Part shown: positions 1-64,000 of the stretch, in pieces
How positions within the stretch are numbered: the first letter of the stretch is position 1
How the letters are laid out: each line of letters starts with the position of its first letter
Assembly: GCF_900116205.1 (NCBI RefSeq)
Contig: NZ_FOZS01000001.1
Coordinates: forward strand, 930,001-994,000
Length of the DNA: 64,000 bases
Direction: 5' to 3'
From: Halostagnicola kamekurae
GTDB lineage: Archaea; Halobacteriota; Halobacteria; Halobacteriales; Natrialbaceae
Made by a program: the position numbers and the translations under genes
Notes under the pieces: generated by a model
What the model was told of the DNA's origin: nothing
Database searches by the model: none
Seen by the model: the letters and a program-made list of their open reading frames with translations, nothing else

Positions 1-102
1 TTCTTCACTCAGAATTGAACTGAAACTGAATCGGCCAACTCGGTAACTCCACACGCGTAGTTAGCAAGTCCGCTCACGCATAGCATTCACACAGAAACTT
101 TC

Positions 103-109
103 AAATTTA
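103..109 (+). promoter_or_regulatory. TATA box of the 136-399 gene
   Basis: The AT-rich motif AAATTTA lies about 27 nt before the ATG at 136. This is the spacing expected of a haloarchaeal leaderless transcript that begins at the start codon, and it supports both the gene and its start. Confidence 0.5.
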
Positions 110-135
110 TGTGAGATACAGACTATCGCTCTTTC

Positions 136-399
136 ATGGAGCGATTCTACATCTTTCACATATGTATGGCAGCCTATGGGGCGACCTTCGCGATCAGGTC
201 GGTTTCAGCTATTATTGAAGGGAGTACAAGCCTACCAATTACCGTGGCTGGTATCGCCGGAGTTGGAATGATAATCGCGTCAGTACACGAGGTACTCACC
301 CGCTCCCCTTCCGACTTCGAAATCGGAAATCTAGCGTTCTGGGCCGTCGTTTTGGGTGTTGTTGGATTCCTCTTATTCCAAATACCTGAGTTGTTCTGA
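136..399 (+). CDS. Small multi-pass membrane protein, unknown function
   Basis: This 87-residue protein has three hydrophobic stretches (about residues 6-24, 34-52 and 66-84) separated by short polar loops, so it is probably an integral membrane protein. I recognise no family. The start is supported by a TATA-like motif 27 nt upstream. Base composition is less GC-rich than in the core genes to the right. Together with the orphan gene at 560 and the inverted-repeat element after it, this suggests recently acquired DNA. The opposite strand is also open, but that reading is charged and lacks promoter support. Confidence 0.5.
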   Translation: MERFYIFHICMAAYGATFAIRSVSAIIEGSTSLPITVAGIAGVGMIIASVHEVLTRSPSDFEIGNLAFWAVVLGVVGFLLFQIPELF

Positions 400-530
400 G
401 CGGTCAATCCCTGAGAGGTGATTGCAAAGTAGAGCGTGCATGCAGAGCAAACCACCATTCTTCGTTGTAGCAGATTTAGGCTTGAATGACATAGTTAGTA
501 TGATTTCATAAATATATAACAAGAAGGTAT

Positions 531-538
531 GCTATAAC
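531..538 (+). promoter_or_regulatory. TATA box of the 560-961 gene
   Basis: GCTATAAC lies about 25 nt upstream of the ATG at 560, consistent with a leaderless transcript. A second AT-rich tract (ATAAATATATAAC, 508-520) lies just before it. Confidence 0.45.
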
Positions 539-559
539 TCAATTGAACAGTACTTTACC

Positions 560-961
560 ATGATGCTTGAAAGAAGGGATTTACTGACGTTTGCTGGCGG
601 TGCAGTAATAGGGGGTGTTACAGTTTCATTTTTAGACAAGGGGTCTGGCTCTATTAGATGGTACAATGGAACTGATGAAACTCTCTGGACAGAAATCGAA
701 ATTCAGTCAAAAGGAGGTGTACTATTTTCTCCAGAGACCATTTATGAGGATAGTTCTGAATTGCCTCAGACCCCCGAATATATGTTTTCAGTACCAAACA
801 TAGTGCCAGCAGGTGATTATATTGTGAAGATAGAAGTTAGACGAAATTGGAATGAGAGTATTGCTGCCTCGGAGACAATTACGTGGAACGGGTCTGGACA
901 GGAACATGCTCTTTTGACTATTGAAATTGATAGCGATTTGAATATCGAGACTATACAATAG
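560..961 (+). CDS. AT-rich orphan protein with N-terminal signal/anchor
   Basis: The 133-residue product begins with a twin-arginine-like stretch (RRDLLTFAGG, residues 5-14) followed by a hydrophobic Gly/Val segment, so it is probably exported or anchored through its N-terminus. The remainder looks like a small beta-rich extracellular domain, with many alternating polar and aromatic residues and a WNGSG segment near the end. I recognise no family. The gene is clearly AT-rich and uses A/T-ending codons unlike everything from 1.1 kb onwards, a sign of horizontal transfer. It ends 3 bp before an inverted-repeat element. The start could also be the second ATG at 563. Confidence 0.6.
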   Translation: MMLERRDLLTFAGGAVIGGVTVSFLDKGSGSIRWYNGTDETLWTEIEIQSKGGVLFSPETIYEDSSELPQTPEYMFSVPNIVPAGDYIVKIEVRRNWNESIAASETITWNGSGQEHALLTIEIDSDLNIETIQ

Positions 962-963
962 TT

Positions 964-1086
964 GTTGGTAGCGTGAGTGGCACAGTTTCTTTATCAGATT
1001 TGCCTGTGAAACTCACGACCCGTATACGCACTGTACTGAACACCAGTTTCGCAGGTCACTCTGGATAAAGAAACCGTATTACCAAC
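964..1086. mobile_element. MITE-like element with imperfect terminal inverted repeats
   Basis: The ends are inverted copies: GTTGGTA at 964-970 and TACCAAC at 1080-1086. Inside them, both arms share GTTTCTTTATC, then AGA, then CCTG and GAAACT in the same order (left arm to about 1012, right arm from about 1042). The left arm has roughly 9 extra bases. The element is about 123 bp, non-coding, and sits between an AT-rich orphan gene and a core gene. No clear target-site duplication is visible. It could be a MITE or IS remnant, or a transcribed hairpin acting as a bidirectional terminator. Confidence 0.5.
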
Positions 1087-1095
1087 GATTGGTAA

Positions 1096-1893
1096 CTAGA
1101 TCGAGACGGTTTCGAGAGCGATGCGTCGCGGTTCGGGCGTCGATTCGCGGTTCTCAGATGAGATGGCGTAGACCCCCCGCTCACCTGTCAAGCCATCCGC
1201 ATCGGTCTCGTCGGAACTACTCGACAGGACACAGACGCCGTCGGCGAGCAGCGGCGCGATCACGCCGGCTGCAACCGTCCGCGGATCCGAAAGCGGTGCT
1301 CGGACGACGACTCGATCCCCGGTTTCGAGCGCGTTCGCCTCGACGACGTCCCGCGCGCTCTCGAGGAGGTCACCGTGCGTGATCGTCCGGTTCCCGTCGG
1401 TCAGCACTGCCGTGTCGGGGTCGGTGTCGATCGGCGGGAACGAGGGGTTCTCGCTCCAGAGACCGGTATCGAGGTGGTGAACGGCGGGATCGTCCGGTTT
1501 CTCGCCGTAGCCGATTCGCTGGCCGCCCGTCGGCAGTCGGTAGTCGCCGACGGAGGCGGTCGGAGCGACGACCGTCCGATAGGCGGTTCCGTCGGGAGCC
1601 ACCGCCGAATCACCGTCGTCGACGAGGTTTCTCGGCGGATCGAACCTGGTCGTCCCCTCGAGCAACGCGGTTCCGAAAAACGAGAGCAGCGCCATCGGTC
1701 CCGAGCCGACGACGCCGACGGCCACGCCCTCGCGGACGCCGCTGTGTCGGAGGAAGTTCCCCGCCTTCCACGTGCTCGTACAGAGCCAGTGGGCATCGTA
1801 GGTCCGGCCGGCGGCGTCCTCGAGTGCGGGTCGGTCCGTTCGCCGCTCTCGAGCGAACAGGTCGCCGACCGTTGTCGCGGTCATACCTGCCAA
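1096..1893 (-). CDS. Truncated adenylate-forming (ANL/AMP-binding) enzyme relative
   Basis: The 265-residue protein resembles the N-terminal part of acyl-/acetyl-CoA synthetases, but the family is normally about 500 or more residues. It lacks the P-loop-like TSGTTGKP motif and the C-terminal lid domain, so catalytic activity is doubtful. Two stretches look like copies of the same beta-alpha subdomain: about residues 18-85 (GRTYDAHWL..., REGVAVGVVG) and about 165-230 (NRTITHGDLL..., TGDRVVVRAP). It lies downstream of dnaJ on the same strand, and its stop codon is 9 bp from the inverted-repeat element. The start may be the ATG at 1893 or at 1884. Confidence 0.6.
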   Translation of the reverse strand: MAGMTATTVGDLFARERRTDRPALEDAAGRTYDAHWLCTSTWKAGNFLRHSGVREGVAVGVVGSGPMALLSFFGTALLEGTTRFDPPRNLVDDGDSAVAPDGTAYRTVVAPTASVGDYRLPTGGQRIGYGEKPDDPAVHHLDTGLWSENPSFPPIDTDPDTAVLTDGNRTITHGDLLESARDVVEANALETGDRVVVRAPLSDPRTVAAGVIAPLLADGVCVLSSSSDETDADGLTGERGVYAISSENRESTPEPRRIALETVSI

Positions 1894-1992
1894 TTCGTTC
1901 GGAGCCGAAAAAGGACGCCGACTCGCGGCGCTCGTCGTCGTTCGAAATCAGAACCCATCGCCGCTGAAACCGACACCGTTCGCTCGCGCCGA

Positions 1993-3168
1993 TCAGAACG
2001 CCCGCTTGATCTTCTCGAAGAAGCCCTCGTTGACCTCGATTTCGTCGCCGCCGGCCTCCGCGAACTCCTCGAGTGCCTCGCGCTGTTCGGCGTTCAAGCT
2101 GTCGGGCGTGACGATCTGGACTTGCACGAAGAGGTCACCGCTTCCGCGGCGCTGGAGGCGGGGCATTCCTTTGCCCTCGAGGCGGAAGGTTTCGCCGCTC
2201 TGGGTGCCGTCCGGAACGTCGAACTCGACCGCACCGTCGAGCGTCGGCACCTCGACCGTGTCGCCGAAGGTCGCCTGCGGGAACGAGATCGGGAGGCGGT
2301 ATCGGAGGTCGTTGCCGTCGCGTTCGAACTCGTCGTGCTCGCGGATCGAGACGTCGATCAGCAGGTCGCCGCTCGGACCGCCGTCGGGACTCGGACTCCC
2401 CTCGCCTTCCATTCTGAGGGTCTGGCCGTCCTGAATGCCCGCCGGGACGTCGACCGTGAGCGTGACCTCCTCGCGGACGTATCCCTCGCCGCGACAGTCG
2501 CTACAGGTTTCGGAGTAAAGCGTTCCCTCGCCCTCACAGCGCGGACAGGACGTCGTCTGCTGGACTCGGCCGAGCGGCGTCTGCTGGACCTGCGTCACCT
2601 GTCCGCGGCCCTGACACTCCGGACAGGTCTCCGCGTCGGCGCTCGGCGGGTGTCCCTCGCCGTCGCAGGTGTCACACGCCTCGGGACGGGCGATCGTGAA
2701 CTGCTTTTGGGCCCCGTCATAGGCCTCCTCGAGATCGATCTCGAGGTCGGTTCGCATGTTCCGTCCCTTCTGCGGGCCGCGTCTCCCGCGGCCGCCACCG
2801 CCGCCGAAGACCTGCTCGAAGATGTCGCCGAGGCCGCCACCGCCGCCCATGCCGCCACCGCCCATACCGCCACCCATGCCGCCGAAGGGGCCACCGCCCA
2901 TGCCGCCGGCGCCGCCCTCGCTCGCGTCGTACCCGTGTTTTTCGGCCTGCTCGTACTGCTCGTGGCCCATCCGGTCGTAGGCGCTTCGCTTTTCCTCGTC
3001 GGTCAGGACCTGCTTTGCCTTCTGTATCTTCTTGAACTTCTCTTCGGCGTTCGGATCGTCGCTGACGTCCGGATGGTACTCCGTCGCCTTCGATCGGTAC
3101 GCCTGCTTGATCTCCTCGGGAGAGGCGTCCGGACTCACGCCGAGAACATCGTAGAAATCCTCGCTCAT
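1993..3168 (-). CDS. dnaJ: Chaperone protein DnaJ (Hsp40)
   Basis: This co-chaperone delivers unfolded substrates to DnaK and stimulates its ATPase. The 391-residue protein has a J domain at residues 1-70 with the HPD motif, a long Gly/Met-rich linker (about 80-130), and four CxxCxGxG zinc motifs (CDTCDGEG, CPECQGRG, CPRCEGEG, CSDCRGEG, about 160-230). The two beta-sandwich substrate-binding domains follow. Length and domain order match type I DnaJ. It lies 108 bp downstream of dnaK on the same strand and is probably cotranscribed with it. Confidence 0.97.
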   Translation of the reverse strand: MSEDFYDVLGVSPDASPEEIKQAYRSKATEYHPDVSDDPNAEEKFKKIQKAKQVLTDEEKRSAYDRMGHEQYEQAEKHGYDASEGGAGGMGGGPFGGMGGGMGGGGMGGGGGLGDIFEQVFGGGGGRGRRGPQKGRNMRTDLEIDLEEAYDGAQKQFTIARPEACDTCDGEGHPPSADAETCPECQGRGQVTQVQQTPLGRVQQTTSCPRCEGEGTLYSETCSDCRGEGYVREEVTLTVDVPAGIQDGQTLRMEGEGSPSPDGGPSGDLLIDVSIREHDEFERDGNDLRYRLPISFPQATFGDTVEVPTLDGAVEFDVPDGTQSGETFRLEGKGMPRLQRRGSGDLFVQVQIVTPDSLNAEQREALEEFAEAGGDEIEVNEGFFEKIKRAF

Positions 3169-3276
3169 TCGTTACCCCACCGTAATCGATTGAGCCACTT
3201 GAAATGACCGTTTGTGCGCCCTCGAGAACGAACTGCGAGATCGGGTGCTCGGGGTCGTCAGGTGCGTTCGGAGTCG

Positions 3277-5232
3277 TTAGGAGTCGTCGCCGTCGTCGTC
3301 GCTCTCGTCTTCGACGTCCTCGAAGTCGGCGTCGACGTACTCGTCGTCACCCGCGTCCGGGCCGCCAGCGCCGGGGTTCGGACCGCCGCCCATGCCGCCT
3401 CCCATTCCAGCACCGCCCGCGGCTCCCGGGCCGCCGGCAGCGCCCGCGCCGGCGGCTCCAGCGCCGGCTGCTCCGCCGGCTGCACCCGCGCCAGCGTCCT
3501 GGTAGACCTGTTTGCCGATCTCCTGTAGTTCCTTGCTCAGGGTCTCGGTCGCCGCCTCGATGTCGTCGGCCTCGGCGTCCTCGTCGTCGATCGTCTCTTC
3601 TAGGTCCTCGACGGCCGCTTCGACGCTCTCGCGGATCTCGTCGTCGACCTCCTCGTTCTCCTCGAGGAGCGTCTCCGCGCGCTGGATCGCGGCCTCGGCG
3701 GAGTTGCGCGCCTCGATCCGTTCGCGGCGCTGCTGGTCCTCTTCGGCGTGTTCTTCTGCTTCCTCTTGCAGTCGATCGATCTCCTCGTCGGAGAGACCGG
3801 CACCGCCCTCGATCGTGATCTCCTCGCTGGTGCCGGTTCCCTTGTCTTCGGCGGAGACGTTGACGATCCCGTTCTCGTCGATCGAGAAGCCGACCTCGAT
3901 CTGGGGCGTTCCGGCCGGTGCCGGCGGGATGCCGGTCAGGTGGAACTCGCCGAGCAGTTCGTTCTTCTCGGCGAGCTCGCGCTCGCCCTGGAAGACCCGG
4001 ACCTGCACCGACGTCTGGTTGTCCGCCGCGGTCGTGAACACCTTCGACTCCTCGGTCGGAATCGTCGTGTTCTTCTCGATGAGTCGCTCGAAGAGGCCGC
4101 CCTTGACCTCGATACCGAGCGAGAGCGGCGTCACGTCGAGCAAGACGACGTCGTCGACCTCGCCACCGAGGACGCCGCCCTGAATCGCCGCGCCGAGCGC
4201 GACGGCCTCGTCGGGGTTGACGTTCTTCTGTGGCTCCTCGCCGATGAGTTCCTCGACCTTCTCGGCGACCTGTGGCATCCGGGTCGAGCCGCCGACGAGC
4301 AGGACTTCGTCGATGTCGCCCTTCTCGTAGCCCGCGTCCTCGAGCGCCTGCTCGGTCGGTTCGACCGTGCGCTCGATGAGATCCGACGTGAGCGACTCGA
4401 ACTTGGCTCGAGTCATGCTCTCTTCTAGGTGGATCGGGCCGTCGTCGCCCGCGGTGATGAAGGGGAGGTTGATCTCGGTTTCCTTCCGGCTGCTGAGTTC
4501 GATCTTGGCCTCCTCTGCGGCGTCTTTGAGCCGCTGGAGGGCCTGTCGGTCCTCGCGGAGGTCGACGCCGTGTTCGGCCTCGAACTGCTCGGCCAGCCAG
4601 TCGATGATGGCGTGGTCCCAGTCGTCGCCGCCGAGGTCGTTGTCGCCGTTGGTCGCGACGACCTCGTAGACGCCGCCGCCCAGATCGAGGATCGAGACGT
4701 CGAACGTCCCGCCGCCGAGGTCGTAGACGAGGACGGTCTGATCGGCGTCGTCCTCCAAGCCGTAGGCCATCGACGCCGCGGTCGGCTCGTTGATGATCCG
4801 CTCGACATCGAAACCGGCGATCTCGCCGGCGTCTTTGGTCGCCTGGCGCTGTCGGTCCGAGAAGTACGCCGGCACCGTGATGACCGCCTTCTCGATGTCG
4901 TCACCGAGGTACTCCTCCGCGTCGTGTTTGATCTTCTGGAGGATCATCGCCGAGATCTCTTCGGGCGTGTAGTCTTCACCCTCGATCTCGACGGTGTAGT
5001 CCTCCTCGCCCATGTGGCGCTTGATCGAGGCGATGGTCTTTTCCGGGTTCTGAATCGCCTGATTCTTCGCCGGTTTGCCGACGAGCCGTTCGTCGTCGGT
5101 AAAGGCCACGACCGACGGCGTGGTTCGGTCGCCCTCCGAGTTGACGATGATCTCCGGGTCACCGCCTTCCATCACTGCGAAGGCACTGTTCGTCGTCCCG
5201 AGGTCGATCCCGAGAATCTTGTTGCTCGTCAT
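3277..5232 (-). CDS. dnaK: Chaperone protein DnaK (Hsp70)
   Basis: This ATP-driven chaperone is 651 residues. The nucleotide-binding domain has the phosphate loop GIDLGTTNS near residue 10, [12 protein letters not shown] in the middle and [10 protein letters not shown] after it. The interdomain linker [12 protein letters not shown] is followed by the substrate-binding domain and helical lid. The tail is very rich in Gly/Ala and ends in an acidic stretch ([15 protein letters not shown]). I chose the ATG at 5232 because [12 protein letters not shown] matches the family start and a TATA box lies about 30 nt upstream. The upstream ATG at 5253 would lie almost on that TATA box. Genes run grpE, dnaK, dnaJ. 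Confidence 0.98.
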
Positions 5233-5256
5233 CTGGCCGGGTATAACGCGCACTTT

Positions 5257-5266
5257 GTTTTAAAGC
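5257..5266 (-). promoter_or_regulatory. dnaK promoter TATA box
   Basis: Read on the minus strand the motif is GCTTTAAAAC, centred about 29 nt before the dnaK ATG at 5232, giving a very short leader or none. The 299-bp gap between grpE and dnaK therefore carries a separate dnaK promoter, plausibly heat-regulated. I see no other gene in that gap. Confidence 0.55.
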
Positions 5267-5531
5267 TTACTAGCTGGGTCCGCCGATCGAATAAAACCCG
5301 CTGTGAGCAGTTCTATCGGCGACTCTCGACAGTTGGGGTTCGATAAAATTTGGTTGCCTATAGGTACCATAGAGCAAGTCCCGCGGCGGTTGCTCGAGCC
5401 GTGTCGGTCGGTACCAGCACCAACAAATTCGATCGGTCTCTCGACCACTCGAGTCGCCTTCAGCTGTCGACAGCGTGCGCTCTCACGGCGTGATATCGGA
5501 CGGGTGGCCGCTCGCGAGAAGACGATCCGCG

Positions 5532-6422
5532 CTACGCTTCGCTTCCTTCGGTTTCGTCCGACGGGTCGCCAGTTTCCGAACCCTCCGCGTCCGCGCCGGC
5601 TTCGACGCCCTCCTCGGCGAACTCACCGTTCGAGACGGTGATCTGTGCGTTCTGAATCACTTTCTCGCCCATCTCGTAGCCGGGCGTGAACACGTCCGCG
5701 ACCGTTCCTTCGGGCTGGTCGCTGTCGACGTTCATCATAACCTCGTGGCGCTGGGGGTCGACCTCGGCTCCCGGTTCCGGATCGATTTCGGTGACGTTCT
5801 CGTCCTCGAGGATCCGGTCGAACTCCCGGAGGGTCATGTCGACGCCGTCTCGGAGGCTCTCGACGTCGCCGCTTTCCTCCTCGAGCGCGCGCTTGAGGTT
5901 GTCTCGGACGCCGACGAGCCGTTCGACCAGGTCCTCGGTCGCGCGCTCTTTCATCTGTTCCTGGCGCTTTTTCGCTCGCTTCTTGTAGTTCTGGAAGTCG
6001 GCCTGCTTGCGCTTGAGCCGACTCTGGAGGTCCTCGACCTCGGCTTCGTACGCTTCGATCCGTTCGTCTCGTTGCTCGAGGGCCGCCTGGAGTTCGCCGA
6101 TCGTTTCGGCCTGTTCCTCGATGCGACCGACGAGGTCCGCCTCGCGTTCGACCGCGTCCTCGAGCAGTCGGTCGACCTCCTCGGTGGTGTCCTCGTCCGG
6201 AATCGCCGCGACGGCGTCGGCGAGCGTCGGCGAGACGTCGGTCTCGGCGGCGGGATCCGACGCGTCGGCCGTCTCGGGCCCGTCGGAGGACGCCTCGCGC
6301 TCGTCGGAGGGGGAGTCCTCGGCTGGGCGCGTAGATTGGTCGTCTCCGCCGGCAACGTCGTCGGATTCCTCCTCGGACGGAACGGACTGGGCGTCTGCGT
6401 TCGTGCCCTCGTCTTCGCTCAT
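5532..6422 (-). CDS. grpE: Nucleotide exchange factor GrpE
   Basis: GrpE releases ADP from DnaK. The 296-residue protein has a long acidic, low-complexity N-terminus (about residues 1-90) and a heptad-patterned coiled coil (about 90-170). The conserved GrpE core follows, with the FQNYKKRAKKR segment and the beta domain ending in VFTPGYEMGEKVIQNAQITV. A second acidic tail closes the protein. It is longer than bacterial GrpE (about 200) because of the acidic extensions, which is typical of halophiles. It is the first gene of the grpE-dnaK-dnaJ set. Confidence 0.95.
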   Translation of the reverse strand: MSEDEGTNADAQSVPSEEESDDVAGGDDQSTRPAEDSPSDEREASSDGPETADASDPAAETDVSPTLADAVAAIPDEDTTEEVDRLLEDAVEREADLVGRIEEQAETIGELQAALEQRDERIEAYEAEVEDLQSRLKRKQADFQNYKKRAKKRQEQMKERATEDLVERLVGVRDNLKRALEEESGDVESLRDGVDMTLREFDRILEDENVTEIDPEPGAEVDPQRHEVMMNVDSDQPEGTVADVFTPGYEMGEKVIQNAQITVSNGEFAEEGVEAGADAEGSETGDPSDETEGSEA

Positions 6423-6533
6423 ATCCCAGTCAAAGAACAGCGGTAATAAAAGGGTTGAGGTCCGGTCGCGAACGTGTCGGCTGGCCCGGGTGTGGCCGCG
6501 GGCGGGGCGTTCGACCGGTCGCGTTTCGTCCGG

Positions 6534-7361
6534 CTACGAGCGGGCGTTCGACTTCGTGAGCCAGATGCCGACGAGGAAGATACCCGTCAGCACCGCCGCG
6601 AGTCCGAGGTACGTGAGTTCGACAAGTCGGTATCCCACCACGGACTGGCGACCGAAGAAGACGGTGAGATAGGCGAGCAGCGGTGAGAGAGCGAGCACGC
6701 TTCGAACGCCTCGCTTCTCGAAGTGGCGGCGACCGACGAGGACGACGAAGACGGCCACGGAGACGACGGCGAGTGAAAGCGCGTACTGGGCGATCTGTAC
6801 GCGGGGGGGATAGCTCGTGGTGGGCGCGAGATAGAACAGGCTCAACCCGACGTGGGCCGGGACCGTCAGGCTCCCGACGGCGAAGGCGGTGGTGACCTGT
6901 CCCGCGGTTAGTCGCGGCGCCCAGACGAGAATCGTCGCGACGACGAAGAGGGTGAAGATCAGGATTGCCGTCCAGAAGTGAAGCGAGAGGATGTTCGTGG
7001 TGTACTGCTGGACGGTCTCACGTCCCAGCGCAACCTGAACAGGCGTCAGCACCATTCCGAGGACGACCAGCGCGGTGACGCGTCGGTCGACGTTCGCCCG
7101 TCGGATCGAGGCGACGGCGGTCCCGATGATCGCGAAGCCGGCGAACATCGAGACGAAGCGGTGGAACCACTCGTAGAAACTCACGATGTGGGCCGGAAAC
7201 AGGTTGAACGGCCCGGCGTCACATCGGGGCCAGTTCGCCTCGCAGCCGAGACCGGAGCCGGTCGCTTTCGCCGCGACGCCGAGCAGAATCGTCGCGCCGA
7301 CCAGCACGAGCGTCCCCGCCAACAGATGCGGAAAGCCGAACCGATCGCGGAGCGAACGCAT
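6534..7361 (-). CDS. ctaA: CtaA/COX15-family heme A synthase
   Basis: This integral membrane protein is predicted to convert heme O to heme A for terminal oxidases. The 275 residues hold about eight hydrophobic segments. The ExxH pair YEWFHR (about residue 60), SLHFW (about 125) and PAHVG (about 185) provide the conserved Glu/His positions of the family, and a Cys pair (CEANWPRC, about 37-44) sits in the first outer loop, as in CtaA. The start at 7361 places the first helix directly after a short basic N-terminus. Longer in-frame starts up to a GTG at 7520 would add a non-conserved polar extension. It is divergent from purF. Confidence 0.85.
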   Translation of the reverse strand: MRSLRDRFGFPHLLAGTLVLVGATILLGVAAKATGSGLGCEANWPRCDAGPFNLFPAHIVSFYEWFHRFVSMFAGFAIIGTAVASIRRANVDRRVTALVVLGMVLTPVQVALGRETVQQYTTNILSLHFWTAILIFTLFVVATILVWAPRLTAGQVTTAFAVGSLTVPAHVGLSLFYLAPTTSYPPRVQIAQYALSLAVVSVAVFVVLVGRRHFEKRGVRSVLALSPLLAYLTVFFGRQSVVGYRLVELTYLGLAAVLTGIFLVGIWLTKSNARS

Positions 7362-7573
7362 AGTCGAGTTGGATGTGTGTGTAGTAGACGACACGGTCTT
7401 CAGGCGGGGCTTGGGAACGCCCGCATTTAGGTTGTCCGAGTCTGTCCCAGCGCTCGAGAATCGGGCACCTGTCGATTCGAGACCCGACGACGAGGGCTGC
7501 TCCCGTTCGTGAGTGTCCACAATTGTGTATATATTTCGCGTTTTAGAGACTGATTCGAGCACAAACAAGGAGG

Positions 7574-7580
7574 TTTTTAT
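7574..7580 (+). promoter_or_regulatory. purF promoter TATA box
   Basis: TTTTTAT lies about 28 nt before the ATG at 7605. This favours a leaderless purF transcript starting there rather than at the internal ATG at 7644. Confidence 0.5.
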
Positions 7581-7604
7581 CGGTCGGACTCCGTAGGATG
7601 AGCT

Positions 7605-9116
7605 ATGACTGAAGCGCGGGGCGAAACTCCCCGGCGAACAGGAATGACCGAGAAGTGCGGCGTCGTCGGCGTCGCGCTGAACGGTCGATCGGCGGCACGA
7701 CCGTTGTACTACGCACTCTACGCGCTCCAGCACCGCGGCCAGGAGTCGGCGGGGATCGTCACCCACGACGGCTTCCAACAGCACAGCCACGTCGACATGG
7801 GGCTGGTCGGCGACGTGTTCGGCGAGGACGACCTCGACGTGCTCAACGGGTCGGCGGGGATCGGCCACGTCCGCTACCCGACCGCGGGATCGGTCGACTC
7901 GAGCTGTGCACAGCCGTTCTCGGTGTCGTTCAAGAGCGGCTCGCTCGGGCTGAGCCACAACGGCAACCTCGTCAACGCCGACGAAATTCGGGACGAACTC
8001 GCCGGCGCGGGCCACGCCTTCACGAGCGACGGTGACACCGAAGTGATCGCCCACGACCTCGCGCGCAACTTGCTTGAGGAGGACCTCGTTCGCGCTGTAA
8101 AGCGCACGATGCAGCGGATCCACGGCTCGTACTCGCTTACGATCAGCCACGACGAGACGATCATGGGCGTGCGCGACCCGCAAGGGAATCGCCCGCTCTG
8201 TATCGGGAAGCTCGAGGACGGCTACATCCTGGCCTCCGAGTCGGCTGCGATCGACACGCTCGACGGCGAACTCGTCCGCGACGTTCGGCCGGGCGAGCTC
8301 GTCGTCCTGCAGGCTGACGGGCAGGGATTCGACTCCTACCAGTTGATCGACCAGGAGAACACGGCACACTGCTTTTTCGAACACGTCTACTTCGCCCGCC
8401 CGGACAGCGTGATCGACGAAACGCTCGTCTACGAGGCTCGACGCGAACTCGGTCGCACGCTCTGGGCTGAAAGCGGCGTGGAAACGGACGTCGTGATGCC
8501 GGTTCCCGACTCGGGCCGGGCGTTCGCCTCCGGCTACGCCGACGCGGCGAGCGAGACGACGGCCGAGGGCGAGCCGCGAGACGAGAACGACGACGGCGTC
8601 GAGTTCGCCGAGGGGCTGATGAAAAACCGCTACGTGGGCCGGACGTTCATCATGCCGACCCAGGACGAACGCGAGCGCGCGGTTCGGCTGAAGCTCAACC
8701 CGATCAAATCGACCGTCGAGGGCAAGACTGTCACGCTCATCGACGACTCCATCGTTCGCGGGACGACCTCCACCCAGCTCGTACAACTGCTCAAAGACTG
8801 CGGGGCCGAGGAGGTCCACATGCGCATCGGCGCGCCACCGATCGTCGCGCCCTGTTACATGGGCATCGACATGGCGACCCGGGAGGAACTGATCGCCGCG
8901 GACAAGGACACCGAGGGAGTCTGTGAGGCCATCGACGCCGACAGCCTCGCGTACCTCTCGACTGACGGCGTCGCGAGCGTCCTCGAGAGCGACCGCGAGG
9001 ACCTCTGTATGGGCTGTGTGACCGGCGAGTACCCCTACGACATCGAGGGCGAAGAGACCGACCGCGACGTGGCTCGGCCCCAACTCGAGGGGTCGGCGCT
9101 GCACGCGGACGATTGA
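7605..9116 (+). CDS. purF: Amidophosphoribosyltransferase PurF
   Basis: PurF catalyses the first committed step of de novo purine synthesis (PRPP plus glutamine to phosphoribosylamine). The 503-residue protein has an N-terminal Ntn glutaminase domain and a C-terminal phosphoribosyltransferase domain with the PRPP motif TLIDDSIVRGTTS (about residue 380). The nucleophile Cys in TEKCGVVGV would be exposed after removal of a short propeptide. Two ATGs are possible; 7605 has the TATA box, while 7644 would leave only three residues before KCGVVG. A short acidic insert (about residues 315-335) interrupts the PRT domain. Its last codons are part of a 28-bp tandem repeat. Confidence 0.96.
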   Translation: MTEARGETPRRTGMTEKCGVVGVALNGRSAARPLYYALYALQHRGQESAGIVTHDGFQQHSHVDMGLVGDVFGEDDLDVLNGSAGIGHVRYPTAGSVDSSCAQPFSVSFKSGSLGLSHNGNLVNADEIRDELAGAGHAFTSDGDTEVIAHDLARNLLEEDLVRAVKRTMQRIHGSYSLTISHDETIMGVRDPQGNRPLCIGKLEDGYILASESAAIDTLDGELVRDVRPGELVVLQADGQGFDSYQLIDQENTAHCFFEHVYFARPDSVIDETLVYEARRELGRTLWAESGVETDVVMPVPDSGRAFASGYADAASETTAEGEPRDENDDGVEFAEGLMKNRYVGRTFIMPTQDERERAVRLKLNPIKSTVEGKTVTLIDDSIVRGTTSTQLVQLLKDCGAEEVHMRIGAPPIVAPCYMGIDMATREELIAADKDTEGVCEAIDADSLAYLSTDGVASVLESDREDLCMGCVTGEYPYDIEGEETDRDVARPQLEGSALHADD

Positions 9117-9196
9117 GGGATCTGCGCTACACACCGACGACTGAGGCTGGGACTGCACGCAGCGACCTGAAGTCCAGCGCTGTACCAACCGACTGA
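9087..9196 (+). repeat. Four degenerate 26-28 bp tandem units over the purF 3' end
   Basis: Units start at 9087, 9115, 9143 and 9169. Each has the pattern GAG..., a CTGCACGC-like middle, then GAC.TGA at its end. The first unit encodes the last PurF residues (EGSALHADD, stop). The second would encode the near-identical EGSALHTDD, stop, if read in its own frame. The tail of purF has therefore been tandemly duplicated past the stop codon and is decaying. Confidence 0.7.
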
Positions 9197-9289
9197 TCGC
9201 GCCGACGGCCCCTCGAGTGACCCAATTTTGCGATGGCGCGTCGATCGTCTCGGGAAACGATTATCCCACTGCCACCGCCTGTAGGTACC

Positions 9290-10567
9290 ATGGAACGTTA
9301 CGACCTCGTCTATCGACTCTACGACGAGTACGACACGAAGACGCTCCGGGAGTACCAGGAGTTCGTGGACGTGTTTCCGGCGATCGATTCGAGGGCCGCC
9401 CTCGAGCACTGGCAGGAAGCGAACACGGTCCTTGAGGAGCGAAAGGACGAGATACGCAGCGATTTCGCCGCGGGCGAGACCTTCGCCGAGACCGCCGCGC
9501 GGGCGACTCGAGAGCAGGCGTTTACCGCCCTTGATCTGAACGCGAAGTACGACCGGGCCGTAAACGTGCTCGTCCTCGACGTCGACGAGACGCTTCGATC
9601 CGCGGGTGGAACGGACAACGAGATTCCGCGGGACACCCTGCACATGCTCACGGAGTTTCACGAGGCGGGGATTCCGATCGTCATCTGTACCGGCCAGACC
9701 TTGGAGAACGTCAAGGGCTTTGCAATCCAGGGGCTCGGCAGCGAAATCGTCCACTCGGGCGACCTCTCGATCGTCTATGAGGCGGGGACGGGCGTCTTCA
9801 CGCCGGGCCACGGCGCGAACACGAAGCAGTTGCTCTACGAGGACCTAGACGAGGAGATCCGCACGGTGTTCGACGACGTGCGAAGTCGGGTGCTCCCGGA
9901 GGCCCCGGCCGATCTCCGGCGGGGCTGTCACCTGCAGGGCAACGAGTTCAACGTCACGATGAAGCCCAACTACGAAACCGGGACGTCGCAGGCGCGCGCG
10001 GTCATCGACGAGGCGCTGGTCTACCTGATCGACCTGCTCGCCGACGCCGTCGGCTCGGCGCTCGAGGTCGGCGATGGCGACGGACGTGGTACCCGTACCA
10101 TCGAGGGCAACACGGTCAACGAGTGGACGCGGGCGTTTTACGCCGATCAGGACCCTGAGATCCGCGCAGTCCTCGAGAGCGAACAGGCCTATCCGGACCT
10201 CGACGCTGGTTCGATCCCGTCCGTGCTCGCCGAGACGCTCGAGCGAATCGACGTGGCCTACTACGAGGCCGACGCGGCGGAGATCGGCAGCCTCGAGTTG
10301 AACAAGGTCGTCGGCGTCGAGCGGGCGCTCGAGGTGCTGGGGGTCGACGACCCCTTCGCGCTGGTCATGGGCGACTCCAAGAGCGACCTGCGGGTGATGA
10401 AGTGGGTCGACGACAACGACGCCGGCATCGCGGCGGCTCCTGAACACGCCTCGCAGGACACGCTCGATCACGTGCTTCGGACGGACGACCTCGTCTTCGA
10501 TCAGGGAAAGAGCGTCGACGTGTTACGGACGGTCTACGCGCTCAATCTGCTCGCGCGACTCGAGTGA
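9290..10567 (+). CDS. HAD-superfamily phosphatase
   Basis: The protein is 425 residues. An N-terminal mostly helical segment (about 1-95) precedes a HAD fold. Motif I is LVLDVDETLRS (about residue 105), with the two Asp residues needed for catalysis. Motif II is IVICTGQT and motif IV is VMGDSKSDLRVM (about 375). A large cap is inserted between them. The substrate cannot be read from sequence; haloarchaeal relatives are annotated only as HAD hydrolases or sugar phosphatases. I chose the ATG at 9290 because the product then begins MERYDLVYRLYDEYD. The upstream extension from 9233 is low in charge and unlike the rest. Confidence 0.8.
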   Translation: MERYDLVYRLYDEYDTKTLREYQEFVDVFPAIDSRAALEHWQEANTVLEERKDEIRSDFAAGETFAETAARATREQAFTALDLNAKYDRAVNVLVLDVDETLRSAGGTDNEIPRDTLHMLTEFHEAGIPIVICTGQTLENVKGFAIQGLGSEIVHSGDLSIVYEAGTGVFTPGHGANTKQLLYEDLDEEIRTVFDDVRSRVLPEAPADLRRGCHLQGNEFNVTMKPNYETGTSQARAVIDEALVYLIDLLADAVGSALEVGDGDGRGTRTIEGNTVNEWTRAFYADQDPEIRAVLESEQAYPDLDAGSIPSVLAETLERIDVAYYEADAAEIGSLELNKVVGVERALEVLGVDDPFALVMGDSKSDLRVMKWVDDNDAGIAAAPEHASQDTLDHVLRTDDLVFDQGKSVDVLRTVYALNLLARLE

Positions 10568-11634
10568 GCGGGCGGCGAACCCGCCTCGAGTGTCGCCCCG
10601 CCCTCGGTAGGCCGGTTGCTACGAGTTCGATCGAAGCCCGGACGGGAGCGGGACCCCGTCCTGGGTTGAGAGACATGAGCATCCTCGACACGGGGGCGAA
10701 GCCGCCTCGAGGATCCGGGCACGGACACGCAATCGTACGGTCAGTACGTGATGAGCACTGGGTACGCACCCGACGGGGTGTGTTCCCCGCAAAGGCGTCG
10801 ATGTGAGGCAGGTGTTTTGTTATGAACAACCTGCCTGAGAGTAGCGTATCGAAACTCGTTCGGTCCGATCTCGCCGGTCGATGTACCCTCCGACTACGCG
10901 GATAGTGAACACGTCCCGCGTCGGCCGATAGACCGCGATTTCGTTCGGTGGTGCGTGCCTACGTCCGGAACGATGTTGGCATCGCGAACGGACGGGTGGC
11001 GGCATCGAGAACGGATGGGTATCGGCAGCCGAACGGACGGCTATCGGAATCGAGAACGGACGGGCGTCGCAGCCGGAACGAAAGGCTTGCGCTCTGGCGC
11101 GGCCGATTCACGGAATAGATGGTGCGGCGACCAACGCAGGGCGTGTCGATCCACGCGGATGGCGCGTCGACCGGTCGTCACGCCGGTCGCTCGCCCGCCG
11201 GTGACGCGGTTAGGTGACGGCGACGCTCGAGGACGAACGCCGACGGACGACGACCCGATTCGGTGTTCGGTTCACTTTCGAGAACTGTTTCGTTCAGGAA
11301 AGCAACGACGTCGGTTCGGCGCAGCATCGAAACGATCCGGTTTTTCGACGAGCCTCCGGACCGCGGTCACGGTTCCGGCCGGCTATCGGTTTCGACGGGA
11401 GATAGCGCGCGTTACTCCGCCGGTTGGACTGCGTTCGACGGGACAGAACCGCGGCGCACGCATGCGGTATAGACCGCTTACCCGGTCGCTAACGACCGTT
11501 GTGACGGGCCGCACAATCGCTCGCTGCGTGGGAGATAACCGCTCGAGATCCGGCCCCGTTAATCCGCTCATAGAAATCGCCTACTTTCGGTTACAAGCCG
11601 GATAACTACAACCTATCCCGGCCGAGAGGTCGGT
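10568..11634. other. Gene-free ~1.07 kb region with hairpins and a tandem repeat
   Basis: No convincing coding frame is present. Frames that stay open are Arg/Pro-rich by-products of high GC. Structure is concentrated in three places. Inverted arms ATCCTCGA (10681-10688) and TCGAGGAT (10707-10714) enclose an inner GGC-GAA-GCC. A stem ACGCACCC/GGGTGTGT (10764-10782) follows. Arms AGGCAGGT (10806-10813) and ACCTGCCT (10829-10836) enclose an AT-rich loop. A 22-23 bp tandem repeat follows at 10958-11092. The features that mark RNase P or SRP RNA were not seen. Confidence 0.5.
10958..11092 (+). repeat. Six degenerate 22-23 bp tandem units
   Basis: Units begin near 10958, 10981, 11004, 11027, 11049 and 11071. 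The consensus resembles ATCGAGAACGGACGGGTATC followed by GGC. Copies differ at several positions but the period is regular. It is non-coding and lies about 400 bp after the HAD gene. Confidence 0.7.
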
Positions 11635-11850
11635 ATGATCACCTGTACGAACTGCGAGACCGCCCAGTTTCTCCAGATCACGCAGAGTCGGGTGTACTTC
11701 GAAGACGGCGAGATGATCAACGAAATTACCGAACACTACGAATGTACGCTCTGCGAATCGACGGGACAGTACATTTACGACGAGGACCACGACGAAGCGA
11801 GCGTCACCGGCGACGTCGAACTCACCAGAGAACGGCCGAAATACGCGTGA
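11635..11850 (+). CDS. Small zinc-ribbon protein
   Basis: This 71-residue acidic protein has two CxxC pairs: CTNC at residues 4-7 and CTLC near residue 40. They are spaced like a zinc ribbon, with an aromatic beta strand between them. Such single-domain proteins are common in haloarchaea, and their partners are mostly unknown. A TATA-like GGATAACTAC at about 11602-11611 lies 28 nt before the ATG. The gene is convergent with gvpM, the last gene of the minus-strand gas-vesicle operon, and ends 73 bp from it. I see nothing linking it to gas vesicles. Confidence 0.8.
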   Translation: MITCTNCETAQFLQITQSRVYFEDGEMINEITEHYECTLCESTGQYIYDEDHDEASVTGDVELTRERPKYA

Positions 11851-11923
11851 GAATTCGCGTTGAGGTCGGCTTGCCTCGCCCGGAGTCGAGTTCGGTTCGT
11901 ATCGTTCGGTGATCCCCCGCCTG

Positions 11924-12277
11924 TCATCGTTTTTCGTTTCGTTCGTCCGATTCTGACGATGCGTTTCGGTCGTTCGCGCCCGGCGTTGTATCCGTTCTCG
12001 GCGTCGTATTCGTCTCGTTCGATCCAGCGGAGACGCGGTTTCTCGAGTCGCCGTACTGTCGGCGGGTGAGCGCCGAGCGACGGCGCTCCGCGTCCCACTT
12101 CTCGAAGAGTCCGTACTCGGTCATCGTGTCCATCCCAGCGAGGACGGCCGTGAGTTTGAGCCCGACGAGGGGAATGTCGGCGACCGAAACGATCACGTCG
12201 ACACGGAGGACGACCCCGTCGCGCAAGATCACGTCGAGGAGGTCGACCAGCACCTCGTCGTCCTTTCTGGGCATCAT
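11924..12277 (-). CDS. gvpM: Gas vesicle protein GvpM
   Basis: GvpM is a GvpA-family minor structural protein that interacts with GvpL and the nucleating proteins during assembly. The 117-residue product carries the GvpA-like core over residues 5-65 (VDLLDVILRDGVVLRVDVIVSV, in part). A long hydrophilic Thr/Asn/Ser-rich tail follows, making it longer than typical GvpM (about 84). Its ATG overlaps the gvpL stop as TGATG, so translation is probably coupled. It is the last gene of the FGHIJKLM operon. Confidence 0.9.
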   Translation of the reverse strand: MMPRKDDEVLVDLLDVILRDGVVLRVDVIVSVADIPLVGLKLTAVLAGMDTMTEYGLFEKWDAERRRSALTRRQYGDSRNRVSAGSNETNTTPRTDTTPGANDRNASSESDERNEKR

Positions 12278-13254
12278 CAGTCGGTCCCACCCAGTTCGGG
12301 GGCGAAGGTGTACGGCGGCCACGGGCCGGTGAACGTGACCGCGAAGCCGGGGTTCTCCGCGACGTCGTCGAGGACCGATCCAACGGCGGATTCGTCGTCC
12401 TCGTGGGCCAGCACGGTGAACCGACACAGCGTCTCGCCGTCCTCGATTCCCGCGGGTTTCGTCGAACCCGTCGCGCCGTCCTCGAGCGTCGCGCTGGGGG
12501 ATCGCTCGAGCGCGTGCACTTCGCGGGCACGTTCGTCGAGCCGATCCCGGAGGTCTGCTTCGACGGTCTCCCGACGGGTCGCTCGCAACTGGCCGAGGCG
12601 CTGTTCGTACTGTTTTTCGAGCAAGTGCGCGGTTCCCGAACTCGAGTCGTCGATCCGATCGCGGAGGTCGGCGAGTCGCTCGTCCGTCTCGAGGAGGTGT
12701 CGTTCGTCGACGGGATCCGTCTCGACGACCTCGATGCGGTACTCCCAGTGGCCGGCCAGTTCCCGGAGCGTTCGCTCGAGCGTGTCGTACTCGGTCCGAA
12801 GCCACTCTCGAAGCCCCTCGTCGCCGGTTCTGACGATCGTATCGAACTGGAACGGCACCGGCGTGCCGAAGGTCTCACCCGCGCTATCGACGACGGTCTG
12901 GTGGCGGACGAGCCACCGTTTTATCTGGGCGATGTCGCCCGAATCGTAGATGTCGTCGCACGCGTGACAGACGACGCCGACGTCGTCGACGGCGAGCACC
13001 GTGACGGGTTCGCCGTCGATACCGCCGTTCTCGAGGGAGAGCCGATCCCCGTCGCCCGGAACGCCGTCGCCGTCGACGCGAACCGCACAGTAGAGGTAGC
13101 GGCCGTCCTCGATATCTGGCGGTGTTTCCTTCGCGTCCGCGGCGTCCATTGGTGTGTCGCCTTCGTTTGCGGCATGCGGCGACGCGTCCCGTTCGCCGGC
13201 AGTGGATCGCGGCTCTCGAGGGTCGAGGCCCGATTCCGCTCGGTCGCGACTCAT
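12277..13254 (-). CDS. gvpL: Gas vesicle protein GvpL
   Basis: GvpL belongs to the GvpL/GvpF family, and in Haloferax studies it acts as a hub contacting many other accessory Gvp proteins. The 325-residue protein has an acidic, poorly conserved N-terminus (1-50). The ferredoxin-like first domain starts at [10 protein letters not shown], a long helical segment spans about 170-250, and the C-terminal domain ends [15 protein letters not shown], the family signature. Its start overlaps the gvpK stop by 4 nt (ATGA). Confidence 0.93.
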
Positions 13255-13595
13255 CGGTTCTCACCGCCGAATACGGAGTAGCCGGGTCGTCGATAGTCCT
13301 CGTGCTCGCCCGATAACTGCTCGATGGCGTCGCGGACCAACCCGTCGAGGTCGCCACGGAGGTCGTCGACGTCGTCGTCGATCCCCTCGTCGGCTTTCAA
13401 CGACTCGAGTTCGGCCTCGATCGTCGCGAGCTGTTCTCCCAGCCGCTCGATCTCGTCCTCTCGCAGGTCCCCGGACTCCATTCGGCGGATGGCCTCCCGC
13501 TCGAGCGCGTCAACGAGCAGTTCGACGACGGTGACCACGAGCGTCATGAGGCCGTCTCTCGCGTTCTCGCCGTCGCCGACATCGATGGTCGTCAT
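13251..13595 (-). CDS. gvpK: Gas vesicle protein GvpK
   Basis: GvpK is a small, mostly helical accessory protein essential for vesicle formation. The 114-residue product has the conserved [20 protein letters not shown] helix (about residues 16-35), followed by RRMESGDL and a second amphipathic helix. It overlaps gvpJ upstream and gvpL downstream by 4 nt each (ATGA junctions), so J-K-L-M look translationally coupled. Confidence 0.94.
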
Positions 13596-14101
13596 TCGGC
13601 ACCTGCCTCCGTCACCGCCTCGATCTCTCCGTCGTCCGCGTCGCCGTCGTCATCGGTCGAGTCTGCCATCTCGGTATCGTCATCAGCCGGGCCTGCCGCC
13701 TCGGTGTCGCCATCAGCCGGAGCCGTCTCGTTTCCCCCAGCGTCGGCCCGGTCGTCCGAATCGCCGCCGTCGTCCTCGGGACTCGGCGAGACGTTCACGC
13801 CTCGAGTCGGGTCGATCGCCGGATTGGGACGATCCGTTTCGGCCAGTTCGGGATCGTCGACGGCCTCGGCGACTCGTTGCATGTCGGTCCCCTCGGGGAA
13901 CTCGAGGCCGTACTTCGCCGCCGTCTCGAACGAGGCGATCGCGGCTCGAAGCTGAATGCCAAGAAGCTGCGTGTCGCCGATCGAGACCGCGATGTCGGCG
14001 TTGATGACGATCCCCTTGTCGAGGAGCAGTTCGACGACCTCCGCGAGGTCGGTCTGCTGTCGACTCGGCTGGAAGTCATCGACCACGCCGATCACCTCCA
14101 C
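13592..14101 (-). CDS. gvpJ: Gas vesicle protein GvpJ
   Basis: GvpJ is a GvpA homologue needed for assembly. The 169-residue product has the GvpA-like core at about residues 15-70 ([37 protein letters not shown]). An acidic Asp/Ala/Thr-rich tail of about 90 residues follows, richer and longer than usual. The start given is a GTG at 14101; GTGs at 14095 and 14086 are equally possible because the conserved part starts later. A 96-nt gap separates it from the gene upstream. Confidence 0.9.
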
Positions 14102-14197
14102 ACGCGGTCGTTCGAACGACCAGCGGGTGTTCGTAGTCGATTCGGGCTGACTTGTCGACCGTCGGACGTCGTGATTTAGCTAGCATTGCGTTCACCG

Positions 14198-15175
14198 TTA
14201 GTCATCGTCGTACCCCCGCCGCTTTCGCTCGAGTTCGAATCGGCGTCCGTAGATCTGATCTCGAGCCGGCGCCGTCGAGTACTTCACCGCGCGCGGCACC
14301 GTCGAGTATCGAGCGCCGCCGCCGAGGTCGCGCCGATCGGTCGGAATCGTCGAGACGGCGGTCGGGTTTCTGGAACTGGTGCTCGTATCCTGTCGGCGCA
14401 TCTTCTCGCGGTTCAGTTCGTAGAGCGTCTCGAATTTGCCGTGGGTCTTCAACAGCGCGTCCCGGAACTCGTCGATCCCCGCCATCGCCTGCTGCTGGAT
14501 GAACGCCTGGTAGGCCTCGGGGTTTTCGTCGACGCTGATCGATCCCAGCGCGTCCGTCGGATCGACGCCCTCGAGATGGTCGCCCACATCTTCGAGGAGT
14601 TCGTCTCCGCCGCCGAGCGGTCCGTCGCCGTCCTCATCCCCGCCGAGAACTCCATCGTCGCCGACGAGACCGCCGCTATCGTCGTCGGCGACAGCGGATG
14701 CGGCCGTCGATGCCAGTCCGCCGTCTTCGTCGTTCGCGAGGTCCCCGACCGCTTCCTCGAGGTCCTGTGTTTCCTCCCAGATCGCGGTCAGATCGGTCGC
14801 GTTCCAGGCGTTCAGTAGATCGACCGCGCTGACTACCTGACCGAAGTCGACGACGTCACCGACGCCGCTCTCGTCAGCGTCGCTCAGCGCTGCAGGCACC
14901 TCGCTCGCGTCGATCGCCTCGAGCAGTTCGTCGCCGTCGACCGCTTCCGGCAGCTGTTCGAGGTCGAGCGCGTCGAACAGTTCCTCGAGTTCCGTCGCGA
15001 CCGCCACGAGCGCGTCGACGTCGCCGAGGAGGGCTTCGAGCGTCTCGTCGTCGACATCCTCGAGCGATTCGACGAGGTCGAGTTCCGTCCGAAGCGACTC
15101 GAGTCGTTCCAGCGCGTTCTCGAAAACGGCTCCAGTATCGGTTTCGGTCGAACCCTCAGTCACGTCGATCACCAC
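14198..15175 (-). CDS. Protein in the gvpI position, unusually large
   Basis: By order (F-G-H-this-J-K-L-M) it occupies the gvpI slot, but GvpI is normally a basic protein of about 140 residues and this one has 325. The N-terminal 200 residues are acidic and helical, with repeated LEDVDDETLEALL-like segments and a Gly/Asp-rich stretch (about 165-195). The C-terminal 100 residues switch to basic, Ser/Thr/Tyr/Arg-rich (DLGGGARYSTVPRAVKYS and QIYGRRFELERKRRG), which is the part resembling GvpI. The start given is a GTG at 15175, overlapping gvpH by 20 bp. Identity as GvpI is an inference from position and tail. Confidence 0.6.
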   Translation of the reverse strand: MVIDVTEGSTETDTGAVFENALERLESLRTELDLVESLEDVDDETLEALLGDVDALVAVATELEELFDALDLEQLPEAVDGDELLEAIDASEVPAALSDADESGVGDVVDFGQVVSAVDLLNAWNATDLTAIWEETQDLEEAVGDLANDEDGGLASTAASAVADDDSGGLVGDDGVLGGDEDGDGPLGGGDELLEDVGDHLEGVDPTDALGSISVDENPEAYQAFIQQQAMAGIDEFRDALLKTHGKFETLYELNREKMRRQDTSTSSRNPTAVSTIPTDRRDLGGGARYSTVPRAVKYSTAPARDQIYGRRFELERKRRGYDDD

Positions 15176-15905
15176 CCGAACCTGGGTCGTCGGATCTCGC
15201 GTCCGCCTCCCCGTCAGCGGGACCGCTCGAGACGGTCACGGTCAGAACTCCGTTTTTGATTCGCGCGTCCGTTTCCACAGACGACGGCTCCCACGGCACG
15301 TCGACGCGCTCGAGTTCCCTGTCGCCGACGCCGACGACGAGCGCGGTGTCGTCGCCGCTCCCGCTGAATCCGACCGTTACCGTCTCGGGGTCCGCGCCGG
15401 AAATGTCGGCGGCGAGCACCAGCTCGTCGTCGAACCGTCGGACCGAGACGTGATGTGGCGGGGGCGACGGGCGACGCCGACGCGTTCGGGAGGATCGAGA
15501 CCCGGGATCGCGCCCGCCGGGAGGCTCTCGAAACCCGTCGGGCGAGCGAACCGGTGGCCGTCCGTCCGCGGACCCTGGCGACTCGAGTCCCGAATCGATC
15601 GAGACGTCGTACTCGAAGCCGAACCGGCCGCCGCGCCGATCGGATGTGGACCCGCTCGCGGACCGATCTAGCGCGTCGAGAAGCCCGAGGAGACTCGAGA
15701 GCCAGTGGTCGTCGTCCCCCGACTGATCGCGCCGGTCGTCGGATTCCCCCGACCGATCTCCGCCCGACGCACCCGGTCGGTTTCTATTCTTCTCGTCTCG
15801 TCGGTTTTCATCCGGCGCGTCCGGTCGGTTTCCATCGGGCCCGTCCCGTCGGTTCTCATCCGGTTCGTCCGATCGGTCGTCGTCAGGTGGCGGTTCATCG
15901 GTCAC
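15156..15905 (-). CDS. gvpH: Gas vesicle protein GvpH (Hsp20-like)
   Basis: GvpH is dispensable for vesicle formation in Haloferax and carries an alpha-crystallin/Hsp20-like domain. Here the domain spans about residues 155-230 (HHVSVRRFDDELVLAADISG through KNGVLTVTVS). The N-terminal half is an extreme Asp/Arg/Asn-rich repeat region (DEPDENRRDGPDGNRPDAPD in part) built from roughly 8-residue units, followed by a short helix HWLSSLLGLLDALD. The start is a GTG at 15905 sharing its G with the gvpG stop (TAGTG). Confidence 0.85.
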   Translation of the reverse strand: MTDEPPPDDDRSDEPDENRRDGPDGNRPDAPDENRRDEKNRNRPGASGGDRSGESDDRRDQSGDDDHWLSSLLGLLDALDRSASGSTSDRRGGRFGFEYDVSIDSGLESPGSADGRPPVRSPDGFREPPGGRDPGSRSSRTRRRRPSPPPHHVSVRRFDDELVLAADISGADPETVTVGFSGSGDDTALVVGVGDRELERVDVPWEPSSVETDARIKNGVLTVTVSSGPADGEADARSDDPGSGGDRRD

Positions 15906-16159
15906 TATCGTTTCACCTCGACGCGTCCGCTCCGCAGGTGTTCGTGGGCTTCGCGGGCGACCTCGAGTTCGTCCTCGATCGCTTCCTTTCGGGCGCGATA
16001 CTCCGTCTCCGATCGCTCGCCGAGTTCGTACAGGAGCCGGTTCTCCTTCCGTTCGTCCTCGAGCGCCTCGATGTCGTAGAGCTCGTCGAGTGCGACGGTG
16101 TGGATCGCGTCGAGGATGTTCACGAACGGCCCGAAGAGAAGGTCGTCGAGGACGAACAC
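15905..16159 (-). CDS. gvpG: Gas vesicle protein GvpG
   Basis: This 84-residue coiled-coil accessory protein is essential for vesicle formation. The conserved N-terminus LDDLLFGPFVNILDAI is followed by a charged helical region (YDIEALEDERKENRLLYELG). It starts with GTG at 16159, 6 nt after the gvpF stop, and ends in a TAGTG junction with gvpH. Confidence 0.93.
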   Translation of the reverse strand: MFVLDDLLFGPFVNILDAIHTVALDELYDIEALEDERKENRLLYELGERSETEYRARKEAIEDELEVAREAHEHLRSGRVEVKR

Positions 16160-16165
16160 GGGAGA

Positions 16166-16795
16166 TCACCGCGCCCCGATCGTCACGTCGACGAAGCTGT
16201 AGGGGGCGAACGGGCCCGTATACTGGACGATTACGTCCTCGAGATCGGGGCTGTCCTCGAGTTCCGCGACGGCCTCGTCGAACTGTTCGCGCGCCGATTC
16301 CTCGACGAGGTACGACCGGTTGAGGACGAGCCGATCGCTGAAGTCGTCGTTCTCGACCGACTTGACGGCCAGCGGCTCGAGTGCGTCTGCGACGATCTCC
16401 TCGATCGCCTCGCGATCGACGTCGGCGTCCGCTTCGGTGACCAGCTTGAGTCCGAGTTCGATCCGACCCTCGATATCGCGGATCGCGCGTCGGAACGCCG
16501 GCCGAGCGCCTCGAATGACGTTCTTCAGCGCTCGGTTGCTCTCGAAGGCCATCCCGAACCGCATCGGGACGATCGGATGGCCGTTCGTCCGCGCCATGAT
16601 CTCGCGGAGGACCTCGTCGTGGCGTCTCGCGTCCTCGTCCGTCTCCTCCGGTTCGGTCGTGTCGATGTCCGAGACGACCGCTTCGTACCGGCGGTGCGGG
16701 ACGGTGTAGACTCGATCTGCGCCCCCCACGGCGTCGGTTTCGAACTCGAGGTTCGCGCCCGACTCGACGATGCCGTAGACGTAGCGGTTGGTCAC
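16166..16795 (-). CDS. gvpF: Gas vesicle protein GvpF
   Basis: GvpF belongs to the GvpL/GvpF family and is found at the vesicle inner surface or in nucleation complexes. The 209-residue protein starts NRYVYGIVE and ends VQYTGPFAPYSFVDVTIG, both family signatures, with a helical insert between. The start is the GTG at 16795: a GGAGG Shine-Dalgarno sits 9 nt upstream, and family alignments begin here. The frame stays open upstream, but that reading is not GvpF-like. It is the first gene of the minus-strand operon. Confidence 0.92.
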   Translation of the reverse strand: MTNRYVYGIVESGANLEFETDAVGGADRVYTVPHRRYEAVVSDIDTTEPEETDEDARRHDEVLREIMARTNGHPIVPMRFGMAFESNRALKNVIRGARPAFRRAIRDIEGRIELGLKLVTEADADVDREAIEEIVADALEPLAVKSVENDDFSDRLVLNRSYLVEESAREQFDEAVAELEDSPDLEDVIVQYTGPFAPYSFVDVTIGAR

Positions 16796-17472
16796 GCGTG
16801 ACCACCTCCTTCGACGGAGGGAAGTCTCGGGGCGAAGGGAAACGGCTTCGCAGCGAGCGGAGACGACCGCGAATCGAGCGATAGCCTCGCGAAGCGCGGG
16901 CAGGGGCGCGATCGATGCACCGCTCGAGGCGTGCATCGAACTAATCCGCTCGAGGAGGTGGGATGGGCTCGGAGTCGCCGACGGCGGTTCGGTTCGGTTA
17001 TCATGGTGTCGTCGCGTTCGCGGACTCCGGTTGAGCGTCGTGGCTGCCACCCGTCGTCAGACCGGTCGGGTCCGAATCCCCGACGGCGCTCGAGGGAGAT
17101 CCCACGGACCACAGCGGAGACGAGGAGGCTCCACGGACTATCATCAGCCCGAACACCGTGGGGTCATCAGTCGAATCAGAGCCATCAGTCGGGTCACCTT
17201 GGGGCCGCGACCGCGATTCGAACCGAACTACGCTTCCAGCCGCCGTTATACTCGTGCTTGCAGTAGCAGTTCGCAGCCGAGTGTGTCCACGTGTCGCGAA
17301 TGTGCCACGCCTCTCAGACCCCCGATAATCGGTCGGTTCGATCGGAACCGGATCGGCTCAATTTCGGAATCCACAGCTAACGCCGATGAACCGGTGGGAG
17401 ACGCTGTGTGGCGGCCAACTTGCAAACGCAACGCGAGTCGTCAAACCCGTTCCCGGTGGAAGGGCAGTCGAG
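16796..17472. promoter_or_regulatory. Divergent control region between gvpF and gvpA (~680 bp)
   Basis: No coding frame is convincing here. The region must hold the promoters of gvpFGHIJKLM (minus) and gvpAO (plus). In known haloarchaeal vac regions this spot contains gvpD/gvpE and the gvpA promoter; neither regulator gene is present. CATCAGTCG-like direct repeats occur at about 17142, 17165 and 17183. I could not assign a confident TATA box for gvpA. Confidence 0.5.
16805..16820 (-). promoter_or_regulatory. gvpF Shine-Dalgarno within a short hairpin
   Basis: On the minus strand the leader reads CCTCC GTCGAA GGAGG, then 9 nt, then the GTG start. The GGAGG is the ribosome-binding site that decides this start. 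The preceding CCTCC could pair with it in a 5-bp, 6-nt-loop hairpin and mask it. Confidence 0.5.
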
Positions 17473-17757
17473 ATGGCATCACCACAACGAAGACCGGACT
17501 CTTCGAGTCTCGCGGAGGTACTCGATCGGGTCCTCGACAAGGGCGTCGTCATCGACATCTGGGCGCGCGTTTCGGTCGTCGGGATCGAACTGCTCACCGT
17601 CGAAGCACGCGTCGTCGTCGCGTCGGTGGACACCTTCCTACACTACGCACAGGAGATCGCAAAAATTGAGAAGGCGACGACAGACGGGGAACTCGAGGAT
17701 CTCGAAGAACTCGAGATCGAACGACGCCCCGAGTCGTCGCCTCTTTCAGCCTCCTGA
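17473..17757 (+). CDS. gvpA: Gas vesicle major structural protein GvpA
   Basis: GvpA is the small hydrophobic protein whose ribs form the vesicle shell. The 94-residue protein matches the family closely through [20 protein letters not shown], then [20 protein letters not shown] and [12 protein letters not shown]. The C-terminus is about 15 residues longer than common GvpA and more acidic. The ATG at 17473 gives the typical short N-terminus ([12 protein letters not shown]). It is divergent from gvpF and followed after 81 bp by gvpO, not by gvpC or gvpN. Confidence 0.96.
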
Positions 17758-17838
17758 TAGGTCACCAGCAGATGGCCGACAGCTGACCGAAACCGGTCGA
17801 AAACGCGAACTAGACGACTGCGGAACGAACCTGTTACA

Positions 17839-18402
17839 ATGGCCGAAGCCGAGGCGGACTCGAGCGAGCGATGTCACGCGCTCACCGACGACGGTGAGCG
17901 CTGCTCGCGGCCGGCTCAGGACGACGGGTTTTGCTACCAACACGACGAGAGTGATCCAACAGTGAGCGACAGTCAAACCGAACGACAGCACGAACAGGAA
18001 CACGACCAACAGGATGGCGAAACCACCGGTTCGCAAACGGCCGCGATGGCCGGCGAGGAAACGACGGATCCCGAAGACGTCGATACGAGTTCGCTCGAGG
18101 ATGCGGACATCGAAACCGGCGATGTCGACGAGAGCAAGATCGAGGGCGTCCTCGCGGTCCGTCGAACCGTGCAGTCGACGGCGGGCGAACTCATCGGCTA
18201 TCGGTTCGACGGAGTAAGCGAAATCACGCCGACCGACGAGGGGTGGCGCGCGGTCGCGGAAGTCGTCGAACGCGCCTCGATACCGGACACGCAGGACGTC
18301 CTCGGGCGGTACGAGATCGAACTCGACGAGGACGCGGTCGTGCTCGGCTACCAGCGGATCGACCGGTATCGACGCGGCGACACGGGGTCGTTCGAGGACT
18401 GA
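17839..18402 (+). CDS. gvpO: Gas vesicle protein GvpO with N-terminal Cys/His motif
   Basis: The C-terminal about 90 residues (VLAVRRTVQSTAGELIGYRF, and VLGRYEIELDEDAVVLGYQR) are the GvpO core; GvpO is essential for vesicle formation. The N-terminus carries an additional putative zinc-binding unit at residues 12-35: Cys12, Cys22, Cys31 and His34 in CHALTDDGERC...GFCYQH, a pattern seen as a stand-alone zinc knuckle in other archaeal and phage proteins. A Gln/Asp/Glu-rich linker joins the two. It lies downstream of gvpA, presumably in one transcript. Confidence 0.88.
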   Translation: MAEAEADSSERCHALTDDGERCSRPAQDDGFCYQHDESDPTVSDSQTERQHEQEHDQQDGETTGSQTAAMAGEETTDPEDVDTSSLEDADIETGDVDESKIEGVLAVRRTVQSTAGELIGYRFDGVSEITPTDEGWRAVAEVVERASIPDTQDVLGRYEIELDEDAVVLGYQRIDRYRRGDTGSFED

Positions 18403-18470
18403 TCCGTCACTGAACCTGATCGACACAACGGGGCCAGTGAAATCACGCCGACGCGTCTGTTAGCACCCGG

Positions 18471-20129
18471 TCAATCGGCCGGCGATCGCGCCGAGGCGTC
18501 CTCGAGCGACGAAATCTCCGTCCCCCGCAGCGCCGCTTTCGTCTCTGGGGCGAGTTCGGTGACGGTCGACCGCCCGTCGCGCTCTCGAACCACCAGTCCG
18601 TCGTCCTCGAGCGCGGACAGGTGGTGCGTGATCGTGCTCGAATCGCGATCGAGCGCGCTCGCGAGTTGACTGTTGTTCGGTCGCTCGAGCGTCGAGAGGG
18701 CCTCGAGCACGTCGCGTTTGGCGGGTTCCTCGAGCGCCGCCTGAAGCGCGGCGTCGGTCTCCTCGGGGTAGTACCGGCGCTTGCCGTTGACTTTGGCGGT
18801 CGTGAGGAGCCCTTCGTCCTCGAGGATCTGGACGTGATGGCGAACCGTCGACAGGGAAACGCCAGCGTCTTCGCCGAGCTCCGAGAGGTAACAGCCCGGC
18901 TTCGATTCGACGGTCTCGTAGATCGTCGCTCGAGTCTCGTTCTCGAGGGGGTCCGAGTCGTCGTACCTGCTGTACTTGAAGATCGGGAGTAGCTCCCACG
19001 GGAGCGCAGCGAGCGCCCGTCGGAGGAGGCGACGGCCAGTAGCGGACCAGTTTGCCACCGCGGAACTGGCCGTCCCGGTCAGCCCCCCGCTCCCGGCGGC
19101 GCTCGCGCCGGCACTCCCAGAGCCGCCCGCGAGACCGCCGGCCGCCGCACTCGCGCCCGCCGTTCCAGCACCGCCGAGGCTGGCGCCGGCCGCGCCGATT
19201 CCACCGCCAGCGCCGGCTCCGCCAGCCGCGGCGGCCGACGCGGACACGGCTCCCAACATTCCGACGAGAACCGCATCGGACGCGGTCTTGGCGGGCCCCT
19301 GCGATGTCGGCTCTTCGCCCGCGAGCGCGCTGCCGACCGGCGACTCGTCATCGACCGTCGCGGCGACTGCCGACGAGAGGGCGGTCGGGTCGGCTGCCGT
19401 GACGCTCGAGACGGTCTTCGAAACGCTCGAGGTGGCCCCCGACGCCGTCTCTGAGAGCGCGTCGGTCGTAGCGCCGACCGGTTCCGCGAGGAACGAACCG
19501 GTTCCGTTGGCCGGTTCGTCGGTCGCCCCCTCGAGTTCGCCGGGGGTGTCTCTGAAGGTGTCAGTCGCGTTTCCGAAGCCATCAGTCGCGTTTTCGAGGT
19601 CTTTTGAGGTGTTTTCGACATCATCCGTGCCCCCTTCGAGTTCGCCAGCCGCGTTCTCGAGGCCGTCAGTAGCGTTCCCGAGGTCGCTCGTCTCGTTCGT
19701 GGCGTTCGAGAGGGGCGCTGTCGAATCGGTTTCGTCGTCGATCGATCCATCGGCGTCGTCGGTGATGTCGCTATCCGAACCGTCGGCCTCCTCGAGGACG
19801 TCTGTCGTCTCGTCCGTCCCCGCATCAGTCGTATCGCCGTCGCTCTCGGTCGTCTCGTCAACTCCCTCGCTGGTGTTATCGACCGTGTCATCGATGCTCT
19901 CGGTGGTATCGTCGATACTACCGCTCGAGTCGGTGTCGATCGCGACTGTATCGATCGAGAGGGTATCGGCCTCGAGGGCATCCACGCCGATTCGGACTGG
20001 CCCGCTTCCCTCGAGCGAACGGTCTGCCGGCGCGGAGGCGAGAGCCGGTGCCGTCGCTCCCGCGACGATCGCACAGACCACCAGCGCGGCGAGGACCGCG
20101 ACCGTTCCGCTCGAGTTCGGCGAGGCCAT
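18471..20129 (-). CDS. Signal-peptide, membrane-anchored tandem winged-helix regulator
   Basis: The 552-residue protein has a modular layout. Residues 1-40 hold a signal peptide or anchor (VAVLAALVVCAIVAGATAPA). About 40-230 is an Asp/Ser/Thr-rich, presumably extracellular region with irregular repeats such as NATDGLENA and DLENATDGFGNATD. About 285-375 is a Gly/Ala/Ser-rich hydrophobic stretch that could span the membrane. The C-terminal about 150 residues contain two winged helix-turn-helix domains (ETVESKPGCYLSELGEDAGV, then LERPNNSQLASALDRDSST). It looks like a one-component sensor holding DNA-binding domains at the inner membrane face. The ATG at 20129 is chosen because the signal peptide begins there. 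Confidence 0.75.
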   Translation of the reverse strand: MASPNSSGTVAVLAALVVCAIVAGATAPALASAPADRSLEGSGPVRIGVDALEADTLSIDTVAIDTDSSGSIDDTTESIDDTVDNTSEGVDETTESDGDTTDAGTDETTDVLEEADGSDSDITDDADGSIDDETDSTAPLSNATNETSDLGNATDGLENAAGELEGGTDDVENTSKDLENATDGFGNATDTFRDTPGELEGATDEPANGTGSFLAEPVGATTDALSETASGATSSVSKTVSSVTAADPTALSSAVAATVDDESPVGSALAGEEPTSQGPAKTASDAVLVGMLGAVSASAAAAGGAGAGGGIGAAGASLGGAGTAGASAAAGGLAGGSGSAGASAAGSGGLTGTASSAVANWSATGRRLLRRALAALPWELLPIFKYSRYDDSDPLENETRATIYETVESKPGCYLSELGEDAGVSLSTVRHHVQILEDEGLLTTAKVNGKRRYYPEETDAALQAALEEPAKRDVLEALSTLERPNNSQLASALDRDSSTITHHLSALEDDGLVVRERDGRSTVTELAPETKAALRGTEISSLEDASARSPAD

Positions 20130-20248
20130 GGTGTCATCAGCTACTGGCGAGCCAATCGTAATACCTTTTTCCGTCGTTCGGGGCTCGAGAGCGGTCGCGT
20201 CCGGCTGATCCAGCAAGCTATTTCAGCGTCCGGCGGCCGGTACTGGAT

Positions 20249-22993
20249 ATGGACTCGGCCTGTGGCCCCCCACCAGAAATGGCCGACCGGCGCGAGGAAC
20301 TGACGCCCATGATGGGCCAGTATCACGACCTCTGTGCTCGCTACGACGACGCGATCGTCCTCTTTCAGGTCGGCGACTTCTACGAAACCTTCTGCGGCGC
20401 GGCCGAGCGGACCGCCCGCCTCCTCGAACTGACCCTGACGAGTCGCGAGGACTCGACCGGAGAGTACCCGATGACCGGCATTCCGGTCGACAACGCGGCG
20501 TCGTACATCGACGACCTGCTCGAGGCAGGCTACCGCGTCGCGGTCGCCGATCAGGTCGAAGAACCGGGCGAGTCGCCCGGCGTGGTCGAACGCGCCGTCA
20601 CCCGCGTCATCACCCCCGGGACGCTCACCGAGGACGAACTGCTCGCGAGCGACGACAACAACTTCGTCGCGGCGCTGGCTCGCACCGACGACACGCACGG
20701 ACTCGCGCTGCTCGACGTCTCGACGGGCGATTTCCTCGCGACGAGTTCGACCTCGAGCGAGGCGATCGCAGACGAGATCAGCCGATTCGCCCCCGCGGAG
20801 GCGATCGTCGGTCCCGGTGTCGACGGGGCGCTGGCACCCGAAGCGTGCATGGTGACGCCCTTCGACGAATCCGTCTTCGAGCGCGAGCGCGCCGGCGAAC
20901 TGCTCGCCGACTACTTCGGCGACCCCGATTCGCTGCTCGCGGGAGACGCGGAAGTACGGGCCTGCGGTGCCCTGCTCGCATACGCGGAGTACGCCCGAGG
21001 CGGAGTCGAGGAAGACGAAGACGCCGACTCCGACGGGACGATCGAAACCGGCACCCAGACGACCAGACTCGAGTACCTGACCCACCTCACGCGGTACGAC
21101 CCGCGGGAGTATCTCCTGCTCGACGCCGTCGCGCTGCGGAGCCTCGAACTGTTCGAACCGCGGGCCGTCTACGGCCGAGAGGAGGCGACGCTGTTCGGCG
21201 TCCTCGACGAAACCTCGAGCGCGCTGGGCGGGCGGAAACTCAGGGACTGGCTTCGCCGACCGCTGCTCGAACCCGCGCGGATCGACGCGCGCCTGGACGC
21301 GGTCGAGGCGCTTACCGGCGACGTCCGCACCAGAGAGGAACTGACGGACCTTCTCAGGGATGTCTACGATCTCGAGCGGCTTATCGGACGGATCTCACGC
21401 GAGCGTGCGAACGCGCGGGATCTGCGCTCGCTGCGGGACACGCTCGCGGTCGTCCCCGAACTGCGAGACCGACTCGAGGGCGTTCGGGACGAGTGCGACC
21501 GACTCGAGACGCTGCACGCGAACCTCGATCCCCTCTCCGACGTTCGGGAACTGATCGAGGACGGCCTCGTCGCCGATCCGCCCATCGAGATCACCGAGGG
21601 CGGCGTCATCGCCGAGGGGTACGACGACGACCTCGACGAACTCCGCGAGACCGCGCGGGACGGCAAGCGGTGGATCGACGACCTCGAGGAGAGCGAACGC
21701 GAACGGACCGGCATCGACTCGCTGTCGGTCGGTTACAATTCCGTCCACGGCTACTACATCGAGGTGACGAACCCGAACCTCGAGTCCGTGCCAGAGAACT
21801 ACCAGCGCAGGCAGACGCTGAAGAACTCCGAGCGGTTCGTCACGCCGGAGCTCAAGAAACGGGAGGATGAGATCGTCGGTGCCGAGGAGCGCGCCGACGA
21901 GCGCGAGTACGAACTCTTCTGCGAGATTCGACGCGAAATCGCGGCGGCAGTCGAACGCGTCCAAGGGCTCGCCTCGGCCGTCGCGACGCTCGACGCGCTC
22001 GTCTCGCTCTCGACCGTCGCGGCCCAGTACGACTACTGTCGGCCCGAGGTTATAGGGCGGGACGAACCGCGCACGCTCGAGATCGAGGGCGGCAGACACC
22101 CCGTCGTCGAGCGAACCCAGGAGTCGTTCGTCCCGAACGGGGCCCGCTTCGCCGACGACCGCCGACTGGGGATCATCACCGGGCCGAACATGTCCGGAAA
22201 GTCGACGTACATGCGACAGGTCGCCCAGATCGCGCTGCTCGCGCAGGTCGGGAGCTTCGTCCCCGCCCGCTCCGTTCGGCTGACGCCCCTCGAGCGGATC
22301 TTCACGCGCGTCGGCGCGAGCGACGACATCGCGGGCGGGCGCTCGACGTTCATGGTCGAGATGGACGAACTCGCGACGATCCTCGAGGAGGCCGACGAGC
22401 GCTCGCTCGTCCTGCTCGACGAAGTCGGCCGCGGGACCTCCACGGCGGACGGGCTCGCCATCGCGCAGGCGATCACCGAACACCTCCACGACGAGGTCGG
22501 CGCGACGACGCTGTTTGCGACACACCACCACCCGCTGACCGAGTTGACCGACGATCTCGAGGCCGCGTTCACGCTGCACTTCGAGACGACCCAGGAAGAC
22601 GGCGAGGTCGTCTTCCACCACGACATCGCCCCCGGCGCGGCCGACGGTTCCTACGGCGTCTCAGTCGCGACCGCGGCGGGCGTCCCCGAACCCGTCGTCG
22701 AGCGCTCGCGAGAGCTGGTCGCGGAGGCGGGCGCCGAGTCCGCGACCGAACGGGCGGGAGCGGGCGACGGCGAAACGGCCGCAACTGACGACGCGATGAC
22801 TGCGGCCGACGACGCGACGACTGGAACTACCGACGCGCCCAGCGCGACCGACGACGCGACGACGGCGACCGCGGACGGCGGGGACGTGCCGACCGACGTC
22901 GCGGCCGAACTCCGCGCGCTCGATCTCGCCCACCTCACGCCGGTCGAGGCGCTGACGGAACTGGATCGATTGAAGCGGTTGCTCGAGGAGTGA
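20249..22993 (+). CDS. mutS: DNA mismatch recognition protein MutS
   Basis: The 914-residue protein is a MutS1. The mismatch-binding Phe-x-Glu lies in [12 protein letters not shown] (about residue 38-50). The connector, lever and clamp domains follow, then the ATPase with Walker [10 protein letters not shown] (about 650) and Walker [14 protein letters not shown]. Near the C-terminus a linker of about 50 residues is almost entirely Ala/Thr/Asp. The start at 20249 matches haloarchaeal MutS N-termini (xPPEMA..ELTPMM). No mutL is adjacent. The gene is convergent with nucS, which encodes an alternative mismatch endonuclease. Confidence 0.97.
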
Positions 22994-23367
22994 GCCGCTT
23001 CGAACTGATTCGCCTCGCGGAAATAATGTCGCTCTCTCTACCTACCCCGCCTGACCACCCTCGTCTAACCAACCGCCCTGCGGTGGCGCGCGCTGGATCG
23101 CGGCGAGCGGGAGCGAACCGCGATCGAAAGCCGTGCGAGGGATGAACGAGTGAGCCGTGTGCGACGCGTTGCGTCGCGCGGCAACGAACGAGTGAGTCGG
23201 CTGGGGAGGACGTGGCGATTCGTGTTGTCGGCTCGAGTGATGGTACCAGATCGACTGCTGTCGTCTACTCGAGAACCCCTCCTCGGGCGTTCCGCTTCGA
23301 GCCCTCGCTCGGACCCGGCCGGCCGAATCCAGCTCTTTCGGCCGAATATCGACACTCGATCCGAGTA
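22994..23367. other. Convergent mutS-nucS spacer with direct repeat and hairpin
   Basis: No gene is seen. The direct repeat GAACGAGTGAG occurs at 23144 and 23186. Between the copies lies a perfect 7-bp hairpin GCGACGC-GTT-GCGTCGC (23161-23177). The arrangement could terminate both converging transcripts or be a dispersed haloarchaeal intergenic repeat. Confidence 0.45.
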
Positions 23368-24111
23368 TCAACCCTCTCCGACCGGCTCGAGCGAGACGAA
23401 CTCGAGGTCGTGCTCGCCGAGCAGTCCGCGCGCCCGATCCGTCACCGACGGCGCGACCAGAATCCCTCGAATCGACGCATCGGCGTGTAGATCGCGCTCG
23501 AGCGCGTCGACGTACCGCCGCAACTGGCTCACCGCGTCGGGGCCGACGCGGCGTCGCTTGAGTTCCACGACGACCGCGCGGCCGACCGAGTCCTCGCCGT
23601 AGATGTCGATCGCACCCGCGGGCGTGTCGCGCTCGGTCGCAAGCGGCCGAAAGCCGGGCTCGAGCAGGCCGGGATCCTCGAGGATCCGCTGGCGGAGGTC
23701 CTCCTCGGTCCCGACGAGGGTGAGGTCGCTCGAGTCGGAGATCGGAAACAGCGACACCTGAGCCACGCGCTCGAACCCGACCAGCAGCCGCTCTTCGGGG
23801 GTCGACCGGTGGCTCTCGAGGAACAGCGCGTCATCCTCGCAATACACCTCGTGGCTACACCCCGGTGGCTGCCAGTTGACCGGCTGCTGGCCCTCGTCGG
23901 TGTGGACCAGCGTCGTGCCGTCCGGTTTGCACATGACGTGTCGATCCCCTGCCTCGAGCCGGCTCGCAGCCCGGCCGTCGTACTCGACGGTACACCGGCC
24001 GAAGACGGTCACCAGCGCGTCGCGATCGATGCCGTCGGCGACGGTTTCTCGCGCCGTCTCGACGGCGGGCTGCTCGAGGGTGACGGGACCCGTGTGATCG
24101 GAGGCGGTCAC
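23368..24111 (-). CDS. nucS: Mismatch-specific endonuclease NucS/EndoMS
   Basis: NucS/EndoMS cleaves both strands at mismatches in archaea and actinobacteria. The 247-residue protein has the N-terminal dimerisation/DNA-binding domain (HVMCKPDGTTLVHTDEGQQP in part, QPPGCS) and a C-terminal RecB-like nuclease with AIDIYGED and VVVELKRRR, supplying the Asp and Glu-x-Lys catalytic triad. The start is GTG at 24111; a TATA box 26 nt upstream makes it leaderless. No PCNA-binding box is visible at the C-terminus (VSLEPVGEG). Confidence 0.94.
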   Translation of the reverse strand: MTASDHTGPVTLEQPAVETARETVADGIDRDALVTVFGRCTVEYDGRAASRLEAGDRHVMCKPDGTTLVHTDEGQQPVNWQPPGCSHEVYCEDDALFLESHRSTPEERLLVGFERVAQVSLFPISDSSDLTLVGTEEDLRQRILEDPGLLEPGFRPLATERDTPAGAIDIYGEDSVGRAVVVELKRRRVGPDAVSQLRRYVDALERDLHADASIRGILVAPSVTDRARGLLGEHDLEFVSLEPVGEG

Positions 24112-24133
24112 TGGACGAGCTAGCCGCCGACCG

Positions 24134-24142
24134 GATAAAAAC
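24134..24142 (-). promoter_or_regulatory. nucS promoter TATA box
   Basis: On the minus strand it reads GTTTTTATCC, about 26 nt before the GTG at 24111, consistent with a leaderless GTG-initiated transcript. Confidence 0.5.
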
Positions 24143-24210
24143 GGCCCGACACGCCGCGGAACCGGCGACGGAATCGACCGATGTCGAACCGATCACTACA
24201 GACGACAACG

Positions 24211-24264
24211 CCACCGACACCCCGGCATCGACGCCCACCACCGACGCCCAGCCACCGACGACTC
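24211..24264. repeat. Four degenerate 13-14 bp tandem units
   Basis: CCACCGACG-type units begin at about 24211, 24225, 24238 and 24251. They lie in the 188-bp spacer just downstream of the minus-strand hypothetical gene at 24300-24788 and upstream of nucS. Confidence 0.5.
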
Positions 24265-24299
24265 GCCCGTCGCCACGCAGGCGAGTCCCTTCCCGGTGC

Positions 24300-24788
24300 T
24301 TACTCGGAATCGATGGCGAACGGGCTGTCGCGCTCGGTCCAGTCCCAGCCCGGAAGGCGCGTCTGAAAGCCCGCGGCCAGGGCCGCCTCGAGGTCGTCGA
24401 CGCCCGCGTTGTCCTCGCTCGAGCCGTGAACGTGAACGTCCGCGTAGTGAAAGGTCGCTTCGCCCAACGTCCGAAGAGGCTGGGTGCCCGCGATCGTGGC
24501 GGCCAGTTCGCGCCCGAGGATCTCGTCGACGACGAAGCCGGGGTAGTCGTCCGCGACGTCGAGCTCCCGGAGTATCGCGACCAACGCCGCGACGTTGACC
24601 GCGAGGTCGCCGTCGGCAAACACTGCGTCGACTTCCGCCCGATACTGCGTCTCGGTGACCGGATCCACGTCGGTCTCGAACTGCTCGCCGAGCGCGGCGC
24701 GAACGTCGTTTATCGTCGCCACGACGCTCGGAGATCGCGTCGCTATCCAGTCGCGCTGTTCGACGACGGCGGCTGGCGTGAGTCGCAT
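24300..24788 (-). CDS. Conserved-looking haloarchaeal protein, unknown function
   Basis: The 162-residue soluble protein starts MRLTPAAVVEQRDWIATRSP. It contains acidic helices, a segment DVADDYPGFVVDEILGRELA in the middle and a C-terminal FHYADVHVHGSSE with three His residues. I recognise no named family. I chose the ATG at 24788 because protein-like composition begins there. The frame is open much further upstream but is basic and Ser/Arg-rich. A TATA-like CTATAAAAG on the minus strand at 24829-24837 gives a leader of about 15-20 nt. It is divergent from the aCPSF1 gene. Confidence 0.7.
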   Translation of the reverse strand: MRLTPAAVVEQRDWIATRSPSVVATINDVRAALGEQFETDVDPVTETQYRAEVDAVFADGDLAVNVAALVAILRELDVADDYPGFVVDEILGRELAATIAGTQPLRTLGEATFHYADVHVHGSSEDNAGVDDLEAALAAGFQTRLPGWDWTERDSPFAIDSE

Positions 24789-25131
24789 ACCGGCCGTTCG
24801 GGCCCAACCGTCCTGATCTTTGCGAAGGCTTTTATAGCATGCGCGGATTACCCTCGAGTAAGCGGGTTCTTCCTGGAATCTTCCCGCACGGACCAGGATA
24901 ACCGATCCGGGAGCGTACCGACGTACGAAGACGGACGGCGTACCCGAGATACCTATCGATGTCGTGAGATGCGACGAAAACGCCCCCGTTTGGGGTCGTC
25001 TCTCGATGCCATCGACGGATTCGACACGAGCGGTACTCTCGGATACGACACCGCCCTGACTCCCCGCTTTCCGTGGGACGTTCCAGACTCCACGATCGAC
25101 GGGACGTTCACGAAATCCACATTCGGCGATT
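24789..25131. other. Divergent promoter region upstream of aCPSF1
   Basis: This 343-bp spacer has no gene. It contains the TATA box of the minus-strand hypothetical gene (24829-24837). I see no strong TATA box at the expected position before the aCPSF1 ATG. Confidence 0.4.
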
Positions 25132-27066
25132 ATGAGCACTGTAGAGCAGCAACTCGACGATTTGGAAGAACAGATCACGAGCGAGTTACCGGCAGATATC
25201 TCGATCTCCTCGGTGAAATACGAAGGCCCCGAACTGGTGGTCTACACGCGCGACCCGAAGAAGTTCGCCCAGAAGGGCGACCTGATCCGGCAACTGGCGA
25301 GCAAGCTTCGAAAACGGATCACCGTCCGGCCCGATCCGAGCGTTCTCTCGAGACCCGAGGAGGCGCGCGAGCAGATCATGAACGTCATCCCTGAAGAGGC
25401 TGGGGTGACGGACCTCGATTTCCACGCAGACACCGGCGAGGTCGTCATCGAGGCCCAGAAGCCGGGCATGGTGATCGGCCGCCACGGCTCGACGCTTCGA
25501 GACATCACGAAAAACGTCGGCTGGACGCCCGAAGTCGTCCGCACGCCGCCGATCGAGTCCTCGACGGTCTCGAACGTTCGGAACTTCCTCAAGCAAGAAC
25601 GCGACGAGCGCCGTGACGTCTTAGAGCGCGTCGGCCGACAGATCCACCGCGAGGAGATGTCCGACGACGAGTACGTTCGCATCACCACGCTGGGCTGCTG
25701 TCGCGAAGTCGGCCGCGCGTCCTTCATCCTCTCGACGCCCGAGACGCGGATCCTGATCGACTGCGGCGACAAACCCGGTGCCGAGGGCGAAGTGCCGTAC
25801 CTCCACGCGCCCGAAGCGCTCGGTGCCGGCCCGCAGACGATCGACGCCGTCGTGCTCACGCACGCGCACCTCGACCACTCCGCGCTGATTCCGCTTCTCT
25901 TCAAGTACGGCTACGACGGCCCGATCTACTGCACCGAGCCGACGCGCGATCTGATGGGGCTTCTCACGCTCGACTACCTCGACGTCGCCACGAAGGAAGG
26001 GCGCACGCCGCCGTACGAATCCGAGATGGTCCGCGAGGCGATCAAACACTGTATTCCCCTCGAGTACGGCGACGTCACGGACATTGCGCCGGACGTCAAG
26101 CTCACGTTCCACAACGCGGGACACATTCTCGGCTCCGCGGTCAGTCACTTCCACATCGGCGACGGCCTCTACAACGTCGCGTTCTCCGGCGACATCCACT
26201 ACGACGACACGCGCCTTTTCAACGGCGCGACAAACGACTTCCCGCGGGTCGAGACGCTCGTTCTCGAGTCGACCTACGGCGGTCGGAACGATTACCAGAC
26301 CGATCAGGCGGAGTCCGAGGAGAAGCTCAAGGAGGTCATCAACGAGACCGCAGACCGCGGCGGGAAAGTCCTCGTCCCGGCGTTCGCCGTCGGCCGGTCT
26401 CAGGAGATCATGCTCGTCTTGGAGAAGGCAATGCGAGACGGCGAGATTCCGCGGATGCCGGTCCACCTCGACGGGATGATCTGGGAGGCGACGGCGATTC
26501 ACACGACCTATCCCGAGTACCTGCGCGACGACCTCCGCGATCGGATCTTCCACGACGACGAGAACCCCTTCTTGGCCGACGAGTTCAACCACATCGACGG
26601 CGGCGAGGAAGAGCGCCAGGACGTCGCCGACGGCGACTCTTGTATCATCCTCTCGACCTCCGGGATGGTCACCGGCGGCCCGATCATGTCGTGGTTGAGT
26701 CACCTCGGTCCGGACCCGGACTCGTCGCTCGTCTTCGTCGGTTACCAGGCCCAGGGAACGCTCGGCCGACGCATCCAGAACGGCTGGGACGAGATCCCCA
26801 CCAGCGAAGTCGGCGCGATGGGCGACGGCAACGGCCGCGGCACGCTCTCGCTCAACATGGAAGTCGAAACCGTCGATGGCTTCTCCGGGCACGCCGACCG
26901 CGAGGGCCTCGTGAACTTCGTCGACACGATGAACCCGCGCCCGGAGAAAGTCCTCTGTGTCCACGGCGACGAACGCTCCACGCAGGACCTCTCCTCTGCG
27001 CTCTATCACGACTACAACATGCGCACGTTCGCGCCGAAGAACCTCGAGACCTTCCGGTTCCTCTAG
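25132..27066 (+). CDS. aCPSF1/FttA beta-CASP ribonuclease, transcription termination factor
   Basis: aCPSF1 (FttA) is the archaeal homologue of CPSF73 and terminates transcription by cleaving the nascent RNA. The 644-residue protein has two N-terminal KH domains (about 1-150, with GMVIGRHGSTLRDI) and a metallo-beta-lactamase core (HAHLDHS, about residue 245). A beta-CASP domain follows, with further metal ligands in the GHILGSAVSHF, FSGDIHYDD and SGHADREGL motifs. The length and C-terminal RTFAPKNLETFRFL are typical of the family. Confidence 0.96.
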   Translation: MSTVEQQLDDLEEQITSELPADISISSVKYEGPELVVYTRDPKKFAQKGDLIRQLASKLRKRITVRPDPSVLSRPEEAREQIMNVIPEEAGVTDLDFHADTGEVVIEAQKPGMVIGRHGSTLRDITKNVGWTPEVVRTPPIESSTVSNVRNFLKQERDERRDVLERVGRQIHREEMSDDEYVRITTLGCCREVGRASFILSTPETRILIDCGDKPGAEGEVPYLHAPEALGAGPQTIDAVVLTHAHLDHSALIPLLFKYGYDGPIYCTEPTRDLMGLLTLDYLDVATKEGRTPPYESEMVREAIKHCIPLEYGDVTDIAPDVKLTFHNAGHILGSAVSHFHIGDGLYNVAFSGDIHYDDTRLFNGATNDFPRVETLVLESTYGGRNDYQTDQAESEEKLKEVINETADRGGKVLVPAFAVGRSQEIMLVLEKAMRDGEIPRMPVHLDGMIWEATAIHTTYPEYLRDDLRDRIFHDDENPFLADEFNHIDGGEEERQDVADGDSCIILSTSGMVTGGPIMSWLSHLGPDPDSSLVFVGYQAQGTLGRRIQNGWDEIPTSEVGAMGDGNGRGTLSLNMEVETVDGFSGHADREGLVNFVDTMNPRPEKVLCVHGDERSTQDLSSALYHDYNMRTFAPKNLETFRFL

Positions 27067-27280
27067 GCTCGAGCCGGCGTTTCGACTCCGTACAGACTGT
27101 TTTGTGGTCGCTCGAGTCGCGACGTGAACGAGCCACCTACTCGAACTGGCGAGTAAAATTCGAACCGCCGAGTGAACGGGAACGGTCACGGCGCGCGCGG
27201 CTCGGATCGAACCCAAGCGACTTTCCGAGTCGGAGCGATACCGCCCTCGTGAGCGATTGCATACGGCTGGTGATCGACGA

Positions 27281-28243
27281 GTGATACCGACCTGGTTCGC
27301 CTACGCGCTGGTGACGGCGCTGGTCTACGCGGCGATCGCGCTCCTGGCGAAAGTCGTCAGCGGGACTGAAATCGACGATCCGATCACGCTGACGATCTAC
27401 TCCTGTATCCCGTTCTACGCCGTCTACATCGCGGCCGGCTTGCTCCTCGAGCCGACGACGCTCTCGGCCAGCGCCGTCACCGATCCGACGCCGCTGTCGG
27501 CGGCGCTCACGGCCATGGGGTTCGGTGTCGTCTCGACCGCCGGGTACGGGATCTACTACTGGGGGCTCGTCAGCGGCGACGTTTCCCGGTTCGTCCCGGC
27601 GCTGGCCCTCGAAACGATCTTCGTGCTCGTTCTCGGCTTCGTTCTCCTCGGGGAGTCGTTTCCCACTGGGGTCTACGCGGGCGTCCTGCTCGTGGTGTTC
27701 GGCGCGCTGTTCATCTCCTACGAACACGGGAGCGGGTCGATTCGCGGGACCGTCGGCCCGTCGACGATCGGCGTCGCGCTCGCCGCCGCCGCGGCCTTCG
27801 CCGTGCTCAACACGGGAATGAAAGTTCTTACGACCGAGTTCGGGACGCTCGAGGTCCTCTTCTGGATCAGCGTCGGCGGGCTGGTATCGATCGCCGCGAT
27901 AGCACCGTTTCGCGAGGGCTCTCGGTTCCCGCCGACCGGCGGGAGAGACGACGTCTTCGCCCGGCGGCTTTCGAAGGGAATCTCACTGTTGATCGTCGGC
28001 GGGCTGTTGAACGCCCTCGCGTTGCTGACGTTCGTGCAGGCGCTCGAGACCGGGCCGGTGTCGCTGGCGACCGCGATCACCAAACTCGACGTGTTGCTCG
28101 TCTTCGTGGGCTCGCTGGCGTTGAGCAAACTGACGCCGGAACTGCTCGCCGAGCAGTTCGATCCGTTCACGCTGGTTCAGAAGGGGACGGCGTCGCTGCT
28201 GATCCTCGTCGGCTGTGCGCTGATCCAGTTTGCGGCCACCTAG
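27281..28243 (+). CDS. DMT-superfamily (EamA) transporter
   Basis: This membrane protein has about 320 residues and ten hydrophobic segments, arranged as two EamA repeats. The second repeat contains GGLLNALALLTFVQALETGP. Family members export or exchange small metabolites, and the substrate is not evident. The start is probably GTG at 27281 (product V/M-IPTWFAYALV); a TTG at 27257 is in frame but less likely. It is convergent with the ABC permease gene at 28543, with a tandem-repeat tract between. Confidence 0.85.
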   Translation: MIPTWFAYALVTALVYAAIALLAKVVSGTEIDDPITLTIYSCIPFYAVYIAAGLLLEPTTLSASAVTDPTPLSAALTAMGFGVVSTAGYGIYYWGLVSGDVSRFVPALALETIFVLVLGFVLLGESFPTGVYAGVLLVVFGALFISYEHGSGSIRGTVGPSTIGVALAAAAAFAVLNTGMKVLTTEFGTLEVLFWISVGGLVSIAAIAPFREGSRFPPTGGRDDVFARRLSKGISLLIVGGLLNALALLTFVQALETGPVSLATAITKLDVLLVFVGSLALSKLTPELLAEQFDPFTLVQKGTASLLILVGCALIQFAAT

Positions 28244-28340
28244 GCGGTTGCCTCGCTTTTCTCGCCGATCGTCCGGTCGCCGATCGCGTCAATCCGGCCG
28301 CGCTTCGAGAGGACGGCGCGAAGAGCGAGCGTTCGATGAG

Positions 28341-28540
28341 GAAACGCGCGAGTGACGGAACGCCCGAAGAACGAAATGCGAGAACATCGTCGAATGCTCG
28401 GAAACGGAACCCCGCAAACAGCCAAACGTCCAAAACAATAGAACGCCCCCGAACAGCCGAACGCCCGCAAACGGACGCTCGAAAACGATCGAACGCCCAA
28501 CAACAGAACGCCCGAAAATCGTCGAACGCCCGAGAGCGCC
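28341..28540. repeat. Twelve degenerate ~16.5 bp tandem units
   Basis: Units start near 28341, 28358, 28373, 28391, 28407, 28424, 28441, 28459, 28474, 28491, 28506 and 28524. The consensus is close to GAACGCCCGAAAA plus 3-4 nt. The tract is A-rich on the plus strand relative to its surroundings. It fills most of the spacer between two convergent genes and stops 3 bp from the ABC permease stop codon. Confidence 0.8.
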
Positions 28541-28542
28541 GA

Positions 28543-29358
28543 TTAGGACAGCTGTTTCGACAGCCAGTTCAGGTTCGTCGCCGCGGCGGCGAGGAGGATC
28601 GCGCCAAGCGAGATCAGGATCAGGAACGTCGAGACGACGCTGACCATCGGCGACAGCGAGTTTCTGAGCTGGTTCCAGGCGACCACCGGGATCGTCTCGG
28701 TGGTGTGATTCGAGAGGAAAAGCGCCATCACGAACTCCTGGAGGCTGACGATGAACGCGAGCAGCGCGCCGACGAAGATGCCGTGTTTCACGTTCGGCAG
28801 GACGACGTGGACGAACGAACGCACCGGGCCGGCGCCGAGGTCGTGGGCCGCGTCTAACTGCTGCCAGTCGAATCGGCTGAAGACCGAGCGCATGACGAAG
28901 TAGACGAGCGGCGTCGCCCACAGCGTGTGCGCGAGGATCAGACTCACGTACGACCCCTGCAGGTCGAACTCGGTGAAGTACACGAGCAGCGTGACGCCGA
29001 AGATGACCGGCGGGATCAACATCGGCAGGAGAACGAGCGGCGCGAGCAATCGCCCGACCAGCCCGTCGTCTATCTCCTGACCGAACGCGGCCGTCACGCC
29101 CAGTATCGTCGCGACGACCGCCGTTCCCAGACCCACGAGCAGGCTGTTGTCGAACGCGCGCAGCCAGTCAGTCTGGGCGAAGAACGATTCGTACCAGCTG
29201 AGGGAGAACTCCGCCGGCGGGAACGTGAGCTGTCCCGAAGCGCCGAAGGAGGTCACGACGACGACGGCGAGGGGCAACAGCATGAACGCGAACACCGCGA
29301 GGTAGCCAGCCCGGAAGAGCGCCGTCTCGAGGCTTTCTCTACGCATACTCCATCTCAC
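28543..29358 (-). CDS. Polyamine-type ABC transporter permease (PotC-like)
   Basis: The 271-residue inner-membrane permease has six hydrophobic helices and the EAA-loop signature DAAHDLGAGPVRSFVHVVLP (about residues 185-204), which contacts the ATPase. It overlaps the partner permease gene by 20 bp and is last in the four-gene operon. Substrate specificity is inferred only from similarity to spermidine/putrescine systems. Confidence 0.88.
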   Translation of the reverse strand: MRWSMRRESLETALFRAGYLAVFAFMLLPLAVVVVTSFGASGQLTFPPAEFSLSWYESFFAQTDWLRAFDNSLLVGLGTAVVATILGVTAAFGQEIDDGLVGRLLAPLVLLPMLIPPVIFGVTLLVYFTEFDLQGSYVSLILAHTLWATPLVYFVMRSVFSRFDWQQLDAAHDLGAGPVRSFVHVVLPNVKHGIFVGALLAFIVSLQEFVMALFLSNHTTETIPVVAWNQLRNSLSPMVSVVSTFLILISLGAILLAAAATNLNWLSKQLS

Positions 29359-30262
29359 CTCCGAAGCGCGAGAGGACGGCGACGATCGCGCCGATCACCA
29401 CGAGCATCGCCGCGATCATCACGACCGACAGCGCGGTCGCGGTCGGCCACTGGAAGTCGCGCAGAATCTGGCCCTCGACCCGCATCGCGAACGTGACGTT
29501 GTCGCCCAGCAGGAACGGCGCGGCGTAGGAGCCGACGCTCCAGGCGAAGGATATCACCGTGGCGACGATGATGCCCGGCATCGCCTGCGGGACGACCACC
29601 TCGAGGACCGACCGGGGCCGGCTCGCTCCGAGATCCCGCGCGGCCTCGACTAACTGCCAGTCCATCGTCGCCAGCACGCTGTAGATCGCCAGGACGGCGT
29701 AGGGCAGGACGATGTACACCTGTCCGACGATCGCCCCCGCGAGGCCCGGAACGATCTCGAGCGGCGTCGAGAGCAACCCGATCGACTCGAGGAGATTGTT
29801 GAGCGTCCCGGTGGGGGAGAGCAGCGGCCGGAAGGCGTAGGTCTTGACGACGAGCGTCGTCAGCAACGGCAGGATGACCGAAAACAGCAACAGCGACTTG
29901 GCGAATCCCTCGGCTCGCCAAATCGCGTATGCGTACAGCAGGCCGACGACGACGGCGATCGCCGTCGCAACGAGTCCGATCGTAAACGAGTGTGCGATGA
30001 CCTCCCGTGGAACCTCGCTCGTGAGGACGTTCGTGTAGGCGTCTGTCGACCACGTCCCCTCCGCGTAGGCCGTCCCGCGCTCGCCCGCCTCCGAGACGCT
30101 GATCCGGAGTAAGATCAGGAACGGCGCGACGAAGATCAGGAGTTCGAAGATCACGAGCGGGGCCATGAGCAACAGCGCTCGTTTCGAGCGCGAGCGCGCT
30201 ACGAGCGGCTTCCAGAACCGCTCTATGACGCCTGACGTCGCGGCGTTCGAATTTCCGGACAT
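29339..30262 (-). CDS. Polyamine-type ABC transporter permease (PotB-like)
   Basis: The 307-residue permease has six predicted helices and the EAA-loop EAARDLGASRPRSVLEVVVP (about residues 215-234). It starts 2 bp after the ATPase gene ends and overlaps the second permease, so the two are probably made in equal amounts to form the channel heterodimer. Confidence 0.88.
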   Translation of the reverse strand: MSGNSNAATSGVIERFWKPLVARSRSKRALLLMAPLVIFELLIFVAPFLILLRISVSEAGERGTAYAEGTWSTDAYTNVLTSEVPREVIAHSFTIGLVATAIAVVVGLLYAYAIWRAEGFAKSLLLFSVILPLLTTLVVKTYAFRPLLSPTGTLNNLLESIGLLSTPLEIVPGLAGAIVGQVYIVLPYAVLAIYSVLATMDWQLVEAARDLGASRPRSVLEVVVPQAMPGIIVATVISFAWSVGSYAAPFLLGDNVTFAMRVEGQILRDFQWPTATALSVVMIAAMLVVIGAIVAVLSRFGGEMEYA

Positions 30263-30264
30263 GG

Positions 30265-31401
30265 TTACAGGTCGACCCTCGTACCGTCCTCGCGGAACGC
30301 GAGCACGTCCGCGCCGTCCCAGCGGATTCGAATGTCGTCGCCGGCGTCGAACGCCCCCGAATCGGCGACCGTTCGCTCGACGAACACCGAACTATCCTCG
30401 ATCGCGACGGAGTATCGAACCGTCGAACCGCGGTAAATGGCGTTCTCGACGGTTCCGACGATCTCGTTCGTTGTTCCCCCGTCTGCGACGGTCGCGGTCT
30501 CCGGTTCGGCGTCGGTCGCCACCGGGCTCTCGCCGATCGAGAGGACCTCGGGACGAAGCGATAGCGTCAGGGACTCTCCGACCGCGAGCGCGTCACCGTC
30601 GTTGCTCGGAAGGATCATCTCCTGGCCGAGTTCCGTTTCGACGGCGACCGATTCGTCCGTCGTCTGTGCGACCTCGCCCGCGAGGAAGTTCGTGTCACCG
30701 AGGAAGCCCTCGATGAACCGGTTCTTCGGATTCTCGTAGACCTCGTGGGGGTCGCCGACCTGAACCAGTTCGCCGTCGGCCATGATCCCGATCCGGTCGG
30801 CCAGCGTGAACGCCTCGTCCTGGTCGTGGGTGACGTGGACGAACGTCTTCTCGAGATCCTCGTGGATCTCGCGGAGTTCGATCTGCATGTCCTCTCGCAG
30901 GCGCTTGTCGAGGTTCGACAGCGGCTCGTCGAGCAAGAGAACGTCCGGGTTGACCGCCAGCGAGCGAGCGAGCGCGACCCGCTGTTTCTGCCCGCCGCTC
31001 AGGTTCGTCGGGTTGTCGTCGGCGTGGTCCGCCATCTCGACGCGTTCTAACATCTCGCGGGCGCGTTCCCGACGTTCGTCCTTCGAGGCCGACTGCATCC
31101 GCAGGCCGAAGGCGACGTTCTCGAGGACCGTTTTGTGAGGAAACAGCGCCCAGTCCTGGAACACGGTCGCGGTGGTTCGGTCGTAGGCCGGTCGGTCGGT
31201 GACGTCGTCCGCACCGATGTGGACCGTTCCGTCGGTCGGTGACGTGAGGCCGGCGATCATGCGCAGCGTCGTCGACTTGCCGCTGCCGCTCGGACCCAGC
31301 AGACAGAGCAGTTCGCCGTCTTCGATCGTCACGGAGACGTCTTCGACTGCGAGTTCGTCACCGTAGCGCTTCTCGAGTCCGGAGAGTTCTATTTCTGACA
31401 T
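30265..31401 (-). CDS. Polyamine-type ABC transporter ATPase (PotA-like)
   Basis: The 378-residue ATPase energises the importer. It has Walker A GPSGSGKST (about residue 36), the signature LSGGQKQRVALARSL, Walker B VLLLDEPLSNLD and the switch His in FVHVTHDQDEA. A C-terminal TOBE-like regulatory domain (about 240-378) contains an acidic insert (EPETATVADGGTTNE). It lies between the binding-protein gene and the permeases. Confidence 0.93.
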   Translation of the reverse strand: MSEIELSGLEKRYGDELAVEDVSVTIEDGELLCLLGPSGSGKSTTLRMIAGLTSPTDGTVHIGADDVTDRPAYDRTTATVFQDWALFPHKTVLENVAFGLRMQSASKDERRERAREMLERVEMADHADDNPTNLSGGQKQRVALARSLAVNPDVLLLDEPLSNLDKRLREDMQIELREIHEDLEKTFVHVTHDQDEAFTLADRIGIMADGELVQVGDPHEVYENPKNRFIEGFLGDTNFLAGEVAQTTDESVAVETELGQEMILPSNDGDALAVGESLTLSLRPEVLSIGESPVATDAEPETATVADGGTTNEIVGTVENAIYRGSTVRYSVAIEDSSVFVERTVADSGAFDAGDDIRIRWDGADVLAFREDGTRVDL

Positions 31402-31406
31402 TGGCT

Positions 31407-32549
31407 TCAGGCGTTTCGGATACTCGCGTACTCGGACTCGAATTCGTCGTAGTAGTCCATGAGCTGCTCCCAGTCGGGGAAGGCAATGTTCTGTGCCTCT
31501 TCGGCGCTCGTCGGCAGCTGTTCGCCGAGATCGTTCGCATACTCCATGTCGGCGTTACAGAACAGCGCCGGGCTCGATTTCGACCACTCGGTCTGGACGT
31601 CAGACCGCATGAGGAAGTCGATGAACTCCTCGCTGCGGTCTCGCTTGTCGGTCCCACTGGTCACACACCAGTGGTTGAGGTAGCCGGTGGTCTTCTCGGG
31701 CAGCGTGTGCGTGAGCCCATCGTAGTCGCCGATGTCGTAGGCGGTCTGTTCGAAGTACCACTGGGCGACGTCGATCGTTCCGCTTTCGAACGCCTGCCAG
31801 ATGTCCTGTCCGCTGCTGGCCCAGCTCTGGACGTTCCAGTTTCTGATCTCGTCGAAGACCTCGTCGTGGAGCGATTCGTCATAGAGTTCGCCAGCGGCCT
31901 CCTGATCGTCCATGCCTATTGCGGCGGCGTGGACCGGGAACCACCAAAAGCCGGTGTCGATGCCGATTCCCCGGCTGTTCTCGACCGCGCTCGAGGAGAG
32001 GTCGGCCCACTCGCTCGGCTCGAAGTCGAGGTCCTCCCGGTAGATGATGTTACACGGCGCACCGTCGACCGGCATGCCGTATTCCGTCGGGCGGAACTCG
32101 CTGTAGTAATCGATGGCCTCCTCGAGGTGCGGGACGTTTTCCGTTCGGATCGATTCGAAGAGCCCCCCCTGGCGACCGCGGTAGTAGAAGTTACCGTCCG
32201 TGACGGTGACGTCGTACGGCGGATTCCCCTGCGATTGTCTGATGTTCGCGAGGATATTGTTCCAGCCGGTTTCGACCTGCAGCGTCACGTCGTGTTCGTC
32301 CTCGTACATCGGAACGACGGACTCTTTGAACCGTTCTGCGTAGTTCCCACTCCAGACGCAGACGGTAAGCGTCTCGCCGGACGCCGCCGATTCGTCGCCG
32401 AAGATCCGCGTACAGCCGGCCAACCCCGCGGCCGAACCGGCCGCGGCCCCGGCCAGCATCCCCCGACGAGAGACGCCACTCGTCGATTTGGTTGTTGATT
32501 CCGCCTCAGCTCCCCTCGTCTCTGCAACCCGTGTCGGGTCTGCAGCCAT
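31407..32549 (-). CDS. Substrate-binding lipoprotein of polyamine-type ABC importer (PotD-like)
   Basis: The 380-residue extracellular solute-binding protein has a twin-arginine motif (SRRGML), a hydrophobic Ala/Gly stretch and a lipobox LAGC, so it is likely exported folded and lipid-anchored. The mature part is a type II periplasmic-binding fold, with ETLTVCVWSGNYAERFKESV near the start. I chose the ATG at 32549 because a TATA-like CGTTTTATG lies about 31 nt upstream; an alternative ATG at 32579 adds ten residues. It is first in the four-gene operon. Confidence 0.88.
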   Translation of the reverse strand: MAADPTRVAETRGAEAESTTKSTSGVSRRGMLAGAAAGSAAGLAGCTRIFGDESAASGETLTVCVWSGNYAERFKESVVPMYEDEHDVTLQVETGWNNILANIRQSQGNPPYDVTVTDGNFYYRGRQGGLFESIRTENVPHLEEAIDYYSEFRPTEYGMPVDGAPCNIIYREDLDFEPSEWADLSSSAVENSRGIGIDTGFWWFPVHAAAIGMDDQEAAGELYDESLHDEVFDEIRNWNVQSWASSGQDIWQAFESGTIDVAQWYFEQTAYDIGDYDGLTHTLPEKTTGYLNHWCVTSGTDKRDRSEEFIDFLMRSDVQTEWSKSSPALFCNADMEYANDLGEQLPTSAEEAQNIAFPDWEQLMDYYDEFESEYASIRNA

Positions 32550-32610
32550 TGGTGCTCCAGCCTTATCCGAGTCGAACATAAAACGGTTGTGAAGTTCGAA
32601 ACGGTCGCGT

Positions 32611-32750
32611 CCGAGCCCATGCGGACCGTTCGCAAGTACTCGCTACCGATCGGACTCGTCCCAAATCACTCGCTACCGTTCGGAGTCGTCGCAGGTCACC
32701 CGATACCGATCGGAGCCGCCCCAGGTCACTCGCTACCGGGCGGTGACTCG
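32611..32750. repeat. Tandem 30-bp units overlapping the bluB 3' end
   Basis: CGCTACCGATCGGA-type units start at exactly 32641, 32671, 32701 and 32731, with a weaker copy from about 32611. The period is exactly 30 bp. The last unit encodes the C-terminus of BluB on the minus strand; the others fill the gap before the ABC-transporter operon. Confidence 0.8.
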
Positions 32751-33451
32751 CCCTCGGAGCACCTCGATACCGCGGTTCCCTCGCGGTCGTCCTCGTTCTG
32801 CGATCTCGGCCCCCAACACTCCTCGTGAACGACCGTCTCTCGATCGAGTCGCTCGCGCCACCCTTCCGTCTCGAGCACCGGCTCGTCCGGGAAGCCATCC
32901 TCGGGATAGCCGAGACACAGATAGGCGACCGGCTTTACGTGTGGCGGGATCCCGAGTAGTTCCTGGAGTTCGTACGGATAGAGCACGCTCACCCATCCCA
33001 CGCCGACGCCTTCGGCTCGAGCGGCCAGCCAGAGGTTCTGGACGGCCAGACACGTCGAGTAGACGTCCGTCCGCTTCATCGAACTTCGACCCAGCACGTG
33101 GGGCGCCCCGCGCGTCGGATCGCAGGTCACGCAGATGTTGACCGGCGACTCGAGGATTCCCTCGAGTTTGAGGGCGGCGTACTCGGATCGGCGCGGTTCC
33201 TCGTACCCCTCCCTGGCCGCCGCGATGGCGCGGTCCGCGATCGATTTCACCGCGCGTTTGGTCTCCTGCGATTTGATCACGAGCAGATCCCACGGCTGGG
33301 AGAACCCGACGCTCGGGGCGTGGTGGGCGGCGTCGACGAGTCGCTCGAGAACCGGGTCCGGGATCGGATCCGTCCGAAACCGTCGGATATCCCGTCGAGT
33401 GTAGATCGCCTTGTAGACGGCCTCGCGGTCGGCGTCCGTGAATTCGACCAT
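32726..33451 (-). CDS. bluB: 5,6-dimethylbenzimidazole synthase BluB
   Basis: BluB is a nitroreductase-fold flavoenzyme that breaks down FMN to make the lower ligand of cobalamin. The 241-residue product has the FMN-binding RRDIRRFRTDPIPD (about 18-31), the HAPSVGFSQPWDLLV motif (about 43-57), which distinguishes BluB from general nitroreductases, and GVGVGWVSVLYP. The ATG at 33451 places the core correctly; an ATG at 33478 adds nine residues. The last about 25 residues are polar and partly encoded by the 30-bp repeat. No other cobalamin gene is in the window. Confidence 0.88.
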   Translation of the reverse strand: MVEFTDADREAVYKAIYTRRDIRRFRTDPIPDPVLERLVDAAHHAPSVGFSQPWDLLVIKSQETKRAVKSIADRAIAAAREGYEEPRRSEYAALKLEGILESPVNICVTCDPTRGAPHVLGRSSMKRTDVYSTCLAVQNLWLAARAEGVGVGWVSVLYPYELQELLGIPPHVKPVAYLCLGYPEDGFPDEPVLETEGWRERLDRETVVHEECWGPRSQNEDDREGTAVSRCSEGESPPGSE

Positions 33452-33520
33452 GCGTTCGGTAGCACGCGGCTCTGGCAAAGCCGCGTCGAAATCATCCCTC
33501 GGCCATCGATCGGCATCGAC

Positions 33521-34348
33521 TCACTCGAGCGTCTCGGCCGGATCGACGACCTCGCCGGTCGCCGGATAGACGCCAACCTGCTCGCACAGTCCGCCCATCG
33601 GACACGCGTCCGGATCCTCGAGACACGCCGGCTTTCGCGCGGTGCAGTACTCGCGGCCGAACTGGATCATCGCCGTGTGTCCGAAGCCGCACTTGGCCGC
33701 CGGCACGTCTCGTTCGACGATTTCGCGGACGCCCTCGTGATCCGCGTCCGGCGGCGCGATTCCGAGTCGTCGAACGATGCGGTGGACGTGGGTATCGACC
33801 GGGAAGACGCCGCCGCGACCGCCCGCGAAGAGCAACACGCAGTCGGCCGTCTTCGGACCCACGCCGCGAACCGACAGCAGCGTCTCGCGAACCGTTTCCG
33901 GCGGCTCGTCCGTGACGAAGGCGTCGAACGCCGCCGCGGAGCCGAACTCCTCGAGGACCCACTCGGCCGCATCGACGATCGTCTCCGACTTCTGGTTGTA
34001 CAGCCCCGCGGAACTGATCGTCTCGGCGAGTTCGCTCTGGGCCGCGTTCGCGAGCGCCTCGGCCAGATCGGCGTCAGTCGCTCCCGACTCGTCGGCACCG
34101 TAGCGCTCGAGCAACGCGTCATGTGCGGGCTGGCTGGCCTTGTCGCTCGTGTTCTGGCTCAAAATCGTGCGGACGAGACAGGTAAAGGCATCCTGCCCGC
34201 CGTAGGCCTTCTGCCAGTACAGTTCGCCGAGCGTGTCGACGACCGCCTCTGCCCGCGTCTGGGCCGTCGCCGGGTCGAACTCCGCCGCAACGCCACCGCC
34301 CTCGAGACCGCCGCTTATGTTGCGCGACGGTTCCGGATCTTCGCTCAT
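33521..34348 (-). CDS. nth: Endonuclease III (DNA glycosylase/AP lyase)
   Basis: Nth removes oxidised pyrimidines in base excision repair. The 275-residue protein has the helix-hairpin-helix LLSVRGVGPKTADCVLL with the catalytic Lys, the catalytic Asp in FPVDTHVHRI, and a C-terminal four-Cys iron-sulfur loop (C-x6-C-x6-C-x5-C, about residues 230-250). An N-terminal extension of about 30 residues is polar. Confidence 0.93.
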   Translation of the reverse strand: MSEDPEPSRNISGGLEGGGVAAEFDPATAQTRAEAVVDTLGELYWQKAYGGQDAFTCLVRTILSQNTSDKASQPAHDALLERYGADESGATDADLAEALANAAQSELAETISSAGLYNQKSETIVDAAEWVLEEFGSAAAFDAFVTDEPPETVRETLLSVRGVGPKTADCVLLFAGGRGGVFPVDTHVHRIVRRLGIAPPDADHEGVREIVERDVPAAKCGFGHTAMIQFGREYCTARKPACLEDPDACPMGGLCEQVGVYPATGEVVDPAETLE

Positions 34349-34437
34349 GTGTGCAGGTACGCTCGAGCGGGCAAAACATCACTGGATAGCTCCCTCAAGG
34401 TCCATCTCCCTCCACCGCTTCTAACGCTCAGTCGCGC

Positions 34438-34926
34438 TCAATCGTTCACGGATACGGTAATCGTCGCGGTTACGTCCGCACCCGCGGCCAGCGCCTCGAC
34501 GAGATCCCGGTCGAATCCCTCCGCGGCGTGTTCCGCCTCGAGCGCGATGGTCCGCTCGTCGACGTACTCGCTCGTTCGGCCTACCGCGCTGCGCTCGCTC
34601 GAGAACTCGAGGGCCGGGTCGCCGCGACCCTGAACCGAGTCTCGGTGGCCGGCCGCCTCGAGCGTGACCGTGATCGTCGCGTCGGGGCGCTGGCAGGCGG
34701 CGACGAACTCCGGGTCGAAATCCGCGGGCGCGCGGTCGGCTTCGATCGCGAGAATACAGTCGCCCGCGGGGGTCAGAAAGTCGTCCGTCGAGATCTCGAA
34801 CGTGCTCGCGTGCTCGGCGCTGACGTTCTCGTGGCCGCGGGCGTGGATGATCTCCTCGAGGGCGCGCTCTCGTCCGTCGGTATCGCCTCGCCGTTTACCG
34901 TCCTCACTCGTCGTCGGATCGCTCAT
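34438..34926 (-). CDS. DUF371 family protein
   Basis: The 162-residue protein matches the archaeal DUF371 pattern, with ARGHENVSAEHASTFEIS near residue 29 and DDFLTPAGDCILAIEADRAP after it. The fold is beta-rich and the function is not established. The N-terminal 20 residues are polar and variable. It lies between the alkaline-phosphatase-superfamily gene and nth, all on the minus strand. Confidence 0.8.
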   Translation of the reverse strand: MSDPTTSEDGKRRGDTDGRERALEEIIHARGHENVSAEHASTFEISTDDFLTPAGDCILAIEADRAPADFDPEFVAACQRPDATITVTLEAAGHRDSVQGRGDPALEFSSERSAVGRTSEYVDERTIALEAEHAAEGFDRDLVEALAAGADVTATITVSVND

Positions 34927-34995
34927 AGCTACGTTCGCCGCCTCGCGCTGAAAATGGAATCGATCGTGCGTCCGGTTCTCGAGCGGTGGACCAGT

Positions 34996-36339
34996 TTATA
35001 CGAGGCTCGCGCCGTCGAACTCGCCGCGGCTGTACTCGATCTCCATCAGATCGAGGATCGTCGGCGCGATGTCGTAGAGGTCGGCGTCGTCGATCGTCAC
35101 GTCGGGGTCGTCGACGTACAGCGACGTGTCGTCGAAGCTGTGCATCCCGTTTCGCGGTCCCGTTGTAAACACCTCCGAATCGGCCTTGAAGCCGGACTTG
35201 AGGTCGAAGCCGTTCGACGGAATCGCGACCAGATCGGGCGCGATTTCGTCGTGGTCGCCGCGGAAAGCGGCTTCCTTCTCGACGACGCGGTCGACCACCG
35301 TGCGGCCCTCGGGCCCCTCGAGTTCCTCGAGTTCGGCCTTGAGCTCGTCGCGAACCGCGTCGTACTCGGATTTGGGAACCGACCCGCGGGGCTCTCGCCC
35401 CTCGAGGTTGATGTAGAACCGACCCGGAATGAACGAGTAGGCTTTGGTCTCGTCGGCGATGTCGTCGAGTTCCTCCGGCTCGTCGGTCCGGAAGGAGAGC
35501 CAGTCGTTCTCCCGAAGCCACTCGTTGAAGTGGACCTCGTGATCGAGGCTGGTGAAGCCGTGATCGGAGGCGACGATGAGCGTGACGTCTTCGGGCAGCG
35601 CCTCGCGTAGCTCGCCGATGTAGTCGTCGACCTTCTCGTAGAACTCGAGGAACTCCTCGCGGAACTCGCCGTCGCGCTCGTAGTCTTTGAACAGGAAGTG
35701 GTTGACCCGGTCGGTCGTCATGAAGACGCCGAAAAAGAGGTCCCAGTCGTCTTCCTCGATGTAGTGTTTGAACGCCTCGTAGCGCGCGTCGACGGTCGCG
35801 TGGGCGTCCTCGATGAACTCGCTTTTGTCCTCCTGGTGGCCGAGTTTCGGGTTGACGTCGATCCGGTACTCGTATCCCTCGAGAGTGTCCCGAACGTCGT
35901 CGGGATAGGCCGCCTTCTCGAGGCCGGGTGAGAGAAAGCCAGAAACCATCCGCTGGACGTTTCGCTGGGGCGGGAACGTGACCGGCACGTTCATCACCGT
36001 CGCGTTTCGTCCCTCCTCCTGTACCCGATCCCAGATTCGGGTGGCCTGCACTTCGTTGCCCATCGGAACGTACGTGTCGTAGGTGCCGACCTCTCGGTCC
36101 TGAAAGCCGTAGACGCCCGTCTCACCGGGGTTCATCCCGGTCGTCAACGAGGGCCAGCAGGCGCTGGATTCCGGCGGTACGATGCTCGATATTTCGCTTG
36201 CAGTCCCATCCGACGCGATCGCCGCGAAGTTCGGAAAGCGATCCTCGTTATCCCTGAGAAGACTGTACGGGACACCATCAACTCCGATAAACGCGACTCG
36301 AGGGCTTCCATCGCCCCGTAACCGGTCAAACAGACCCAT
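34996..36339 (-). CDS. Alkaline phosphatase superfamily phosphodiesterase
   Basis: The 447-residue protein begins with a metal-binding Asp in VAFIGVDGVPYSLL. It has a likely nucleophile Ser/Thr in SACWPSLTTGMNPGETGVYG (about residue 55-74) and a further metal site SDHGFTSLDHEVHFNEW (about 275-291). This is the type I phosphodiesterase/nucleotide pyrophosphatase layout; the natural substrate is unknown. The ATG at 36339 (MGLFDRLRGDG) fits haloarchaeal members; an ATG at 36366 is possible. Confidence 0.83.
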   Translation of the reverse strand: MGLFDRLRGDGSPRVAFIGVDGVPYSLLRDNEDRFPNFAAIASDGTASEISSIVPPESSACWPSLTTGMNPGETGVYGFQDREVGTYDTYVPMGNEVQATRIWDRVQEEGRNATVMNVPVTFPPQRNVQRMVSGFLSPGLEKAAYPDDVRDTLEGYEYRIDVNPKLGHQEDKSEFIEDAHATVDARYEAFKHYIEEDDWDLFFGVFMTTDRVNHFLFKDYERDGEFREEFLEFYEKVDDYIGELREALPEDVTLIVASDHGFTSLDHEVHFNEWLRENDWLSFRTDEPEELDDIADETKAYSFIPGRFYINLEGREPRGSVPKSEYDAVRDELKAELEELEGPEGRTVVDRVVEKEAAFRGDHDEIAPDLVAIPSNGFDLKSGFKADSEVFTTGPRNGMHSFDDTSLYVDDPDVTIDDADLYDIAPTILDLMEIEYSRGEFDGASLV

Positions 36340-36494
36340 GCGGGATGGTAGTCCGAGCGGATACAAGAACCTTCGTTTCCAGACACTGTTTTCGAGAACG
36401 ACCGACGTCGGTCACGGCCGACGGAGCGATCCGAGAATCGCCGGTCGCTCGACCGTGTCCGAGCGATGACTGCTCGAGATCGGCGAGCCCCGCG

Positions 36495-36617
36495 TTACTC
36501 GGCGTCGTCCGGTTCGAAGTTCGTCGGAACGATCGTCGGATGCGCCATCCCGACGCCGATCTCGGGTTCGTCGGGGTCTGAACGCCGGTATCCAACGGGG
36601 GACTCTTTTGCTGCCAT
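36495..36617 (-). CDS. 40-residue small protein
   Basis: A short frame from the ATG at 36617 to the TAA at 36495 encodes an acidic 40-mer that starts MAAKESPVGYRRSDPDEPEI and continues GVGMAHPTIVPTNFEPDDAE. Halophile-like composition and a TATA box (minus-strand TAATTTTATTGG, 36643-36654) about 31 nt upstream support expression as a near-leaderless transcript. I recognise no family. Frames on the opposite strand here are Arg-rich and unconvincing. Confidence 0.5.
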   Translation of the reverse strand: MAAKESPVGYRRSDPDEPEIGVGMAHPTIVPTNFEPDDAE

Positions 36618-36642
36618 AACGTGTGAATCAACGCTCCCGCGA

Positions 36643-36654
36643 CCAATAAAATTA
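36643..36654 (-). promoter_or_regulatory. TATA box of the 40-residue protein
   Basis: TAATTTTATTGG on the minus strand lies about 31 nt before the ATG at 36617. Confidence 0.45.
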
Positions 36655-36671
36655 CCCATGCTCATAACGCA

Positions 36672-36780
36672 TGCGAGTCTGCGCGTTGATTACCACCGTG
36701 AATCGCCGCAGTTCTGTTAACCGCCGCGAATCGCTCCACCTCTGTGAATCTCCGCACCACTGCGAATCTTCGCAGCTACC
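36672..36780. repeat. Degenerate ~18 bp tandem repeat downstream of pyrophosphatase
   Basis: GTGAATCGCCGCAG-like units start at 36698, 36726, 36744 and 36762, with partial copies at about 36673 and 36716. The tract lies 65-170 bp after the pyrophosphatase stop codon and upstream of the small-protein promoter. Confidence 0.6.
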
Positions 36781-36845
36781 GGGAACTCTGTGTACCGACT
36801 GTGTGTCCAGCGAAAAAACCGGTCAGTCAGTTCGACCCTCGACGC

Positions 36846-37379
36846 TCAGGCGAAGTTCTCCTCGTAGAGATCCTGTGCGTGCTCGATCGCGTCGTAGGCG
36901 GCCTGTTTGTCCTCCCAGCCCTGCGTCTCGACTTCCTTGCCTTCCTCTAAGTTCTTGTAGGTCGCGAAGAACTCGTCGATTTCGTCGAGTTGCTGCTGTG
37001 GAATGTCCTCGAGGTCTTCGATGTGGTCGTATCGGGGATCCTCGGAGGGGACGGCGATGACCTTGTCGTCCTGCTCGCCGTCGTCGTCCATTTTCATCAG
37101 GGCGACGGGGCGCGCTTCGATGACGCAGCCGGGGAAGGTCTGATCCTCGACGAGAACGAGCACGTCGAAGGGGTCCTCGTCGTCGTAGTACGACTGGGGA
37201 ATAAAGCCGTAATCGGACGGGTAGTGAACGTTCGAGTGGAGAACGCGATCGAGGACGACGCCCGGCACGTCCTTGTCGTACTCGTACTTGTTGCGCTCGC
37301 CCTTGAGACACTCGACGACGGCGTAGATCTCTTCGGGTGCGTTCGGTCCGGTTTCTATGTCTTCCCAGAGATTTACCAT
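36846..37379 (-). CDS. ppa: Inorganic pyrophosphatase (family I)
   Basis: This enzyme hydrolyses PPi, driving biosynthetic reactions. The 177-residue protein has EIYAVVECLKGERNKYEYD at the N-terminus, the YPSDYGFIPQSY segment, and the metal-binding signature DPFDVLVLVEDQTFPG with its clustered Asp residues (about 68-83). VIAVPSEDPRYDHI follows. The ATG at 37379 (MVNLWEDIETGPN) matches the family; the ATG at 37394 adds five residues. It is divergent from a padR-like gene. Confidence 0.96.
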   Translation of the reverse strand: MVNLWEDIETGPNAPEEIYAVVECLKGERNKYEYDKDVPGVVLDRVLHSNVHYPSDYGFIPQSYYDDEDPFDVLVLVEDQTFPGCVIEARPVALMKMDDDGEQDDKVIAVPSEDPRYDHIEDLEDIPQQQLDEIDEFFATYKNLEEGKEVETQGWEDKQAAYDAIEHAQDLYEENFA

Positions 37380-37550
37380 ACCGAAACGATTCATGGACGA
37401 TCAAAAAGTACTTTCGTAATCGAACTGGAACCTATATCCGATGGCCACCAGACGAATTAGTAAGGTGAGCCGACGAAACGACCATGAAACGGTCGACAGC
37501 ACGCTGCGAGACTGTTTGGCTGTAATCATTGGACGAATAGTTGGCAAGTC

Positions 37551-37558
37551 TTAAATAG
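37551..37558 (+). promoter_or_regulatory. Promoter of the padR-like gene
   Basis: TTAAATAG lies 25 nt before the ATG at 37580, consistent with a leaderless transcript. Flanking half-similar blocks (ATAGTTGG and ATAGTCTGG) could be an autoregulatory operator. Confidence 0.45.
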
Positions 37559-37579
37559 TCTGGTGACATTTACAAATCT

Positions 37580-37939
37580 ATGTCAGAGGCACAAGCAGTC
37601 ACGGGCGAAGAAGGTATTGCGCGCGAAATGACCGCGTTCCAGAACAACATCCTCATCATCCTCGCCAAAGAGCCGATGTACGGCCTGGCGATCAAGCGGG
37701 AACTCGAGGACTACTACGGAACCGAAGTCAACCACGGGCGACTCTACCCGAACCTCGACGAACTCGTCGAACTCGGACTCGTCGAGAAGAGTGAACTCGA
37801 CAAGCGAACGAACGAGTACTCGCTGACCGACGACGGCTACGACGCCGTCCTCGACGGTATCAGCTGGACGCTCTCGAAGGTCGTCACGGGCGACGACCGC
37901 GCGGACGAGATCTCCGACATCGTCGAAGATAGCTACTGA
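37580..37939 (+). CDS. PadR-family transcriptional regulator
   Basis: The 119-residue protein has a winged helix with LIILAKEPMYGLAIKRELED and GRLYPNLDELVELGLVEK, the classic PadR core, plus the wing NEYSLTDDGYDAV. A short C-terminal helix replaces the long dimerisation helix of larger PadR proteins. Its target genes are not evident; divergence from ppa and autoregulation are possible. Confidence 0.88.
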   Translation: MSEAQAVTGEEGIAREMTAFQNNILIILAKEPMYGLAIKRELEDYYGTEVNHGRLYPNLDELVELGLVEKSELDKRTNEYSLTDDGYDAVLDGISWTLSKVVTGDDRADEISDIVEDSY

Positions 37940-37993
37940 AACACGCAACGCGACGATCTCGTCGGTACCGCGTCGACGACGAACTGACGACGA

Positions 37994-38656
37994 TCACTCG
38001 GACCGGTATTCGGGCACCGGTTCGCCGGCCGTCTCGAAGACGAGTTCGATCGAGCGCTCGAGCGCGTCTCGTTGCTCGTCGGACGGCCACGCATTTCTTA
38101 CGACGTACTCCGTGCGGAACTCCGAGAGCTCCGCGGCCGTCGCCGACTCGATCGGCTTCGCGTAGTGGTTACCCATGAAATCCGCGAGGAGAGCGGCGTT
38201 GTCGCCATGAACCTCACCGTGAGCGGTTCGGACGTCATCGACGAGTTCGCGATTCGCCACATCGACTGCCTCCCAGTCGTCCGGATCGCCAGCGCCCTCG
38301 AGCGGAATTTCGACGGCGCGCTCGAGATCGTCGATCCGGTCCGTTCTGATGACGCCCGCGTCCTCGTCGTGCCACTCTTGGGGGTGGAGTACGAGCACGT
38401 CGTCGTCTTCCGTTCTGACCCGCGCAGTGTACTCGTGGTCCTCGAGCAGCGTCTCGCGCTCGGCTTCGTAGGCGGCCGCTTCCTCGTCGTCGACGGCGTT
38501 TCGCTCGAGTCTGGTGAGTCGTTCCGCGTCGTCGATCACTTCTCTCGGGAGCGATTCCCCGGCCTCTTCGGTCGTCTCTCGGGAAGTCGGCTCGGCTTCG
38601 TCTCCGGCGCTCTCGGCGTCGGGCCCGGTGGTCGACTCTTCGTTCGGTGTGGGCAT
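37994..38656 (-). CDS. rnhA operon protein (haloarchaeal, unknown function)
   Basis: The 220-residue acidic protein sits directly downstream of rnhA on the same strand, the arrangement for which this haloarchaeal family is named. The N-terminal 50 residues are low-complexity Glu/Ser/Thr. The conserved part begins at LPREVIDDAERLTRLERNAV and includes VLVLHPQEWHDEDAGVIRTD and DFMGNHYAKPIESA. No catalytic motif is recognised. Confidence 0.75.
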   Translation of the reverse strand: MPTPNEESTTGPDAESAGDEAEPTSRETTEEAGESLPREVIDDAERLTRLERNAVDDEEAAAYEAERETLLEDHEYTARVRTEDDDVLVLHPQEWHDEDAGVIRTDRIDDLERAVEIPLEGAGDPDDWEAVDVANRELVDDVRTAHGEVHGDNAALLADFMGNHYAKPIESATAAELSEFRTEYVVRNAWPSDEQRDALERSIELVFETAGEPVPEYRSE

Positions 38657-38746
38657 GTGGATACTCGAGAAGAGGAGCGGGCGGCTTTTCAGTCGTGCGT
38701 TCCCGGCGCGCCTTCATGGGTTCGTTTCGGCGGCGGACGCGAGCGT

Positions 38747-39340
38747 TCAGGCCTCGTCGAGCGCCTCGTTCGCGAGCTCGTCAGCGCGTTCGTTGGCCTC
38801 TCGAGGGACGTGCTCGATGGTCCACTCCCCGAAGCCCGTGAGCAACTCGAGTGCGGTCACGCGACGCTCTCTGAGTTCCGGGTTGTTCGTGTCGTACTCG
38901 CCCCGGACTTGCTTGACGATAAGTTCGGAGTCCCCGCGGACGTGGACCTCGTCGTACTGGTAATCGCGTGCGGCCTCGAGCGCCGCGATGAGCGCCTCGT
39001 ACTCGGCCTGATTGTTCGTCGCGCGCCCGATCGTGTCGCTGCCCTCGGCGACGATGCCGTCGCTCGTAACGATCACCCACCCGATTCCCGCGGGGCCCGG
39101 ATTGCCGCGCGCCCCGCCGTCGAAGTAGAGGTGCGCGCGACCGCCGCCCTCGCGCAGTAGCGCCTCGAGGTCCTGCGGGTTCGATCCCTGGACGACGACT
39201 TTGTCGTCGTAGGCGATCCCCGTCGCGTCGCCGCGGCTCGCCCGCCAGCGCTCGTGGTCCGTGTTTCCCGATTCGACGGTGACGCCCGCGTCCTCGAGCC
39301 GTTCGCGGGCTCGATCGACGTCGCACTCGATAACCGGCAT
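38747..39340 (-). CDS. rnhA: Ribonuclease HI
   Basis: This enzyme degrades RNA in RNA-DNA hybrids. The 197-residue protein has an N-terminal haloarchaeal extension (about 1-65). The RNase H fold follows, with catalytic Asp in LYFDGGARGNPGPAGIGW, Glu in NNQAEYEALIAALEAA, Asp in VRGDSELIVKQV and a C-terminal Asp in ANERADELANEAL. It is first of a two-gene unit with the rnhA operon protein. Confidence 0.95.
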   Translation of the reverse strand: MPVIECDVDRARERLEDAGVTVESGNTDHERWRASRGDATGIAYDDKVVVQGSNPQDLEALLREGGGRAHLYFDGGARGNPGPAGIGWVIVTSDGIVAEGSDTIGRATNNQAEYEALIAALEAARDYQYDEVHVRGDSELIVKQVRGEYDTNNPELRERRVTALELLTGFGEWTIEHVPREANERADELANEALDEA

Positions 39341-39463
39341 TCGTGCGAATTCGGCCGGATCCGAATAAAGTCTTTCTGGTTTTGAGCGACAAACTCCGTC
39401 TGTCAGTACGTCTCGGGACGGAAATCGGCACTTTGGCTCAAAGAGAAAAAACCCTTACCAAGG

Positions 39464-39473
39464 ATTTATATAC
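39464..39473 (+). promoter_or_regulatory. tfb promoter TATA box
   Basis: ATTTATATAC, preceded by a purine-rich BRE-like ACCAAGG, is centred about 31 nt before the ATG at 39500. A second AT-rich motif (ACTATAAAAG, 39486-39495) lies too close to serve the same start. Confidence 0.6.
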
Positions 39474-39499
39474 GTCCGTGATACTACTATAAAAGTGCG

Positions 39500-40462
39500 A
39501 TGACACGGTCCACCCGCCAGCGGGAGCGAACACGTGAGACGGACGAGACCGAGGAACAAGAAGGGGTACGTGCCTGCCCCGAGTGTGAATCGGATAATCT
39601 CGTGAAGGATTCCGACCGGGGTGAGCTCATCTGTCAAGACTGTGGGCTCGTCGTGGAAGAGGAAAAGATCGATCCCGGCCCTGAGTGGCGGGCGTTCAAC
39701 CACCAGGAACGGCAACAGAAGTCCCGCGTCGGCGCGCCGACGACCCAGACGATGCACAACAAGGGACTGACGACGACGATCGACTGGAAAGACAAGGACG
39801 CCTACGGACGTTCTATTTCGTCGAAAAAGCGCAGTCAGATGCACCGACTGCGGAAATGGCAAGAGCGCATCCGTACCAAAGACGCCGGCGAACGCAACCT
39901 CCAGTTCGCGCTCAGCGAGATCGACCGCATGGCCTCGGCACTCGGCGTGCCGCGATCCGTGCGCGAGGTCGCGTCGGTCATCTACCGCCGCGCGCTCAAA
40001 GAAGACCTCATTCGCGGGCGCTCCATCGAGGGCGTCGCGACATCTGCGCTGTATGCCGCCTGCCGAAAGGAGGGCATTCCGCGCAGTCTCGAGGAAATTT
40101 CGGAAGTCTCACGCGTCGAACGCAAAGAAATCGGTCGAACGTATCGGTACATCTCGCAGGAACTCGGCCTCGAGATGCGACCCGTCGACCCGAAAAAGTA
40201 CGTCCCCCGGTTCTGTTCCGAACTCGAACTCTCCGAAGAGGTCCAGACCAAAGCCAACGAAATCATCGAGAAGACGGCCGAAGAAGGGCTTCTCTCGGGC
40301 AAATCACCGACCGGCTACGCCGCGGCCGCGATCTACGCTGCCTCGCTGCTCTGTAACGAGAAAAAGACCCAGCGCGAAGTCGCAGACGTCGCGCAGGTCA
40401 CGGAAGTCACCATCCGGAACCGCTATCAGGAACAGATCGAAGCGATGGGGATCCACGGGTAA
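39500..40462 (+). CDS. tfb: Transcription initiation factor TFB
   Basis: The archaeal TFIIB homologue bridges TBP-bound promoter DNA and RNA polymerase. The 320-residue protein has an N-terminal zinc ribbon (CPEC...CQDC, about residues 30-55), a B-finger/linker ([20 protein letters not shown]) and two cyclin-like repeats (about 120-210 and 215-310, with [13 protein letters not shown] at the end). Haloarchaea carry several TFB paralogues, so a number suffix cannot be assigned. A T-tract at about 40488-40492 after the stop may serve as terminator. Confidence 0.96.
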
Positions 40463-40547
40463 ACCGCTCACTCCGTATTTTTCCGCGAGTCGCCGATCGT
40501 CACCCAGCAACAGCGTCGTTTCGGTCGCCGGCCCGCTACTCGTCCGA

Positions 40548-41198
40548 TCAGTCGTCTTTGCCGACGCTGATGACCTGCAACAGCGAGTAGACCGGGACGC
40601 CGTCGATCTCCTCGACGCCCTGTTTGTCGGCGAGGACGACACACGCCAGCGGGTCGCCGCCGTCGGCGCGGATCGCCTCGATGGTCTCGCGCATCGTCGT
40701 CCCGCTCGTGATGGTGTCGTCGACGATGTAGCACTCCCGATCGCGAATCGTCGCGAAGTTCCGGGAGAACATCCCGCCGAGTTCGTCCAGATCGCCTTCC
40801 TCCCACTGGTGTTTCGCGGGCGTGTAGGTCGCGAGGTCGGTCTCGAGCTCTCGAGCGACCAGCGTCGCGATCGGGCCGCCGGCCTTCTCGATCCCGATCG
40901 TGAGGTCGACGTCTTCGCCGTGCTTCGCGAGGAGGTCGGCCATCGCGGACGCGATCGATTCCATGCGCCCGCTGTCGCGGCCGATCGCGGACCAGTCGAC
41001 GTGGATGTCCTGCGGTCCGTTTCCTGTCGGTCCGTTTGATTGTTCCGTACCCGTCGGCTGAGGCGTCGTATCGCTTCGCTCGACGAGCCAGCTTGCGGTT
41101 TCCCGGGAGACGTTCAGTTCGTCCGCGATTTCGCCCTTCGACAGCCCGCGCGTCGCGAGCTCCGATGCGCTCTCGATGAGGTCGTCGACGTTTTTCAT
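40548..41198 (-). CDS. gfcR: GfcR-type phosphoribosyltransferase-like transcriptional regulator
   Basis: The 216-residue protein joins an N-terminal HTH (LIESASELATRGLSKGEIAD, residues about 6-25, then VSRETASWLVER) to an orotate-phosphoribosyltransferase-like domain with the PRPP loop CYIVDDTITSGTTMRETIE. In Haloferax, GfcR of this architecture activates sugar catabolism genes. The ATG at 41198 begins MKNVDDLI as in the family and has a TATA box 27 nt upstream. It is divergent from phoU. Confidence 0.88.
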   Translation of the reverse strand: MKNVDDLIESASELATRGLSKGEIADELNVSRETASWLVERSDTTPQPTGTEQSNGPTGNGPQDIHVDWSAIGRDSGRMESIASAMADLLAKHGEDVDLTIGIEKAGGPIATLVARELETDLATYTPAKHQWEEGDLDELGGMFSRNFATIRDRECYIVDDTITSGTTMRETIEAIRADGGDPLACVVLADKQGVEEIDGVPVYSLLQVISVGKDD

Positions 41199-41221
41199 AT
41201 GTGGGTTGGTTTGGGCCCCGT

Positions 41222-41229
41222 TTTTATAG
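41222..41229 (-). promoter_or_regulatory. gfcR promoter TATA box
   Basis: On the minus strand CTATAAAAAC is centred about 27 nt before the ATG at 41198. Confidence 0.5.
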
Positions 41230-41300
41230 GCGTATCGTCGTTCCCGAATGCGGCCGTTACCCGAGTCGATCGCGGGCGGCCGAAGGGTGATTGGGCGCAA

Positions 41301-41309
41301 GTTATATCC
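41301..41309 (+). promoter_or_regulatory. phoU promoter TATA box
   Basis: GTTATATCC is centred about 28 nt before the ATG at 41333, so the transcript is probably leaderless. The gfcR TATA box lies only about 75 bp away on the other strand. Confidence 0.5.
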
Positions 41310-41332
41310 CTGCCCGGAATGGTGGCTGCACC

Positions 41333-42004
41333 ATGGCCAGAAACTCCTATCAAGATAAGCTCTCGGAACTTCGAGAGGACGTTTGCTACATGGGCGAGGT
41401 CGTGATGGAACGACTCCGTATGGGGCTCGACGCCCTCGAGCAGAAAGACGACGAGCTCGCACAGGAACTCATCGAAGGCGACGGGGAGATAAACCGGATG
41501 TACCTCGACTTAGAGCAGGACTGTATCGACCTGCTCGCGTTACAACAGCCGGTCGCGAGCGACCTCCGGTTCATCGCGGCGTCGTTCAAGATCATCACGG
41601 ACCTAGAGCGGGTCGCAGACCTCGCCGTGAACCTCGGCGAGTACAGCCTCGAGGCCGAACAGGACCTCTTTCCGGAGGTCGACGTGCAGGCGATGGGCGA
41701 ACTGACCCTCGAGATGGTCGACGACGCGGTCACGGCCTATGACGACGAGGACACCGAGGCGTGTTACGCCCTCGCCGCTCGAGATGACGAACTGGACGAG
41801 TTCGCCGAACGGGCGAGCGAAACCGTCGTCCGCGACCTAATCGAACGCGAACTCGACTCGCCCGACGAAGTCGAGACGATCCTACAGGACGTGTCCCGGC
41901 TTCTCCTGACGATCCGAGACCTAGAGCGCGTCGGCGATCACGCGGTCAACATCGCCGCGCGAACGGTCTACATGGTCGAGAACGACGACGAACTCATCTA
42001 CTGA
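41333..42004 (+). CDS. phoU: PhoU-family phosphate signalling protein
   Basis: The 223-residue all-helical protein has two PhoU repeats, each with the metal-binding D-LERVAD/D-LERVGD motif (ITDLERVADLAVNLGEY and IRDLERVGDHAVNIAAR). PhoU links phosphate import to regulation. No pst transporter gene is adjacent, so its partner is elsewhere. The ATG at 41333 is set by the TATA box; an upstream in-frame start at 41291 would lie before that box. Confidence 0.93.
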   Translation: MARNSYQDKLSELREDVCYMGEVVMERLRMGLDALEQKDDELAQELIEGDGEINRMYLDLEQDCIDLLALQQPVASDLRFIAASFKIITDLERVADLAVNLGEYSLEAEQDLFPEVDVQAMGELTLEMVDDAVTAYDDEDTEACYALAARDDELDEFAERASETVVRDLIERELDSPDEVETILQDVSRLLLTIRDLERVGDHAVNIAARTVYMVENDDELIY

Positions 42005-42049
42005 AAACTGCCGCGAGAGACGACTGCGCTTACGGGTTCGATCGACGGC

Positions 42050-42454
42050 TCACGTCGATCCCTGCTGTTTCGTTCGTTCCCGTGACTCCCGTTTCGACCG
42101 TTTTTGTGGAACGCGTGTCAGCAACTGCGCCGTCTCGAACACGTTCCGCGTCTCGAGCAACACCGTCGCCGCTTCGCGAACGGTGAACTCCGCCTCGAGG
42201 GAGACGCCGTGACAGCGCGTGTAACACTCGAGCCACGCGTTCATCGCCCCGCGGAGGGCCGTCAGTTCGGGCGCTGTGAAACGGCCCGTCCGGCCGCCGG
42301 TGTGTGCCTCGAGGTATATCCAGATCGCGGGTCCGGCCCCCTCGCGGAGGTACGCCCGACCGTCCGACGACGTCGCCGCTTCGGGGTCGAACTCCGCTCG
42401 GTCGCGCGCCGCCTGGCGGGCGAGCGCCGCAATCTGCGGGCCGTATCGGCTCAT
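42050..42454 (-). CDS. Small haloarchaeal protein at the end of the fix operon
   Basis: The 134-residue protein starts MSRYGPQIAALARQAARDRA and contains GAGPAIWIYLEAHTGGRTGR and a C-terminal basic tail (QKRSKRESRERTKQQG). It is predicted to be mostly helical. I recognise no family. It begins 10 bp after the fixCX stop on the same strand, so it is probably cotranscribed with the electron-transfer flavoprotein genes. Confidence 0.75.
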   Translation of the reverse strand: MSRYGPQIAALARQAARDRAEFDPEAATSSDGRAYLREGAGPAIWIYLEAHTGGRTGRFTAPELTALRGAMNAWLECYTRCHGVSLEAEFTVREAATVLLETRNVFETAQLLTRVPQKRSKRESRERTKQQGST

Positions 42455-42464
42455 AGTCGCGACA

Positions 42465-44162
42465 TCACCCCTCGCGGAACTCGACGCCCTTGCCGCCGCG
42501 GGGGTGCTCCCAGTCGGTATCGGCGACGATCGCACAGGTGCCACACTCGACGCAGGGCTGGGTGTCCAGACTGATCAGCGTCTCCTCGCTGCCGTTCGTC
42601 TGGACCGTCTCCGATCGGTAACAGCCGCCGCCGAAGTCCTCGGCGCTGACCGGGCACGCGTAGACGGCGGCCCCGCTCGCCTCGACGGAGTCGTCCCGCA
42701 GGTGGATGTGGGGGTTCCCGACGTCCGTATCGTAGGTCAGATCGCCGATGCGCTCTTCGAGGGACGGCGGCTCGATCTCGTTGTCCCAGTGGATCGTTCG
42801 GCCGTGTTCCTCGCCGATGAGAGAGGGGAGGGTCACGTAGCCCGTGGCGGTGTCGGGCAGCATCGAGACGAGAAACGGCGAGTTGTACGCCAGCTTCATC
42901 GCTCGCTTCGAGAGCGGGTTCCCGACGGCGACGCTCCCGATCGGCGACTCGAGGACGCGATCGACGGCGTTCGCGACCGCGTCGTGTTCGCCGACGGTGC
43001 GGGCGAGGTCGTATCGTCGCGGCCGGAGTTTCTCCATCGTCCCGGACCGCTCGAGCATCTTCGTGTATCGCCGGCCGGTGCTCTCTGGATCGGCGTTGCC
43101 CCGCGAGACGACGTACGCGTCGGCCGCGAGCGCGCCGGCGCTGACCGCGTGGTTCATCCCCTTGATGATCGGCCCCTGAGCCTGCATCTGGCCGGCCGCG
43201 TCCCCCACCAGAACGAGCCGATCCCGATACGGTTCCCTGTGTGCGACCTTCTTCGAGTCGGGAACGAGCTTCGCGGCGTACTCGCGCTCGTGGTACTCGT
43301 CTCTGAACCACTGGGCCAAAAGCGGGTGAGTGAGCAAGGAGTCGAGCAGTTCGTGGGGTTCGGCCCGCTCTGCGACCAGGCTGTCGAGGTGAAAGACGGT
43401 GCCGATCGAGAGCGAATCCTCGTTGGTGTAGAGGAAGCCGCCGCCGCGAACGTCGTCGAACAAGTCCCCCGAAAAGAGGTGCGCGACGCCTTCGTCGTCG
43501 TCGATCCCGAACCGGTCGGCGATCGTCTCGGCGTCCATCTCGACGGTCGCCTTCACGCCCTGGAACCACTCGTCGGGATCCTCCCAGTCCATCAGACCGG
43601 CATCGCGAGCGAGTTCCGAGTTCACGCCGTCGGCCGCGACGACGATGTCCGCCGTAATTGGATCGAGTTCGTCGCAGGTGACGCCGGCGATCTCCCCGTT
43701 CTCGCGCAGCAGGCCGTTGACCCGAACGTCGGTCAGGACGCCGCCGCCGGTCTCGCTCGTCCTCTCGTGGACGCGTTGCTCGAGCCACGAGTCCATCGGT
43801 CGCCGGAGCACGGCGTCACACCACTCGGTGTCGTGCTCGTGGAGATCGGTCAGGTCGTAGGTCTTGACCTTGTTTCCGGAAATATTGTGGATCTCGTAGT
43901 CGGTGACGGGCCGCTCGCTCGCCTCTTCTCGGAAATTCTCGAAGAGGTCGTCGATCGTGTAGGGAGCCGACTCCTCGGCGTAGATGAGCCCGCCGGAGAC
44001 GTTCTTCGAACCCGCTTCGGGACCGCGCTCCAATACGAGCGTCTCGACGCCGTGGTCCGCGAACCTCGCCGCGGCGGCGGCCCCGCCGGGGCCGCAGCCG
44101 ACGACGACGGCTTCGTAGTGTTCGTACTCGTCGTCGGCCCGCGTCTGTTTACTGGTCGCCAT
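42465..44162 (-). CDS. fixC: Electron-transfer flavoprotein:quinone oxidoreductase, FixC-FixX fusion
   Basis: The 565-residue flavoprotein takes electrons from the FixAB flavoprotein. It has an N-terminal FAD-binding VVVGCGPGGAAAAARF, a mid-protein FAD motif LVGDAAGQMQAQGPIIKGMN, and a membrane-associated quinone-binding region typical of FixC/ETF-QO. The last about 90 residues are a FixX-type ferredoxin, with Cys in ACPV and CVECGTC and the closing HPRGGKGVEFREG. FixC and FixX are separate genes in many bacteria; here they are one polypeptide. Its ATG overlaps the fixB stop (TGATG). Confidence 0.92.
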   Translation of the reverse strand: MATSKQTRADDEYEHYEAVVVGCGPGGAAAAARFADHGVETLVLERGPEAGSKNVSGGLIYAEESAPYTIDDLFENFREEASERPVTDYEIHNISGNKVKTYDLTDLHEHDTEWCDAVLRRPMDSWLEQRVHERTSETGGGVLTDVRVNGLLRENGEIAGVTCDELDPITADIVVAADGVNSELARDAGLMDWEDPDEWFQGVKATVEMDAETIADRFGIDDDEGVAHLFSGDLFDDVRGGGFLYTNEDSLSIGTVFHLDSLVAERAEPHELLDSLLTHPLLAQWFRDEYHEREYAAKLVPDSKKVAHREPYRDRLVLVGDAAGQMQAQGPIIKGMNHAVSAGALAADAYVVSRGNADPESTGRRYTKMLERSGTMEKLRPRRYDLARTVGEHDAVANAVDRVLESPIGSVAVGNPLSKRAMKLAYNSPFLVSMLPDTATGYVTLPSLIGEEHGRTIHWDNEIEPPSLEERIGDLTYDTDVGNPHIHLRDDSVEASGAAVYACPVSAEDFGGGCYRSETVQTNGSEETLISLDTQPCVECGTCAIVADTDWEHPRGGKGVEFREG

Positions 44163-45814
44163 CAGTCCCCACCTCCGTTCGTGTCAGCCGTTTCGTCGCC
44201 GCCGCCAGCCGCGCTCCCCGTCCCGTCGCCACCGCCGTCAGTCGCAGCCTCGAGTTCGAGTTCGCCCGATTCGACCGCCGACGTGAGTTGCGGGAGTACC
44301 TCGAAGAGATCTCCCTCGATGAAGTAATCACTGAAATTCCTGATTCTCGCGTCCGTATCCGTGTTTATCGCGACGATCGTGTCCGATTCGTCCATCCCGA
44401 CCTTGTGCTGGACCGCACCCGAGACCCCCGCCGCGACGTAGAGATCGGGCGCGACGACCTGTCCCGTCTCGCCGATCTGTCGTTCTTCGCTCGAGTAGCG
44501 CTCGACGTGGCCCTCGAACTGGTAGGAGGAGGTGACGATCCCGCGCGTGATTCCCAGCGCTGCGTCGTCGAGCGCGTCGACTAGGTCGAGGCCGAGTTCC
44601 ATCCCCTCGGTCGGGTCGTTGCCGATCCCCCGTCCCAGACAGACGATCACGTCGTGACCGGTCAAGTCGATACCCTCCTCGAGGCGGTCGTGGTCGGTGA
44701 TCTCGACCGCGAACCAGTCGTCCTCGAGAGCCATGTCGTGTTCGACGACGAGGCCGTCCCGGTCGTCGTCGCGTTCGATCGGCTCGAAACTGCCCGGAAT
44801 GATCGAACAGCCCTGCGGGTGGAAGTCGCGGCCGGGATTGTCCAGACACAGGATCGTCGAGTACTCGAAACCCGAGAAGTCGGGACGCTTCATATGAAGT
44901 ACCTTCTCGAAGGTCTTCTTGACGCCGGGCTCGCCGGTCTTGACGGGATTCGAGACCTCCTCTTCCTCGATGAACAGGTCCGAGCAGTCCGAGGCCAGCC
45001 CCGAATCGAGTTCGGCCTGCACCTTCGCCGAGAGGTCTCGTCCGTTGTTCGTCGCCGGGAACAGGACGTATCGCGGGCGGTCGTACTCGCGCCACTCGGT
45101 GCTCTCGGCCGTTCCTTCCCCGCGGGCCATGTGCGCCGAAATCTCGGTGTAGGGTTTGTGCAGAAACCGCTCGAGCCGATCGTCGTCGTGGTAGACGGCG
45201 ACGTCCGCGCCGTAGGCGATACACTCCTCGGCGAGGGCCTCGCAGTCGTCGCCCATCAGGAACGCGACGACGCGCTCGTCGTCGCCGTAGTCGGCCGCGA
45301 ACTCGTCCATCAGCGCTCGAGCCTTGCCGAGCATCTCTCGGGAAACCTCGAGCAACTCGCCCCCCTGCGTCTCGCAGAAGACCCACATGTCTGCGTACTC
45401 GCCGCCGTCGAGCGCGCGAACGTGGCGCTTGTCTCGAGTGGGATGTGAGAGGTTGTCGTCTTCCTCGGGCTCTTCTGGTTCTGCCTCAGCGGCCTCCTCG
45501 CTTTCGGCGGCCTCGTCCTCGGCTCCCTCCTCGACCGGCTCGCCTTCGGCGTCCTCGCCGACGTCTTCTTCCGTCTCCTCGTACTCGCCCTCGGTTTCGT
45601 CGTCCGTTTCGGCGTCCTCGGATTCGTCAGCTTCATTGTCATCCGTCGGCTCGTCTATCTTCTCGAGCCGTCTGTGAACAGCCTCTCGAGCGGTTTTCCG
45701 GTCCTGTCCCGCTCGCTCTGCCTCGAGCACCGCGTTCAACTCCTCGGCGTCGTCGACCGTCTCGAGTTCCTCGGTCAGTTCGTCGATCGTGTGCTCATCG
45801 GGGTCGATTCCCAC
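44162..45814 (-). CDS. fixB: Electron-transfer flavoprotein alpha subunit with acidic N-terminal extension
   Basis: The 550-residue protein is much longer than usual ETF-alpha (about 320). Residues 1-60 form a charged helical segment and about 55-120 are almost entirely Glu/Asp/Ala. The ETF-alpha domain starts at about 135 (MWVFCETQGGELLEVSREML). The C-terminal FAD-binding region has VCLGRGIGNDPTEGMELG, IGETGQVVAPDLYVAAGVSG and TIVAINTDTDARIRNFSDYF. It starts 2 bp after fixA ends. Confidence 0.92.
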   Translation of the reverse strand: MGIDPDEHTIDELTEELETVDDAEELNAVLEAERAGQDRKTAREAVHRRLEKIDEPTDDNEADESEDAETDDETEGEYEETEEDVGEDAEGEPVEEGAEDEAAESEEAAEAEPEEPEEDDNLSHPTRDKRHVRALDGGEYADMWVFCETQGGELLEVSREMLGKARALMDEFAADYGDDERVVAFLMGDDCEALAEECIAYGADVAVYHDDDRLERFLHKPYTEISAHMARGEGTAESTEWREYDRPRYVLFPATNNGRDLSAKVQAELDSGLASDCSDLFIEEEEVSNPVKTGEPGVKKTFEKVLHMKRPDFSGFEYSTILCLDNPGRDFHPQGCSIIPGSFEPIERDDDRDGLVVEHDMALEDDWFAVEITDHDRLEEGIDLTGHDVIVCLGRGIGNDPTEGMELGLDLVDALDDAALGITRGIVTSSYQFEGHVERYSSEERQIGETGQVVAPDLYVAAGVSGAVQHKVGMDESDTIVAINTDTDARIRNFSDYFIEGDLFEVLPQLTSAVESGELELEAATDGGGDGTGSAAGGGDETADTNGGGD

Positions 45815-45816
45815 GG

Positions 45817-46680
45817 TCAGTCACCCCCCGCGTAGGGCTGCAGTTCCTCGAGTACCTGTCCCATGCCGTCTTCGTCTCCGGGCTCGATCATCGTCGCCTC
45901 TCGCTCTGAGGGTGCTTTCGGAATCGGATCGACCGAGGAGACGATGGTCGGCGAGCCGTCGAGACCGATGTAGTCCGGATCAAGGTTCAGGTCCTCGTGA
46001 TTCCACGTCGTGAGGTGGTCCTCGTGGTCGGCCGCCCGCGCCTCGGTCTCCGCACGGAGCCGCTTGTGTGTCAGGCGGTGTGATGCCGTGCGGTAGGTCG
46101 GCGAGAATTCCGGATCCGCGATGACGACACACGGCAGCGGCGCTTCGACGGTCTCGATCTCGTCGATATCGCCTTCGACGAGCCGTTTCGCACGCAGGAC
46201 CCGCTCGTCGGGGTCGATGTCGAGGGCCAGCACGTGCGTGACGATCGGCCACTCGAGCGCCCAGGCGGTCTGTGGCCCGGTCTGGCCCGTCTCGCCGTCG
46301 GCCGTCTTGAACCCGGCGAAGACGAGGTCGATATCCGCGATCTCCTCCTGATACTTCTCGAGGCCCGAACAGAGCGTGATCGCCGTTGCCCAGGTGTCCG
46401 AGGCCGCGAGCTCCCGGTCCGAGAGGAGGTAGCTGTCGTCCGCGTACACCGACTCCATGGCCTCCTCGAGGACGCTCGCGTAGCCCGGCGGACCCATGCT
46501 CACGCCGCTGACGTGGCCGCCGTGGCGCACCTTCGTCTGAAGCGCGGCCTCGAGTGCCACCTCGTCGTTGGGATTCATCACCGTGGGCGTCTTCCCGCGC
46601 TCTAGGTGGCCGTCCTCGTCGAAGGAGACGGCTCCCTCGGAGAAGTGGGGGACGCCTTTCGTCAACACGACGGATCGCAT
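45817..46680 (-). CDS. fixA: Electron-transfer flavoprotein beta subunit
   Basis: The 287-residue ETF-beta pairs with FixB. It contains TPTVMNPNDEVALEAALQTK, the DLVFAGFKTADGETGQTGPQ segment at the nucleotide-binding site, and WPIVTHVLALDID. I chose the ATG at 46680 (MRSVVLTKGVPHF); an in-frame ATG at 46725 adds 15 residues. It is the first gene of fixA-fixB-fixCX-hypothetical, all minus strand and tightly spaced. This FixABCX type can be linked to electron bifurcation or to fatty-acid/amine oxidation. Confidence 0.93.
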   Translation of the reverse strand: MRSVVLTKGVPHFSEGAVSFDEDGHLERGKTPTVMNPNDEVALEAALQTKVRHGGHVSGVSMGPPGYASVLEEAMESVYADDSYLLSDRELAASDTWATAITLCSGLEKYQEEIADIDLVFAGFKTADGETGQTGPQTAWALEWPIVTHVLALDIDPDERVLRAKRLVEGDIDEIETVEAPLPCVVIADPEFSPTYRTASHRLTHKRLRAETEARAADHEDHLTTWNHEDLNLDPDYIGLDGSPTIVSSVDPIPKAPSEREATMIEPGDEDGMGQVLEELQPYAGGD

Positions 46681-46837
46681 TCGTCCCTCCGTATCTGTGG
46701 TATGTGTATCCGTGACATAACTCACCTCACTCTATCGACACTCTCGGTATTAAGAATATGGGTGAAAATCACCGGCGGAAGCGCGAACGGAGGGATTTAC
46801 GGCCGCTCGAGACGGCAGTCAGAACGACAACGAGACG

Positions 46838-47692
46838 TTACTCGAGGTCCCGCTCGGAAGTTCCCATCGTGATGTCGCCGTCGGCGCGAATCGTGCCGTC
46901 GACTTCGGCTCGCGGGGCGATATCGAGCGTCTCGCAGGACACGTCGCCGAGCACGCGGACGTTCTTCTCGAGGACGACGTCCCCGTTTCGGGTCGTCAGG
47001 TCGCCGTGAATCCGGGTTCCGTTTCCGACGTAGACGTCGCCTCGAGCGCGGAGGCTTCCGAAGATATTCGAGTCGGCGCCGACGTCGATCGTCTCGGCTC
47101 GGACGTTGCCGTGGAGCCGACAGCCCGACCCGATTCGGGCGGGCGTCGACACGCGCCAGGCGTCGTCGTTGACCGTCGCGTTTCCGGGGATAACGAGCGG
47201 TTCGGTTTCGGCTGCTTCGTCCTCGTCGACCATCTCGGAGATGAGCTGCTGGGCCGCGTCGTCTTCCCCGATTAAGAGGAGGTGCTTGAGGTAGACGAAC
47301 AGGAAGACGATGGTCGGCATCGGATTCCGGATGACGATCCAGCCGTTGGCTTCGAACCCCTCCTCGATGTCGACGTCGTCGCCGATATCGAGATCGCCGG
47401 CGACTTTGAGTTCGCCGTTTATGTGGACGCGTTCGCCGAGGTAGGCGTCCTGCCCGACGAGGACGTCGTCGTCGACGTCACACCACATATCGAGGCGACA
47501 GTCGCCCTCGGCTTCGATGGCGCCGTCGACCTCGACGTTCTCCCCGAGCAGGACGTTTCGGCCACGGACGCCGAACTCGATAGTCGATCGCCCGCCGACG
47601 AGCACGTCGCCGTCGGTCACGAGGTCGACTTCCTTGGCTTCCGTCCCGTCGGGAACGACGAGTTCGTCGAGCGGATCCCTACTGAAGGCCAC
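46838..47692 (-). CDS. Bactofilin/polymer-forming cytoskeletal-like protein
   Basis: The 284-residue protein is built from short repeating beta turns (VDGAIEAEGDC, VHINGELKVAGDLDIGDDVD, IHGDLTTRNGDVVLEKNVRV) consistent with a right-handed beta-helix as in bactofilins. A hydrophobic segment IRNPMPTIVFLFVYLKHLLL (about residues 120-139) splits the helix into two parts and might touch the membrane. In bacteria this family forms filaments; the haloarchaeal role is unknown. The 157-bp gap before fixA holds the fix promoter. Confidence 0.75.
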   Translation of the reverse strand: MAFSRDPLDELVVPDGTEAKEVDLVTDGDVLVGGRSTIEFGVRGRNVLLGENVEVDGAIEAEGDCRLDMWCDVDDDVLVGQDAYLGERVHINGELKVAGDLDIGDDVDIEEGFEANGWIVIRNPMPTIVFLFVYLKHLLLIGEDDAAQQLISEMVDEDEAAETEPLVIPGNATVNDDAWRVSTPARIGSGCRLHGNVRAETIDVGADSNIFGSLRARGDVYVGNGTRIHGDLTTRNGDVVLEKNVRVLGDVSCETLDIAPRAEVDGTIRADGDITMGTSERDLE

Positions 47693-47910
47693 ACTCCCAA
47701 CGAATGTGGCCCCCCTGTATTAAACCTCTCGCGCCGTCGCCGTTCGTCAGACGAGCCGCTGACAGGTTCCGTGCTGCGAGCCGCGCCCGCGGGTTCGCGT
47801 CGATTTGTGAGTGCCCAGAGGGCCACCGAGTGCCACAACCGACGGAGAGTCCGAACGGGTTCGCCGCGGAAGTCGTCCCGCTTTTAGTCCAGCGGCCCGT
47901 ACCGGCTGGT

Positions 47911-48108
47911 ATGACCACGCTCGCGTTCGACGACACCGGCGTCGACGTCGTCTACGAAGGAACGGAGTTTCGACTCGAGCAGGAACTCATCGAGGAGGCG
48001 ACCGAGAAGTCCTACTACGACGTCACCGACCACGAGGTGCTCCAGATGGTCGCCGAACAGCCGGATCTGCAGGGCGAACCGCGCCGGATCGGCGACATTC
48101 TCGAGTGA
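47911..48108 (+). CDS. DUF5800-type small haloarchaeal protein
   Basis: The 65-residue acidic protein begins MTTLAFDDTGVDVVYEGTEF and ends GEPRRIGDILE, a pattern I associate with a widespread haloarchaeal family of unknown function (DUF5800). The frame is open upstream to 47704, but that part is Pro/Arg-rich and not protein-like, so the ATG at 47911 is preferred. Confidence 0.8.
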   Translation: MTTLAFDDTGVDVVYEGTEFRLEQELIEEATEKSYYDVTDHEVLQMVAEQPDLQGEPRRIGDILE

Positions 48109-48176
48109 ACAGCTCTCTGTGAAGTTTCGAGTAGCGAAACGGTACAACAGCTTCCCAGTCCGCCCGCACAACGCTC

Positions 48177-48767
48177 TCAGGTCACGACCTCGATATCGCC
48201 GCGTTTGCCCCAGTCGACGTGAATCCGGCAGACGTACTCGGTCATCGCCGCCGTGGCCTCGAACTCGAGCGATCGAGTTTCGTTTTTCTCGGCCATCACC
48301 TCGGTGCTGTGACCGTCGACGATCCGTTCGTTCTCGTCCCAGAGCTCGAGGTTGTGGGACTGCCCGTCTTCGTTCTCCCACGTGATCACGTACTCTTGGC
48401 CCTCGGTGAGGACCAGCGTCGGGTTTTCCTGGCCCTCGATGAGTGCGGGTTCGACGCCCTTGAACCGCGAGGTGGTGGCGCTCAGCCGGATTTCCTCGAC
48501 GTCGGCCCACGCGTCCGGAGACGTAGACTCCGAACCTGTCTTCTCATCGTCAGTGTCGTCTCGTTCGGTGTCGTCGTCACCTTCGGATTCGCCGTCGTTC
48601 TCGCCGGACCCGTCGCCGTCACTATCGGATCCGCCGTCGTTCGACGATTCGTCGGTCGTGGTCGCCGCCTCGTCGTCGCCGAGACAGCCGGCGACGAGCG
48701 CGGTCGTCGTGAGGCTGCCAGCCAACGCCAGCGCTCGGCGGCGGGCTATCGAATCGGTTCGTTCCAT
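48177..48767 (-). CDS. Cupredoxin-domain (halocyanin-like) lipoprotein
   Basis: The 196-residue protein has an Arg-rich N-terminus (ARRRALALAGSL), a lipobox VAGC (Cys about 27) and a Ser/Asp/Glu/Gly-rich linker (about 30-75) that probably lifts it off the membrane. The C-terminal domain is cupredoxin-like: the first copper His lies in QSHNLELWD and the Cys/His pair in EYVCRIHVDWGKRG. The usual axial Met after the second His is not obvious, so copper binding is uncertain. The ATG at 48767 is chosen because it leads straight into the signal. Confidence 0.8.
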   Translation of the reverse strand: MERTDSIARRRALALAGSLTTTALVAGCLGDDEAATTTDESSNDGGSDSDGDGSGENDGESEGDDDTERDDTDDEKTGSESTSPDAWADVEEIRLSATTSRFKGVEPALIEGQENPTLVLTEGQEYVITWENEDGQSHNLELWDENERIVDGHSTEVMAEKNETRSLEFEATAAMTEYVCRIHVDWGKRGDIEVVT

Positions 48768-48973
48768 CGCGTCGACGCTCGAGTCGGAGCGACATAGGTA
48801 GGATCCCCGTACTATCACCGACGCGTGTGTATTGGCACCGGTTACTCGAGGCGAACGTCTCCGAGCGCGACCGACGGCAGTGTATCGACCCGGTGACCAC
48901 GACGCGACTGATTCGCCAAGTTTCCTCTTTGCCATGCCAGCGGCTGTTTCGAGCCCAGAAATGGGAATGAAGA

Positions 48974-48980
48974 CTTATAC
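48974..48980 (+). promoter_or_regulatory. TATA box fixing the DUF4013 gene start
   Basis: CTTATAC lies about 26 nt before the ATG at 49003, so of the six in-frame ATGs between 48832 and 49003 the last is the likely start. Confidence 0.5.
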
Positions 48981-49002
48981 GAGGATGGCACCGAGCCAGT
49001 CC

Positions 49003-49632
49003 ATGATCGTCGACGCGCTCACGTATCCGCTCGAGGGCGAGGACACGCTCGAGACGATGCTGATCGGCTCGGTGTTACTGATCGGCTCCGTTCTGATACT
49101 CCCGATATTCGTTCTGACGGGCTATTTCGTTCGGGCGATACAGAACGCGTCGGACGGCCGCGAACCGCCGCGGTTCGAGGACTTTGGCGGTCTCTTCGTC
49201 GACGGGGTCAAACTGGCTGGCGTGTTCCTGATTTACATCGTCGCTTTCGTCCTCACAGGGTTCGCGGTGCTTTTCATCCGGGAGTTCGACGAGACGGCAG
49301 CGCTGGCGCTGTTCTGGGCAGTGCTGGTCCCGTTCTATTTCGGTTTTCTCTACTGCATGGGTGCCATTACGTATCGATTCAGCCGCCGACGGCGCATGCG
49401 CGACGCGTTGCGGGTTCGACGCGTCGTCAGGACGGCGCTCAGTCTCCGATACCTCGCCGTTTTCCTGCTCGTGGCGATAGTCGGTCCCATCGTCTTCACT
49501 ATTTTCCAGATCGTGCTCCTGCTCACCATAGTCGGAATCCTGTTGCTTCCGGCGGCAGTGCTCTACGAGTATCTCGTGTTCTCGAGTCTGCTAGCCGAGA
49601 TCGAACGCCCAGCGGCGCGTTCGAGTCCCTAG
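49003..49632 (+). CDS. DUF4013 family membrane protein
   Basis: The 209-residue protein starts MIVDALTYPLEGEDTLETML, the DUF4013 N-terminus, and has about five or six hydrophobic helices with the conserved loop GYFVRAIQNASDGREPPRFE between the first two. The family's function is unknown. The start is set by the TATA box 26 nt upstream. Confidence 0.85.
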   Translation: MIVDALTYPLEGEDTLETMLIGSVLLIGSVLILPIFVLTGYFVRAIQNASDGREPPRFEDFGGLFVDGVKLAGVFLIYIVAFVLTGFAVLFIREFDETAALALFWAVLVPFYFGFLYCMGAITYRFSRRRRMRDALRVRRVVRTALSLRYLAVFLLVAIVGPIVFTIFQIVLLLTIVGILLLPAAVLYEYLVFSSLLAEIERPAARSSP

Positions 49633-49671
49633 TCGTTCGACCCGGCTACAACGCGTCGATTCCTTCGCTCG

Positions 49672-50286
49672 TTACTCTCCGTACCGATCGGCCGCCGACT
49701 CGAAGCCCGTCTCCTCGAGTTCCCGTCCCCGACGTTCCTCGAGCGCGGCGACGGCCGCCGGGTCCGGCGCGACGTCGTCCGTAATCCGCGCCCACGAGTT
49801 GTGGACCTTGGCGTGACACCATCGGCAGAGGTAGATCGTAATTTCGTGGGAGAGTTCGCCGTCGTCAGCGCCGTCTCCGGCCGGCTCGTCGCCCACGGCC
49901 GTCTCATCGTTACCGGCTGGCTTACCGTCACCGGCGGCGTTGGCACTCTTCTCGAGCGTGTCCCGGTACGAGAGGTGGTGTTCTTCCAGCAGCGGTCGTT
50001 CCTCGGTGAGTTCGTTTCGCTTCTCCTCGAGGCCACAGCGGACGCACTCTCGGTCTTGCTTGCGCGACCGAAAGTGCGGACAATCAGCCCAGGTCGCTTC
50101 GGATTCGGGGTTCGCGGGCGGGCAGGTGTAGTCGTCTTCGGCGCGCTCTCGAGCGAACTCCGGATCGTGCTCGTAGTGGTCGAAGGCGTACCGACAGCGG
50201 CCCTCGCCGGTCAGGTGGTCACAGAGGCCCGCGAACTCGTAGGGGTCGTCGACCCCGACCGACGTCCCTCGCGGCGTCTTCTCCAT
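49672..50286 (-). CDS. HNH-like zinc-binding protein
   Basis: The 204-residue protein has Cys-rich N-terminal segments (CDHL, CRYAF, YTCPP, CPHF), a CVRCG pair (about residue 81-85), EEHHLSYRD and a C-terminal YLCRWCHAKVH. The CxxC/HH/CxxCH-x3-H pattern resembles an HNH (treble-clef) nuclease fold. A polar Gly/Asp/Glu insert lies between the His pair and the second CxxC. Whether it cuts DNA is unknown; the family is conserved in haloarchaea as a domain of unknown function. Confidence 0.65.
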   Translation of the reverse strand: MEKTPRGTSVGVDDPYEFAGLCDHLTGEGRCRYAFDHYEHDPEFARERAEDDYTCPPANPESEATWADCPHFRSRKQDRECVRCGLEEKRNELTEERPLLEEHHLSYRDTLEKSANAAGDGKPAGNDETAVGDEPAGDGADDGELSHEITIYLCRWCHAKVHNSWARITDDVAPDPAAVAALEERRGRELEETGFESAADRYGE

Positions 50287-50470
50287 TTTGGGGTGTGTTG
50301 GGCTCGAGGGCGTTTGAATCCACTGGGCTCGAGCGATCGCTATTCAGCGACCCTATCGAAAGCGTACCGGGCCTTCTCGTACGTGAGTTGGCAGAATCAT
50401 TTGAATCGTCTTGAGGCTGGCATGGTTTTGGGTATGAAAAGGGACGTTCCGCGTTCTTCGTAACGTGCAC

Positions 50471-50941
50471 TCACTCGTTAGCGAACTCGCACCCGCCGTT
50501 GTATTCAGGAACGTCATCACAGTTCTCTCTGATAACTATCTCCAGCGTATCACTGCTGTCTCCGTACGTTACTCTGGCCGTCACACATCCGACGCTGCCG
50601 TCGATCGCCTCGGCAACAGATTGCTCGACCCAATCAGTCTCATCGATTTTTGCAGAGATGCGATGTGTTCCAGCGGTCTTGCCCCACGTACAGTTGACAG
50701 CTTCTCCGGAGAGGCTGTTCCCCTTCCTTTCTTGAATTGCATGCGAAGACTCGTGAACGATGGAATCATCACGTTCCACTCGTACCCCAAACTGGTGGGG
50801 CTCAGTATCGTAGTTGCTCACGCCGATCCAACCGATCCTGCTCGAGTTGTCGAACGGACCAAGAGCCGATTTGACGCAACCGGCGCTACTCGCGACGACC
50901 GTGACGCCAAGAGAACCGAGGAGGGATCGGCGTTTCATCAC
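50471..50941 (-). CDS. Haloarchaeal lipoprotein, unknown function
   Basis: The 156-residue product starts with two possible ATGs, then KRRSLLGSLGVTVVASSAGC, a twin-arginine-like signal with lipobox SAGC. The mature part is beta-rich with Cys residues (NCTW, GCVTARV, ENCDD, GGCEF) that may form disulfides. It resembles a class of haloarchaeal surface lipoproteins, but I recognise no function. GC content is lower than its neighbours, suggesting accessory origin. Confidence 0.7.
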   Translation of the reverse strand: MMKRRSLLGSLGVTVVASSAGCVKSALGPFDNSSRIGWIGVSNYDTEPHQFGVRVERDDSIVHESSHAIQERKGNSLSGEAVNCTWGKTAGTHRISAKIDETDWVEQSVAEAIDGSVGCVTARVTYGDSSDTLEIVIRENCDDVPEYNGGCEFANE

Positions 50942-51042
50942 GTGTTTCTTTCCATCCCTCTATCATATTCCTTCTGATTGAAACCACCGCAGCCCACCGC
51001 GCGGCGCTGGCTGGCAAAATCTCTGTCCCTCGAGATGGGAAC

Positions 51043-51606
51043 TCAGTACACGCCGTGGAGAAGCAGGTAGACAACGATCCCGAGCGAAAACGAGATCAGC
51101 CAGAGGCTCGCGGCGATCCGTCCGAATCGCGCGTGGCTGGTTTCCGGAAGCTCCTCGAGCGGGTAGGCGGCCGCCAGCAGGAGCGCGTAGTACAGAAACG
51201 GGATGCAGACGATCGCCAGCAGGATGTGGATCGCGAGCACCGGGAGGTAGACGAACTGGTAGATCGCCTCCGGGCCGGGGAACGGCTGGGGGCCGCCGGT
51301 CGCGACCAGCCGGTAGAGATAGAGCCCGAGGAAGGACGCGAACAGGCCGAACGAGGTGAGCATCGCGGCTTTGTGCTTGCCGATCTCGCCTCGTCGAATC
51401 CACCGCCAGCCCATCGTGATCGTGCCGATCGCGGTCAGGCTGATGAGCGCGTTGACGTGTGGAATCGCCTCGAGCAGACTCTCGGGGGCGAACGGAACCA
51501 CCGACTGGGGGACTCGCCCGCCCGCCGCGGCGAAGACGACCGCGAGCGAGACGACGCTCAGGATACCCGTCAGCGGTGCGACGCGCTCTCGAGAGACGAA
51601 CGCCAT
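51043..51606 (-). CDS. DUF420 family membrane protein
   Basis: The 187-residue protein has about five hydrophobic helices with conserved His positions: IPHVNALIS (about residue 49), GKHKAAMLTS (about 76) and AIHILLAIVCIP (about 125). This is the DUF420 pattern, found near heme-copper oxidase assembly genes in bacteria. Its location next to tRNA-Leu gives no functional clue. Confidence 0.85.
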   Translation of the reverse strand: MAFVSRERVAPLTGILSVVSLAVVFAAAGGRVPQSVVPFAPESLLEAIPHVNALISLTAIGTITMGWRWIRRGEIGKHKAAMLTSFGLFASFLGLYLYRLVATGGPQPFPGPEAIYQFVYLPVLAIHILLAIVCIPFLYYALLLAAAYPLEELPETSHARFGRIAASLWLISFSLGIVVYLLLHGVY

Positions 51607-51830
51607 ACCTACACCTTCGACTGACGCGGGAAAGTGGTTACTGTCCTCGCGTTACCGCTCGAGGGTGCGACTCGACGGGGTATTCGACGGTCGAACTCGA
51701 GAGACTCCCGGGTAATCGACGGTTTCTCGAGAGTCGAAAATCGATAGCGAGCGCGCTCGCTCGCGGACGTTAGCTTCGGTAGAATTATGCGTGGGTGATG
51801 TCCTCGAAGGGAAATCACCTGCATCGTAGT

Positions 51831-51847
51831 GGTGGACATCGTCCACC
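51831..51847 (-). terminator. Perfect hairpin just downstream of tRNA-Leu
   Basis: GGTGGAC-ATC-GTCCACC forms a 7-bp stem with a 3-nt loop, beginning 8 bp after the tRNA 3' end. No T-run follows on the minus strand, so it may help 3' processing rather than terminate. Confidence 0.35.
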
Positions 51848-51854
51848 GGTGCGA

Positions 51855-51939
<85 letters not shown>

Positions 51940-51979
51940 TCGCGTGTGCTTTCTGCACTCAGTCGTATCCAGTGTGACT

Positions 51980-51988
51980 ATTAAAGCC
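51980..51988 (-). promoter_or_regulatory. tRNA-Leu promoter TATA box
   Basis: Minus-strand GGCTTTAATAG is centred about 45 nt upstream of the mature 5' end, leaving a short 5' leader for RNase P removal. Confidence 0.45.
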
Positions 51989-52074
51989 CTTTCCTTTGGT
52001 CCGACGCCTGCGGCGATATCACACGGAACCGTCTCAAGCGGAGCGTTCAAATGCGCGAATTGCCAAATGGTATC

Positions 52075-52596
52075 ATGGCAAAGTACTCGACGGGATCGTC
52101 CGGCGGCGGTGGTGGGACGTCCTGTGAACTCTGTGGCGCGGAAAGCGATTCGCTCACTCGAGCGAACGTCGCAGGCGCTGAACTCGAGGTCTGTCCGGAC
52201 TGTGCTCCCCACGACGACGCACAGCGAACGAGTAGCTCCCGCGGCGGCGACGACAGTCGCGAGAGCGGACAGGGGGACGAGCCGAATCGGAAGCAGAAGG
52301 CGGCCCAGAACGTCGCCAAGGCGAACCCGATCTGGGACGGCGACTCCGAACACTGGGAGAAGGAGGGGACGAACTACGACGACGATCCGCTGCCGTACCT
52401 GGTCACCGGCTACGGCGACGTCCTCGTCGAGGCCCGACAGGACGCCGGCTTGCAGCGGGGCGAACTCGCCGAGGAACTCGGCGTCCCCGAGAGCGACCTG
52501 CTCGCGGTCGAACAGGGGCGAGCGACCCAGGCCGGCATCGGCGGTGGGCTCATCGCCGCGCTCGAGGAGCGACTGGACATCGAACTCGAGGAGTAG
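52075..52596 (+). CDS. Archaeal multiprotein bridging factor 1 (aMBF1)
   Basis: The 173-residue protein has an N-terminal zinc ribbon (CELC...CPDC, about residues 18-45), a charged linker and a C-terminal Cro-like HTH (LVEARQDAGLQRGELAEELG, then VPESDLLAVEQGRA). This is the archaeal MBF1 layout; aMBF1 associates with ribosomes/30S subunits and is a coactivator in eukaryotes. The ATG at 52075 (MAKYSTGSSGG) is preferred over 52051. Confidence 0.88.
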   Translation: MAKYSTGSSGGGGGTSCELCGAESDSLTRANVAGAELEVCPDCAPHDDAQRTSSSRGGDDSRESGQGDEPNRKQKAAQNVAKANPIWDGDSEHWEKEGTNYDDDPLPYLVTGYGDVLVEARQDAGLQRGELAEELGVPESDLLAVEQGRATQAGIGGGLIAALEERLDIELEE

Positions 52597-52676
52597 GAAA
52601 CGCGCCGAGTAGGCGGCCACTGCGGTCGCGTCCGCTACCCGAGCAGGTCGACCGACTGCGCTGACCGGCGAGCAGA

Positions 52677-52684
52677 CTTTTATC
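52677..52684 (+). promoter_or_regulatory. alaX promoter TATA box
   Basis: CTTTTATC is centred about 27 nt before the ATG at 52707, indicating a leaderless transcript. Confidence 0.5.
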
Positions 52685-52706
52685 GGCGGCAGACGGAGTC
52701 AAACCG

Positions 52707-53933
52707 ATGAGCGGGCAACAGGCGGCAGCGGAGCCGTACACGACGCGATTCGAAACCGAGGTGTCGGCCGTCGACGGGCGACGCGTCTGGCTCGAGACGA
52801 GTTACTTCTACGCCGAGAGCGGCGGCCAACCGGCCGACCGGGGGAGGATCGGCGACGTCGAGGTCGAGGACGTCCAACTCGTCGACGGCGAGCACGTCCA
52901 CGTCCTTGCCGAGGAGCCGCCCTTCAGCGCCGACCGTCGCGTGCTCTGTCGGATCGACTGGTCGTTTCGCATGTACTGCATGCGCGCCCACACGGCGAGT
53001 CACGCCCTCTACGGCGCGGGACGAGACCTCCTCGACGAACTCGGCTACGGCGGGTTCGACATCGGCCCCGAGAAGGTTCGCGTCGACCTCGAGACCACGA
53101 CCGAAGTCGACGACGCGGTGCTGGTCGAACTGAACGAGCGGCTCAATCGGGTCGTCTGGGAGTCCCGGTCGGTTTCCTGGGAGGACGTTCCGGTCGCGGA
53201 CGCCCGCGAGCGCGAGGACGTCGCCTTCAACGAGGCGACCGAGGAGGGCGCGTTCACGAAGGGACGCGTCCGGCTCGTGACGATCGGCGAGAAAGACGAG
53301 AACGGTCACAACGGCGTCGTCTCGCGGAACCCGTGGGACGTCGCGGCGTGTGGCGGAACCCACGTTCGGAACACCCGCGAAATCGGTCCGGTGACCGTTC
53401 TCGGACGGTCGAACCCCGGCGAGGGGATGACTCGAGTCGAGTTCGCCGTCGGTCCGAACGCGATCGATCGGCGGGCCACGGAGAAGGAGACCGCCTTCGC
53501 CGCCAAGTCGGAACTGGGCGTGGGACTCGCGGACGTGACCGACGAACTCGAGCGCCGGGAAGCCGAGCGCGAGGAACTCGCGAACGCGCTTCGAACGCGG
53601 GAACGCGAACTCGTCGAAGCGCGCCTCGAGCGCGGCGAAACCGTCGAGAACGACGGCGCGAAGTGGCTCCTCGCGGACGTGGCCGATGTCTCGGCGGGAA
53701 TCGTGAGCGACGTGCTCGAGGATCGACGGAGCGAATTCGGCGAGATCGTCGTCGCGACCGGCGAAACCGATTCCGTCTTCGCCGTCGTCGCAACCGACGG
53801 GGCGACGGCGGCGACGGCAGTGCTCGAGGAGATCACCGCCGAATTCGGCGGCGGCGGTGGCGGTTCGGATTGGCTGGCCCAGGGCGGCGGATTCGACGCC
53901 GCGCCCGCGGAGATTTTGGTGAGCCTCGAGTGA
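52707..53933 (+). CDS. alaX: AlaX-type alanyl-tRNA editing protein
   Basis: The protein clears Ser/Gly mischarged onto tRNA-Ala in trans. The 408-residue product is the large AlaX form. A beta-barrel precedes the editing domain with zinc/catalytic motifs HTASH (about residue 95) and CGGTH (about 215), followed by a coiled-coil segment (about 270-310) and a C-terminal DHHA1-like domain with the Gly-rich GGGGGGSDWLAQGGG. It lacks the synthetase catalytic domain. Confidence 0.92.
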   Translation: MSGQQAAAEPYTTRFETEVSAVDGRRVWLETSYFYAESGGQPADRGRIGDVEVEDVQLVDGEHVHVLAEEPPFSADRRVLCRIDWSFRMYCMRAHTASHALYGAGRDLLDELGYGGFDIGPEKVRVDLETTTEVDDAVLVELNERLNRVVWESRSVSWEDVPVADAREREDVAFNEATEEGAFTKGRVRLVTIGEKDENGHNGVVSRNPWDVAACGGTHVRNTREIGPVTVLGRSNPGEGMTRVEFAVGPNAIDRRATEKETAFAAKSELGVGLADVTDELERREAEREELANALRTRERELVEARLERGETVENDGAKWLLADVADVSAGIVSDVLEDRRSEFGEIVVATGETDSVFAVVATDGATAATAVLEEITAEFGGGGGGSDWLAQGGGFDAAPAEILVSLE

Positions 53934-53940
53934 GCCGGTT

Positions 53941-54027
53941 CGGACGGGGATAAGCGGGTACTGCGGGCCCCGGACTGGGTGAGGGGTACTGCAGCTTCGG
54001 ACGTCGGTGAGCGGTTACTGCCGGTTT
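53941..54027. repeat. Three degenerate 27-30 bp tandem units after alaX
   Basis: Units begin with CGGAC at 53941, 53971 and 53998, each continuing GGTGAGGGGTACTGC-like. They fill the 104-bp gap between alaX and the convergent gene at 54038. Confidence 0.6.
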
Positions 54028-54037
54028 TGTCGCGGTG

Positions 54038-54331
54038 TCACGACACCTTTCGTGTCGCGGATTTGATCTCGTCGTCCTCGCGCCACTGGTAGTAGCGGTA
54101 CTCGGTGCCGCCGATTTCGGTGACCGAAACGGTCGCTCGCTCGGGGACGCCGGCGGGCGTCTCCTCACTCCCATCGGCCGATCTCGATTCTTCCCACTCG
54201 GCGCGCTCCTCGAGGTACGCTGCGACCGCTCGCATCGTCGCGGGCGCTTCGTCCTCGAACACAGCGAGAGACTCGACCACTTCCGGATCGAGATCGGCGG
54301 GCGGGAGCGGGCGCTCATCCTCGTCGTTCAT
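54038..54331 (-). CDS. Small acidic haloarchaeal protein, unknown function
   Basis: The 97-residue protein starts MNDEDERPLPPADLDPEVVE, has a helical centre (PATMRAVAAYLEERAEWEES) and ends with a beta segment TEYRYYQWREDDEIKSATRK. I recognise no family. It lies 32 bp downstream of the bax1 stop on the same strand, so it may be the last gene of the xpb-bax1 unit. Confidence 0.7.
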   Translation of the reverse strand: MNDEDERPLPPADLDPEVVESLAVFEDEAPATMRAVAAYLEERAEWEESRSADGSEETPAGVPERATVSVTEIGGTEYRYYQWREDDEIKSATRKVS

Positions 54332-54363
54332 CGAGCGTGAATCGCCGGTGAAGCGTCAAAACG

Positions 54364-55941
54364 TCACCGCTCGCGGACGGTACCGCCGGACAGCCCCTCC
54401 CAGTCGACGCGGTAGCCCAGTCGAGAGAGCACCGCGCTCGAGTCGGTGATACCGTACGACCCGAGCGCCGATTCGGCGTCAGTCAAGTCCATGCCGCCTT
54501 CGATTTCGTCCCCGAGGTCCTCGAGCACCGCGGGACGAACGAGCGTCCGCCCGACGAGCTCGTGGTTCGGATACGACGTCTCGGACAGAGCGTCCTCGCT
54601 GACGCCGTAGGTCTCGGCCAGCGCGGCGAGCGCAACGGCGTCCTCGTCCGGCTCGATCTCGTCGGGGAGCGACGCCACGCTCTCGGCCACGAGGTCCGAT
54701 TCGAACTCTCGAAGGACGTCCGCGACGTCTTTGAGTCGAACGGATCCCGAGTAGGGGATCGCGCGGTGGTCTCGAGCGGCGATTTCCTCGCCGACGCCGA
54801 GCGATTCGTCGACGGCGACGATCATGTCGACGTCCTCCAGCTGTTCGAGCTGTGCGAGTTTCTTTTCGACGTACTCGGGCGTCCAAAAGCCCATGATCTC
54901 GAGGTAGACACGGAAGTCCGCGTGGCGGTAGTCGAACGCGAAGTCGGGGATCATCACCCGCGTGCCGCTCTCTAAGGCCTCGGGTTCGCGGACGAGATCC
55001 CACTCAAGGTCGACGGCCGAAACGCGGGCGGCGAAATCCGACTCGACGCCGCTGTCGAAGCTCACGTCCACGACCGGTTCGGCGTCGGGCACCGACACCG
55101 GGTCGTCGGCAGAGAGCGACATCGTTCGCTCTGTCCCGCGGTCGTCTATTGTCGCCTCGAGTCGCCACTCGCTCGTCTTCGCGACCGTTCGCAGCAATCT
55201 GGCAAAGCGGGTTCCGTACCGCCTCGTCGCCCGAAAGAGGCGCGTCGGCCCCGTGACGACGACCTCGCGCCCCGCGGGCGTCTTCTCGATTTCGTACATC
55301 AGGCGCAGCCGTTTGATCGCCGAGATCAGCGCCTTCGGGTCGCTCGAGCGGACGCGGATCTCCGTGGCGTCGAACAGCGCCGTCTGGGCCAGCGAGAGGT
55401 TGTACTGGGCCAGCAGCTCGTCGGGGCTCCACCGGGAATCGACGCTCTCGACGATCTGTCTGTCCTCGAGGTCGGCGTACAGCGAGGCTGCGATATCGTC
55501 CGCGGAGATATCGAGAGTCTCGCCGGCCCCGACCAGCGCCATCGCGCGTTCCTCCTCGGAGGCGACCCCGCCGACGGCCTCGGCGGCTTCGAAGGCGGCT
55601 CTGCGGGCGCGGACCGGCTCGAGCGGCGCTTCGGTCTGGACCGTCGTCTCGCGATCCAACAGCGCGGCGAAGCCGCGGACCAGTTTGAACTCGTCGACCG
55701 ATCGCTGGCTCGCGGTCGACGCCGACCCGCTCGACGTTGCCCCCGCAGACGCCGCCCCCGCGCCGCTGATCTCGCGTTCGAGCTCCTCGAGCGCCGACTC
55801 GAGTGCGCCGCGGGACTCGCCGACGTGGCCCTGATAGATCCCGATGACTCGCGCCGCGAGCGGACGGTGTTCGCGCTCGGCGAAGCGCGGCTGATATCGC
55901 CCTCCCGCGCGCGAGACGCGCAACAGGTCCTTCGTCAACAT
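54364..55941 (-). CDS. Bax1 nuclease (DUF790), partner of XPB
   Basis: Bax1 is a structure-specific nuclease that pairs with archaeal XPB and cuts beside DNA bubbles in nucleotide excision repair models. The 525-residue protein begins MLTKDLLRVSRAGGRYQPRF as in DUF790. The nuclease-like region lies at about 330-420, with RVMIPDFAFDYRHADFRVYL, EIMGFWTPEYVEKKL and DMIVAVDESLGVGEE supplying acidic residues. It lies 63 bp downstream of xpb on the same strand, the conserved pairing. Confidence 0.92.
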   Translation of the reverse strand: MLTKDLLRVSRAGGRYQPRFAEREHRPLAARVIGIYQGHVGESRGALESALEELEREISGAGAASAGATSSGSASTASQRSVDEFKLVRGFAALLDRETTVQTEAPLEPVRARRAAFEAAEAVGGVASEEERAMALVGAGETLDISADDIAASLYADLEDRQIVESVDSRWSPDELLAQYNLSLAQTALFDATEIRVRSSDPKALISAIKRLRLMYEIEKTPAGREVVVTGPTRLFRATRRYGTRFARLLRTVAKTSEWRLEATIDDRGTERTMSLSADDPVSVPDAEPVVDVSFDSGVESDFAARVSAVDLEWDLVREPEALESGTRVMIPDFAFDYRHADFRVYLEIMGFWTPEYVEKKLAQLEQLEDVDMIVAVDESLGVGEEIAARDHRAIPYSGSVRLKDVADVLREFESDLVAESVASLPDEIEPDEDAVALAALAETYGVSEDALSETSYPNHELVGRTLVRPAVLEDLGDEIEGGMDLTDAESALGSYGITDSSAVLSRLGYRVDWEGLSGGTVRER

Positions 55942-56004
55942 CCACCAACCGATCGGTACAGCGCGAGTAAAAATCGACCGGTGTGCGGTCTCGTGAGGCT
56001 CGAG

Positions 56005-57495
56005 TCATCGCCGCCGATCGGCTACGCGCTCCTCGCTGGTCTCCTGGCTCACGACTTCGTACAACAGCGCTCGCCCGCCGTCGTCTTTCGGTCGGAGCAC
56101 TCGCCCGAGCCGCTGGGTGAACTCGCGTTCGCTGCCGCTCCCCGAGAGGACGACGGCGACGGAGGCGTCCGGGACGTCGACGCCCTCGTCGAGGACGTTC
56201 GAGGTGACCACGCGCGAGTAGGTCCCCTCGCGAAAGCGCTCGAGGATCTCGCGGCGCTCTTCGGTCCCGGTTCGATGCGTGATCGTGGGGATCAGGAATC
56301 GCTCGCTCACCTCGTAGGCCAGGTCGTTCGAGGCGGTGAAGACGATGATGCGTTCGTCGCGGTTCTCGTCGAGAATCGACTCGAGCGCCCGTATCTTCGC
56401 GTCGCTCGATCGAGTGATCTCGCGCGCACGCTGCCGGGCGAGCAGCGCCTCGCGAGCCGCGGCGTCGGTGCCCGAGCGCTTGACGAGTTCCTGGTAGTCC
56501 GAGCCGCTTTGCATCCGGATGTTCGAACTCGCGAGGTAGTCGGTGAAAATCGACTGGTTTCGCTCGTACTCCTCGCGCTCCTCGTCCGTGAGCGAGACCT
56601 CGAGACGTTTGACGTCGTAGGGCGCGAGGTGTTCGCCGGCGAGTTCGTCAACGTCGATGCTGTGGACGAGCGGGCCGACGAGGTCGGCGACCGCCTCGTG
56701 GGCGTCGTCCGGCCGTTCGAACGTCGCCGTGAGTCCGAGCCGTGCGGGTGCCGCCAGCAGCCGGGCGATGTCGCGATACCCCTCCCCGCCGAGGTGGTGG
56801 ACCTCGTCGAAGACGACCAGACCGAACCGGTCGCCGACCGAATCCGCTTTCAGATAGGCCGAGTCGTACGTCGAGACGGTGATCGCCTCGAGGCGCTGTT
56901 CGCCGCCGCCGAACCGCCCGATCGGCGCGTCGAACTCGGCCTCGAGTTCCCGCTCCCACTGCTCTAACAGGTCGATCGTCGGGACCACGATCAGCGTCGG
57001 TTTCGAAAGTCGCTCGATCGCTTTCAGTCCGATGACCGTCTTGCCGCTGCCGGTAGGGAGTTCGAGGACGCCTCTCGGGGCCGGCGGGAGATCGTCGTCG
57101 GTCCGGTTCGGATCGGTCTCGAGCCAGCGCTCGAGGGCCGTCTCCTGGTACTCGCGAAGCGTGTAGGCCGACTCGAGTTGTGAGAGGGCCCCGAGCGACA
57201 GGACTCCGTCGTCGACGGTCGCGCTCGCGATTTCGTCACTCTCTCCACCGGGGCTCGCGCTCTCGCGACTGTTTCCACCGGTGTCTGCGGGGCGCTCGAG
57301 GAGAGCGCGGAGCGTCGCGTACTGAAAGGCCGGAACGCGGTGCGTCCCGGTTCGCGGGTCCGATTCGAACTCGAGTGCGGACGCCTCGTGAAGACGCGCT
57401 CGAAGCGGCGCGGAGACCGTGCCGTCGAGACGGACGGTCCCGTCTTCGTATCGCAGCCGGAGATTCGATGCGTCGGTCGATTCCGGACCCGTCAC
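56005..57495 (-). CDS. XPB/Ssl2-type DNA repair helicase
   Basis: This superfamily 2 helicase is 496 residues. A damage-recognition-like N-terminal domain (about 1-80) precedes motif I LPTGSGKT (about residue 143), motif II VVFDEVHH and motif III GLTATFER. The second RecA domain has motif VI FTQRLGRVLR. The start is GTG at 57495. A polar Ser/Gly/Glu insert (about 75-100) lies between the N-terminal domain and the helicase. It pairs with bax1 downstream. Confidence 0.93.
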   Translation of the reverse strand: MTGPESTDASNLRLRYEDGTVRLDGTVSAPLRARLHEASALEFESDPRTGTHRVPAFQYATLRALLERPADTGGNSRESASPGGESDEIASATVDDGVLSLGALSQLESAYTLREYQETALERWLETDPNRTDDDLPPAPRGVLELPTGSGKTVIGLKAIERLSKPTLIVVPTIDLLEQWERELEAEFDAPIGRFGGGEQRLEAITVSTYDSAYLKADSVGDRFGLVVFDEVHHLGGEGYRDIARLLAAPARLGLTATFERPDDAHEAVADLVGPLVHSIDVDELAGEHLAPYDVKRLEVSLTDEEREEYERNQSIFTDYLASSNIRMQSGSDYQELVKRSGTDAAAREALLARQRAREITRSSDAKIRALESILDENRDERIIVFTASNDLAYEVSERFLIPTITHRTGTEERREILERFREGTYSRVVTSNVLDEGVDVPDASVAVVLSGSGSEREFTQRLGRVLRPKDDGGRALLYEVVSQETSEERVADRRR

Positions 57496-57596
57496 AGCCT
57501 GTCATTACGCTGGACGCACATATATCGCTCGGGAATCACACCGCGAGAACCGACGGGTCACGGGGGTTCGAGTACTCGAGCGACGCGACCCGGCGG

Positions 57597-58088
57597 CTAC
57601 GAAAGGGCGGTGACCAGCCCTACCCAGACGCCGGTCACGCAGACGCCGACGGCCAACAGCGCGTAGTTAGCGATCGGATTGGCCGCGGGCGTCAAGTCCG
57701 CCGTGTAGTGATAGCTCGAGAGCGGGCGGAACGGCCGAATCCCCATCGGCGTGATCGCGTCCGCTAGGAGATGGGAGAGGATCGAGAGGGTTCCGACGAC
57801 GAACGCGAACGGAACGATCGGGTCTGTCGTGAACGACCCCGAGTCGAGAACGAACACTGCGGCCGCCACAGCGAGAACCGCGCCGACGAGGACGGCGAAC
57901 CCCACCGTGTGGGTGAGTCCGCGATGCTCGAGGAGGGGGAGATCGTGATCGCAGTCCGGAAGCGTCGAGAGCGACACGCAGACGAGGCCGCCGACGACCG
58001 CGAGCGTCTCCGACCCGGCGAACGCGACGGCCATCCCGAGCGGCGCGTACGCGAGGAGCGCGACGCCGACGTGGCCGAGCTGATACAT
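57597..58088 (-). CDS. Membrane-bound metal-dependent hydrolase (YdjM/DUF457-like)
   Basis: The 163-residue protein has about four or five hydrophobic helices and the family's metal-ligand pattern: an N-terminal QLGHVGVALL, DCDHDLPLLEHRGLTHT (about residues 45-61) and SHLLADAITPMGIRPFRPLS (about 105-124). The substrate is unknown. Confidence 0.85.
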   Translation of the reverse strand: MYQLGHVGVALLAYAPLGMAVAFAGSETLAVVGGLVCVSLSTLPDCDHDLPLLEHRGLTHTVGFAVLVGAVLAVAAAVFVLDSGSFTTDPIVPFAFVVGTLSILSHLLADAITPMGIRPFRPLSSYHYTADLTPAANPIANYALLAVGVCVTGVWVGLVTALS

Positions 58089-58654
58089 CCGGTCAGATTA
58101 CGTTCCCCGTCGGTAAGTCGCTCGCGGTCTCGCTCGAGCGTTCGTCGAGTTCACGGTTTCGGGAGTCGGGGGTCGTCGAACCGACGACTTCGCTATGGTC
58201 GTCCCCTGCCGTTGGCGTTCACAGGAGATTCGATGATTCGGGGGTTCGGGGGGAATCGATCGGTCTTCGGGGCGGAACGGCTCTCGAGTTCGAGACGTTT
58301 TCGACTTGAAAGATCTCGGACCATCGAGTCGCTGTCACCCCCTCTGAGGAAAGACCGGACAGGCGAAGAGGTGATTGCGTTGTCGACACCGGTAGTCCAG
58401 CGCGATAGCTAATCCATATTTCCAAAGAACAATGTGCTTATAAAATCCTTTGGTACCGAAGCTCTCGATTTTTACTACCGGTACGGATAGTTGGGATAGC
58501 GAGGACGAATGTACGATCATGTAATTCGGAATCCACGACGCCGATCGCTTCGGTCGAAACCGACGACGGTACGTCGCAATTTTACCCGTAAATTCCGCTG
58601 CTCGGAGGGCGACGAAACAGCGGTCGATCGCAGACACGTAGCCCGTCAGGATCA
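58089..58654. other. 566-bp intergenic region upstream of the HTH-10 gene
   Basis: A minus-strand open frame (58335-58655) is Arg/Ser/Cys-rich and lacks halophile composition. The tract around 58420-58520 is AT-rich, with a strong TATA-like CTTATAAAAT at 58438-58447 in the plus direction. This would give the downstream regulator a leader of about 185 nt or drive a small RNA. No other feature is seen. Confidence 0.45.
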
Positions 58655-59344
58655 ATGAGCATTATCGCGAGCGTTTCAGTACCAGCGTCGGCGTTCCCGT
58701 TCGGGCCGATACTCGAGTCCGACCTCGAGGGGCCCCTGACGATCGAAACCCAGGTTCCGACCAGCGAGGAGGTGATTCCGTACCTGTGGGTCCCCGGGTC
58801 CGCAACCGAAACCGTCCTCGAGACGATCGAAGCACAGTCGACCGTGAAATCGGCGACGCAAATAGATAGCGTTGGCGACCACGACCTCCTCAAAATCGAG
58901 TGGACGACGGCGGTGAACGGCTTTCTCGCCGCGATTCGGGAACACGATGCCATCGTCACGAGCGGGACGGGATCGGGCGATCGGTGGACGTTTCAGTTGC
59001 GGTTTCCCGCCTACGAGGATCTGTCGTCTTTTTACACCGCCTGTCTGGATCGGGACATCTCGCTGGAACTCGTACAACTGCACGAGGCGGTCGACCCCGA
59101 GCGAAACGACCGGTTCGGACTGACGGTCCCACAGCGAGAACTCGTCGTTGCGGCCTACGAGCGGGGGTATTTCGACGTCCCGCGAGCCACGACGCTCGTC
59201 GAACTCGGCGAGGAACTGGACATCTCTGATTCCGCCGTCTCACAGCGGCTTCGCCGCGGGCTCGAGTCGCTGGTCGGCTCGACGCTGGCCATCGACTCCG
59301 AGACGCCGAGCGGTCCCGTCGGACAGAACCCACACGATAGATAA
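58655..59344 (+). CDS. HTH-10 (bacterio-opsin-activator-type) transcriptional regulator
   Basis: The 229-residue protein has an N-terminal beta/alpha sensory domain (about 1-155) and the characteristic C-terminal HTH-10: LTVPQRELVVAAYERGYFDV, then ATTLVELGEELDISDSAVSQ. Proteins of this class are one-component regulators abundant in haloarchaea; target and ligand are unknown. The long upstream region may contain regulatory sequence. Confidence 0.9.
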   Translation: MSIIASVSVPASAFPFGPILESDLEGPLTIETQVPTSEEVIPYLWVPGSATETVLETIEAQSTVKSATQIDSVGDHDLLKIEWTTAVNGFLAAIREHDAIVTSGTGSGDRWTFQLRFPAYEDLSSFYTACLDRDISLELVQLHEAVDPERNDRFGLTVPQRELVVAAYERGYFDVPRATTLVELGEELDISDSAVSQRLRRGLESLVGSTLAIDSETPSGPVGQNPHDR

Positions 59345-59399
59345 TCCAGTATTCGCCGAAATCGCTCGAATTAACTGTCCTCCACTCGTATTCTCGCAC

Positions 59400-60032
59400 G
59401 TGAAAAACGTCACCGACAGGACGAGCAATCCCTTCGGCATGCGACCACCGTTCGAACGGCAGGACGCGGGGAAGCGGCCGGCCGTGTTCGGCTACGGTGA
59501 CGCCAACGCCGACTTTCAGGTGATCGGCGGCTATCCCGGCCTTCACGGCGGCGAGACGACGGGCGTTCCGTTCACCGAAACAGACGCCGGCGTCGGCGTT
59601 CAGGAACTCTTTCGCGACGCGGGGTTCGTCGCCGGCCCGACGAGCGATCCCCGTCTCGAGAACCTCTTCGCGGACTACATCCACATGTGCTCGCTTCCCG
59701 ACGGTCGGGAACCGACGCCCGAGGAGTACGCCGAACTCGAGCGGTACTTCGACGCGGAACTCCGGGCGATCAACGCCCACATCCTGCTCCCGGTGGGCGA
59801 ACGCGCGACCGACCACGTGCTGGGCGAGTACACCACACAGCGCGGCAAACTCGACCTCGAGATGGAGAATCTCCACGCCAGTGAGATTCGCGGCCGCGGG
59901 TTCATGGTCGTCCCCATTCGCAACCCGACCGAGTGGACGGACGGCGACCGCGAGACGATCCTCGAGACGCTCGAGTCGATCCTCGCGAGCGATTACCGCC
60001 AGACGAAAGGCGTCGCGACGACCGTCGGATAG
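59400..60032 (+). CDS. Uracil-DNA glycosylase superfamily protein
   Basis: The 210-residue protein contains a UDG-like motif A region with GYPGLHGGETTGVPFTETDA (about residues 43-62), a central LRAINAHILLPVGERATDHV and a C-terminal FMVVPIRNPTEWTDGDRET in place of the usual HPS loop. It fits the haloarchaeal UDG-superfamily proteins, but the catalytic residues are not all canonical. The start is GTG at 59400; a TATA-like GAATTAACT about 28 nt upstream supports it. Neighbouring dinB and xpb-bax1 suit a repair role. Confidence 0.65.
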   Translation: MKNVTDRTSNPFGMRPPFERQDAGKRPAVFGYGDANADFQVIGGYPGLHGGETTGVPFTETDAGVGVQELFRDAGFVAGPTSDPRLENLFADYIHMCSLPDGREPTPEEYAELERYFDAELRAINAHILLPVGERATDHVLGEYTTQRGKLDLEMENLHASEIRGRGFMVVPIRNPTEWTDGDRETILETLESILASDYRQTKGVATTVG

Positions 60033-60051
60033 GGCGGCGGTCGACGAGGAG

Positions 60052-61473
60052 TCAGTCCGATCGGAAGTCGGTCAGTGAGGTCTGCCCTACCGGCAGGCGC
60101 TCGCGTTCCGAAGAGGTCGCGGATCCGTCGTCCAACCCGTTCTCTGCCCCATCATTTTTGTGCTCGACGTCACTGGTACCCGCCGAATCGGACGGCGAGT
60201 TGCCGGCAACGGAGTCGGTCGAATCGCCCCTATCACTGCCGTCCCAGCCGTCCAACTGAGCCTGATCGGCCCCAGTGAACTCGAGGTTCGCCACGCGGAC
60301 GCCGAGTTTTCGAACCGGTTCCGTCTCGAACTCGGTGAACAGGTCCGCGGCGATCCGCTCGACGAGGGCCGGATCGTCCACCGGACCGGAAAGCGACTGC
60401 TCGCGCGTGTTGACCTCGAACGGTGGCAACACCGCTTTCACGCCGACGGTTCGGTACAGCGCGCCCTCTCGAGTCGCGCGATCCGCGACCGCGGCCGCGA
60501 GCGTCTCGATCCGCTCGTACTTCGGATCCGGTTCCTCGACCGCCTCGGCGAAGGCCGATTCCCGGGAGAAGCTCTTGGGCTCGCCGCGGGGCTCGACGCG
60601 TCGGTCGTCCTCGCCGCGGGCCCGGTCGTACAGCTCGCGGCCGCGCTCGCCGAACCGGTCCTCGAGCGGGCCGGGATCAGCCGCCGCGACCTCACCGGCG
60701 GTCTCGAGGCCCATCCCTCGTAGCTCTCGAGCCGTCACGGGGCCGACGCCGTGGAGCAACTCGACCTCGAGCGGTGCCAGGAACGATTCGACCTCGCCGG
60801 GCCGGACGACGGTCAATCCGTCGGGTTTGTCGAAGTCGCTGGCGATCTTCGCGGCGCTCATCGTCGGCGCGACCCCGATGCTCACCGTGACGCCGACCTC
60901 GCGCTCGATGCGGCCTTTGACGTGGCGGGCGAAGCCGTCGGCGACCTCCCAGGCGGTTCGCTCGGTCACGTCGAGGTAGGCCTCGTCGATGCTCACCTCG
61001 CGCACCACGTCGGCGCAATCGTGGAGGATCTCCCGAACGTCTGCGGCGACCGACTCGTAGTACTCCATATCGACCGGGCGGTAGTAACCGGTTTCCGACC
61101 GCTCGAGATTCTCCGTCGCCGTCGAACTGGACTCCGGACTTGAATCCGAGTCCGCGTCGGCGTCCGCGTTCGCGTCCGAAGACGAGTCGAAACCGTCTTC
61201 GAGGGCCGCGCGCCGGGGCAGTTTCTCGAGCGCAGTCGAGATGGCCTGTGCGCTCTCGACGCCGAACTCGCGGGCCTCGTAGCTCGCGGTCGCGACCGCA
61301 CCGACGGTCTCCCCTTCCTCGTATCCCATCCCGACGACGACCGGTTCGCCCTCGAGTTCGGGCTCTTTGAGACGCTCGCAGGAGGCGTAAAAGCAGTCCG
61401 CGTCGACGTGTAGGACGATCCGATCGTCCTCGTCGACGGTATCGACCCCCGGCAGCCGTGGCCCGTCGTTCAT
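60052..61473 (-). CDS. dinB: DNA polymerase IV (DinB, Y family)
   Basis: This translesion polymerase has 473 residues. The catalytic motif LHVDADCFYASCE (about 21-33), the SIDEAYLDVT motif, the HhH region and little-finger domain are all present. An acidic insert (about 95-125, Asp/Ala/Ser) interrupts the palm, longer than in non-halophile DinB. The C-terminus ends QTSLTDF, a PCNA-interacting box, after an acidic linker. It is convergent with the UDG-like gene, 19 bp apart. Confidence 0.95.
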   Translation of the reverse strand: MNDGPRLPGVDTVDEDDRIVLHVDADCFYASCERLKEPELEGEPVVVGMGYEEGETVGAVATASYEAREFGVESAQAISTALEKLPRRAALEDGFDSSSDANADADADSDSSPESSSTATENLERSETGYYRPVDMEYYESVAADVREILHDCADVVREVSIDEAYLDVTERTAWEVADGFARHVKGRIEREVGVTVSIGVAPTMSAAKIASDFDKPDGLTVVRPGEVESFLAPLEVELLHGVGPVTARELRGMGLETAGEVAAADPGPLEDRFGERGRELYDRARGEDDRRVEPRGEPKSFSRESAFAEAVEEPDPKYERIETLAAAVADRATREGALYRTVGVKAVLPPFEVNTREQSLSGPVDDPALVERIAADLFTEFETEPVRKLGVRVANLEFTGADQAQLDGWDGSDRGDSTDSVAGNSPSDSAGTSDVEHKNDGAENGLDDGSATSSERERLPVGQTSLTDFRSD

Positions 61474-61661
61474 CCGTTACCTATCGGTTCGTCCCCGCGG
61501 TTGTGAACGTTGCGACCGTCGGTATCCGCGCTAGAGCAGCGACGGGTGCGGTGGTCTGTATGTGAGCGTGGTTGTCGACCTGCAGGAGAAACGGTCGTAT
61601 GCAGACGCGGTGGTCGATCCTCGCGGGGGTGTCTCGAGGACGATCGCCCGAACCGGATCGC

Positions 61662-61943
61662 CTAGCTCCGAACGTCCTCGATCTTGTCTTTGGCTTTCTC
61701 GAGCGTCGACTCGAAGGTCTCCCCTATCTCTTCGACGGATCGTTCGACGTAGTAAACCTGGTTGTCAGGGACCCGACGAACCACGTCGTTGCCGTCCTCG
61801 TCGGTCCCGTAGGCGAACAGCCAGTGGTCCTGGAAGTAGGCGATGCGGTCGTTGTCGACGGTGACGGATTCTCGCCCGTCTTCGGGCGTCTCGTAGACGA
61901 TCGTCGCCGTTCCGACCTCCGTGGAACTGTGTTGATCCGGCAT
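61662..61943 (-). CDS. Small haloarchaeal protein, unknown function
   Basis: The 93-residue acidic protein starts MPDQHSSTEVGTATIVYETP. It is beta-rich in the first two-thirds (RIAYFQDHWLFAYGT, VPDNQVYYVERSVEE) and ends in a charged helix. I recognise no family. The ATG at 61943 is preferred to 61979 because the extension is not conserved-looking. Confidence 0.7.
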   Translation of the reverse strand: MPDQHSSTEVGTATIVYETPEDGRESVTVDNDRIAYFQDHWLFAYGTDEDGNDVVRRVPDNQVYYVERSVEEIGETFESTLEKAKDKIEDVRS

Positions 61944-62036
61944 GGATTCTGATACGTCGATCGACCACGTAGTCGCCAAGCCTGCAAATGCAACCTACTG
62001 AATACCGTGTGGATAGTGGGCTGACTCGACCCGAAC

Positions 62037-63536
62037 CTATCCCTTGATGTTACACACGGGGAACGTCCGCGCGACTTTGTCGCCGATCCCCAGTTCGTCC
62101 GAGACCCGAACGACTTCGTCGACGTCCTTGTAGACCCCCGGCGCTTCCTCGGCGATTGTGGCCCCGGACTGAGCCTTGACGTAGATCTGGTCCTGCTCCT
62201 CGAGTTCCTGTTGTACGTCGCCGCCCCAGTAGTCGTTTTTCGCCTGCGTTCGGCTCATCAGCCGCCCCGCGCCGTGGGCCGTCGACCCGAACGTCAGATC
62301 CATCGAGGCCTCGCCGCCACGGAGGACGTAGCTGCCGGCACCCATGCTTCCGGGGATAATCACCGGCTGGCCGACGTCACGGTAGGCCGCGGGAACTTCG
62401 GGGTGGCCCTTCGGGAACGCTCGAGTCGCGCCCTTTCGGTGGACGAACAGTTCGCGTTCCTCGTTCGCTGTGGCGTCGCTCTCCGCCGCCGGTCGGCCGT
62501 CCGGGCCGACGGTGTGGGTCTCTTTTTTCGCGATGTTATGGGCCACGTCGTAGAGTAAGTCCATCTCCATCTCCTCCCAGGATCGATCGAAGACGCGCTC
62601 GAAGACCCTCCGCGTGCGGTGCATGATCAACTGGCGGTTGACCCACGCGAAGTTGATCGCGGCGTTCATCGCGCCGTAGTAGTCCTCTGCGAGTTGCGAG
62701 CCCGCGGGTGCCGCCGCCAGTTCCTTGTCCGGCAACTGAGAGAGCAGTCCCTGATGTTGTCGTTCGATCTTTCGCAGGTAGTCGTTACACGTCTGGTGAC
62801 CGAGCCCTCGAGAACCACAGTGGATCAGAACGACGATCTGGTCCTCCTCGAGGCCGAACGCCGCCCCGACCTCGTCGTCGAACACGTCGGTCACGCGCTG
62901 GACCTCGAGGAAGTGATTCCCCGAGCCGAGCGAGCCGATCTGGTTCTTCCCGCGGTCTTTGGCCTTCTGGGAGACCTTCGAGGGGTCTGCTTCCTCCCGC
63001 ATTCCCTCGTCCTCGCAGTGGAGAAGGTCGTCCTCGACGGCGTGTCCGTTCTCGAGCGCCCAGTCGACCCCCCGGGCGAGGATTTCCTCCACGTCGTCGA
63101 TCCCAGTTTCGACGATGCCGCCGCCGCCAAGACCTGACGGAATGTTTGCAAACAGCGAGTCGACGAGCTCTTCTTCGTGCCCTTTGACTTCGCTATAGGT
63201 CAAATTCGTCCGCATCATCCGGACGCCACAGTTAATATCGTATCCGACAGCTCCCGGCGAAATGCAGCCGTCTTCGGCGTCGAGCGCGCCGACGCCGCCG
63301 ACGGGGAAGCCGTAGCCTTGGTGGCCGTCGGGCATACAGATCGCGTAGTTCGTCATCCCCGGCAGGTGCGTGGCGTTCTGCAACTGCTCGAGCGTCTTGT
63401 CCTGGCTGATCTCCTCGAGCAACGCCTCGCTCGCGAGAACCCGCGCCGGCGTTCGCATCTCGCCCTCCTGTGTGATCTCCCAGACGTGCTCCCGAACCCG
63501 CTCGAGAGTGACGCCGTTCGCGTCGAACGTGGTCAT
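62037..63536 (-). CDS. rtcB: tRNA-splicing RNA ligase RtcB
   Basis: RtcB joins tRNA exon halves using GTP and a metal. The 499-residue protein has MPDGHQGYGFPVGGVGAL, the metal-binding Cys in GYDINCGVRM, SLGSGNHFLEVQ, the IHCGSRGLGHQ motif and the guanylylated His in AHGAGR near the C-terminus. The archease gene, which activates RtcB, lies immediately upstream. No intein is present. Confidence 0.96.
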   Translation of the reverse strand: MTTFDANGVTLERVREHVWEITQEGEMRTPARVLASEALLEEISQDKTLEQLQNATHLPGMTNYAICMPDGHQGYGFPVGGVGALDAEDGCISPGAVGYDINCGVRMMRTNLTYSEVKGHEEELVDSLFANIPSGLGGGGIVETGIDDVEEILARGVDWALENGHAVEDDLLHCEDEGMREEADPSKVSQKAKDRGKNQIGSLGSGNHFLEVQRVTDVFDDEVGAAFGLEEDQIVVLIHCGSRGLGHQTCNDYLRKIERQHQGLLSQLPDKELAAAPAGSQLAEDYYGAMNAAINFAWVNRQLIMHRTRRVFERVFDRSWEEMEMDLLYDVAHNIAKKETHTVGPDGRPAAESDATANEERELFVHRKGATRAFPKGHPEVPAAYRDVGQPVIIPGSMGAGSYVLRGGEASMDLTFGSTAHGAGRLMSRTQAKNDYWGGDVQQELEEQDQIYVKAQSGATIAEEAPGVYKDVDEVVRVSDELGIGDKVARTFPVCNIKG

Positions 63537-63642
63537 ACCCGAAAATCGGACGCGGACGGTGAAAGGTGTTCGTCTCTGTACGCCGTGGCGGGTTCGGATT
63601 AGGACATTTACAGGGCCCGGCGGCTCGCCCGGCGTCAGCGGG

Positions 63643-64000
63643 TCACACGTCGAAGACGACGTAGGCCTCCCAGCCGTCGTCGGTCTCCTCGAGTCGCATC
63701 TCCGAGTACGTGACGGCTTTGATCTCGCGAGCGACGACCGCCGATAACGGAATCCCGCGCGCCGTCGCCTCGAGCGAGTAGGCCGCGTCGTCGATCGACT
63801 CGCCGTCGGCCGTCGGCTCGTCGGACCGCGCGACCGCGATATCCTCGACCCGGTGATCGACGGGAAGCTCGAGGCGAACGTCCCGGAGGTAGATCAGTTC
63901 GTCGACGTAATCGAAAAGCAGCGCCTCGAGGTTTTCGGCCGTCACCGAGAGCGAGAATCGCTCCCCTCCCGTCTCCGGAACGCGTTCGCACGAGGCGGCG
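63643..64000 (-). CDS. Archease, partial (5' end beyond window)
   Basis: The visible C-terminal about 119 residues match archease: SVTAENLEALLFDYVDELIY (the conserved Asp/Glu helix), IPLSAVVAREIKAVTYSEMR and the closing YVVFDV. Archease accelerates RtcB guanylylation. The gene continues past the right edge, so the start is not seen. It is 106 bp upstream of rtcB on the same strand, the conserved order. Confidence 0.85.
   Translation of the reverse strand, partial: AASCERVPETGGERFSLSVTAENLEALLFDYVDELIYLRDVRLELPVDHRVEDIAVARSDEPTADGESIDDAAYSLEATARGIPLSAVVAREIKAVTYSEMRLEETDDGWEAYVVFDV

Follow-up and report, generated by a model that had tools for sequence, protein, structure and literature searches.

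The gene on the reverse strand at 18471-20129 of the window (the whole stretch of DNA that was analysed, 64,000 nucleotides from a 4.1 Mb haloarchaeal genome with Halostagnicola sp. A56 as a named near relative) is best explained as encoding a membrane-tethered one-component regulator, which probably carries an N-terminal stalk outside the cell and C-terminal tandem winged helices inside it. This reading is well supported, but short of proven.

The open reading frame is a real gene. It runs from an ATG at 20129 to a TGA at 18471-18473 and encodes 552 amino acids. An alternative in-frame TTG at 20216 would give a protein of 581 amino acids, but the ATG was preferred because the homologues and the signal sequence favour it. 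In a comparison with a homologue from the same genus, the C-terminal part showed 26, 10 and 52 differences at codon positions 1, 2 and 3, indicating that the frame is coding and under protein selection, and the stalk was found to be evolving faster than the C-terminal part. The last residues, PAD(D) (18474-18482, reverse strand), are common to many homologues. The gene is convergent with gvpO (17839-18402, forward strand), tail to tail with a gap of 68 bp, and divergent, head to head, from mutS (20249-22993, forward strand), a neighbour that the original prediction left out; gvpA (17473-17757, forward strand, start assigned by homology) lies on the far side of gvpO.

Long homologues were gathered from relatives and then from 293 genomes of the order, where they were found in many genera, and we read 60 regulator loci, the majority with 19 kb of surrounding sequence and a few truncated where a contig ended. 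Most of these loci share one layout, consisting of a signal-type N-terminus, an acidic stalk, a hydrophobic segment, basic residues, a short motif and two winged helices. The stalks range from about 130 to 1,270 amino acids and are almost free of Lys and Arg, and the ends of the proteins are conserved. One homologue (L085, 9347-10807) departs from this pattern, its stalk being a long KPDKPG-type repeat rich in lysines, in contrast to the acidic stalks of the others. Another, in genome G004, is broken across two contigs close to the Gly/Ala segment (L035, 8688-9878, and L036), and its C-terminal part is in frame with an oxidoreductase-like sequence, reflecting either a rearrangement or an assembly error.

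Topology was judged from simple measures: Kyte-Doolittle (KD) hydropathy, charge, and counts of N-X-S/T sequons. Residues 1-34 (20028-20129, reverse strand) form a signal-type N-terminus with a hydrophobic core from residue 9 (KD 2.44 over 19 amino acids) followed by ALASAPA, which provides an AxA-type site. Lys or Arg precedes this segment in 37 of 42 homologues, and in the window's protein there is none. The stalk that follows, residues 35-285 (19275-20027, reverse strand), is 25% D+E and 2.4% K+R, with a net charge of -58, and contains eight sequons, compared to 2.3 in shuffled sequences (z 4.5), in agreement with the many potential N-glycosylation sites of the original prediction. The NATDGLEN-like repeats it described are also real, and can be defined as seven-residue units of the L-x-N-A-T-D-G type at roughly residues 150-205, in a repeat part taken as residues 142-210 (19500-19706, reverse strand). 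Hydrophobic residues in the stalk recur every 3.65 residues, with a signal 7.5 times random that none of 60 shuffles reached; the same periodicity is found in many close relatives, but not in all distant ones. Because of this spacing and the heptad unit, we think the stalk could form a helix or coil that bears its sequons on one face, instead of being simply disordered.

The sequon excess extends across the family, whose stalks hold 284 N-X-S/T sequons compared to 98 occurrences of the reversed pattern. Among 41 informative homologues, 39 were forward-rich and 2 reverse-rich (sign test 4e-10, a nominal value, as related sequences are dependent), and the distinct 9-mer contexts of the sequons numbered 267 forward and 95 reversed, so the excess does not come from one copied repeat. 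The reversed pattern is an imperfect control, since cytosolic control proteins were also forward-rich (73 vs 17), which makes the fraction of Asn residues lying in sequons the better measure. This fraction reached 68% in stalks, whereas C-terminal domains gave 12% and neighbouring cytosolic proteins 13%. The confinement of the excess to the stalk places the stalk outside the cell, where it is probably N-glycosylated.

Beyond the stalk is a Gly/Ala hydrophobic segment, AVLVGMLGAVSASAAAAGG (residues 286-304; 19218-19274, reverse strand), which reads DAVLVGLLGAVTASGAAAG or a near match in the close clade. The transmembrane stretch proposed for this position is conserved in homologues, but its hydropathy, KD 1.66 in the window's protein and 1.2-2.0 in most homologues, is marginal for a membrane helix; a rough estimate of the insertion energy was positive. 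The predicted second membrane crossing through this segment is thus the weakest link of the topology model. It is followed by a Gly/Ala/Ser linker and then a basic stretch, RRLLRRALAALPWELLPIFK (residues 305-385; 18975-19217, reverse strand), and by a juxtamembrane motif, YSRYDDSDPLEN (residues 386-397; 18939-18974, reverse strand), of the form YSR(Y/F)DDSDPL, which is near-invariant in 19 aligned homologues.

Profile matches on both C-terminal domains bear out the tandem winged helices. The first (residues 397-466; 18732-18941, reverse strand; PF24266, PF12840) is the best stretch for HTH_20 (6e-14) and HVO_0163_N (4e-13), and the second (residues 467-525; 18555-18731, reverse strand; PF01022, NF033788) is the best stretch for HTH_5 (4e-13) and the ArsR-type profile NF033788 (1e-20). 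Curated cut-offs were exceeded by PF24266, the HVO_0163 N-terminal HTH (49.7 bits, cut-off 31), and by NF033788, the ArsR/SmtB metalloregulator profile (73 bits, cut-off 55). A single-sequence AlphaFold model was good for the first winged helix, with pLDDT >90 over its core, and poor for the second. We rejected metal sensing, and did not file the protein as a metal sensor, as the ArsR-like domain has no Cys in residues 461-532. If DNA is bound by these domains, the C-terminal half must be inside the cell. Soluble tandem winged-helix proteins of the HVO_0163 type (PF24266), of about 174 amino acids, match only the winged-helix part of the regulator; they are homologous to its predicted cytoplasmic half at about 35% identity, and over the matched part they lack a signal, a stalk, a membrane segment and the YSRYDD motif.

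Several known systems have a similar plan. In ToxR and CadC, an N-terminal OmpR-type winged helix is tethered to the membrane and the outer domain is C-terminal. The regulator resembles them in its predicted tethering of a winged helix to the membrane together with an outer domain, but its order is the reverse, its winged helices are MarR/ArsR-like and doubled, and no N-terminal OmpR-type winged helix was among its listed Pfam matches. ArnR/ArnR1 of Sulfolobus acidocaldarius is an archaeal membrane-bound HTH regulator; in ArnR the HTH is N-terminal, two membrane segments lie at the C-terminus, and a putative HAMP and sensor domain is also present (PMC6396743). This order is reversed in the window's regulator, where no HAMP was found. 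The closest fit is to the transmembrane transcription regulators, an established class in which a DNA-binding domain and a membrane segment share one chain in a one-component layout (PMC10269533). Here the profiles and the single-sequence model place a DNA-binding domain on the chain, along with at least one predicted membrane segment (the N-terminal one, which might be cleaved, and the marginal second one), and we suggest the protein is best filed in this class, with its action on transcription a prediction. It differs from those regulators in its long, glycosylation-prone repeat stalk, its signal-type N-terminus and its C-terminal tandem winged helices. GvpE and GvpD of Halobacterium and Haloferax are likewise encoded at a gas vesicle cluster, but GvpE is bZIP-like and GvpD is a P-loop protein (PMC4390858, PMC9501494), and no sequence relation to the regulator was seen.

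In a competing topology, the N-terminal segment, N-out, would be the sole membrane span, and the acidic stalk and the Gly/Ala segment would form a cytoplasmic linker. Acidic proteins are usual in the cytoplasm of haloarchaea, the second segment is only marginally hydrophobic, and two short relatives of about 245 amino acids (L092, 9062-9802; L093, 9454-10191) have intact winged helices and a single N-terminal hydrophobic segment, with no stalk or second segment in their sequences. We nonetheless consider this arrangement distinctly unlikely, as it leaves the strong excess of sequons in the stalk alone, and the near absence of Lys and Arg there, at odds with a cytoplasmic location; moreover, the basic n-regions favour N-in, AxA-type sites are present, and the second segment is conserved with basic residues after it. 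The same features, together with the intact winged helices, support the original prediction of a single chain with a surface region on the outside and two DNA-binding domains within the cell.

In the tethered, two-crossing regulator, a Sec-type signal sequence would export the N-terminal part, and the acidic, probably N-glycosylated stalk with its helical periodicity would project outward from the membrane, either lying in the S-layer or passing through it. The chain would re-enter through the weakly hydrophobic Gly/Ala segment, and a flexible linker would bear the two winged helices in the cytoplasm, where they are predicted to bind DNA. The stalk might sense cell-surface conditions, or that it has itself been cleaved, and could thereby change how the DNA-binding part is tethered or paired, or whether it is released. 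The small-residue Gly/Ala segment is compatible with a substrate of regulated intramembrane proteolysis, but is not diagnostic of one; rhomboid and site-2 proteases are encoded in the window's genome, but are no evidence for release, because every control genome has them. To our knowledge, proteolytic release of the DNA-binding part, if true, would be the first in archaea. Little is known of how information passes from surface to genes in haloarchaea. Position suggests the gas vesicle genes as candidate targets and the gene neighbourhoods of relatives suggest secreted proteases, making this conserved and easily recognised family a source of concrete candidates for regulators of gas vesicle clusters without gvpDE (PMC4390858) and of halolysins (PMC6085418).

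That the regulator takes the place of GvpD/GvpE in controlling the neighbouring gas vesicle genes is a doubtful proposal, although the adjacency that prompted it is real. The gas vesicle cluster immediately adjoins the gene, a profile search found no GvpD domain (PF07088) in the window's genome or among the regulator's listed Pfam matches, and clusters of this kind are reported to lack gvpDE, with their expression described as an open question (PMC4390858, PMC3403918). The cluster lies beside the regulator in 27/60 loci, with the regulator convergent with gvpA-gvpO; on the tree this adjacency label needs at least five changes, and it appears in three lineages. The same adjacency recurs in family f6, where the gene context differs and other genes intervene, and one genus (g11) keeps it although mutS is gone. 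Against this, many of 40 further gvpA loci with no adjoining regulator still have gvp beside mutS, indicating that gvp-[regulator]-mutS is an inherited block from which the regulator dropped out, and we therefore rejected the adjacency, which mostly reflects this block, as independent proof of function. Co-occurrence was also rejected as a link, since by hand count the regulator is present in 22/57 genomes of the family with gvp and 2/6 without, which is no association; the gvp-less genomes G036 and G089 are among those that keep the regulator. GvpD was found in only 7/293 genomes, none of which has a long regulator homologue; mutual exclusion therefore holds, but in too few genomes to mean anything. 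The connection to gas vesicles is plausible, but inherited gene order accounts for most of it, and it is weaker than the gene's position by itself would imply.

A search for the regulator's operator found none. Upstream of gvpA there are two copies of a conserved element, a distal copy CTTGCAGTAGCAG (17257-17269, forward strand) and a proximal copy CTTGCAAACGCAA (17419-17431, forward strand), and the element in the form CTTGCANNNGCAR occurs only five times in the 4.1 Mb genome, these two copies included. The element, CTTGCANNNGCAG, occupies the position expected of an upstream activating sequence. At gvpA it is conserved throughout the family, whether or not the regulator is present, and its equal presence in regulator-less genomes led us to reject it as the regulator's specific operator; it is possible that it is a site for some other gvp activator. 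Upstream of the regulator gene, inspection by eye for a regulator-specific palindrome turned up only the core promoter-like GTATTACG and the side shared with mutS. There is no gvpN between gvpA and gvpO (17758-17838), unlike in many relatives, and the best genome-wide match to the GvpN profile was 29 bits against a cut-off of 266.8, suggesting that the gas vesicle cluster may be impaired.

The neighbourhoods of the gvp-unlinked homologues and those in f6 hint at extracellular proteolysis, with the family either controlling secreted proteases or being switched on by cleavage of the stalk. Subtilases (PF00082), often in tandem pairs and several of them bearing a Tat signal, are found next to homologues or in divergent orientation to them in f6 (L052, L063, L066), f17 (L069, L075, L076, L081) and f1 (L053, L090), and M14 carboxypeptidases lie beside two homologues (L053, L070). 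Subtilase adjacency was found in 5/22 genera compared to 0.69 expected from measured counts per genome within a 6 kb distance limit (P about 0.0005), in a post hoc test, as the pattern was seen before testing, with kinship reduced to genera only. The regulators of halolysins have been described as undetermined (PMC6085418). Neither the window's regulator nor its closest clade has a protease of this type as a neighbour, however; the subtilases are of two recurring types and may represent one inherited cassette, and the regulator at L053 is a short copy that has no membrane segment. We regard this coupling as rather unlikely, and the association as a lead for the family, not for the window's gene, although it is the most useful new lead. 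More speculative, and very unlikely as it stands, is a type-I membrane regulator in which secreted subtilisin-like proteases would cut the glycosylated helical stalk at the S-layer and an intramembrane protease would then cut the Gly/Ala segment, freeing the tandem winged helices as an archaeal Notch-like switch.

Two other genes recur near the regulator. A CHY zinc finger gene, absent from the short regulator-gvpO gap in the window, adjoins the regulator in many relatives or separates it from gvpO (for example L056, 4885-5223, and L089, 9005-9340), and a gene for a BrkB-type membrane protein is found beside the regulator in several families (L038, 7975-8760; L082-L084; L090).
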